Origin: Paragorgia papillata
Taxonomy: Eukaryota; Cnidaria; Anthozoa; Scleralcyonacea; Coralliidae
Direction of reading: 5' to 3'
DNA: 64,000 nucleotides
Assembly: GCA_035771165.1 (NCBI GenBank)
Contig: JAWNZC010000294.1
Location: 62,001-126,000 of the forward strand
Under the pieces are notes generated by a model. It ran no database searches, was not told the origin of the DNA, and saw nothing but the letters and a program-made list of their open reading frames with translations. Of this stretch, positions 1 through 64,000 are shown in pieces; the first letter of the stretch is position 1; each line of letters begins with the position of its first letter. The translations under genes were made by a program, and so were the position numbers.

Positions 1-940
1 ACTTGTCAAGGGGAGACACAGTCTTAGATAAAGCATTTTTCTTCCTGGCAGCAAAATCCAAAAATAAATATTTCCTGCTAAACTAAATTAACGATTTCCT
101 GCCTGATAGAATTTTTCAATTTTATAAGTTGTGATACCACCAGACTTGCAAGTTTGTATCTCAAAACCATAATTTATCTGAATGTGGTATCTATACATAC
201 TTTGAAATAGTGAACTTTTTCAATTGAATACTACGTAATACAAAAAAAGTATGTACTGTACTAGCATCAAAAATCAAAATGCTGAAACAGTTGAATAAGA
301 TAAAAGATAAAAGCAGCTTGCATTCTTGCAAATGCACAATGACAGCTGCAGCCTGCAACAGCAACACTATACTGAAATGATAAATATTTCATTGTTTTCT
401 AGAACAAATCGTTGCATCATTTGCGCAAGGATATACCAAACTTAGACAGGTTAAGGTCATGTAATAAACCTTCAAAACACTTTTGAATTGTTTACAAATC
501 ACCGCTGGGTTTGGCAAGAATATAGAAAGATGAGTCATCAAACATGAAACTTGATATTCAATCAAAAATGATTGCCCATCAAAATTCTGTGACCGTGACT
601 GACGCTTTTTGATTTTTTGAAGAATAGGAAATTTATCTTTAAACTTTGACTTGGATTAAAAAAACTGACAAATATTTCCTGCAAGATACAAAAAATTTCC
701 TGCAAACAATTTTTACAAACATTTCTTGGCAGCGGCGCTGCCGGACATTTTCCAGCACTGGGGAGACATCTTGGAAAGTCGTGCGTGAAAGGGTTAAACA
801 CTCTGTTGATTAACCCTTTCATGTGCATTGTTGTTGTCGAACAACTTTTACTTTATTCTGTCTAATTATGCCAGATGGTTTTACTTGTCAAGGGGAGACA
901 TCTTGAAAAGTCATGCATGAAAGGCTAGGGTTAATGCATC
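1..940. repeat. AT-rich sequence with a short direct repeat
   Basis: No coding sequence is supported here. An 18-bp segment (CTTGTCAAGGGGAGACA and one flanking base) at 2-19 recurs at 883-900. A related stretch, GGGAGACATCTTG followed by a similar AAAGTC..GTGAAAGG run, occurs at 761-795 and 893-928. This points to local duplication or a dispersed repeat cut by the window edge. Confidence 0.5.
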
Positions 941-969
941 TTTCAACTTGAATCTTGCTTCATACAGTA

Positions 970-1508
970 CAGTAAAAACCTGCGTATAAGAACCTAGATT
1001 TTCCCAAGTTAGCCTAAAAAGGTTCTTATATACCTAAATGGTGTTTACTGTGAAATTAGGCTATTTAGGTAATCTTAAATTTATGGTTTCTTAAGAAAAA
1101 AGCTACTCATTGCTGGTAGGTGTGGTCTATTATTTATGTAAATTCTGCATACATTTTCTCCAAATGACTGCAATCTAAGAAAATACAAACCCTTTATGCA
1201 CTTTAAAGCTACACTGTATTGTACTTTAAAGCTTACTGTATGTAAAAGGAACAAAACAACATGTACAACTAGACTGTTTTATTACTTTGTAGACATGACA
1301 TTTGCCAATTTCATTACTTTGTAGAGCTTATTTTCTTTGATTTATAAATTTTTAGTTTTGACTCTATTTGATAAAATAAGAACCTGCTTTGAAATTTTAG
1401 CCTAAAACAGGTTCCTATGTAAAGGGGTCTAAATGGAAAATCTTCACCTAACAGGTTCTTAAAATCTAGGTTCTTAAAATCTAGGTTCTTATACGCGGGT
1501 TTTTACTG
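970..1508. mobile_element. MITE with TA target duplication (Tc1/mariner-like)
   Basis: Terminal inverted repeats of about 33 bp begin CAGTAAAAACCTGCG at 970 and end CGCGGGTTTTTACTG at 1508. TA dinucleotides flank both ends (968-969 and 1509-1510). The 539-bp interior has no ORF of note. The right end carries an extra tandem copy of the AAAATCTAGGTTCTT segment. TA duplication and TIR form fit a non-autonomous Tc1/mariner-type element; the superfamily is inferred. Confidence 0.8.
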
Positions 1509-2410
1509 TAGTATCATTTTCAAGCAGCATGTTGACATTGTGTTTACACAACTAGGCAGTTCAGCCTAAAATTCATTTGATTACATCATAAACAATAATT
1601 GTGCTGAGATTATTTTCCTATTCAATCTTACATTTGTTTACCCTTTGTATAAGTTGAGGTCAGCTTTTTGACTATACAGCCATACAGGCACACTGCAAAA
1701 TACTGCAACAGAAATTAGTGGGTAGCAGCTTTCTTTAAAGCAATTATAAGCAGTGTGGAAATACAAAATCAAAACTGTTAGGTGTTAGGCCTAATGCTTA
1801 GTGAGTATTTTGGCAGACACCAACCAACACCATTTAACATTTTCAACTTGTCTCCAAAGTCTGCCTTGTCTGCCTGTTTTGTTTTGCTTAGATTAATATC
1901 AAATCAAAGTCACAGTAGACTAGCTTGAATGAATTATCTGATAGACATACAGGTAGATAAATAAACCACAAACACTTTATGTGAAAGCATAAATAATTAA
2001 TCAGAGTGACATACACTGTACAGTCTTGCACTGAAAAATTCCAAATTTTATACTAAAGGGATAAGAAAAAAATAGTGTACAGTATAGTTGGAAAGACTAG
2101 CATCTATTGTTTATTATTCAACTCAAGCAAGTGCTTTTCAGCTTGACATATATAGCACATGTATGCTTTAGGATAATGGATTTGAATCATTGAGATGGCC
2201 ATCTGACTTTACTGTCAGTTTAGCATTTCGCTTTGACAAAGGTTCTTTGCTCAAAGTGATCAATGTTTTGTTTGCTTATTTATTTTGACACCGCACCTAT
2301 TATCTTAGTGTTTTGATAATTCATATTCCATGGCTATCAAACAAGCAAACACTCAACACACTGACTATGAGTATTTGGCTAGTGCTACCACTGTTTAGCA
2401 GTAGCTACAA

Positions 2411-3114
2411 CAGTGGCGTAACTCCTATAGGCACTGCCCGGCAAGAGCCGGGGACCCCCTGTCACAGGGGGGATGTCCTTTATGGGGATTCCGTCATTTT
2501 CACGTATTTATTGGGAAATCGTCAGTCGTCGTTGAATTGGATATAGCTTTCCATCATTTAAATATTGGTACGAAGTTTCAAACAGTCTCAAATTTCAAAC
2601 AGGATCAATTTCAAAATGCCAAAAGACCTGTATTATCCAGGCATAGCAGTTAGACTAACCATTTTTGTGTTCACCCAAATCATAAAAACAAAATGTTTTC
2701 TTTTTTCTTTTAATGCAGCAGTGTAAGAGCCAGGTTAGCTTGTTTTGTTTTGTTTTGTTTGTAAATAAATCTGTGTTTATATTGTAAAGTGAGTTTTCAA
2801 CGATGTAGTTACGTGATTACGGTATTTTCGTCAGTGACCCGCTATCAACGGGTTGATAAATATTCTTATAATCCAACAAACGTTTGATATAATATATAAT
2901 GATGAATTTCCCCTTGTTATACCGATTAATTTTTTTGAACATTCCTCGCAGAAATCGCCGAAAATGCACTTCTGGGGCGGATCGAATCGGATTTTGCACT
3001 TTTTACCCATGTGAAATTCAATTCGGTCCCCTAGGTCCCCAGGGGCCGGAGGGGGGGGGGGGGAGGACTTTTCAGTTTGGGCCAGGGGCACCCTAGCCCA
3101 ACGTTACGCCACTG
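2411..3114. mobile_element. Non-autonomous hAT-like element
   Basis: The element starts CAGTGGCGTAAC and ends GTTACGCCACTG, a typical hAT-type terminus. The flanking 8-mers are AGCTACAA (2403-2410) and AGCCACAA (3115-3122), a 7 of 8 matching target duplication. It is 704 bp, GC-rich near both ends, and has no transposase. Short ORFs inside it look incidental. Confidence 0.8.
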
Positions 3115-4148
3115 AGCCACAAAAATCCAAATCCAAATAAGCTGTGGTAATTCCTAATACTGTATTAAATCCAACATAATGAATAACCAAAGTTGATTTT
3201 TCTATTTAATTTTTTCTGGGTGGCATCTGTGTGACTCTCAAAAGTTGATTTAGCTGATTTTACTCATCACAAGAAAAATTCACTGATTGGGAGAGGGTTA
3301 TTAATACGATACATGCAGTTGGTTAATTTGCCAAGGTTCGTTGAACACTCAATGTGTCCTTGTGTGAATTAAATTTTTCTCACGCCCACAAACGCCGAGT
3401 CATTTTCCTGTGTCTTTGTGGGCTGCACTGTGGTTTACTGCGATTTTCATATCTCTTAAAAAGGCCCAATTACAGTAAATGAAAAGTTAATGCAAGTTCA
3501 ATAACTTGTGATGACTTGCTGACATCTGTTAAACAGTTGTGCAAATCATCACATAAGCCTTATAAACAAACAAATTATGTAAAACATGCTCTTTCCAACA
3601 AAGGAGTTGATATTTGGAATGGTTTCAATTCAATATAAAAAATATTAAAATTAATCTTATAACGTTTATACTGTAAAAGGGAAACAAATTTCTTACAAAT
3701 TTAATACAATTACCGTACTTTCTGGGCGATAACCTGCATGGTGTATAACCCGCACAGCAACAAAAATGTCACTTTTGGAAAAATAAACCAGCGTATTACC
3801 CGCTAGATATATAGATATATAGATATATAGATCTATAATTACTATTATTACTATTATTTTTATTTAAGGAGGATAAGTTTTTCAGCGGAGCTGGTGGGGT
3901 CCTCCATTTACAACTAAGATCTATAGATCTATAGATGTATAGATATATACTGTAGATATATAGATATAGATATAATCAATTTCAAAATATTACTTGTAAT
4001 TAGCATAAAAAATTATTATAATCACAACTGGGGGTCTTAAGCAAAAAGTCTATTAAGGTTTCTAGTTTCTAATAGGCCCCTAGCCCTAATGTAACTTAAA
4101 AAATTATAAGTAATATTGGGCATTTCACTCGACTACATATCATGTTCT
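3115..4148. other. Intergenic, no gene seen
   Basis: No coding signal found. It contains TAGATATA-type microsatellite runs around 3805-3836 and 3919-3972. A GC-richer block at 3715-3800, with paired CCCGC motifs, looks like part of an unclassified repeat. Confidence 0.4.
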
Positions 4149-4403
4149 CAGGATTTTGGGTGAAGGAAAATTCAATTCTCTCCTGGCATTACCACCTTAA
4201 TATATATACAGAACTCGCGATCAAGCTCTCGGCAACGCCCTCCGTGGCTCAGTGGTCAGAGCATTGCACTAGAATCGCAAGGTCGTGGGTTCAATTCCTG
4301 CTGGAAGGCCTGTGTAGTTGCATTTTTCGCAACTTGTCCCGGTCTGGTCTTATATGGTCTGGTATATATTCTACACTCGAATTTTCCTTCACCCAAAATC
4401 CTG
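4149..4403. mobile_element. Foldback element enclosing a tRNA-like sequence
   Basis: A perfect 25-bp inverted repeat (CAGGATTTTGGGTGAAGG at 4149 onward, its complement ending at 4403) bounds a 255-bp unit. A tRNA-like Pol III module lies inside at 4237-4309. An A-run follows the right end (4404-4414). It could be a tRNA-derived SINE captured by a foldback, or a SINE whose copies fused head to head. No clear target duplication is visible. Confidence 0.7.
4237..4309 (+). tRNA. tRNA-like sequence, probably SINE head or tRNA pseudogene
   Basis: A 73-nt cloverleaf is possible: acceptor GCCCTCC with GGAAGGC (6 of 7 pairs), D-stem GCTC/GAGC, anticodon stem TTGCA/CGCAA with a mismatch at the loop, T-stem GTGGG/CCTGC. 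A-box (TGGCTCAGTGG) and B-box (GGTTCAATTCC) promoters are intact. The loop CTAGAAT would give anticodon AGA (Ser), but the long variable arm of tRNA-Ser is missing. With two stem mismatches and a transposon setting, a tRNA-derived repeat is more likely than a working tRNA. Confidence 0.6.
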
Positions 4404-5032
4404 AAAAAAAAAAATTAAAAAATTATAGATTAGTAGAACTTTATATGGGCAAATAAATAAAAAACCCAACAAGTTGGTGGTTAAATGAGACACAAGTTAA
4501 AACTGCTGTGACTTGCGTTATTGTTTGATCAGGGCTTTTTTATGTAAGGTTGGAAGATCGAGACTATAACTGTACAGTGCAGACAAAGGTAGATTGTCAG
4601 TTAGGTATAGACAGTAATGTCTTTGTGTTGTATCAAGATTCACGTGACTATATAATTATTGTTTCTATTATTTATAAAGGTGTTTCAGTAAAAGAGAAAA
4701 ACAAATTACCTCCTAACTCTCAGCCAACATTCACAGGTCAGTACGGTAAAACACTACACATGTAGTTACAGTATTTCAATACATAACAGAATACTGTAAT
4801 AATAGTAGATGTACTGTAATTAATCATTTGACTGGGACAAAATGAATTGGAAAGTGTCAGCTCAGTTATACTTTAGGTGTAGCAGGGGAGAATTGCCCTC
4901 CCAAAATATTTGAAAAAGGAAAATTCGGGCACTTTCTGCTTGGAATTTCAGGCAATTCTGACAGTGAAATGTTCAAGCAAAATTCATACGTTAAGCTAAG
5001 ACTGAAAAATACAACTTAAAAATCAATATTTA
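4404..5032. other. Intergenic, no gene seen
   Basis: AT-rich sequence with one 71-codon open frame (4550-4765) that has no recognisable domain. I do not support a gene here. Confidence 0.4.
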
Positions 5033-5770
5033 CAGTCAAACCGGATGTTCTCTTGGGCGTAACATTGCAATATTGACGAACAACATTGCAATTTTCATTG
5101 GCTATTTGCCCGACTCAATTTGCAATCGTCATTCACAAGTTGACAGTTATTTCGTGTTGACGCTGGAATCGCTACGGACGTTTACTCTCAAACCGCTTTG
5201 AAGAATATTCCAAGTTTTAATACAATATCTGCAAGAAACTGCAAGAAAGCGTTTTTGTTGATTACCTGACAAAGAGCTACGACTTCAGCGAGTAAACCGT
5301 GCGGCTATTCCGTCGCTTCTTACACCTTTTTAACAACTGCACTCGCTTGTAAATTGCTTCCGATCTGCAAGAAACCGAATTTCGAACGCTTTAGGTAAGT
5401 GTAAATGTTCCTCTGTATCGATATTTATGTAACACCCAGACTCAATTCATTCAAAGCTAAAATTATTTGACGTGCTTCAACGACGGCCAATAGCCGCATG
5501 GTTTACTCGCTGAAGTCGTAGTTTTTTTGTCAGGTAATCAACAAAAACGCTTTCTTGCAGTTTCTTGCAGATATTGTGTTAAAACTTGGAATATTCTTCA
5601 AAGCGGTTTGAGAATAAACGTCCGTAGCGATTCCAGCATCAACACGAAATAACTGTCAACTTGTGAATGATGATTGCAAATTGAGTCGGGCAAATAGCCA
5701 ATGAAAATTGCAATGTTGTTCGTCAATATTGCAATGTTGCGCGCAACTGAGAGAACATCCGGTTTGACTG
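5033..5770. mobile_element. Long-arm foldback element with TA target duplication
   Basis: The arms (5033 to about 5314 and about 5484 to 5770) are inverted repeats of each other over roughly 280 bp with few differences. Termini are CAGTCAAACCGGATG and the complement CCGGTTTGACTG. TA flanks both ends (5031-5032, 5771-5772). The total is 738 bp, with a short unpaired centre. It is a non-autonomous Tc1/mariner-like foldback. Confidence 0.85.
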
Positions 5771-5799
5771 TATCCCTAAATTTTTCAGCCAAAAATCTC

Positions 5800-5820
5800 T
5801 GCCCCCCCCCCCCCCCCCCT
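5800..5820. repeat. Poly-C tract
   Basis: A run of about 18 C residues just outside the foldback; the complementary G-run could form a G-quadruplex and is prone to length variation. Confidence 0.7.
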
Positions 5821-6060
5821 CCTAAACAGAATTGGGCTGCTACATTGTGAAATGGTCTAGAATTAACGATAATCCTAAATACTAATATACTATGTATATG
5901 TATATACTTAATGAGATGATGGTACCCACAAGACCCTAAGTTGTTTAGGGCCTTTCAGTTCAATGTTTGGATCAAAATTTGTATTTTAAAATGTAAAAAT
6001 TGGATGAAGAAGAATTTCAAATGAAGTCAAATCATTGCTGTAGAGAAAAGTTTTCTGACT

Positions 6061-6131
6061 GCCCCAACTGGGAATCGAACCCAAGGTCTCTGGTTTAGCG
6101 TACCAGCGCTCTACCACTGAGCTATTGGGAC
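6061..6131 (-). tRNA. tRNA-like sequence (left arm), probable tRNA-derived repeat
   Basis: A 71-nt cloverleaf: acceptor GTCCCAA/TTGGGGC (7 pairs, one G.T), D-stem GCTC/GAGC, anticodon stem CTGGT/ACCAG, T-stem and loop TTGGG/TTCGATT/CCCAG. The 7-nt loop ACGCTAA puts GCT at the anticodon, but position 33 is C instead of the near-invariant T. The long variable arm expected for tRNA-Ser is missing. A- and B-box promoters look intact. A working tRNA is doubtful. Confidence 0.6.
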
Positions 6132-6211
6132 TCCCGGCTGAGGCAGTAAGAAATAGCCATATATCAAATATCGCACACATATATGGATATTTCTGACTGT
6201 CTCAGCCGGGA

Positions 6212-6282
6212 GTCCCAATAGCTCAGTGGTAGAGCGCTGGTACGTTAAACCAGAGACCTTGGGTTCGATTCCCAGTTGGGGC
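6212..6282 (+). tRNA. tRNA-like sequence (right arm), probable tRNA-derived repeat
   Basis: Inverted copy of the 6061-6131 module with the same stems. The anticodon loop reads ACGTTAA (formal anticodon GTT), again with C at position 33. The arms differ by one base at the anticodon, so the hairpin is slightly diverged. Confidence 0.6.
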
Positions 6283-6398
6283 AGTCAGAAACTCTTCCCT
6301 ACAGAAGTGATTCGACTTCATTTGAAATTCTTCTTCATCACATATATACGCTGCTGAAGGACAACTGAATGTTTATAACTGTAAAAATTTGGCTTTAG

Positions 6399-6688
6399 GA
6401 AAGGATACAATCAGGAAAAAGATTGTCAAGAGAATTCTTTCACCAATTACCATCCTGCGATCTGTGTCGGAAGAAGAAAAGACCGTGGCTGATCTTCCTC
6501 AGACCGACGTCGGGAGTTCAGTCTACCAAACTGAATCGAACGAGTCCTTATCCAAAAGGAGACCTAAGAAATTGCTTGACATGAACCCACTCTACCTAGC
6601 CCAAGAGTTGACCCTGATTGACAAAGAATTACTAATTCGGATTCCTTGGAACGAACTGTCCACTTGTGGTTGGATGACTAAACATAAG
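6399..6688 (+). CDS. RasGEF gene, exon with catalytic-domain start
   Basis: Acceptor GGCTTTAG at 6391-6398 and donor AAG|GTAGGG at 6688. The exon opens with a split codon (phase 1). A Ser/Lys-rich linker (VSEEEKTVADLPQ, SLSKRRPKKLLD) leads into the first RasGEF helices NPLYLAQELTLIDKELL and IPWNELSTCGWMTKHK. An in-frame TTG at 6389 lies inside the intron polypyrimidine region and is not a start. Confidence 0.85.
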
Positions 6689-9600
6689 GTAGGGGAGGGC
6701 TATCTTGAATTATTTGCGGTATCCCGATATCCACGGGATACTAGATTTTAGTTTTGGATACTAGAAGTTTTAATTTCAGTATCCCAACGGGATACCCAGG
6801 TCTTGTGATGAAAAAAATAAAGTAGATTGACCAATCGAGCTCCTAAATTTAGCCAGGTGCTTAATTGAGCTCCTGGGTTAAAAGTAAAAATATTTGGCCA
6901 TAAACGTAGAACCCAAATGCCTAAAAAGTGTTAATCCAAAGTGAAATATTAACAATTCAATTTGATGAGCTTTTCCAGATAAATGCCTGAGTGAGTCAAA
7001 ACGCTACATTTCTCAACGTTGGACGTCCCATGCACGTATGCCAACATGGCCGTCTTCGCTGGACCTCGGCAAGAAGGGCGAAGCTCAATCGCTTTTTCGT
7101 TGTTCCGGCAGATCTTGCACCACACTTTAGTGACATTGTGTACCATTATCCTCCGTCAATTCATGACCGATCACATTTTCTTTTTGCCAATTTTTGAATG
7201 TACGCAGTTCAACCTTTTCCCCTGCCATTTGAACGAGTAATAAAACAACCACAGCACATGGCCAGGACATGGCAGGAAGTGAGGAATGCCTGATCGCAGG
7301 TTACTGGAAATACTAAGTTCCCGTATCTGAGCGCCGTATAAACACGCACTGTAGTTTGCTGCTGTACAATTTCCAAGCGATTATATTGCGCTCAATAAAA
7401 GCAATTTCAAGCTAATTTGGGGACAAAATTTTCAAAAATAAAGCACAAAACCACAGTATTTTTCAACCTAATCATCTTATTTTAGGCGCTCGATTCACAG
7501 CGCTAGAACATTGACTGATGGGAGTGCGGAGGCGATCTGGATCGATCGATTGCCTCTCGTCACAAGGCCTGGATACCATGAAAATTTCGATAGCGCACAG
7601 CCAGAGAATCTGAAGTAACGTCTTACAGTGTAACGTAACGTGTTATAACGTAGCGTAATGCATTATAATGTAGCGTAACGTCTTAAAATGTAACGTAACG
7701 TCTTATAATGTAACGTAACGTCACGTAACGTCTTAGAATGTAGCGTAACTGCAGGTACCTTTCACGAACTGTTATAGTTAAAGGGTATTTGCAATAAAAA
7801 TTAAGTTTGTCTCATTTGAAAGAACTCGTCAAATGGTATAAGAAGACCTTTTACAATTTTTCTCTATCTTTCTTGTGTTTTGAAATATTTCGACCAAATA
7901 CAGCGTGCTGTCCGCCATCTTGTTGTAACATCGGGTCTAATTAACTAGGAAATTGGTGACGTCACAAGCAGGGTAAACCTGATGAAACTATTCCGTGGGT
8001 GACCAAATTTCCACCGAAGGCTTTTTAAATGTTGTGGGTCAATTTAAAATGGAAATAGCGCAACAAAATCGAGTTTCTATCTCTTAATGCCATAAGGTTG
8101 GCAAGATAAAAATTTCACTTTACCCTGCTTATGATGTCACATGCATATCGAAAATAATTCCAAGATGGCGGACAGCACGCTGTCTTTGGTCGAAATATTT
8201 CCAAAACCAAAACAGATACGGAAAAATTGTAAATGGTCTTCTTATACCATTTGACGAGTTCTTTCAAAAGAGACAAACTTTATTTTTATTGCCAATACCC
8301 TTTAATTTTAGATGTTGTAACTAGATTTCAAGGAGGGATACCAGATTCAGAAACCTGGTATCTCACTTGGATATTGCTGAAAATTTCAAGCCCTGGCTAT
8401 ATATAGCCCCTTCATGCCTTCAACTCTACACTGGAAAATAACAATATTTTGCTCAACCACCTTGTTCAGTTCTTGTTGATTGCTTTCCAAGTACATTGTA
8501 CATGTAATTAACCGTTTGTCCTTTGTGTTTTTAGTACCTGCGTTCTCCCAATGTCATGTCAATGGTGGAATTCTTCAATCGGATCGCTCTTGTAGTTGCT
8601 TCCGAAATCCTTTTCGAAGTTGATCCACTTATGAGAGTGCGGGTCATATCGAAAGTTATTCAGGTTTGTCCAATACTTCTTTCTCTCTTAGTTTAAAAAA
8701 ACTCTTCTCTGAGTATTAAAGTGCCTATCTCGCGTGTTGGGGATGTTTAATACATATTCTTCTCAAACTCAATTATTCATGAGCTAATTAATTAGCCAAT
8801 TGGAGAAAAATATTTGGTCATATGTATGAGTTTTGAAACCCGGTAAAGGTCGCGCAAACTGAATTGATAATTAAGAAATCAGGTAATAAACAGCTTTATT
8901 GCCACATTTCTTAATATAAATTCAACATGCATTAGATACTAATTTCCACCATTGTCTAATCTGATATGACCAATATCACCGAGTCCTTCGCGAATTTTAC
9001 TATAATAGACGATTGAGAAGCTATTTCATAAACTCGCGTATCGTATTTTACTGGGGGTCATTATTCTCGCATGTTTTACAAACACTCCCACTTGTTTAAT
9101 GTTTATGAAATATTACGTATTCAGGTTTCCCTGAGCAAAATTGCAATATATCTTGCCGGGCCAAAATTGCGTTTTCATGGAGTTTTTTTGCTGTCAAATT
9201 AAGTTGGCGATTTTGTGGGTTTTCGACACAATGACCGGGAGAAAAATCATTGGTAACTAGTCGGCTTTGAAAATCCACAGAAATATTCGTCAGGATTCCT
9301 CATGGATTACAGTCAAAACGATGCAGAAACCGAAGTTAGAGAGGTCGAAGGCGCGATATGTCCATAGTCGCCAAAGCTATCGAAGACGATGACTACGGTG
9401 TTTGCCAGGGGCGGCGCGCTAAGGTATTAGAGGTATTAGTCTAATACCTTTTTTTCTCCAGATTGAAATGAATTGTAAAATAATATAATTATTCCAAGAA
9501 CAGAGACGGATGGAAGAAAACAACATCTTTGTTTTTGATTGTTTGATTTCAATTCCGCAGTACCGTACCGTCCTCGCTGATGCGCGCAACAACCTTAGCG

Positions 9601-12600
9601 ACTTTAGCGACAAGTGTTTGAAAGGCTTAGACCTCAAGGTATTAGAATCTCAAAACTAATACCTTGGCTTGACAAGAAACGCGGATTTTCGGTGTTAAAT
9701 TTCACCACAGGTGGTACAATATTTATATTTTAAAGTCAGACGCTTTACTATTTCGATTTAAAACTGCTTTTATTTCGCAGCGAGAAGTCTGCAATTCTTT
9801 TCACTTCATTACATTAACAATATATAACATCTCGATATATAAATCATCCATGTAGTATCGGCTGTATCGCCTATTTCACAAGGAAAACCTCCCAACACTG
9901 GAGTTCAACACTTCAATAATATGGAAACAACGAGCAATTATTTATAACAATTTTGAAGCTTTGATATGGTGACTAGAACTTATCTGACGAAAGGAAAACC
10001 TTCTTGAATCCATATTTAACAAAAAAAGGGCATAAGTCCTCCTTCAACGGTAAGAACGATGCGAATATTTGTATATCTAACAACGCAACCCTACAAGGTA
10101 TTAGTTTTGCGATTCTAATACATTGGCCGCCTGCGTTCGCAAAACCAGGCAGACGTTGCGCTGATCATATGTATTGTCGGCGCATCACGCAAGCTACTTT
10201 ATTCACACGTGCAGCGCATCAGTACCGCCATCACAGCCTCAGACAGATATAATTCAATGGATGTTTCCGTTAATTTGGTCGTGAAGTCATCGAACCGCGT
10301 AAAATGCTTAGCATTTAGATCTTCATCTCGCTTGATTTTTTCAAAAAATATCTTCTGTAGAATGCTGGAAATTGCATTTCTGAGCCTCTAGATTTCAAGT
10401 GTGGATACCCCCAGACCCCCATACGTTATATACCACAACTAATACCAAAAATGTTACGCTCCGCGCCGCCCCTGGTGTTTGCCCATGTGAAGGCGAACCT
10501 GTTGCTGACGAGGATACCCCCCCTCCGCAGTAGGCGGCTTTTCAATGTGAAATAAAAGTAGCGTGCTGCGTAGGCAGTGTTAAAACAACATGGAAATGTA
10601 GTAAGGTTAGATATACTGCCGAAACAGAGAACGTTGGAGTCTAACGTTTCGAGCGAAGGCCCTTCGACTACCCTGGGTACCAGAGACTCTGAGTTTGGGA
10701 GAGGGAGAGCCTCTGGTCTCGCGGGCTTCAAATCTCACTTTGGTGAGTTACTTCCTGTTGATTATTCGCACGTTGCCACGTTACGATTCGACAGGCAGTA
10801 AAGCACGCTGTCTGGCACACTCGTTCGGTACTTCGAAACTATGGATTTTATCACAATTCCAACTCACTGTGGAAAGAATAATTATCGGACTTCCTCTGTT
10901 CACAAAAACTAGAATTTCGCTTTGGTTTTTCAGTGAGCTGAAACGGCAATCCGAGACTCAGAGGTGTATGGTTTAAGTTTTTAATATTTTTAATTACTCA
11001 CGGTCACGCGTGACTTGCTTTGATTAACCAATAGTAACGCTTTCAGAAATTTAGGCCAATCAAAAACCGAGTTCAGATATTGAACTCGCCAAAGTGAGAT
11101 TTGAAGCTCGCGAGACCAGAGGCTCTCCCTCTCCCAAACACAAACTCAGAGTCTCTGGTACCCAGGGTACCCTTCGTCAGGCCATTTTTCAATGTTTTGG
11201 CTGAGCACGAAGGGACAGCAAGGGACTGGGAGCGGCAGAGTGGGGACTATAAGGGAACTAGAGGAGGAGGCTATGATCTACGAGGAGTGGATTTCTCAAT
11301 ACAGGGCAAAAACATTGCCAACGAGGAATGGTTGCAAGTGTATGGAAATTGTTTGGAATAATAAGCGTCTTATGATACGCTTTACCTATTGTAGGTTGCG
11401 AACAAGCTTCGATCAATGGGCAACTTCAACTCACTGAAAGCTCTTCTTGGCGGTCTACAATGTACCCCTATTTATCGTCTCAAAGAAACATGGAAAGAAG
11501 TGTCTTCAAAAAGGAAAAAGTAAGTGTATTTTTTTGCTCAAATTTTTAACATTCAATACTTACTAATGCGTCATCACAATTTTTATATTAATGCAGCCCC
11601 TTCTAAATTTAATATTTGGGCGTGTCCCCGGGTTGACGTCACTTCCTTGTTTTAAGTGCGTATGAAGTTTGTGTTATTTAAAAGAATACTTAAAATGCCA
11701 GAGCAACATTTTTTGCATTTTTTCGTTTCCTTGCTTCGTTATTGAGATATTTCAGTTTGTTTTTAATAAGCTAATTAAACATTTTGACGTCACATGTGCA
11801 CAACGATTCCAAGGAAGTATGTTGGTGTGTTTCTCTCACAACCCGAACATGTAGATTATGTTTGATAAGAGCAAAGTTTTACAACTTTCTCGGATAACTC
11901 ATTATGCACACGTGACGTCAAGATGTTTAATTTGCCTGTCAAACAATCTGAAATATCTCGACAACGAAGCAAGGAAACGAAAAATTGCAAAAGATGTTAC
12001 TTTGTCATTTTAAGTATTCTTTCAAATAATACAAACTCCTGGACACTTTAAATCTCTCAAACCTTTTTTTAACGCGTTTCGGAAGCGATCTGAACGGACT
12101 CGCGGGGGAAGGCCTAGCCAAATTTGTAAACACCTTCACTTTACAACGTGGTTGTCTGTTTGAGGAAGGGTTGTGATATTATGATTCCCTAAGTGTTTTC
12201 AACTTCTACTATTTTCCTCTGAATAAAATAATACAAGCCTGCTCACCTCGGATCGACGAAGGTTCACTAGCCTTGTTTTCCTGTCACTAGCTTTCCTTTT
12301 GCAACCGCCAAAAGTTGAAAATTAAACAGTTGATCTTTTTACTTCGAGTTCCAATTGGAATACGTACATTCCATAATTTCCCTCCTTCAATTGCCAAGAT
12401 CTTTACTAAAATCTTCGCAGACATCCTTATGCTTTTATTCTGTCGTTCAGTGTTGTTTACGGTAGATGTACTAGATCCCAGAAACACTCGAAGGACCAAA
12501 ACGATTCTGGGCAGGATTTTTTTGCGAATTTTGCTAGGCCTTCTCGTTTCCAACCTCTCCCTAGTCTTCCCCAACCGACTACGCGGCCAAGCTCATGGCG

Positions 12601-15600
12601 GAAATTACCTTCCCACTTCTGCTTCTGTAGTTTGCTGTGTATTTCTGTATTTCTGTAGCCGCCACAGAAACGTGGGAAAAATCTAGCGATAAAAGTCGCT
12701 TATTCTTGATTTATATTTGTTTGTTGGTATCGATTTGGGAGAAACGTTCGCTATATTATGATTAAATTCCATGAAAGCTAAATTCTACTTTTCATTAACA
12801 TTTTTCGACAAAACATTTTCCTCACGCTTCAGTAGCGTCTACAGAAATACAGTACTACACAACAAACAACAGAAGCGGAAGTGGGAAGGTGTTTCCATTT
12901 TGACTGTAAAAACTGGAGTGACGATAATTATGTGTACCCAAACCTTGTTTTGTTTCCAATTTTTCTACAGGAACTTTCGTGATTTGACCAAGTTAATGAG
13001 CGAAGAAGACAATTTTGCCGCTTACCGACAAGAGCTGGATAGTCTAATGAGCCAAGGAAACGCGTGTTTACCGTTCCTGGGTGATTTCTTGACCCAGATT
13101 GCGCAGACGCAGACGTATTTGGCATGTCGGAAGACGACGCCAGATTCTCCGAAAGACTTGCCTTCTAGTAATGAAGGCGAAGCTAGTCCTTCTACCCCAA
13201 GACCAACACTACTTAATGGCAAACTATCGCCGTCTCGAGAAAACCGACAACGGAACGGTCTTGCTAGAAGACGAACTACTCCAATCCGAGAGAATGACGC
13301 CCGCTTCTCTAAATCGTCGCCAAATTTGCCGGCTTCGTGCACGAAGATTACCGAAAGAACGCCTCACTATCGAATGAACCGATTTCGTCGTTGCCGAAGT
13401 TGGCAACACAGCAACGACAGCGGTATTCAAGTAAATAACAGCGACACATCTAGTTTATCAGCGAGCTCGACCTCATTTCGGACCAGTAACACGTCGCTGG
13501 GAAGCCAGACGCTCGGTTTTCACACGAAACCAGTGACGAACGATGAACGTCTGTTTACTAATAACTCGAATTCGTCGAAACACCGCGATCTTGGCCGCTC
13601 GAGTTCGACAAGCACGCCCATCTCGTTTCGGAGTTCCGTGAAAGCAAAACTTCGTCGAAATAGAAGCGTTTCCGAGAAGTGTTTGTCAGTCTCGGAGAGT
13701 GGTTCGAATCTGAGGACGAGGATGTCTTTTCTTCGCTCGTTTCGTCGAAGTAAGAGCATGGATCAGGCACCATCGAGCGAGAGCATTCAGAAATTGTATG
13801 CTTCGAAAACAGAAAATGGAGGTTCCCCAGGCAAGTCACCAGAAACGAAAGAAATGTGCAAAAAGACTAGATCCGAACACAGCACGAGTGACGAATCAGG
13901 TACATAGACTGGTTATTTTATTTTATATTTTAACGGTCAACCACGGTTTTATTAATGTGAATCTTCTACTATCTAGATACGATACAAAGGCGTTTCTTTA
14001 TCCACATTTAAAAAACAAAACAACTTATATTTTGTCAAAATTGATGACAAAAACGAAGTAACTTTACCTCGTGTTGAATTTAAAATGTTGGTTTTAGAGA
14101 CCATTTCGTTTCAGAAGTTTTCAGTAAAGATCTACCTAATATGAACGAGTTTTCTGATTGGCTATAAGTAACCAATCACATTGTCCATTATCAATTCGTT
14201 CCCATGCTCCTTACTGATTAGGGTTAGGGGAAGGTGTTGGCGGGTTAGGTTATCTAAACCAATCAGAAACCTTAGTTCGGATATAGGTGCAATCTCTTTC
14301 CCAGAGCCCACGTTCCCCTTACCCAGCGGGCGGGAAACGAGAGGCTCTGGGATAATCCGTTCACGCCATCACAGGATTCTTGTTATCCGGAAGAAGAGTT
14401 ATATAGAGTTCACTGTGTTCATCAGCCATTGAAATATCGATGTGAAACGGATTATCCCAGAGTCTCTCGTTTCCCGGGTGGGGAACGTGGGCTCTGGGAA
14501 CGAGATTGATATAGGTGATGACCCGAAGTTTTCGCAATTAGGGTCGACAAAAGCGGACCGGAAGCGCGGAGTTATTAGTCGGACCCAATCATCGTCCGTA
14601 TCGCACCCGCCACAAAGGGGGGCACGCCCGTTCCCTCGCCCACTATATGTCCGCCCTGACATAAACAGAGAAACTATATCTACCCCGCAGGCAAAGCCAA
14701 GCGGACTACGAAAAGCGAGATGCCCTTGGGAGCGAGCATGAAGGGCAAACATCAGAGGTGGAGGAGTATGTGGGAACGAGACGCGATCAAACTAACTAGA
14801 CTCAAGTAAGCTCCAGTCCCGGCACAGCCCACTAAAGCTAAAGATAAACGACTGGGGGCTAATCAGCCTTACTTGCAGCCAGTGGCTGAATTACGGAGGA
14901 CGCAGATCAACGTGGTCGTGTCGAGGCATATCAAAGGCGCTCCAGGCAGCCGCCATAGACCACTTTCATAAAGGCCTTCACTTTAAATATTCTTTTATGT
15001 GCATCTAAATGAGCCTTTCTGGCCTCGTTATGAAGCAAAGATACTTTTGTATTGCAGGCACACAAACGAGGCCAGAAAGGCTTATTAAGATGCACATAAA
15101 AGAATATTCAAATTAATCGCTATTATGAAAGCGGTGTATACCACAAAGTTGAGAGGAAGTTGTAGGTGTTGATTTTATGGAGGGAGGAAAACCGGAGAAC
15201 CCGGCCGGCGAAAAACGCGAAAAACTCTCGAAGCACAGGAGAGATCAACTACAACTCTACTCACATGAGTTCCAAGCTCGACAATGGGGTCATTCCCAAG
15301 CGGTCACTCATCCAAGTACTAACCCCGCTAACCTGGCTTAACTTTTTGGTGAGAGGCAGCGCGCTAACAACACACGCCACCCGTGCTGCCCAGTTAACTC
15401 TTAACTTTTTTTAATATGTATAGTAAATACATATATATTCCAATCGTTTAAAGGGTATTGGCAATAAAAATTAAGTTTGTCTCATTTGAAAGAACTCGTC
15501 AAATGGTATAAGAAGACCTTTTACAATTTTTCTCTATCTTTCTTGTGTTTTGAAATATTTCGACCAAAGACAGCGTGCTGTCCACCATCTTGTTGTAACA

Positions 15601-16195
15601 TCGGGTCTAATTAACTAGGAAATTGGTGGCGTCACAAGCAGGGTAAACCTAATGAAACTACTCCGTGGATGACCAAATTTCCACGGAAGGCTTTTTAAAT
15701 GTTGTGGGTCAATTTAAAATGGAAATAGCGCAACAAAATCGAGTTTCTAGCTCATAATATCATAAGGTTGGCAAGATAAAAATTTCACTTTACCCTGTTT
15801 ATGATGTCACATGCATATCGAAAATAATTCCAAGATGGCGGACAGCACGCTGTCTTTGGTCGAAATATTTCCAAAACCAAAACAGATATGGAAAAATTGT
15901 AAAAGGTCTTCTTATACCATTTGACGAGTTCTTTCAAAAGAGACAAACTTAATTTTTATTGCCAATACCCTTTAACCAAAATTGTCAATCTCGTCTAATC
16001 TCGTCCTCTCTTCGTACAGGTACCGAACTTCAACTATGGCACTACCATATGGCTGCTATCCAATACAGCTTTCCAAGCCGCGCTCACATGAAGCAGTTCT
16101 TGCTATCGACGTCGTTCAACACAGAAGAAGACAATTATAAACTCTCATTACAACGGGAATCACCAGCGAGAAAACGGACATCGTCCGTTTCTTGA
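6399..16195 (+). CDS. RasGEF (CDC25-type) exchange factor, 3' part, five exons
   Basis: Exons 6399-6688, 8535-8663, 11395-11519, 12971-13899 and 16020-16195 join with matching phases (0, 0, 2, 1) into 548 codons plus a TGA stop at 16193. RasGEF catalytic proteins activate Ras-family GTPases by releasing GDP, at membranes. Family motifs in order: NPLYLAQELTLID and IPWNELSTCGWM (exon 1), SPNV..FFNRIA (exon 2), MGNFNSLKALLGGLQ and YRLKETW (exon 3), MSEEDNF..YR and LPFLGDFLTQI (exon 4), IQYSFPSR and NTEEDNYKLSLQRE (exon 5). A Ser/Arg-rich insert of about 255 residues, likely disordered, separates the last two blocks. The start codon and the RasGEF_N region lie upstream and were not found. I cannot name the subfamily. 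Introns hold several transposons but no exon is broken. Confidence 0.88.
6689..7612. other. RasGEF intron 1, first part
   Basis: Intronic. Open frames at 6949-7240 on both strands overlap one another and show no domain. A repeat boundary is suggested by the PuPy-rich GGGATAC motifs near 6718-6795, but no element could be delimited. Confidence 0.4.
7613..7750. repeat. Imperfect tandem repeat, about 20-bp unit
   Basis: Units based on TAACGTAACGTCTTATAATG repeat about six times with substitutions (CGTAACG recurs throughout). The array sits in RasGEF intron 1, directly before a MITE. Confidence 0.7.
7778..8305. mobile_element. MITE flanked by TTAA (copy 1 of 2)
   Basis: Inverted repeats of about 150 bp start TTAAAGGGTATTTGCAAT and end GCCAATACCCTTTAA. 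Each end carries TTAA, the target duplication of piggyBac-type elements. Length is 528 bp including both TTAA sites, identical to the second copy at 15448-15975. It lies in intron 1 of the RasGEF gene. Confidence 0.82.
8535..8663 (+). CDS. RasGEF gene, internal exon (43 codons)
   Basis: Acceptor TTTTTAG before 8535 and donor CAG|GTTTGT at 8663, phase 0 on both sides. It encodes SPNVMSMVEFFNRIALVVA and a helix ending RVRVISKVIQ, the RasGEF segment that follows the first helical block. Confidence 0.87.
8664..9405. other. RasGEF intron 2, first part
   Basis: AT-rich intron sequence; no repeat boundary or coding signal recognised. It ends with the 8-bp target site GTGTTTGC (9398-9405) of the following hAT-like element. 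Confidence 0.4.
9406..10474. mobile_element. Non-autonomous hAT-like element with perfect 8-bp TSD
   Basis: It begins CAGGGGCGGCGCG and ends CGCGCCGCCCCTG. GTGTTTGC is duplicated exactly at 9398-9405 and 10475-10482. The 1069-bp interior repeats a motif around AAGGTATTAG..CTAATACCTT three times, and has only short incidental ORFs. It is inserted in RasGEF intron 2. Confidence 0.88.
10669..11169. mobile_element. Foldback MITE with 9-bp TSD (MULE-like)
   Basis: Arms of about 80 bp begin TACCCTGGGTACCAGAG and end CTCTGGTACCCAGGGTA. The flanks CCCTTCGAC (10660-10668) and CCCTTCGTC (11170-11178) match at 8 of 9 positions, the duplication length of Mutator-like elements. It has no transposase and is located in RasGEF intron 2. 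Confidence 0.75.
11395..11519 (+). CDS. RasGEF gene, internal exon (41 codons plus 2 nt)
   Basis: Acceptor CTATTGTAG before 11395 and donor AA|GTAAGT after 11519. It encodes VANKLRSMGNFNSLKALL, then GGLQCTPIYRLKETWKEV, the conserved core of the RasGEF domain (asparagine-phenylalanine, GL and RL..TW positions all present). Confidence 0.88.
11651..12052. mobile_element. Foldback element in RasGEF intron 3
   Basis: Left arm (about 11651-11810) and right arm (about 11890-12052) are inverted copies sharing the core TCGTTTCCTTGCTTCGTT and its complement. Arm identity is roughly 80-85 percent by eye. The ends and target duplication are not clear. Confidence 0.7.
12600..12896. mobile_element. Foldback element in RasGEF intron 3 (second)
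   Basis: Inverted arms share ACCTTCCCACTTC (left, from 12607) and GAAGTGGGAAGGT (right, ending near 12890), plus further pairing inward including CTGTATTTCTGTAG. It ends about 75 bp before the acceptor of exon 12971-13899. Confidence 0.65.
12971..13899 (+). CDS. RasGEF gene, large exon with Ser/Arg-rich insert
   Basis: Acceptor TTTTCTACAG before 12971 and donor TCAG|GTACAT after 13899. The first 54 residues are RasGEF domain (FRDLTKLMSEEDNF, CLPFLGDFLTQIAQ). The next roughly 255 residues are rich in Ser, Arg, Thr and Asn, with many RRxS-like and SxS runs, and carry no fold I recognise. They suit a phosphorylated disordered loop. Upstream open frame from 12771 belongs to the intron foldback, not the exon. 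Confidence 0.85.
13900..14289. other. RasGEF intron 4, first part
   Basis: Intronic, with no gene. It includes the sequence TTAGGGTTAGGGG near 14219 and ends with ATATAGGTG (14281-14289), the target site of the next element. Confidence 0.4.
14290..14508. mobile_element. Short MITE with perfect 9-bp TSD (MULE-like)
   Basis: Ends CAATCTCTTTCCCAGAGCC and the complement GGCTCTGGGAACGAGATTG pair over about 70 bp. ATATAGGTG is duplicated exactly at 14281-14289 and 14509-14517. The 219-bp unit belongs to a family with another, half copy at about 19163-19227. Confidence 0.82.
14957..15142. mobile_element. Small foldback in RasGEF intron 4
   Basis: Arms of about 70 bp share TTCTTTTATGTGCATC / GATGCACATAAAAGAA and GCCTTTCTGGCCTCGTT / AACGAGGCCAGAAAGGC, with a loop of about 30 bp around 15040. 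Confidence 0.75.
15287..15400 (-). repeat. 5S rRNA-derived SINE head (SINE3-like), copy 1
   Basis: Read on the minus strand, 15344-15287 gives AGTTAAGCCAGG, GGGGTTAGTACTTGGATG and AGTGACCGCTTGGGAAT, the 3' half of a 5S rRNA gene with its internal promoter boxes. The segment before it (to about 15400) contains GTTAGCGCGCTGCC and is shared with the copy at 26549-26998, so both belong to one 5S-derived retroposon family. Confidence 0.7.
15448..15975. mobile_element. MITE flanked by TTAA (copy 2 of 2)
   Basis: Nearly identical to 7778-8305 in sequence and exactly equal in length (528 bp). TTAA lies at 15448-15451 and 15972-15975. It ends about 40 bp before the acceptor of the last RasGEF exon. 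Confidence 0.85.
16020..16195 (+). CDS. RasGEF gene, last exon
   Basis: Acceptor TTCGTACAG before 16020; phase 1 matches the preceding exon. It encodes LWHYHMAAIQYSFPSRAHM, KQFLLSTSFNTEEDNYKLS and a basic tail ending RKRTSSVS, then TGA at 16193-16195. This is the usual C-terminal end of a RasGEF domain. An AATAAA at 16196-16201 is very close to the stop and may or may not be the used polyadenylation signal. Confidence 0.86.
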
Positions 16196-16521
16196 AATAA
16201 AATTGTTTTTAACTGCTGTTGCAAAACCAGTAAATATATATATATATATTGAGCGATCAAAATATCGTGCATCATGTTTGATGAAACAGATTTTAGAATA
16301 TGTTATATTCAAGACTCGGGAGTATAAATGTTTTACTCACTCTAAGAGGGTTTTGTATCTTGTAAAATATTCATTTGGTTTTTAAAATGATTGATCATCA
16401 CAACGTGAAAGCTGTTTTAGTGATCTAGTCGGGCGCAAACACTGATCTCTAAAAGAGATAGCATATCCTCTCTTCTAGAATTCATGATTATCGTTAATTG
16501 TGAAATGACCTAGAATTAACT

Positions 16522-17246
16522 TTAAGGTTATACGTAACACCTTGGAGTAGTGCTTTGCGAAAAATGCAACTGCGCGTTGAGTTTAAAAGCAATCAAATTC
16601 ATATTTTTACAGTTTATAGCAAAATGATTGTAGAATTGGACAGTTGATTTACAATTTTGAAAAGTATTTAAACTTGTTTTGTTTTGACAAAATTCTGAAA
16701 ACGCATTCGCTTTGCGCCGCGACTTTTGTTGAACTACAGTTTTAATCAAATCATGTAAAAATAGTTTTAATTGCAACTCAACTAGCTGTTCTACAAAAGT
16801 GTGTGCGGTATGTTTTTTTATTTTTATTTTTGAGATATAAGGCATTCTTTTGCAACCTCAGTTAAGTTGCGTGCATACCATGAATCGTAGTCGATTACTC
16901 AGAAATGAAAAAAAAATCGTATAGCTACCGCACATATTTTTGAAGCTCTTATTGTCTCCTATACATTGTGAAAATGTGAAATAAATTGGTCAAAACCCGT
17001 GTTCAACAAAAGTCTTTGAATACGGCAGTTTAGCTGAAATTTAAAGCTGAAGAAACAAGCCTTGGAACATTTAAATTTCGCGGGAAAACAGAGCTGCTTG
17101 CAATTTTCATCGCTAAATATCTTAATGAATTTTGCTTTAAACGAAATAAACTTTTCAAAACCTTTCAGCATTTGGCTTAAGGCAGCTAATTACGCAAAAA
17201 TATTTTTTTTTGTATTTTAAATTTCTATGGTGTAACGTAACCTTAA
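16522..17246. mobile_element. MITE-like element with TTAA ends
   Basis: The left end TTAAGGTTATACGTAACACC and right end GGTGTAACGTAACCTTAA are inverted repeats that both carry TTAA. The interior (725 bp total) has a few short open frames with no known domain. It is distinct from the 528-bp TTAA family. Confidence 0.65.
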
Positions 17247-17462
17247 AGAACTAATTCCCAACCCCCAACCGACCACCTTTAAACCTGACCCTAAACCTAA
17301 CCACGAAGCCCCAAACCCCAATAACATCCCGCATGTGGAACAGAGAACTACCTATACAGTTACCAATTATTGGTAATTGGAGGCCATTGGACACTTACTG
17401 AATACTGGTAATTCTAGGTAGGAGGACATGTTCGGAAAACACAAATCGATTCATCTCTGACC

Positions 17463-18310
17463 AAGGGCCTTCGCTCGAAGGTGAACACTAGATACGATAG
17501 TCGCCAAAACCATGTTGAGCCCGCCAACACTAACTCAGCGGTGACGGACTATATTCTACAAGGAGAGGGGAAATGGTAAGGGAAATCGATGTATCAAATA
17601 GACTTACTTCCGAAATCCTTCGTCTGAAATCTGACAGCATATGTTGTCGTGGTCGATATTTCACGTCGTTTGCTTTTTGGAAGGTATCTACATATCCACT
17701 GTGACTGTCGATCACCTAGTCGAATTTACTGCACTAGGATGGAGAGTTTTCCATGTCTTCTTCAACATGAACGCTGTTATCCACGTGCGCGTAGGAAAAT
17801 ACTTTATAAAATAACATGTATACTACGCGAGCCCTGATTGGTCAATTGCCGTGTTTGGATCAGAGTATCCAAACACGGAAAATTCCCGCCAAAACGATTT
17901 TTTGAAAATGTCGGACAGTATATATCATATTCACTTGTGATTATTTTATAAAAGAAATACCAAATGGTTTTTTCCGTGTTTGGAGACTCTTATCCAAACA
18001 CTTGGGAAATTGCTCGACTTTCGAAAAGCTAAAAACACTCGCCTACGGCTCGTGTTTTGTTACGCTTTTCTCCAGTCTCGCAATTTCCCGCGTGTTTGGA
18101 TCAGAGTATCCAAACACGGAAAACCATTTGGTATTTCTTTAATATGTTTACATACAAGGTATTTTGAAATAAATCGAGGTATACTTCCGAGCTATTTGCG
18201 ACTGTTTACGATGACCGTGTCACCGCTGGGTTAGTGGCTTTTGTGGGCTCAACATGGTTTTTGCGACTGCTATCTAGTGCTCGCCTTCGCTCGAAACGTT
18301 AGACTTCTAC
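17463..18310. mobile_element. Nested foldback region
   Basis: The left arm near 17463-17555 (CTTCGCTCGAAGG, ACCATGTTGAGCCC, CAGCGGTGACGG) is the inverted copy of 18205-18300. Inside it, three copies of a palindromic unit containing GTGTTTGGATCAGAG or a variant, with TATCCAAACACGGAAA, occur at about 17850-17885, 17975-18005 and 18090-18125. No coding sequence. Confidence 0.65.
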
Positions 18311-19160
18311 GTTCCATGTTTCGGCAGTATATCCAACCTTTCTATATTTCGATTCGTGTTTCAACACTGCCTACGCAGCACACTACTTTGATTTTACTAT
18401 TGTTTGGAAAAGTCGAGGTCAGGAGGGATGACTCAAAGGGACACGTTCGGTCCTTTCGCGGCTGTTCCAAAGTATAGTTTCAAAGTTCCAAATTTGTCGT
18501 CAAGATTCAGTGAGTATCAAAATTTTAGCAATCTTCTGGATAATCAAACAACCCTAACCCTAGTCGTTTCGAAAATGAAACCAGAATCCGCTATTACTGT
18601 TCCTATAACTATATAGCCTCCCAATTGCATTATTTTTGAAGAGGGGGGTAAGCCAGCCCCCCCCCCCCAAAAAAAAAAAAAGCTCCCTCGCCCAATATCT
18701 ATTAAGATATTAAAGATAAGGCTACAACTTGCTTACAATTTCCTTAGACGGGGGTGGGGGCAGAGTACACAGAGTACATCGCCTTTTCACCAATGGCAGT
18801 GCCATCTTGAATTCGCAATGTATTGTGGTCTATCCAGGGTAACAAGCTCTGAATTAAAAAGGTGATTGCGTAGTGTTGAGACACAATGAGATATTTTTTC
18901 TTTATAAATACTTTCGTGGCAACAATGTCCAAATATAATCGTATCGTTAAAAGCAAAAATTCTCGGACGTGTAAGGATGGATTCATGACAAGAAGAAAAT
19001 AACTTTTCCTCATGATTGTGCCTCCACACTAAGCAATCACCCTTTTAATAGACCTTTCCGCATGAAGTGAATGGATCACGTGATCTTTCTTTTTGACAAA
19101 TCTGATTGGCTACCTACATGTACATGCGTACCTCAACCGGAATAACAAGAATCCTGTAAT
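18311..19160. other. Intergenic, no gene seen
   Basis: No coding domain recognised in any frame. A C-run followed by an A-run lies at 18657-18681. TCGAAACGTTAGACTT near 18293 is a motif also found in inverted orientation at about 10640 and 58747, a sign of dispersed repeat ends. Confidence 0.4.
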
Positions 19161-19162
19161 TT

Positions 19163-19227
19163 GAAACGGATTATCCCACAGTCTCTCGTTTCCTGGGTGG
19201 GGAACGTTGGCTCTGGGAACGAGATTG
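19163..19227. mobile_element. Half copy of the 14290-14508 MITE
   Basis: The segment GGATTATCCCACAGTCTC through GGCTCTGGGAACGAGATTG matches the right arm of the 219-bp MITE. The left arm is absent. Confidence 0.7.
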
Positions 19228-19351
19228 GGATAAGATCTGAAAGGCATGTAAAAAACATTTTCCATTATTTTAAATGTCCTTTCAAAAACAATAATAAAAA
19301 ATTTTCGTGTCATGTGCACTTTAAGGAAACACAGTGCAGAAAAAAATAAAA

Positions 19352-19765
19352 TACATTTTTGGCGTAACGAGCGAATCAAAAACAATTAAAACTAAATAGA
19401 GCGAATCACGTTCTACAGCGGATTTTGACGGATGGTATTTTCTAAACTCGTCCCCAGGCTCTTCCTGCAAAATATAAACAAACATGGCGGCCAACAATCT
19501 GGGTAGTGGGGGACAATTCGTTGTAATTTGAAGCTAATTATGCGTTAATATTGTCAAGTAAACTAAAGTATCTGCAGGAAAACTAGAAGACAGGAAACTT
19601 TTTCAAGTGGTGGTAGAAAAATCGAAGCGTTTCGTTTTTAATTTAAACGGCCAAATATACGAAGAGTGGACACGGGTTGAAGGAGCACTATTATGTCGTA
19701 AGTACATTTTTTCATATATATTATTAGGTAATAGCATGGTTTTTGTGTACAATTTTGTACAAAAG
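19352..19765 (+). repeat. Dispersed repeat R1, copy 1
   Basis: The shared core includes CACGTTCTACAGCGGATT, TTGACGGATGG, an ATGGCGGCC block, TTGAAGCTAATTA and TTGTCAAGTAAA. It ends near AATAGCATGGTTTTT. Other copies: 19984-20350, 21872-22225 and, inverted, 59165-59475. No protein domain. Confidence 0.7.
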
Positions 19766-19983
19766 CCACATGAAAATTAGGCAGTGTCCCGTTAATAGGG
19801 TAAGAGCCGAAAGGAACGCCTGTTACTCTCAACTTTTATGAGATGTTAGTTGACTCGGACTTGTGTCTTCGTCAACATTCACTTTATAGCCTGCAAGCAG
19901 ACATTCTGGGAGTATAGATAGACTATTCACTCATCCAAAACAAATAAAATATATAAAATAAGCCAACACGCTCTTTCTACAGC

Positions 19984-20350
19984 CTCTACAGCGGATTTTG
20001 ACGGATGGTATTTCCTAAACTCGTCAACACTCCCCAAGGCTCTTCCTCCACAAAATAAACGAACATGGCCGCCACAATTCGGGTGTGGGGGACAATTCCA
20101 AAGCTAATTACCTTTAATAATTATTATTGTCAAGTAAAGCGCCTAAAAGAAGACTAGAAGATTCTTAGTGGTTTGAGTACACTTTTTTTTCAATTTTCAA
20201 GTAGTGGTGACAGAAGCGAAACGTTTTGAAACAGCCAAATATACAAGGTTAGGAGTAGACGGACCGGACGGTGAGTGAGTTGACTTGAATATTTTTATAT
20301 TTTATGTATATTATTGATAAGTAATAGCATGGTTTTTCGTGCAAGTTAGA
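19984..20350 (+). repeat. Dispersed repeat R1, copy 2
   Basis: Same orientation as copy 1 and only about 220 bp away, so the two form a loose tandem pair. It keeps TACAGCGGATTTTGACGG, the ATGGCCGCC block and AATAGCATGGTTTTTCG at its end. Confidence 0.7.
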
Positions 20351-20596
20351 AACAAAACTTATAAACCTTCTTTACATACAAATATTAGCTCCGTCCCTCT
20401 TTCTTAGTTGATATTTTCCCTATAAATAACACGGTAAATACGAACTAAATTTGCTGTATTAAATACTATTACATAAAACGAATGCATGACATCGTGAAAT
20501 AAATATTTTGGTTTGATTTTTCCTTCTTCTTTCAATCCAATCGCATTCAGTGTATCACACGGAAGCACGCTCTTTTCCAAAGAGCCGCCACTTATG

Positions 20597-21231
20597 CACC
20601 AGTCAATATAAACCCCCGCACCCCCCACCCCCCCCCCCCCCCACTCCGGCCGGGACATAGCGGGGCATTACCGGGGAATTTCCTGTGATTTGATAGGGAA
20701 AACGTCCGCGCATACCGGGGTATTTTACTGCTTTTGTACTGTATACAACAATCAGCGGGGGAGAGGACCGGGGCATTTTACCCTGATGGAGAAAAGACTG
20801 GTATGGAAATTTCCGGACTGTCTCTCGGTAAATGGGCCAAAAATGGCCGACATGGAAGAGTTTGTGGTGGAGAAGAAGGTGAGAATCCTTGCTAGTTTTA
20901 AAGTTAAATAGGCCATCCGTAGTAGCTCTTTTCATTAAAGTTTTATCTAATATTTGAAAATGCCATTTCCATTATTATTTCTCGTTTATATTAATCGCAT
21001 GGCCAGTCTAGTGCAATTTCGAAATTGCTAAAACAGTTTTCATTAAAATTTTGTTTTAAATGTTGTGTTGTGTTTTAAAGGGGCAGGGGCATTTGACCGG
21101 GGCTTTTTATGCTATTATAATAAAGAAACTGCCCTGGGATGCGGGGCATTAGACGATATTTGACCTGTGTGCAAGTCAAATGCCCCGCTATGTCCCAGCC
21201 AGGGGGGTGCGGGGCTTTATATTGACTGGTG
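20597..21231. mobile_element. Foldback MITE with GC-rich termini
   Basis: The left end CACCAGTCAATATAAACC and right end TTTATATTGACTGGTG, together with the adjacent GGGACATAGCGGGGCAT blocks, form inverted arms of about 70 bp. A C-run at about 20627-20641 sits in the left arm. A 73-codon open frame inside shows no domain. Confidence 0.75.
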
Positions 21232-21871
21232 TATTACGGGGGCCCGGGGCCCGCTACTTCCGGGGGGGCGCTAGTTTTGGAAATTTTTAAAACATCTCAA
21301 ATTTGCTCCCACTTTTTTTTTGGAGGGGGGTAGGGGGAGGGGGGGGCGGCGCTGCTTTCGAGATTCTACGGTACTTAATAAATTGCTAATAAAAAGTTGA
21401 TAGTGACAGGGGAATCTGAAAACCTTGAAGGTTTCCTAGTGACAGGCAAATCTTCAAAACCTTTTGATTATTCGGCTTGGTTTGCAAAGGCTTTAATATA
21501 ATTTTTGTCGATTTTGCACTAATTCAAACCGTATTGAAGGACTCTAAACTATCTAAACTATTAACGAAAATGAATACACTAGAAAGTTTACGAGCTTTTT
21601 CCTGTGTTTTATACACGGAGACAGGTGTTTATAGTATTTTTAATAAAATTTTAATAATTTATTCATTGAATCTTTAATCAAATTCACTGACTAAGTGATA
21701 CAACAGAGTCAATCAAAATTTGGTCTGCAAACTCAGCAACTTTAAAGCTGTGGTTTTATGCTGAGATGGTCTTTACAGCGCAGAAACTTTTTTGTTTTTC
21801 GCTTATTAATATTTTAATAATATACATTAAAAAAGTTCTCAATTTTGATTAGCTAAAAGCATTGCAGTTTT
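21232..21871. other. Intergenic, no gene seen
   Basis: GC-rich G-runs (21237-21350) are followed by AT-rich sequence. No coding signal or complete element recognised. Confidence 0.35.
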
Positions 21872-22225
21872 AAGGAAATACAGTGCAGAAAAAAGGAAAT
21901 ACAGTTCTAATTTTTGAAGCCAATGAACCAATCAAAAACAGTAAAAACTGAAAAGAGCCAATCACGTTCTACAACGGATTTTGACGGATGGCATTTTCCA
22001 ACCTCGTGCCCAGGCTCTCTCTGCACATAAACAAATATGGCGGCCAGGATTTGAAATGGAGAAGAACAATTCGTTAAAATTTGAAGCTAATTATTCTTTA
22101 CTGTTGTCAAGTAAAGTACCTGCAAGAAAACTAGAAGATTCTTAGTGTTTTTAGTAAACTATCTCTAGTATTGTTGGAAGAAGCAAAGCGCTTTTAAACA
22201 ACCAAATATAAGAGGAGTGGAATTC
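21872..22225 (+). repeat. Dispersed repeat R1, copy 3
   Basis: Contains ATCACGTTCTACAACGGA, TTGACGGATGG, an ATGGCGGCC block, AATTTGAAGCTAATTA and TGTCAAGTAAAGTACC in the same order as the other copies, then diverges near 22225. Confidence 0.7.
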
Positions 22226-23194
22226 AAAAAGTGGAATTCAATGGAATTCAAAAGGCTGAAAATGACGTCATGGAGAAAAATTACGCACTCTGCACTTATT
22301 AAAAGGGTCTATATCAAATTCTTGAAGTGATTTTTTCATATATGCTGTAAAGCTGGTGGAGGAAATTAATGATTGAAAAAAAGTGGGGGGTTCCCAAGTG
22401 TTTTTCGTGAGCTACACAAGGTTAAACTATGGTTAAAGCTTGAACATAGAGCATTTCCCTAAAATTTCATCTATATACGAATTAAACCACGCAACTAATT
22501 TCTTTATCTTTTTCAAAAACCAAGAATTAAGTTAGTATCGTCTTGTCAAAGTTTTTAGTAGCTGATTTAGTCTCCTTAAGTGACATTTTTATGTGTTTTC
22601 GTTACTAAATGGTATACAGCATATATAACGTTGCCTTAAGTTCCTCAAAACTCTACTACAATATACAGTATTTCTATCACTTACAGTTTACAATGAAATA
22701 TATCTCACTGTCATTTCATAGTTCTTATGTTCAAAAACGTTTCACGAAAAAATCTTTCTCTGACTACAAAAAATAATTAGATTGTCTTGTGTGCTATACT
22801 TGTGTGCTATACAGAAAAACAAACCCAATTTTGCCTAGTTATGTTATTTTGCATTTCTCAAATAGTCCAGTAATAAGATTTTGGTGACATAAAATCAGTC
22901 TGGTAATGGGGCTAGCGCGCCTCATATGAACAGCCCCAAAGAAAGACAAACATTGGACAGCTGCTAAAGGGTACATAAAAAATCGGTACTTTGAAAACTG
23001 GCCTTTTAATAAGAGGGTGACTGATTAGTACATGGCCGTTATATACAGGTTTGACTCTCTGATCTCAATAAAACTGGATAGGACATGGGTCAGAATTTAG
23101 CGTGCCAGCTGTATGATGACGTGACCACTACCTAAGATTGGTCGCTACTAAAGTTCATAAACTTTGGTAGATTGAAAACAGACAAAAAAAAAGT
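22226..23194. other. Intergenic, no gene seen
   Basis: AT-rich sequence with no supported coding region, RNA gene or delimited repeat. Confidence 0.4.
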
Positions 23195-23450
23195 CACTTC
23201 AAAGTGCATATAATGAGCTGTGATTTTATGTTGAACCGTACCTTACACCGTGCGCATCATTTGTTTTACGTTTATTAATATTTAAATAGCACGGTTGAGT
23301 GATTGACGTAGCTATTGGACAATTCGTTCATTATACTAAAATACAATGTGTTCAGTGACCATGCACCGTGCACAAAAATGCATAAAGGCAAACAAAAAGA
23401 TAGACCAAAGACTTTAGCTGAGTTTCCAGACCATATCTCGATTGACTATG
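23195..23450. mobile_element. Left-truncated copy of the 33909-34203 MITE
   Basis: Matches the complete copy from GTGATTTTATGTTGAACC to the terminal CTCGATTGACTATG. The left terminal repeat is missing or badly decayed. Confidence 0.75.
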
Positions 23451-24121
23451 CTTAAATAAGATTTAAGGGAATGTAATAACACAAGAAGTACTCAATGAGG
23501 TTTAAAACGCTAATTTTTTGCATTTGTTTGTATTACTCTGAGCTGTAAAACCTTTTAAATTTCGTTGTTTTTCTTCAGTGCCGATATTAACGAAAAAACT
23601 GCATGATTCGTAAACTGGAAAACAAGCTATAAAATCTGAAGAATTTAATTTAATTTAAAGTGTTAAATATAATTGTACTTTTAATAGTAATTTTATTGCC
23701 TTATCAATATCTCGTATTGTGTACTTGCCATCTTTTGACTATATCTGTTGTTGGACAGTGAAAACTAAACCGGCATCCATCTCTTGTTTGCCTTACGGCT
23801 TTTCCGACTCCCCCGGCACTGAATTACTTAATATTCTGTCCCCCGGTTAATCTGACCGTGCTGACGTCAAGATTGCTTATGCCAGTCAACTTTGGGATTA
23901 TAGGAACAAGTTCTAAGTCCGCAATGCGTCGTTATGTTCCAGTACGTAAGATGGCGGCCACTGGCACGAAATGTTTGACAGCTGGCCATGTAGGAATGTC
24001 CTATCCACTTTATATAGAGATCAGTGGTTTAACTGTAAATCGTCAGTTCAGCTTTGAATAAGGTTCAACTGGGTTTCTTATATACAGAACAGATATAACT
24101 ATGAGAGAAACCGTTTTAGAC
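23451..24121. other. Region downstream of the PAN-EGF-fibrinogen-like gene
   Basis: No gene seen. It includes a block with AAGATGGCGGCCACT around 23948, a motif common in the dispersed repeats of this window, and would contain the 3' UTR of the minus-strand gene. Confidence 0.4.
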
Positions 24122-25319
24122 TTAAATTTTTGGAGCACTGCCGAACCAATTTTGTGTTGTGGAGTTGACTGTTACATGACACCTAAATCGTGTATCTACG
24201 CATCCTGTGACCATGAACAAACCTGCGTCATCTGTACCACACACATGATTCTTTTGTGACAAATCAAACGTGCAAGAACTCCATGTTTTTGAAATACCTA
24301 GAAACAGGGCAGGCATACTTCCCGCATGAGTGTACAGAGCAAAATTGCAATTATTGCATTGGGACCCCAAAATATTCATATACTCTATAGTTTGGCAAGC
24401 TTTTGGACCGATATGACCGTGGAAATAATAAGCAGCGAAGTCTACTTCAGATAGATTTACCCGAATGTAATCTTGATAATCTACGCCGTATGTATCATAA
24501 GCGCAAGTAGCTCGCCAGTGACTCGAGTGTTCCCTTAATGTGTTCATTCGTGCTAAAGATAAACGGTAATTCTCCCAGTTGGGTGTGTTTTCGTTGGTTG
24601 GAAGGTCCTCTAATAAACCTTTGAAGCTGACTTTTACTCCATTAGTTCTGCTGAACGAAACCAACATTGTCCAGGCGAATCCAGGTTCAGAATCGAAGTC
24701 ACAATAGACTAAGTATGGTGTTCCGCTGGCATCTAGAATCGTGTATTCTCCTGACAAGGGTTGTACGTGTTCTGTTAAAAAGTCTGCGCAACTTCTGGGA
24801 TTCTTTGTTTGACAAAGTTCACTGTAAAATCCATTTTTACACCGACATCTGAAACGCCTTTTTGAGTTTTGGGTAGCTGCTGTGCAAGAACCACCGTTAA
24901 GGCAAGGATTCGATATCGAACCAGGGGCGGATTTAGGGGTGGTGGATTGGGTGGCTAGCCACCCCCCTCTTTGGTCTAGAAAAAATTATTAAAAGACGCT
25001 AAATATAATTATTGCAGGTCTAACAGCTCTAGTTGACCGTGAAGTTGCAGTTTTCATTTGTTTTTTTTAAACGGTGTTTACATAAATATTTTATACTGTA
25101 AGTACATGTAACCCAAAAATACAACCTTTTTTCTATACTGCGGAGTGCTCAAACGTGCCCTCAAATGGCTCTCAAATTGCTGGAAATGCCATTTCAGAGA
25201 CCCAAGAACTCAAAAATTTCCGGGGGAACCCCCAAGAAGACTCAGCTTCGCTCTAGGACACCCCCCTTTCAACAATCCTAGATCCGCCCCTGCGAACAAC
25301 ATACTGGGTGATCTGTGGT
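24122..25319 (-). CDS. Exon 2: EGF-like plus fibrinogen-like, split by a MITE
   Basis: Coding sequence runs 25319-25293, then (skipping insert and target duplicate) 24916-24122. The EGF-like module has six cysteines in the usual spacing (C..C..C..C.C..C). The fibrinogen-like part begins SCADFL and has SGEYTI, VYCDFDSEPGFAWTM, with C-terminal half containing several Cys (QCNNC, CTFDL, HVCGTDDAG). The classical FReD calcium-site region is not recognisable. The stop codon is at the 24122 end. Confidence 0.78.
24922..25292. mobile_element. MITE with CAGGGGCGGAT ends and 5-bp TSD, inside a coding exon
   Basis: It begins CAGGGGCGGATTTAGG and ends CCTAGATCCGCCCCTG. The 5-bp CGAAC is duplicated at 24917-24921 and 25293-25297. 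Removing insert and one duplicate restores an open coding frame. Same terminal family and TSD length as 42483-44653. Confidence 0.85.
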
Positions 25320-26548
25320 CTATAAAGAACGAGTTTGTATTAGTAAATTATTTACTCGAGGCTTTTCCGGGCTATTTTACTTTTACTTTTACTTTTTGAA
25401 GAATAGATCAAAGATGATTGAAAATGAAATATTAATTATATGACTATTTTTGTGAGCGGTCTGGAACGTCAAATTCAGCAATTTAATTGGTCCTGAGCGG
25501 TCTGGAATCTACCGTTCCGGATCGCTGATAGTGAGAATTTTATAAACAAAATGCAAGTCATGTTAGTATTGGCCATTTTTTGAATTTCCAATATTTCGTA
25601 AAAAATAATTGTTTGAATCGAATAAAGCGTTTTCCCACCTTTCCTAGCAAAGAGAAAGGCTATATGCAACAAGATGGATAATAATTTCAGAACTAGTCAT
25701 TGTTGAAATATATCGTGCAGGTGCGGTGTTAGAAATTTTGTCAAGCTTTCATTTGATGCCAGTATAGTTCAAGTTTTCACGTTATGTGAAACTTTTTAAA
25801 ATGTCCAAAATATTCGTATAACATTGTTCGTAATAATATAACATTTACTTCTCATAAAGTATTGTACAATATGTCAAACAAAAGCAATTGAAAAATGCTT
25901 TTTGGGGTAGAAAGTGCAGGATTTTAGCTAAACGGAAACTACTTTAAAAATGGCATGTACAACATTTGCCACTTTGGTTTAGTTCGCAAAAAAGATGGTG
26001 GCGAATACGAACCTAACACTTTGTAATAAAGTTTTCACAGAACGTTCACAACATATTTGTAGTCATATACAAACTACTTATTGACCTCGCTTATTGTACT
26101 AGTGAGATATTAGCCTCCCTCGCAGCCTTGTCCAGTGTTCGGCCCCCTTCCACCTACCACGTCTGCTCAAACGAGCGCCGCATTCCATTCCCTTTGTGTA
26201 CATGGACCAATAAAATTACACCATTGTGCTAAATATAAAAGCCGTCCTGGGCTAGTGTTGTTATGTGTAATTTGTTTAGTCGAAAGCTAATATTTTGAAA
26301 AATGTAGCCTAGAACTTCACGAACCCGAGGTAGGGTTGGAAACCTTTACGACAAAGAATGCCCGAGTATACCTAGGCGCGGGGAACAATGGGAAGACGCA
26401 AAAAGAAGTTACCCGCACGCTTTACGATTGCATGCGCGCCTAAACGACTTACCCGAATTATAAACCTGCGCGCCTTCTCCAAAAAGAATCCTCTGTGGAG
26501 GAGAAAGGATGGAATGCCGAATTGATACGAAAGGGGAGCACTGATGAC
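25320..26548. other. Intron of the PAN-EGF-fibrinogen-like gene, 3' part
   Basis: Intronic AT-rich sequence with no exon or delimited repeat recognised. CCGCATTCCATTCC (26168) and GGATGGAATGCC (26508) are a weak inverted pair about 340 bp apart and may bound an old element. Confidence 0.35.
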
Positions 26549-26998
26549 GTGTGCTGTTTGCTTAGCGCGCTGTCTTTCACCACTGTAGTTTAAAGTTAAG
26601 CGCGGTTGGACGGGGTTAGTACTTGGAACTGATCTCGAAATAATACTGGATTAAGTATCTATTGTTGACAAAATGAAGCCGGAAGTCACCCATTACTAAG
26701 GGACCAAGTGATGGTCTTTCTAGCGTATTCTGGCACCGATATAAACATTTTGTTGAATGAGATGCTGAATCTTTGAAAGAAAATATAGTTCAATAGTCTT
26801 TTTTGGTACAGAAGACGTTTTAAGAAGACATAAAGACATTTTTCAGCATGTTTGGTCCCTTAGTAATTACGGATTTCTTTTGTTTAGCTGGCTTCATTTT
26901 ATGAACCAGTGGACAATAGGTTGCACTATCCAGTTTTATTTCGAGATCAGTGGTACTTGGATGGGTGGCCGCCTGGGAATAACCCCGGTCTCGTGCAG
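26549..26998 (+). repeat. 5S rRNA-derived SINE head, copy 2, interrupted
   Basis: The 5S-like sequence AGTTAAGCGCGGTTGG..GGGGTTAGTACTTGGA ends at 26627 and resumes at 26953 with GTACTTGGATGGGTGGCC and GCCTGGGAATAACCCC. An inserted element with a 9-bp target duplication sits between. The segment before the 5S part (CTTAGCGCGCTGTC) matches the 15287-15400 copy. Confidence 0.7.
26628..26952. mobile_element. MITE inserted in the 5S-like sequence, 9-bp TSD
   Basis: Ends ACTGATCTCGAAATAA and the complement TTATTTCGAGATCAGT. The 9-mer GTACTTGGA is duplicated exactly at 26619-26627 and 26953-26961. The 325-bp unit has no transposase; a 9-bp duplication suggests a Mutator-like mobiliser. Confidence 0.82.
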
Positions 26999-27786
26999 AA
27001 TAGCGTACAGTCGAGCTGCTATTAATAGCACAAAATGCGGACAAACAAACCAAAATTGACTTTCAAATGATTGCAAATGAGCCATTATCTATTGTTCGGA
27101 CTGTAAGCATTATGGATAAAAGCGGACAAACTTAAATAGTGACGTCATCACGACGGAGCGGTATTAAGCTGTTTTTCCCCAGCTGGCAGAGGTGTCGACA
27201 GGAAAGAGACCTCCACCAACATTCGACACTTTGTTTGATGTAGCCGTCGTCCATGATCTTCGACGTGTCAAACCAGTTTTGAAAACAGGTTTAATTGGTA
27301 CAACACACAGTTCTGTTTGGCTACTGAGCGTGTTTTTGCAATGGCCAACGAGTTATTTACGTGGTGGCGCAGGGTTTAACAATTCGCGTTCTTGAGCCAG
27401 TTGAGCTTCTGTAACCCTGTCTTTATCTCTCTACTTACTATTTAAAACATCATTTCCGTAGAGAAATAAGAGTACGTACTTTGTCACAGAGTCGGTATCA
27501 AGTTGTTTACAGTGCTTGGGAAGATACAAGACGACTCACAGAGCTGGTGAAACACTCGGATATCGCCTCGTGTTGTTCACGCATATCTCGTGTTTCTGAG
27601 CTTCGTTGTCAAGGTAACTTCGCACATACGCGACAGGAGAAGTGTTGGATGTTTCCAGAGGTCTCTTTCCTATATTGTGATATATTTTCTATTTGACAAC
27701 GGTTTTGGGGCAAATCTACCTCCTATCATTAAAATGAGTAGATTTCTAATTTTAAATCTTTATTTTTAAAATAAAGTTCATCTTAC
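26999..27786. other. Intron of the PAN-EGF-fibrinogen-like gene, 5' part
   Basis: No exon or repeat could be delimited. Small open frames on the plus strand lack domains. Confidence 0.35.
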
Positions 27787-28110
27787 TTGTGATCCTTTCA
27801 AGTCATAATAAGTGCAACCATATTTCAACTTCATACTATTCGGTGTCATGTCTTTAGTGTCATGAAGGTGACATTGTTTGTCACACACACTAAAGGATAG
27901 ACAACGACAATCATGAACACACTTCCAGAAACATTTGCTGTGGAGTTCTTCGATCACTGACACCATGAAAGTTGAGCGGCTATCTAAAGTCCCATCTTTA
28001 ACAGCATCATCAACACCAAAAGAATATGTCGAACACATGGTATGCGTGTCTTCGATCTTAACTGTCGACAAGATTAACACCATCCATGCCAAAATACAGT
28101 AGACTGCCAT
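27787..28110 (-). CDS. Exon 1: signal peptide and PAN/apple-like domain
   Basis: 108 codons from ATG at 28110. The N-terminus MAVYCILAWMVLILSTV is a typical secretion signal. Following cysteines (MCSTY, SKCFWKCVHDCRCLSFS, CDKQCHL, YGCTYYDL) have PAN/apple-like spacing; this match is by eye. It ends at CAA followed by donor GTAAGA, phase 0, as required by exon 2. Confidence 0.75.
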
Positions 28111-28227
28111 ACTTAAATAGTGTGTTTCTTTTCCGATACTTCTAGATAAAACGATATTAATGCATGAAAGTAGGGTTTTTTAGTTTCTTTAGGCCATGAA
28201 AGTTTTTTTTTCTGTTGTGAGCTTTCG

Positions 28228-28288
<61 letters not shown>

Positions 28289-29415
28289 CCTCACGAGTGC
28301 CTTCAATCTAAACTGATCGACTTAGCGCGACATGCCAAGAAATATGTCAATAATTTTTGGCTTTAATTAATGCATCAACGATTTTCCACGATCCCTCTAG
28401 ACGGATATATCGTTTACAACGTTTTAAACTAAAAGTAGTTTTTATTATTAATTTGAATCTTCCTTACGATTCCTTTACGTACAAAACGCTAAAAAACCGT
28501 GAGTGACAACGGCTATAGCAGGAGGACAGCAGCCTTTTATAATATATATATATATATATATATTATTTTCTATTTATTTCGTTGTTATTCTGTGGTTTTT
28601 ACAACTTTCTAGCTGTGTTGTGAAACGTCCCGGTTGCAATTGCCCTGCCTGACAAAATTCTGATATAAACCCGGGATGAAAAACGAACGTCCCGTCCTGC
28701 TTACTTATCCCGTCCCGGCTCCCATGTAAACAGCCCCTTATACCAAAACCCACATCCAGCCGACAATTTGAAAAATAAACATCTTGAAACTCAAAATATG
28801 AGTTAACAACCAATTGTACAGCAAAAACAAACGAATCTTTTTAGTATATTTTATATATTACTGTAAATTACGTAATTCAGCCCAAGGGCTGCCATGTACT
28901 ACTACTGTTCCTTAATCCCACAACAAATTGTATAAATATAAGGCTCTACTTACTGACTTGACTTTTGTCGTAGCGGAAGGCCTTCAATTCCACTCCAAAG
29001 CCCCCGGAGCCGTTTATATACCAAATGATTTGTCCGCATTGAATAATCCGCACCGCAGGCTGCATGTGTGCACGTCAACAATAGAATTGGCAAATTGTTC
29101 ACGTTTGTATTGTGAACAAGTATAGCTCTTAGCCGAAACGTGCATGGCGGGTATATGAACACGCAATATTGTATAGTATTGTGATGGAGTGATTATTCTA
29201 GTTTTCAGGTCAAAAACGCCGATAGTTTGTTATATGTATTTCAAAAACTCATTAATAATTCACGAGGAAAACACAAAGGAAATCAGTACCATGTCCGTGG
29301 TTTTATACCTGATAAAACTTCTTGACGTCAGAAAGAATACTGATGAACATACAATTTTATATAAAGAATACCAATGAACATAACATCCAATAACGAATCG
29401 TTTTTGAAGCCATTC
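28111..29415. other. Upstream region of the PAN-EGF-fibrinogen-like gene
   Basis: Would contain the promoter and 5' UTR of the minus-strand gene; no motif is diagnostic. A (CA)n(TA)n microsatellite lies at 28231-28289 and a (TA)n run at 28542-28562. No other gene seen. Confidence 0.4.
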
Positions 29416-29512
29416 AAAACACTCGCATCACGTGTTTTATCAGATCTAAAACACTCGGGCTGCGCCCTCGTGGTTTTAAATCTGATAAAACACTCCTACT
29501 CGTGTTTTAAAT
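29416..29512. repeat. Palindromic repeat
   Basis: GTGTTTTATCAGATC..AAAACACTCG and the inverted GGTTTTAAATCTGATAAAACAC form a hairpin centred on GGGCTGCGCCCTC. It resembles other anthozoan-style foldbacks in this window. Confidence 0.6.
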
Positions 29513-29534
29513 ATTACATACTGCAGCTGCATTT

Positions 29535-30543
29535 TAAGACCCCGTTCACACGAGTCCGGAGCGAGTTGAAAACGGCGCTAAATAGTCACAAAACGCCGTT
29601 GCGTTCACACGGCACCGGCTCGAAATTGTGTGAAAACGGCGCTCTGGCCCGAGAATGCTTCCTTGAGGAACGCTAACTGTAATAGGAACCATATCAGACA
29701 ATGTACCCTTAAACGAAGTGCGTTTGGTACCGGTCGCTAAGATAATAAGTAAACCAATTTAATGCCATGGAAGAAGAGCCACATATCTTAATCTTGCGAA
29801 GTAAGATATGGTGCTGGTTTGAAGACGATTTCTAGACGGAGCGAGATGAAAACGGAACCCTTGAGTCCGCTTTAGTACCCAGTTCCTAAATTTTTAGCTC
29901 ATAACCAAACAGCTGGCGTATTTTTCAACTTTATTTGTGTTCTCGACTTCGGAAAGCTCCTGCTAAGAACTTGTGCTTGAACAATTATAACATTATTACA
30001 AGAATGATAGCCAAATAGACCACTTGCACTTATTCCCTTGGTGGAGGACAAATGCTTATAAAGTATAGAATTTTCATTCATTATTTGCTCTGTTGAACGT
30101 CGGAACTTTGAACTGAGTTAGATATATAGACATTTATTTGCCACCAAGAAAAAATATAATTTAAGACACAAGTACAAATATGTAGTAGTTAGCGGCGAGG
30201 ATACTCAAATAGAAACCCCAAGGCTTATCAGGTTTTGAGCTACCTCATTCACCATAGCTTAATTAAACAATATTGTGTGAGCGGCGTGAAATCCTAGAAA
30301 GACTAAAATACACTTTGGTGGGATAATATTCTTTGAATTGCTCGTCGTTTCCATTTACTTTTGACGAGATATGGTCATATGGCTATTTAAACAGTGCATA
30401 GCATTGAAATACTGGATGTACACCAGAATGTTCCGGAGTCGTGTGAACACCTTCAAAGCGTTAAATTATGACGGATTCGTGTGAACGTAACCACATTTTA
30501 CCGTTTATTTTCTATATACTGGACTCGTGTGAACGCAGTCTTG
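29535..30543. mobile_element. MITE-like element with GTTCACACGAGTCC termini
   Basis: The left end CGTTCACACGAGTCCGGA and right end GGACTCGTGTGAACGCAG are inverted. Further internal copies of the GTTCACACG motif lie near 29601 and 30434-30482. About 1 kb, no transposase; the target duplication is not clear. Confidence 0.65.
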
Positions 30544-30621
30544 ATAGGTCACGAATAATTAAAAGCGATGCCACTTGACAGGAAATTAAGATATATATGA
30601 GCGGCCAAATTCTATTTACGG

Positions 30622-31160
30622 CACAGGGGCCCCAACTCTGACGCCTGTGGTGTGTTTCTCTCTTTGTGTTTTATTCATATACAGTGAACTCTCTCTAACG
30701 CGGACACTCTCGGGACCAAATTTGGTGTCCGCCTTAGAGAGGTGTCCGCCTTAGAAAGAGTTTTATTATAGTAGATAATGTATGAGCGGCCAAGATTAGC
30801 TGTCCGCCTTAGAGAGGTGTCTGGCTTAGAAGGGTGTCCGCTTAGAGTTCACTGTATTATGGAAATTCTGATGTTTCAATTAATGAAAGATGAGACCGCG
30901 GTGCTTGCTGAAAGCTGTCTCAGCAGGAAACCGCGTGTCGTCTCAGCTTTCAGTTATCGTCACGCGTATTCACGTGGCAGCTGTTTCGAGTTTCAAATTA
31001 CCGCGTGTGCAATTTACATGAGCAGCGCGGTCTTAGCTTTCAGCAAGCATCGCGGTCTCATCAGTCTTTCATTAAATGAAACATCAGAATTTCCATAATA
31101 CATGAATAAAACACAAAGAGAGAAGCACACCACAGGCGTCAGAGTTGGGCTCCCTGTGTT
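30622..31160. mobile_element. Foldback element interrupted by a TA-type MITE
   Basis: The left arm (30622-30680 plus 30857-30930) matches the inverted right arm (about 31015-31160), for example AACTCTGACGCCTGTGG / CCACAGGCGTCAGAGTT and GGAAATTCTGATGTTTC / GAAACATCAGAATTTCC. Arms align only after removing the 173-bp insert. Confidence 0.8.
30682..30854. mobile_element. 173-bp MITE with TA target duplication
   Basis: It starts CAGTGAACTCTCTCTAA and ends TTAGAGTTCACTG, with TA on each side (30680-30681, 30855-30856). The interior repeats GTGTCCGCCTTAGA. Excision restores the left arm of the enclosing foldback exactly. Confidence 0.82.
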
Positions 31161-32394
31161 AACGGCTGTTACCTTTTAGTATCAACCAACTCGTGGTCTA
31201 TTACAAATCCGGCTTTCTGATTGGCTGAGCTAGACCATAGTAGCGTTATCCAATGATAAACCTTCTTATAGCTGGAATATTCCTATTCTGACCAATCAGA
31301 AGCCACGGCATATACACGCCGCGAGCAAAACCTGGAAACTAGGCTAAAAAATCAATCTAAAATTTTTGTACGAGTGAAGAAAACATTGGGTCGAAAGTAA
31401 TGGAAATATATTCAGTTTGACATTTTCGAATAAGAAAATGAATTCGCTTATGCCTATGGAGTATATCTACACCAAATTTGAAGCAATTATCTTGTGTTTT
31501 GTGAGCGATTGTTTACCATACGCCATCTAACTGCTCCGCATTATGTATGGAGAGACTTCTGCAAACAAAAAGGTAAAATTATCTTTTTTTCTTTTAGAAC
31601 AATGTTTGATAAGACTTCTTTACGTTAAAGAAAAATTGTTTATGGTTGATACTAAAACAATTAGACAACTCGTCCTCGTTTTCTATCAGCAGATAGTCAA
31701 CGAGGCGAAGCCGAGTTGACTATCAGCTCATAGAAAACTCGGGCTCGTTAGTAATTGTTAATTATTTAATGTTTTAATTGGCACTTGGCGTCTGATCTTG
31801 GGTTTGCGCGCAGCTGTATCAAATTCAAACATCTATATATACTGTTTAGTTTTATCAACAATCTTTACTATAAGCCGTTTAAGCTGACAAAGACAATCGA
31901 AAAGTTTATGTAAAGCATGCAGGATGAATTTTAGTCTTTCTGTTATCCAATTTACAACACCTAATTAAACATTCATTTATTTTCAATTTCTTTATAAATT
32001 CTTTGATTGGATATATTGGTAGGAATTTACAACGCTAGCCGGCGAAGACTTTTTACACAGTCATCTAATTGTATTGCTCAGATTTATCAACAATCTTTAA
32101 GATATATAAGCTAGCTGTTTGAGCTGAAAAAAATCCATGGAAAAGTTTATGTAAAACAGGATAAATTTCGAATTTTCGAATTTTCTTTATGAATAATTAA
32201 TTTTATCGATATATTTCTTGCAAGTATAATCAATACTCGATAGGAAAAGCAAAGCCTCAAATTTAAAGTAACAAAAACGTTTTCAAGTTTGGCTGAAGAA
32301 AAACCCATATTAATGTGCAAAATCTTGTCAATAAAAATACATATATAAGTATACATTAATATTTAAGTATATTTCGATTTAACACATACTTTGC
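31161..32394. other. Intergenic, no gene seen
   Basis: A hairpin at about 31662-31750 (CAACGAGGCGAAGCCGAGTTG at its centre region) resembles the palindrome at 62717-62826. Otherwise AT-rich without coding signal. Confidence 0.4.
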
Positions 32395-32560
32395 ACGCAC
32401 GGCGCTTTTCACGCAATTTGATTGGCTCCCGAAACTCGGGGTATCCTGCATTAGCATATATACCTCGCAGGTGAATAGTGCTTTTCACGCAATCTGATTG
32501 GTTCCTCTAGCTCGGGATATCCTGCACCATATTCACCTGCGGGCAAAACAAAATGGCGGC
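32395..32560. repeat. Direct repeat, about 78-bp spacing
   Basis: GCTTTTCACGCAATTTGATTGG near 32404 recurs as GCTTTTCACGCAATCTGATT near 32482, each followed by CTCGGG.TATCCTGCA. It leads into an AAAATGGCGGCCAG block seen again at 33872. Confidence 0.6.
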
Positions 32561-32939
32561 CAGTTTAGCTTTGTTTACCGAAGCAGGAGATTTTGTTGAT
32601 AAACAAGGCTGATGTAGTAGAATAGCGAGAAAAGTCAACAACATTAAGTCGAAGAGTGTCCACAAGTATGTTTCTTTACAATTTTCTAGCCATTAATATA
32701 TTCAAAATTTATAAAAACTGTTTTGACAACAAATATCGAGTACGCCAAGTTGCTTGCGGTCGTGTCTCGTATGAAAATACCGAAAAATATAAGAATGTTA
32801 AACTCGGTATTTCATTTATGAGGTATATGCTAAAACAATTATTCACCGAAGTGGAGGTGAATATCTACACTATTCACCGACACTGAGGTGAATGTATTTT
32901 TATTATGAACTATATATTCATAAAATACAAAACAATGGA

Positions 32940-33790
32940 TAATCCGAAAAGGTTAACATACTTATTTTCCCTTTCGACTAACTTGTAGAGTTGTAGTCAT
33001 CATCAGGAAACATGATTCCTGACAGGGGCGGACTGGCAGCGTAAAAGTTACCGGGAAATTATATGAAAGGGGCGCCTGGTTGAGTGCAAAGCCTGAATGC
33101 TGTAAGGGTCCCGGCCGGGGTGTGTGCCTCTGTGCGCCCGGGGCGTTCCAGCCTCTGGGAAATTTTTGAGCCTCTGAAATCGTATTTCCTCGATTTTGAG
33201 AGCAGCATTTATAATTTTAACCACAATTTTATGTATTGTGTATGCCCATATTTGTTTTTGTGACTACAACATTTAATAGACAATAATATATCATCTACTA
33301 TGTATGAGTATATATTTAAGTCACAAGTGGATTACTGTTCCACGATTCAACTATATACTCTTAGTCTCACAGTTACAAAATTCATTACATACCAGAAAAA
33401 TTACAATAAGGTTACATCTTATGAAGAGTGAATAACAAAGAAAAGATAACACAATTACATGCAGAGTCAGTAGTTTAGAAAATACAAATTGTATATCACT
33501 GTGTTTGGAGATTACGACTAATAGCCTAGTAATGCAACTAGTAACCTAGCAATGCAACTAGTAACAACTGTATTTCATAATATTTACGTTATGAGCTGTA
33601 TTTTGTTAATTGTCTTTGTGGGGGCGCCTGAAACGGAAAACAAGGGGGCGCACCGGGAAAGTTCCCGGTATCCTGGTGGGCCAGTCCGCCTCTGATTCCT
33701 GATGATGATTGTAAGTTAGTCGAAACCTTTGATAAGAATGTTTGAAGGTTATTATTATTATTTTATTATTATTATTGATAAGAACCCTTT
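32940..33790. mobile_element. Inverted pair of Penelope-type terminal sequences, split by a hAT element
   Basis: 32940-33010 and 33703-33790 are inverted copies: CCTGATGATGA, a short stem and AGTCGAAA, then a segment with CCTTTTCGG. The form CTGATGA-stem-GAAA resembles hammerhead-type 3' tails of Penelope elements. A hAT-like element interrupts the second copy. No ORF remains, so the Penelope assignment is inferred from tail structure only. Confidence 0.45.
33023..33694. mobile_element. Non-autonomous hAT-like element with perfect 8-bp TSD
   Basis: It starts CAGGGGCGGACTGGC and ends GCCAGTCCGCCTCTG. ATTCCTGA is duplicated exactly at 33015-33022 and 33695-33702. 672 bp, no transposase. Confidence 0.88.
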
Positions 33791-33908
33791 TCGGAGTGCC
33801 TAGCTTTGTATTTTATTAATTTACTCTCAGTGGTAACCGTAATTTCCTGCACAATTCACCTGTGCGAAAAACAAAATGGCGGCTAGTTTTGCTTTGTTTA
33901 CCAAACCA

Positions 33909-34203
33909 TAGTCAATCGAGATATGGTCTGGAAACTCGGCAAACTTCAAAGCGCCTACAATGAGCTGGGATTTTATGTTGAACCGTACCTTACACCGTGC
34001 ACATCCTTTGTTTTAGGTTTATTAATATTTAAATAACACGGTTGAGTGATTGAACTGAAACGTTGCTATTGGACAATTCGTTCATTATACTAAAATACAA
34101 TGGGTTCAGTGACCGTGCACCGTGCACAAAAATGCGTAAAGGCGAACAAAAAGAATACCAAAGACTTTAGCTGAGTTTCCATACCATATCTCGATTGACT
34201 ATG
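33909..34203. mobile_element. MITE with TAGTCAATCGAGATATGG termini and 9-bp TSD
   Basis: Terminal inverted repeats run for about 30 bp. ACCAAACCA is present at 33900-33908 and 34204-34212. A truncated copy of the same family is at 23195-23450. Confidence 0.8.
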
Positions 34204-34212
34204 ACCAAACCA

Positions 34213-34740
34213 GGGGATTTTATTAATAAACAAAGCTTATATATATATATAGTAGAATAACAAGAAAAGTACCCACAGGTTTGTTTCTGTAAACTTTTCT
34301 AGCAATTTATATACGTTCTAAATATCGAGACAAATATCGAGACAAATATCGAGTACACCAAGTTGTTAGCGACCTTGTTTTCGTATAGTCGGTTACAGTC
34401 TGAATATACTGCCTGTAATTCACTAGTCTGTTAAAACTCGCACGATAGCTCATAGCTTGTATAATCTACATATCGCTGGAAATTTTTTCCATGTAATCGC
34501 TACTTCGTATTACAAGGATTCAAGAAGAAGACAAAATTGAAATTTTGCTGAAATTTCAGCCTAGTTCCAGTTATTGCCGGATGTTACTTTACAGTTCCGG
34601 TTAGGAACTTACTTTTGGTTCCGGACAGTTCCCCCCTATTTTATATTAGTGGCTTTTTAAAAATTTTTGTTGTGATTTATCACTATTTACTGTATTTTTT
34701 ATATTAATATATAATTAATACAATATAATTAATACAAGTT
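34213..34740. other. Intergenic, no gene seen
   Basis: AT-rich sequence with no supported feature. Confidence 0.4.
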
Positions 34741-35276
34741 AAGAATTAACGATCCCTCGCGGTGTACCAACCCGCGAGCGAACCCTTTACTCAATCCGCG
34801 AAACAACACATGGCAGTTGGCTAACTGTTATAAAACGAATGCAGATCGGAGGGATCGGTAGCTGACGTTGCGACCGCGGGAGAGACAAAGCTCAACCATG
34901 CAGCCGGATCCCACCAACTAACGGTGCCCCCTCCATCCCAGATATCAGTGCGGTCACCCATCCGACGATGGGGATGTAAACTAAGACAGGACACAGTACG
35001 CGGGTACTTACCCAAGCAGCAAAACTTATGTCAGTAGAACAGCCTACGTCGTCAGGTGGAAGAAAACTGAAAAGCAACAAAGCTAAAGAGAAGCGGGGTA
35101 AATCGAGCTGTAGGAATACTGCAGGGAAAAAGAAAACACGCTGAGAGAGCAACAGGAACGCTTGAGTTAGGACTAGCAGGCCCAAGCCGCGTAGGGATGG
35201 GATGGGTGGGGACAAAAAGCGAAGAAAGCAATCACAGGGCGGACGTACTGTCCTATATATAGTATAAACAAAGGGT
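34741..35276. other. GC-richer block of unknown nature
   Basis: Base composition differs sharply from its surroundings between about 34745 and 35230. Open frames exist on the minus strand (35015-34821 and 35215-34892) but overlap each other and show no domain. GGATGGGTGACCGC on the minus strand recalls a 5S box, but the rest does not fit 5S. I cannot identify it. Confidence 0.35.
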
Positions 35277-35445
35277 TATTAACTTCTTATTAACCGAGAG
35301 CGCGGTCATTACGGAAAAATATCAGACCGACGTCTTGGCAGTACGGACCGAGCCCGCAGGGCGAGGTCTGTACATAAAAGACCGAGGTCTGATATTTTCC
35401 CGTAATGACCAAGCGTACGAGGTTAATAAGAGGTTTATGATATGG
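35277..35445. repeat. Hairpin at the 3' side of the Crypton-like element
   Basis: CGGTCATTACGG, ATATCAGACC and GGTCTTTTATGTAC-type segments pair with CCGTAATGACC, GGTCTGATAT and the facing copy, forming a foldback of about 60-bp arms. A partly related sequence (CGGTCGTTACGGGAAA) lies upstream at 37549. The two may mark the ends of the Crypton-like unit. Confidence 0.55.
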
Positions 35446-35952
35446 CATTTTGAAACAAGAAAAATATATTACTTGCGTATAGACTATAGTGTGACAAAGA
35501 GTTACTATCAATTATAGAAATATCAGTTTGCTACGTATCCCCTCGTAAAAATTAATAATTTAGACATGAAAGTGAAAACAATCTGAATGTGAATAAAGTT
35601 GTTAAATAGGCCTTTAATTTTTATCCCAAACAAAAAAACTACAACAGGGGAAATCCTTTGCCGCGTGACTTTCACGTGACTATGACGCAATATTGTTTTA
35701 CAAAACTTGCAAAACCAGTTTATAATCCGGGTTTGATCAACAATCGAAGTTCAAATTCGTTCAAAACAAGCTGTTCGCATCTATATTAATTAATCTCTCT
35801 CAAGAAAGTGCAAAGACTTTCTTTAAACAAGTTAAAGCATTAAAAAGAATCAAGCAAAAGGGACATTCTTGGGGAGAAGCGAAAAGAAAATTCCATCAAA
35901 ACAGAAGAAGCAATTCGATCACCGTTAATAGAGCAAGTCTATTAAATATTCA

Positions 35953-37450
35953 TCAATCTTCGTCGTCACTTTCAATAATAACTCTTCTTTTATTGCCGCC
36001 TTGGATAATCTTGACTGGACCTTGAAAAATCTGAAACTGGCAGTCGGAAATATTCGCCCCTGCAAAAATGGCTTGGTTTTTTGTACTGTTGTCAGATCTC
36101 CCCTGGTTTATAGTAAGCGAATTCGAGTTAACTGTGCTTTGCTGGCTTGTGTCGTTACGAATTGCCATGGGCCAGGCTGTTGAACTTGCTGGAGTGGAGT
36201 TCAATTGTGGAAATGAAGCAACAACTGGAAATGATCATCATTTCCAGATAATACTGATTGCTGTGAAGCTGGAGCTCGGCTTAAAATTAACGACATCTGT
36301 CGCTGGTGCTCGACGCTGGCTGTTTTATATGCTTGTAGGCTTTCGAGCTTCTTGTGTTCACTCAGCTGTGCAACGTAGTTCTCTGGAGTATTAGCGTCCA
36401 AGAGTCGGGAAATACAGGTCTTACGGACTGAATGGTTGGTTATCTTTTTTCCAGGGTGCTCGATACCGGCGTTTTGGGCTGCCTTTGCCATAAATTTACC
36501 GAGTTCATTCTTACCGAGCGCGGACTTCATGTACCAAACTGGATTTTCAGGTGCTCGTCTGTTGTTTATGGCAAGTAAAAACGGTGCGTCGGGCTGGTTC
36601 ATTTCGGCTGGACGATGACTCAAGAACAACTTGTATAGTATTTAACAGGACATCGATCTGTGCCAGTAGCGTAAATTTTGGGCTGAAGCTGTCTCTGGTG
36701 GCTCCTTTTCTGGTTTTCGTGCCACGCTCGGAGAGCCAAACAAGCATTTCGCTATCATCCGTAGGGTCTTGTTGAAGGTTTACATCGCCCCACTTCATTT
36801 TCCGGCTTTCATCTTGAGCCCCAAACCCAAAGTGCATTGCCAGAAACCACCAGACAGCTCTTTGCAATGCTTCTGGGCTATTTTTTCCAAACTGTCCAGA
36901 CTGGAAAAGCATGTCTTCTTCTTCGGCGGTAACGGCCAGCGCTGCATTTGGCTTATTTCCTTTGCCCTTGTTGACTAGTGCCTTACGTTTAGCCGCAAGA
37001 ACTTTCCTTGACTTCGCGAATTATACGTCTTTGAGGATATTAATTGAAGACATGTGGTCAACAAGAAAGCGTTGTATGCTTCTTTGGATACCAGATAAAC
37101 TATCTGGCTCATATTCGTCGTCGTTTACTTTGCGGCCGTTGATGAAAAACTTGGACAACAAGCTCGTTTGAAGGTAAGCTCTCTATTACAATGTTGTTTT
37201 TTCCAATAGATGTTAGGTACCGCTGGAAAGTCTTTATATCACTTCTTGTCTTTTTCGTTGTATTGGCGCTCTGTTGACCCGATACGAACTTTTCAATTTC
37301 ATCTTGGCTGTTTTGCGACGAATGAACTTCACCGGCGTTGCCATGGTTGTCGTTTAAATCGAGGTTTAATGCATCTCGAAAACTTAGTTCGTCCGGATAA
37401 TAGAACTCGCTTTCCGAGTGTTATTCTTCTGACTCTGGTTCATGCATGAC
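35953..37450 (-). pseudogene. Crypton-like tyrosine recombinase (DUF3504 type), decayed
   Basis: Read on the minus strand in pieces. An N-terminal part contains KFVSGQQSANTTKKTRSDI, then a core-binding-like segment SKFFINGRKVNDDEYEPDSL. Next come LAAKRKALVNKGKGNKPNAA and a catalytic region with ALQRAVWWFLAMHFGFGA, DESRKMKWGDVNL, ERGTKTRKG, ITNHSVRKTCISRLLDA (the HxxR box) and LSEHKKLESLQAYK (LSxH in place of LSGH), ending GPVKIIQGG and an acidic tail at 35953. Crypton recombinases are mobile tyrosine recombinases. Lesions: TAA near 37416, a frameshift near 37165, TAA near 37021 and frame disruption near 36630-36655. It is therefore not functional. Upstream start not certain. Confidence 0.82.
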
Positions 37451-37645
37451 TTGGCACGGTTTAATTTTACTGTTGGATAATAATAAATTTATTTATTTTG
37501 AACTTTGTAGAGTTTGTTTTTGTTGTTTACAAAAAAACCGTAATCGACCGGTCGTTACGGGAAAGTAAGGACCGCTTGTCAGAGCGCCTGAGCCAATCAG
37601 AGTACATGATTTCACCGGAAGTAGCGCTTGCCATATAATAAACCT

Positions 37646-38189
37646 ATATAACGACCGCTGACACCGCTAATCGTTAGCTTCCTTTATTATAATAATAAAT
37701 ACATTTGATATAATACAGTATAAAGATAATATATAATTATAATTATAATATGCATGGTGTAATGAATTAACATAATATATATATAGATATATTAATTCTA
37801 TTTTCACGTAACTTTCGTCATTTTTATGCTCTTTGTTTAGAAGGCGAATGGCATATGATTTTCTCGTCGCCTTAAACCTTGCGAGTCGGGGATTTCGTCG
37901 AGATGCCACTTTGTTGAACATGCAGGGAGTGCATGCTCAGGTAAAGTTAGTCTTAGAGTGTTCAGTTTATACATCACTTCAATTTAATTTATAGCGGCGT
38001 CCTGACGAGTTAACGGTTTTGACGCAATGTTTTTAGCGCCAAACAGGGCACCGCTCTTTAGCATTGTCTTTGATCGATTCCATTGATTCGGTTAAAAAGA
38101 ATAATAGAAATCACTATTAATATTAAAAGTACAACGGAACACTGTGGTTCAAAAGGCTATTCTTAAAATGATAATACGGGTTTACTGCA
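37646..38189. other. Intergenic, no gene seen
   Basis: Very AT-rich (37680-37800), then unremarkable sequence without coding signal. Confidence 0.4.
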
Positions 38190-38352
38190 TACCTAGCTTT
38201 TACGCAGATCCGAACCACTAGCCTGACACTAGCGGGTTTAGCGCCTAGTTTATATGCGCAAACCCGACCCACTATCGGGTTTACAGCGTGGCTTTTACGC
38301 AAACCTGACTACTAGCGGGTTTCCTGTTTTATACGCAAACCCGACAACTACC
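38190..38352. repeat. Tandem repeat array A, about 40-bp unit
   Basis: About four degenerate units built on CGCAAACCCGAC, TAGCGGGTTTACAG and a CTTTTACG-like spacer. Each unit contains an internal inverted pair (AAACCCG / CGGGTTT). Array B with the same unit and orientation lies at 40690-40930. Confidence 0.7.
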
Positions 38353-39700
38353 CAGCTAGCCTAATAACGTTGTGAGAATGTTGTAGGAACGTTTGACTTA
38401 AGTTCTGAAAACGTTGCCATACAACGTTCTGACAACGTGATCATGGCCAGAAATCGAGGACAACATGGCGGCAAAGCATGCGCACTGAATCCCTTTTTAA
38501 TTAATTCAATATGGCGTCCTTCAATAGATTTCGTAAGGAGATATAAAGAACAATCATTTTCGGTTATTTATTATTGTAAATTCCAACATGCGAACGTCCA
38601 AAACTTCACCAAATTGAACAATCGTTCAGCACTACAATTTCTATTAAGTTTGGAGCGTCCTAAATAGGTTCCCGAGCCCCTCACAAGAATACCTCTTATT
38701 CGCTGTTTAAAGTCTATTAATCTGCTATATCACTTATTTTGGAGCTCCAATTTTGGCTGCTTCTGTGTTGTTTGTCCACGATGCGAACGTCTGAATTTGC
38801 TCGGGATGAACGTTACTTTGTTTTGCGGAGTTGTTCGTTCCACTTTTTCGTTGTTTAATAGGTTCCCAAAGACCTTAAAATGTACGATTTATTGCAGCCG
38901 AGTCGTTGTAATTTAATCCATCAAGCGCCGAGATAAATACTGAACTCGGCGTGAAGAAGCAATGCATTCCTCGATAATTTCGGGTTCCTGTGCGCCATTT
39001 CTTATGGAGCTGTTGTTAGGTTGCCAGGGTCTTAACCGCTGTTATTATTATTAAATGTGACTGTGGATTAGGAAATAATAACCGAAATTTATGCGGCAAT
39101 TTTTGTGAGTATGAGGGTACAGGCCTGTCTAGACGATTAAACCTTTTGTAATTTGATATTTGGGTAAGAAATGGGTCAATAAGACATTTTAACGAATAAC
39201 TCTACTTTAATTTATTGCTATAGACTTCTGTTTATAGCCGAAATGATCGATATTTAGCCATCAGAATTTTAAAATTAATATACCATCTAAATATGAGCCC
39301 ACAGGCCACTGTCGCTGAGTGTCCTGGATTTCTAGCCATGTTTGTCGACGTCGTCAGAACGTTACGATGAACGTTACGATTTAACACTACCTCAACCTTG
39401 CTACCACGTTACTGGTTTGTTGAAAAATCTTCGGAAATTTTTAGTATATTAAATCATTACCACAAGTCAAGCATTAATTTATTTCAAATAATCTTTATTA
39501 TTCATTACTCAACAATATCACAAAGGTTTTCTAGTCTTACGGCGGTGACAGCTCCAGTTGTTGACTGTTGCAATGTCAAGTTCTGTTTAAAAATTGTGTT
39601 CGCCTCTCTTGATTAACTACTTTCGATGGTTAATGTCCATACACTGGCTACAGAAGAAAGGGTAGAACATAGCCAGATGAATGTCTATATTATAAAATAT
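38353..39700. other. Sequence between tandem arrays, first part
   Basis: Starts with repeated AACGTT motifs (AACGTTGTGAGAATG near 38367). No ORF with a domain. It may be the interior of a non-coding element bounded by arrays A and B. Confidence 0.35.
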
Positions 39701-39702
39701 TA

Positions 39703-39842
39703 TAAAGAAAAGAAAAGAAAAGAAAAGAAAAAGAAAAAGAAAAAGAAAAAGAAAAAGGAAAAGGAAAAGGAAAAGGAAAAGGAAAAGGAAAAGGAAAAGG
39801 AAAAGGAAAACAAAAACGAAAACAAAAAGAAAAAGAAAAGAG
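39703..39842. repeat. Homopurine tract
   Basis: About 140 bp of almost pure purine on the plus strand, grading from AAAAG to AAAAAG to GGAAAA units. The long KE-type open frame it creates is not a gene. Such tracts can form triplex structures. Confidence 0.85.
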
Positions 39843-40689
39843 CTGATTTGTTTTGATTTTCAGGTCTATTTCATTGGTAAGAGATATTTATTCAATGAAC
39901 AGCTTAGCTGACTGATAGGCGCTCAAATGACATAGAAATATTTCAGTCTACTAGTTCTCTACAATTACGATAGAAAAATTCGTTCTAGTGACAAGGTAAA
40001 TCTTCCCTAAGATCAGGATCTGTCAACTCGCTATTTAAAAGCAAAACTTGCTATTAAGATAACGCACTATTATTTCAACAGTGTCTATAGCTATCATTTA
40101 AATATCTATACTAGTATACTTACTGTATTATCCATGTACTTGAAGGCTTTTTAGAATACCGTACCACAAACCAGGAAACCAATCTTGACGTGAGACAAGC
40201 TGCGACAGTTAATGCCAAAGAATAGTTTTGAATTTCGCGGTCAAAGTCTATGTTTGAAATTTGATCATGAAACATCTCGCATTTCAACAAAAACAATGTT
40301 CCAGAAAGGTTTCCTGAACGTGTCAGAACAACGTTGTAGAAAAACGTTCTACCAACGTTAATACAACGTCGTTGCCAATGTCTCTATAAAACTTCTCGAA
40401 TACTTCTTAAGTACATTTTTTAAGGTTGGCCACTAGAACATTAATTGATTGTAAGGTTAGTCCTTGGGTCAAAATTTCTCTAAAAGTATATTTCAAAAGC
40501 TTATTAGTTTTATAAGGAACGTCTGATAACGTTATATGTCAACGTAGTAATACAACGTTAAACGAGAACGTTCTCACAACGTACGTGTAACGTTGTGTGA
40601 CTTGATCTATTGTGGACTACAGAAAAACAAAGTTGTGACAAAGTTAGGTCCGACCTAACCAAAACCACAACCTAGATATGGCGTTACGA
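39843..40689. other. Sequence between tandem arrays, second part
   Basis: Rich in AACGTT palindromes from 40320 to 40610 (CAACGTTGTAG, ACGTTCTACCAACGTT, GAGAACGTTCTCACAACG). GTTCTCACAACGT is the inverted form of ACGTTGTGAGAATG at 38368. No coding sequence. Confidence 0.4.
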
Positions 40690-40932
40690 TTACGTTGTGT
40701 GCTAATAGCGGGTTCACAGCCTAGCTTATAGAAATCCCCAACGACTAGCGGGTTTACAGGTTTGCTTATACGCAAACCTGACAGCTAGCGAGTCAACATG
40801 CAGCCTAACTTATACGCAAACCCAACCACTATTATAGATTTACAGCCTGGCTTATACGCAAACCCGACTACTAGCGGTTTTACAGCTTGGCTTATACGCA
40901 AACCCGACTATACCAGCGGGTTTACTTACATG
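40690..40932. repeat. Tandem repeat array B, about 40-bp unit
   Basis: About five units with ATACGCAAACCCGACTA, CTAGCGGGTTTACAG and CCTGGCTT, matching array A at 38190-38352 in the same orientation. Confidence 0.7.
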
Positions 40933-41233
40933 CAGGCATTATTCTTGCTAAGTAAAACTCTACTTGATTTTTTATTCCAAGTATAATTTTATTACCAAGA
41001 ACATTTCTTGGTAAGTCAATTTATTCTTATTTCATGAAATAAAATTATTTTTGCTAAGAATTTTAGATTTTTTTTTGCACGAGATTATACGTAGGATAAT
41101 TCAAAAATAATTGCCACTAAATGCGATTTAATAGCGCCCACGCCGCTCAGGCGCCATTAAGTTGAGATGGCGGCGGTCTATTGCCATACTTTTAAGTTGC
41201 GTTTTTAAGTATTAAACTATGTCGAATTCTTCA

Positions 41234-41274
<41 letters not shown>

Positions 41275-41296
41275 ATATTTATCAATTTTTACTTAC

Positions 41297-59847
<18,551 letters not shown>

Positions 59848-59989
59848 CTAAAATGAGTAAGAAAATAAGTAAAGCGCATAAGAAGTTTCTCAAATAGAAA
59901 TAATTTATGAAAAAAATTGACGAAGCGCGGCCAGGATTATACATAATGAAAAGACAAACGTTCTCTGACCAAATATTTAAATTTAATTC

Positions 59990-60024
59990 AAGCTTTCGGC
60001 TGCCAGACTGCAGCCTTCAACAGG
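59990..60024 (-). repeat. Penelope 3'-tail hairpin (hammerhead-like, degenerate)
   Basis: On the minus strand CTGTTGA is followed by a 6-bp stem GGCTGC/GCAGCC and GAAAGC. The layout recalls a hammerhead core (CTGATGA-stem-GAAA) with one changed core base. It lies about 165 bp downstream of the GIY-YIG fragment on the same strand. Confidence 0.5.
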
Positions 60025-60188
60025 ATAATAAAAATGAAATATAAGACCTTATACATACAAATATTGTGGAACGCCTAGTAAGCTGATACAATGTTATTAA
60101 CTTAATGAGTTATTTTATTTAGTATAATGCTATACTGTTCGGGTAATGGTTTTGAGTTATTGTCCGATTCGGGAATCAATGCCGTGTG

Positions 60189-60650
60189 TCAAGACTCTAG
60201 TGTTCTCCTTGTCCTGTAGGTCCCCTTGTCAATGACTTTGCCACCTTCGAAGTCGATTCTATGGTCATTAGTCCACGCATGGTTTGCAATGTTTGAACCC
60301 GCTTTGTTTTGTTTAGCGTTTCTAATGTGTTCCTTTTTTCGTGTTTCAAAACATCTTCCGGTTTCGCCAATATAACTCCATTGACATTCTTTGCAATCAA
60401 TCTTATAAACAACATTAGTTTGTTTTTCGGAGTCAGGTCCTGTCTTTAGGTGACGGGAATTCTTGTTGGAGTGTTTTAACTGGTTTGTTGAAGACTTTGA
60501 TATCATACTTCCGCAAAACTCTAGTGAGCGTCTCAGTTAAAACTTTTATATATGGCAAAACAGCATAGTTGTTCGATGTTGTAGGCGGATCAACCAAGGC
60601 AAAAAATTCTCCGACCAATTCTTCCGGTGCTGGTATCTCTTCTTTAATCT
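60189..60650 (-). pseudogene. Penelope GIY-YIG nuclease fragment (frameshifted)
   Basis: Two minus-strand frames: LPYIKVLTETLTRVLRKYDI, KVFNKPVKTLQQEF (60618-60433), then KQTNVVYKIDCKECQWSYIG, ETGRCFETRKKEHIRNAK (60440-60189). The YKI..SYIG pair and the RCFETRKKEHIR helix are the GIY-YIG signature of Penelope-element endonucleases, which nick DNA for target-primed reverse transcription. The RT part is absent, a 5' truncation typical of retrotransposition. Confidence 0.8.
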
Positions 60651-61106
60651 TAAGATTAAGGGGTTCCTACTCAGGAGGATCAGGCAGATGCAATTTATGT
60701 TTGGAAGAGAAACTTTGTATCATGAAAGAAGACAAACACTTTTTACTCAATAAAAGATCAGAAATCATTTCGACATGCAGGCATAAAATTAAATTTAATA
60801 TCAACAATCTAAACAACAATCAAAACAAGGAAATGAGTTTGAGGAATCCACCGCCTACACGCCCACCTTTCGACCAAAACCATTTGAGGGATGCATTCAC
60901 TGTTTCACCACCCACACGCCCACCTTTCGACCAAAACCATTTGAGGGATGCATTCATTGTTTCACCGCCCACACGCCCACCTTTCGACCAAAACCATTTG
61001 AGGGATGCATTCATTGTTTCACCACCCACACGCCCACCTTTTGACCAAAACCATTTAAGCGGCCCACGAATCGAAACTACTCAGTCGCCTGAAGATCGCC
61101 CCGCGT
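60651..61106 (+). pseudogene. Penelope nuclease C-terminus with in-frame minisatellite
   Basis: Plus-strand frame RGSYSGGSGRCNLCLEEKLCI, HFLLNKRSEIISTCRHKIKF, then 3.7 copies of a 19-residue unit PPTRPPFDQNHLRDAFTVS, ending TQSPEDRPA and TGA. The CNLCLEEK and LLNKRSEIISTCRH blocks match the end of the 62301-61450 ORF. Only the part after the GIY-YIG fold remains. Confidence 0.75.
60849..61063. repeat. 57-bp coding minisatellite
   Basis: Unit containing CACGCCCACCTTTCGACC and TTGAGGGATGCATTCA, 57 bp (a multiple of 3), about 3.7 copies with only a few substitutions. It stays in frame with the Penelope ORF. Confidence 0.9.
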
Positions 61107-61124
61107 GAAACTGACAGTTGCGAC
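61084..61124 (+). ncRNA. Hammerhead-like motif a
   Basis: Stem I GTCGC (61084-61088)/GCGAC (61120-61124); core CTGAAGA (61089-61095); T; stem II CGC-CCC-GCG; T; GAA; stem III AC/GT with a 5-nt loop; cleavage position T61119. Core fits CUGANGA..GAA with a U.U where the first stem II pair is usually G-C. It overlaps the end of the plus-strand ORF, supplying its stop codon. Confidence 0.65.
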
Positions 61125-61224
61125 ACTCAACATTTTGAGGTAAGCCCACTTAAACTATACTATATTCGCTCTACCTTTATGGTATTGAGCACTTTCCGAC
61201 ATTCCGTGAACAAATTCACACCTG

Positions 61225-61257
61225 CTCGTTTGTATATATATATATATATATATATAT
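61225..61257. repeat. TA microsatellite
   Basis: (TA)n run just before hammerhead-like motif b, a common junction for these elements. Confidence 0.85.
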
Positions 61258-61260
61258 CAG

Positions 61261-61301
61261 TCGCCTGATGATCCCGTTTAGGGTGAAACCTCTGGTAGCG
61301 A
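61261..61301 (+). ncRNA. Hammerhead-like motif b
   Basis: Stem I TCGC (61261-61264)/GCGA (61298-61301); core CTGATGA (61265-61271); T; stem II CCC-GTTTA-GGG; T; GAA; stem III AC/GT with 5-nt loop; cleavage position A61297. No ORF upstream: a solo tail. The following about 110 bp matches the sequence after motif a (TATGGTATTGAGCACT in both). Confidence 0.65.
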
Positions 61302-61397
61302 AGACTTTAAGGTAAAACTATACTTCATACTTTGTATTTTGCTCTATCTATATATGGTATTGAGCACTCTCTAACATTTCGTGAACCAAAACTCACT

Positions 61398-61415
61398 TAT
61401 ATATATATATATATA
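61398..61415. repeat. TA microsatellite
   Basis: Short (TA)n run between motif b's tail and the minus-strand element ending at motif c. Confidence 0.8.
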
Positions 61416-61433
61416 GGTTAAATGAAGGAGTTT

Positions 61434-61477
61434 GTTACTACTCGGAGTTTCACGTTGTTACACGATCATCAGGCAAC
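61434..61477 (-). ncRNA. Hammerhead-like motif c
   Basis: Minus strand: stem I GTTGC/GTAAC (one G.T pair); core CTGATGA; T; stem II CGT-GTAACA-ACG; T; GAA; stem III AC/GT with 5-nt loop; cleavage position A61439. It overlaps the end of the 62301-61450 ORF; its T-GA after stem II is the stop codon. Confidence 0.65.
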
Positions 61478-62301
61478 TGAGTATGATCTGCTTCTCTTGT
61501 GGTGACATGACTCTGCTTGGAGGTGTTGATTGGGAGGGAGGTTGATTGGCGACGTATCACATTTTTCTTTCGGCATAAGTTCTTGGCATAAAATTTGTTT
61601 TCATGACGGCATTTTGAGACGATTTCTGCTCTTTTGTTCAGTAGGTTTTCATTATTGGCTTTCAAAATCTGTAATTTCTCTTCGAGGCAAAGCTTGCATC
61701 GGGTTGATCCGGCGGTGTACGGGGTGGCGCGTTTCAGTATAGACCAGGTGATAACAGGGTGATTGTCATTTCCCTTTAGTTGCCAAACGTATTTTGAAAG
61801 TTCTGTTTCGTTGGAATATCTTCGGTCATTAAAAGATTTCTGGTGGTTATTGTATCGCAACTTAAAACTGTTCGATGTCATCCCTATATACCGTTTTGTG
61901 GTCGGCTTACCGGCGCTTGTAACTTCGGCTTGGTAGATGACACATGCTGCCAAGCAGTTACCTTTCAACGGGCATTCGGTTTTCTTTCTACAGTTACATT
62001 TAACATCGTTGGATTCGGGGATGGGGTTCATTATGCATGATACGACTCGGGAATTATGTTTGGAGATGGCGCTCTTAACGCTATTCATGCAACTATAACT
62101 GACTTTTACATTGTTTCGGTTGAATATCTTGCCAAGTTTCGATGACAAGAAATGGCGGTCGATAAGATTCAAAAATTTGCGTCCAACATTGGTTTTGACA
62201 CTTTTACTAAACGGTGGCTTGAACCATATGATATTTCTCTTCCGATTCTTGTTTGGTACCTCTACCTCTAGGTATTGAGCACTCTGTCTCACCGCAGACA
62301 T
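61450..62301 (-). CDS. Penelope-type GIY-YIG nuclease fragment, open frame
   Basis: 283 intact codons. Upstream part KRNIIWFKPPFSKSVKTNVG, KFLNLIDRHFL, IFNRNNVKVSYSCMNSVKSA; a zinc-binding stretch CNCRKKTECPLKGNC; the GIY-YIG fold VIYQAEV..RYIGMTSNSFKLRYNNH; then NETELSKYVWQL, CKLCLEEKLQIL, LLNKRAEIVSKCRHENKFY and the tail TQLPDDRVTT. The nuclease would nick target DNA. RT is absent upstream, so this is a 5'-truncated insertion; ATG at 62301 may be incidental. The frame is unbroken, hence fairly young. Confidence 0.82.
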   Translation of the reverse strand: MSAVRQSAQYLEVEVPNKNRKRNIIWFKPPFSKSVKTNVGRKFLNLIDRHFLSSKLGKIFNRNNVKVSYSCMNSVKSAISKHNSRVVSCIMNPIPESNDVKCNCRKKTECPLKGNCLAACVIYQAEVTSAGKPTTKRYIGMTSNSFKLRYNNHQKSFNDRRYSNETELSKYVWQLKGNDNHPVITWSILKRATPYTAGSTRCKLCLEEKLQILKANNENLLNKRAEIVSKCRHENKFYAKNLCRKKNVIRRQSTSLPINTSKQSHVTTREADHTQLPDDRVTT

Positions 62302-62338
62302 TTACCTTACTTTGTTAATATATAGCGTGGTATACCAG

Positions 62339-62510
62339 GTGAGCATTTATATGCACACTTTTTTAGTGAAGGCCATAATGGGCTTGCCGATTTATCTGTA
62401 AACATTATTGATAGGACGAACACTTCTAATCCAACAGATCGAGAGGCATTCTGGACATTTAAATTAGATACTTTTACTCCCAAAGGATTGAACTTACGCG
62501 ATTTCATTTA
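62339..62510 (+). pseudogene. Penelope GIY-YIG C-terminal scrap
   Basis: Plus-strand reading ends HLYAHFFSEGHNGLADLSV, NIIDRTNTSNPTDREAFW and TFKLDTFTPKGLNLRDFI before TAA. This is the last helix region of another Penelope nuclease family (FxSxGHxG..IID..REAFW..LNLRDF). It is a heavily truncated copy. Confidence 0.72.
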
Positions 62511-62583
62511 AAGTATATGTTATTATTTTTCACTACCGCACTTGATAGACTATATAAGGCTCTGGCTTGTACATCTCATTTGA

Positions 62584-62611
62584 TTCTGAAGGGGCTGCAC
62601 CCCCGAAACGT
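62584..62611 (+). repeat. Penelope 3'-tail hairpin
   Basis: CTGAAGGGG-CTGCA-CCCCC-GAAACGTC: a 4-5 bp stem followed by CGAAACGTC, then AATAAAG. It resembles a hammerhead tail but lacks the full CTGANGA core, so it is listed as a hairpin only. Confidence 0.45.
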
Positions 62612-62649
62612 CAATAAAGAAGATTTTTGTAAACTGTTCCTCTCTGATG

Positions 62650-62675
62650 ATTTATATATATACATATACATATAC

Positions 62676-62713
<38 letters not shown>
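62650..62713. repeat. TA/CATA microsatellite at a Penelope 3' end
   Basis: (TATACA)n grading into (TA)n directly after the AATAAAG-containing tail of the truncated element. Confidence 0.9.
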
Positions 62714-62716
<3 letters not shown>

Positions 62717-62826
62717 ACAATTATACCATGAGCTCGAGTCGTATATGAGCTCATAGCGAACGAGGCGCTTCGCCGAGTTGGCTATGAGTTCATATACGAC
62801 GAGAGCAAATGGTATAATTGTTTTAT
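62717..62826. repeat. Palindrome (foldback), about 50-bp arms
   Basis: AACAATTATACCATGAGCTC and the inverted GGTATAATTGTT with internal GAACGAGGCGCTTCGCCGAG form one hairpin. A relative lies at 31662-31750, and AGCTCATATACC with TATGAGCTGATATAC recurs at 63546-63607. Confidence 0.7.
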
Positions 62827-62829
62827 AAT

Positions 62830-63626
62830 ATAGCAAAATATGTTATGATAATTAATGCAAAATTGTTGATTTATTGCAATAAATTATATTAATTGAATAT
62901 CCGCCACATATGAGCTTCCGTCATGCGTATTGTAGTTTATGTGTTCAAGTTTCGTGCTGAGTTGAAAACAGCTTCAGAATTTTCTCTCCGAGCCAAAAAA
63001 TACGTTGAAAAGATTGAATGAAGAATAAAAACAGCTTTGAAAAGTCAAAAGGTGGGTGATTTATTTCTTAATCTGTCGTGGTTGTAAATATTTGGCTTTT
63101 TAAATGGACAAAGAAGCTAAAAATATAATTAATAGCGAAAATTACGCGTTGTTTTTCAATATTTCTATTACCTGAAAGCCAGAATAACACAGTTTTTATC
63201 CATAATGATTTATTACTTCAAAAACCCAATTTGCTGAGTAATAATAATGGTTGTACTCATAAATATGTGTTGTTAGTTCAATTCTTGTGGATCTTAATTT
63301 GTCTGACAAAACATTATTGTCAACCTGACAATTCAATCGGGTTTTGTAAACTCTTAAGACGGTTTGTAAAGTGGATTTACCATCTTAACTTTGTAAATTG
63401 TGCATTTGGGTTGTGTATTTTGTGTTAAATGTTAGTTTCCCCCTCTTGGCTCAAGTTTTTCTGAGCTATACGTTGAAAAACCAGCCAGTTTCATCTGCAA
63501 TAGTTTAAGAAAACTACGCCGCCATTTTGTTTTTCACTACTCGCTGTATATGAGCTGATATACAGTTAGTAATGCAGCCAATCAGATTGCAAGATAGCTC
63601 ATATACCATTAGTAGCTATATTATAA

Positions 63627-63707
<81 letters not shown>

Positions 63708-64000
63708 CAGCCAATTCAATAAAGGTTGTCCAGTTTGGAAATCTAAATCTTAAACATTAAGCGCGTAAGGTATGTTGGGGATTACGAATCCATCATTCAA
63801 ATTCATCATTCAAATTAGCGAGCGGCTTTGTTATAAAATGCTAACCACTAGGAACAGTCAGCTATTCTAAGAAACTAGCCAAAGATATGTCACTATATCC
63901 AGACGGTTTCAATAAAAGGAACGGATTAAAATAGAAAGAACGAATTCACTATGCCCTTTAGGAATTAATGTTTGTTTACGTATTGGTTAAAATCTACCCG
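62830..64000. other. Window end, no gene seen
   Basis: AT-rich sequence. An (TA)n/(TACA)n microsatellite at 63625-63709 is the only clear feature. Short open frames carry no domain. Confidence 0.45.

Follow-up and report, generated by a model that had tools for sequence, protein, structure and literature searches.

Minimal type I hammerhead motifs with a U.U mispair in predicted Penelope-like elements of Paragorgia papillata

Features of the locus

The window (the whole stretch of Paragorgia papillata DNA that was analysed, 64 kb) contains three hammerhead motifs at positions 61084-61477, two on the plus strand and one on the minus strand. The first-pass annotation had placed three motifs with a shared core at these positions, and direct reading and a structural scan both bear this out; the minus-strand location of the third motif is absent from that annotation, the coordinates of which nevertheless agree with it. 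The features of the locus, with the type of evidence in parentheses, are as follows.

60569..61108, plus strand: predicted C-terminal frame of a Penelope-like element (PLE), 179 aa, apparently 5'-truncated (open frame, homologue match)
61084..61124, plus strand: minimal type I hammerhead motif 1 (direct reading, structural scan, palindrome test)
61178..61415, plus strand: two direct copies of the terminal PLE unit, the pseudo-LTR tail (repeat comparison)
61233..61257, plus strand: (TA)n tract, 3' end of unit 1 (direct reading, repeat analysis)
61260..61302, plus strand: minimal type I hammerhead motif 2, CCC-GUUUA-GGG family (direct reading, structural scan)
61434..61477, minus strand: minimal type I hammerhead motif 3 (direct reading, structural scan, palindrome test)
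61450..62301, minus strand: predicted C-terminal (GIY-YIG side) PLE frame, 283 aa (homologues, motifs by eye)

The minus frame ends with TQLPDDRVTT, and its stop codon UGA (61452-61450) coincides with U11.1-G12-A13 of motif 3. A search with this frame identifies 758 homologues at E <=0.001, with a best identity of 77% among the 120 listed. Its cysteine pattern and the YIGMT and SKCRH motifs, read by eye, correspond to those of the GIY-YIG side of PLEs. The plus frame ends with TQSPEDRPA, its UGA (61106-61108) coincides with the same three core positions of motif 1, and it matches the PLE homologue P0142 (54% over 78 aa). In a Pfam run on four frames of the window, the two PLE frames at the motifs have no match at E 0.1, so that the PLE label rests on homologues, motifs read by eye and general features of the family.

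The copies of the terminal PLE unit (61178-61240 and 61353-61415) are 75% identical, lie 175 nt apart and both run into TA repeats; unit 2 begins right after the (TA)n tract at TCAGTCGC, the ribozyme 5' edge. Terminal repeats of the kind found in PLEs are thus represented by the final codons of two converging frames, which overlap motifs 1 and 3, by the direct repeat of the unit, in which motif 2 sits, and by successive frames in a related copy, L154. In the latter, a single frame contains an RT motif (YRDDG) and the GIY-YIG side, both recognised by eye, and ends with FQSPDDPV inside the ribozyme; the next frame starts ~190 nt after the stop codon. Accordingly, RT, a C-terminal GIY-YIG domain and tandem copies, the hallmarks of PLEs, are all found in L154. 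The opposed frames in the window, together with L154, point to two PLE copies arranged tail to tail, each represented by its C-terminal part only, the plus-strand copy carrying one extra terminal unit. Judging by this context, all three motifs appear to belong to PLEs; the first-pass annotation, which recognised the hammerhead folds and the kept pairing, did not notice that the motifs lie in PLEs or that they overlap reading frames.

A search with a PLE alignment (A2) detects no relatives among 119 stretches of viral contigs and two, L121 and L122, among 66 stretches of genome contigs; both are presumably animal DNA inside microbial assemblies. L121 ends within an apparent (by eye) G10.1 hammerhead. 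In L122, a GIY-YIG frame is followed by a U.U hammerhead and then by the next frame, the same order as in L154.

Several other features were observed in the window. A 57-bp minisatellite (3.6 copies, 60849-61056, plus strand) lies in frame within the C-terminal part of the plus PLE frame. An adjoining minus-strand frame (60189-60506) has a weak GIY-YIG match (E 0.014) under the curated cut-off, the minus-strand frame 59501-59944 contains a strong SRCR domain (Pfam, E 9.1e-33), and the 757-aa frame 53553-55826 (plus strand) consists mainly of trinucleotide repeats. A 44-nt type I hammerhead with the canonical G10.1-C11.1 pair and a palindromic CGCG stem III occurs in three identical copies, at 44725 (minus), 51378 (plus) and 57221 (minus), in a repeat family 88-98% alike; the copy at 51378 scores 28.4 bits with Rfam Hammerhead_1, below the threshold of 34. 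Two minus-strand frames upstream of the copy at 44725 (46115-46759 and 48759-49742) resemble, by eye, pieces of another PLE reverse transcriptase. In the genome, a G-C hammerhead, CTGATGAGCTGTTGTACAGCGAAACACCGTGTC, often occurs in retrozyme-like tandem arrays of ~277 bp (e.g., C1:417862-431273, L151, L156 and L178), and the first 100 G-C matches listed all belong to its core family. These 277-bp repeats fit a non-LTR retrozyme (short non-coding tandem repeats) better than the U.U motifs of the window do; for the latter this assignment was rejected, given the PLE frames next to motifs 1 and 3.

Structure of the three motifs

In motif 1, stem I is formed by 61084-61088 and 61120-61124 (GUCGC/GCGAC) and encloses CUGAAGA from 61089, stem II CGC/GCG, GAAAC, 5 nt, GU and the H base U61119; the mispair at 10.1/11.1 is U61096.U61106, and the predicted cleavage site is after U61119. 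Motif 2 combines stem I UCGC/GCGA, C3 at 61265, stem II CCC/GGG and a U.U pair with the H base A61297, after which cleavage is predicted. Motif 3 has stem I GUUGC/GUAAC with one G.U pair, C3 at 61472, stem II CGU/ACG, the mispair U61465.U61452 and the H base A61439, which precedes its predicted cleavage site. The stem I and stem II pairings claimed in the first-pass annotation were recovered by direct reading and the structural scan, as was U.U at 10.1/11.1 in all three motifs. Each motif contains the type I core (CUGANGA ... GAAA, A15.1-U16.1 and H at the cut) and three helices, the RNA ends lying in stem I (stem I of 4-5 bp, stem II of 3 bp, stem III of 3 bp or a palindrome); the canonical G10.1-C11.1 pair is replaced by U.U in 3 of 3.

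The structural scan, which called for the core, a stem II of at least 2 bp, a stem I of at least 4 bp and any bases at 10.1/11.1, returns six motifs in the 64-kb window, namely, the three U.U motifs and, in other parts of it, the three identical copies of the G-C motif. Shuffling the window 300 times with a first-order Markov model yields one match in total. A custom covariance model (R1) gives motifs 1, 2 and 3 scores of 60.8, 55.6 and 59.6 bits, respectively, all three being in its training set. The covariance search of the hammerhead families that the first-pass annotation had suggested came out negative: Rfam detects no hammerhead at any of the three motif positions at the gathering threshold or even at E 10. 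This miss says little because six G-C tandem repeats (L151, L156) drew only one weak match (HH9, 24.2 bits, E 0.027). None of the minimum-energy folds of the three isolated motifs is a hammerhead; among four sequences tried, only L122 folds into one, as a dimer.

Genome-wide copies and covariation

A search of the 617.9-Mb genome, in which repeat counts are lower bounds, identifies at least 5095 matches to the U.U pattern against one for the reversed pattern, at least 5559 to the G-C pattern (8 reversed), and at least 11158 to a pattern with any bases at 10.1/11.1 (138 reversed). The core of motif 2 (CCC-GUUUA-GGG) is the commonest one among the first 100 U.U matches listed. A stem II that begins with a base other than C gives 184 matches, compared to one in the control; further types, such as UGC/GCA and UGCC/GGCA, are present among the 100 listed, many of which resemble single mutations of the common families.

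Covariation was assessed on 29 distinct sequences with flanks, 28 from this genome and one from L122, which combine loci picked for variety with automatic loci and are not a random sample. In this set, 87.1% of the cells are paired, 9 of 12 pairs change on both sides (a value reached by 3 of 500 shuffles), and there are 43 double-change cells compared to a shuffled mean of 15.4. The covariation score of 0.353 exceeds that of the shuffles (0.156 +/- 0.017; reached by 0 of 500); kinship among the sequences inflates such scores, and a slid-partner control with equal kinship gives 0.085 at most. For 18 sequences chosen from the 29 (alignment A3), the fraction paired is 92.1% and the score 0.389; the 11 left out comprise seven with an altered or fold-back 5' strand, two with a broken stem II, one near-duplicate and one with an insertion. 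The values for the full set are lower and still clear. A MAFFT alignment of the three whole units was poor and was left unused. Compensatory changes are found in stems I, II and III, in support of the first-pass claim of a hammerhead-type fold in which pairing is kept as the sequence varies; the outcome that was to count against that claim, genome-wide copies devoid of compensatory changes, did not occur.

Pairing could also be inherited from active ancestors by decayed, non-functional relics. Many copies share one core, some of them with a broken stem I or stem II (e.g., GCA against CGC in L157 and L158, and CAC in L166 and L176), and the plus frame of the window is short and contains a minisatellite, all of which is compatible with decay; however, all core bases and both stems are intact in the three window copies, and the covariation spans several families. 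We consider this explanation unlikely; even where it applied to single copies, their identity would be unchanged.

Reading frames that stop inside the ribozyme

Overlap with reading frames was examined in 126 U.U matches, 80 of which remain after removal of those alike over the surrounding 100 nt. In ten of these 80 distinct-context hammerheads, the frame CCU-GAN-GAU is open for at least 90 codons upstream. Each of the ten upstream frames matches PLE homologues (the weakest is L191, 58% over 36 aa), and each stops within the ribozyme, five with UGA at U11.1-G12-A13 and five in stem or loop II; these are not ten independent cases because only three core families are involved. L203 has a PLE-like frame of 135 codons that reads into the ribozyme in a different register, and a 122-codon off-frame reading in L199 has no PLE match. 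Among the long PLE frames seen in this genome, such overlap is usual, but it is not general. PLE frames that stop inside the ribozyme are possibly a new point.

Such overlap, seen in ten contexts with long upstream frames, would also be expected if the motif were kept as coding sequence (PDDR or PEDR codons plus stop) and not as a ribozyme. Protein traces of the motif are present in P0001 and P0002 and perhaps in P0149 and P0171, the latter two of which, from codons read off the protein, may represent read-through of a U11.1 hammerhead; yet a clear PDDR tail is found in only 2 of 204 fetched homologues (P0001 and P0002). Moreover, compensatory changes are also seen in stem III and in the 3' strand of stem I, both located 3' of the stop, so that covariation persists outside the coding part; units without a long upstream frame exist (e.g., that of window motif 2), and the frame of L122 ends ~125 nt before the ribozyme. 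Conservation as coding sequence is therefore very improbable.

The U.U pair

The first-pass annotation proposed that the U.U pair may denote an undescribed variant, and this part of its reading is refuted. Perreault et al. 2011 (PMC3088659) report a U10.1-U11.1 hammerhead mismatch, identical to the present one in kind and place, as a natural exception that supports cleavage and had been biochemically tested before 2011; there, it is a surprising exception, whereas here it has thousands of matches in one genome. A 2020 paper (PMC7229834) notes that helix II of the axolotl ribozyme HHR_Amex2 has a U U mismatch at its base.

The pattern U.U plus CGC/GCG has 29 matches, several of them near copies of one another, in 28 viral stretches (IMG/VR contigs, L123-L150), and 27 of the 29 complete a type I or type III hammerhead (GUH, stems I and III) as opposed to 11 of 580 with shuffled flanks. 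In L137, two viral U.U hammerheads are located 518 nt apart. With an unpaired consensus, which hits at least 120 viral stretches, 0 of 120 matches have stems II and I both of at least 3 bp; this set is therefore attributed to chance. The same U.U build is found behind the PLE frame of L122, a contig from a Solemya (bivalve) symbiont assembly. From the two papers, the viral contigs and the Solemya symbiont contig, it follows that the U.U variant is known and widespread. The idea that a coding requirement fixes U.U was dropped because L122 and the viral hammerheads also carry it.

U.U and G-C together account for 10654 of the 11158 any-base matches, and U.U looks fixed in the PLE families, given that every one of the first 100 any-base matches listed is either U.U or of one G-C core family; still, with U.U in print since 2011, present in the axolotl and embedded in complete viral hammerheads, a new structural class defined by an obligate U.U pair is scarcely credible. 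The U.U pair is best regarded as a tolerated, already described mispair that is the rule in the PLE families seen in this genome.

Stem III and dimer formation

The first-pass annotation described the segment between GAAAC and GU as a 5-nt loop. The length is correct; the unpaired state is not required, given that the outer bases can pair, so that in the monomer stem III has 3 bp and closes a loop of 3 nt. In a dimer, pairing could extend over the 9 nt from A15.1 to U16.1, which form a palindrome whose central base stays free. All four palindrome pairs are present in motif 1 (ACUGACAGU, palindromic around A) and motif 3 (ACUCCGAGU, palindromic around C), and three of four in motif 2; the segment of L122, ACGGGCCGU, is likewise a palindrome with a free central base, and the segment ACCUCUGGU is one except for one mismatch. 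Pairing of the two plus-strand copies with each other is poorer than among like copies.

The innermost pair of stem III, beside the central base, can be formed by the dimer only, because the monomer would need a 1-nt loop. This pair is present in 24 of the 29 sequences (C-G in 12, G-C in 11, U-A in one; unpaired in five), and it covaries. PMC7761336 and PMC3088659 both indicate that such ribozymes may act as dimers, and PMC7229834 reports for the HHR_Amex2 repeat 22% cleavage in one hour as a monomer and better cleavage as a dimer. The reduced palindromic stem III appears to fit the minimal type I hammerheads of PLEs, which are reported to cleave as dimers.

Head-to-head ribozyme pairs

Among the first 100 U.U matches listed, there are 18 neighbouring pairs within 250 nt, 14 of which are head to head, three in tandem and one tail to tail. 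The head-to-head pairs are arranged around stem I, with a centre of 4 nt in 6 of the 14. A genome search for the palindrome ATCNTCAGNNNNCTGANGAT gives 607 matches (control, 0), which is an upper bound for head-to-head junctions because one PLE family contains it in its normal frame tail. Fifteen places were read (17 rows, L186 and L187 showing the same two): six contain two complete ribozymes, four are the ordinary frame tail of the family in question (L189, L190, L191 and L193, with IENLQPPED), and five are partial or unclear. The ungapped arms agree over 67-73 nt in 5 of the 15, after which the shorter arm enters TA-rich DNA; in the remaining places they extend over 8-42 nt, a longer arm in L181 being masked by a 1-nt indel. 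In L189, L191 and L193, a 20-nt palindrome lies in the frame tail at the ribozyme 5' edge. Examples of head-to-head pairs in which the centre is 4 nt long and the arms differ in length are L180, L182, L183 and L185. The sequence TCAG-N4-CTGA, which is able to fold, is present in many ordinary copies.

The unequal-arm pairs perhaps stem from fold-back priming during PLE insertion, and the head-to-head junctions may be a new point. A more elaborate proposal assigns several roles to the ribozyme core jointly. It would close the frame, by UGA at U11.1-G12-A13 or by a stop in loop II, and would cleave only as a dimer joined via a palindromic stem III; at its 5' edge, TCAG-N4-CTGA would enable the first cDNA strand to fold onto itself and to prime synthesis of the second, and self-priming at this hairpin would leave head-to-head ribozyme pairs at insertions. 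As a whole, this proposal is doubtful.

Proposed role and relation to known systems

Taken together, the observations most probably, and with high confidence on our part, indicate minimal type I hammerheads of PLEs, two at the 3' ends and one in an extra unit, which would cut tandem transcripts and tolerate the U.U mispair. The position, fold, covariation, copy number, PLE context and frame overlap of the motifs come directly from computation. From these we infer cleavage, dimer formation, processing of tandem transcripts and any role in transposition. When tandem PLE units are transcribed into one RNA, the ribozymes would cut it after GUA or GUU, mostly as dimers joined via the palindromic stem III, and would release unit-length RNAs still carrying the complete reading frame, because the stop codon sits just 5' of the cut. 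Several points weigh against this explanation, namely, the negative Rfam search, the non-hammerhead minimum-energy folds, the 3/4 palindrome of motif 2, the copies with broken stems and the data on a PLE of Anolis.

Neither the type of ribozyme nor the type of host element is new, and the supposed novelty, the U.U pair, has been published before. Minimal type I hammerheads of PLEs have reportedly been described by Cervera and de la Pena in 2014 and by Lunse, Weinberg and Breaker in 2017. The present motifs have in common with them the type I order, a very short stem III, tandem pseudo-LTR copies and a palindromic stem III suited to dimers; the differences are that here U.U is the rule and that the PLE frame ends inside the ribozyme.

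HHR_Amex2 has the same type I order, short stem III and U U at the helix II base but, according to PMC7229834, is found in 350-bp tandem repeats called retrozymes, in contrast to the position at a PLE frame end seen here. The PAc hammerhead of the Anolis PLE (PMC11167929) overlaps a reading frame, as do the present ones; the Anolis frame has its start within the ribozyme, where stem II begins, whereas here it is the end of the frame that lies in the ribozyme. The same paper reports that the Anolis hammerhead does not cleave when the PLE protein is absent, that insertion is unaffected by hammerhead mutants and that no reads end at the cut.

Thus, thousands of U.U hammerhead matches are placed in one animal genome, and covariation shows that the fold is kept, including a pair exclusive to the dimer. 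These copies provide natural material for testing what purpose the ribozymes of PLEs serve and how tandem and inverted PLE copies originate.
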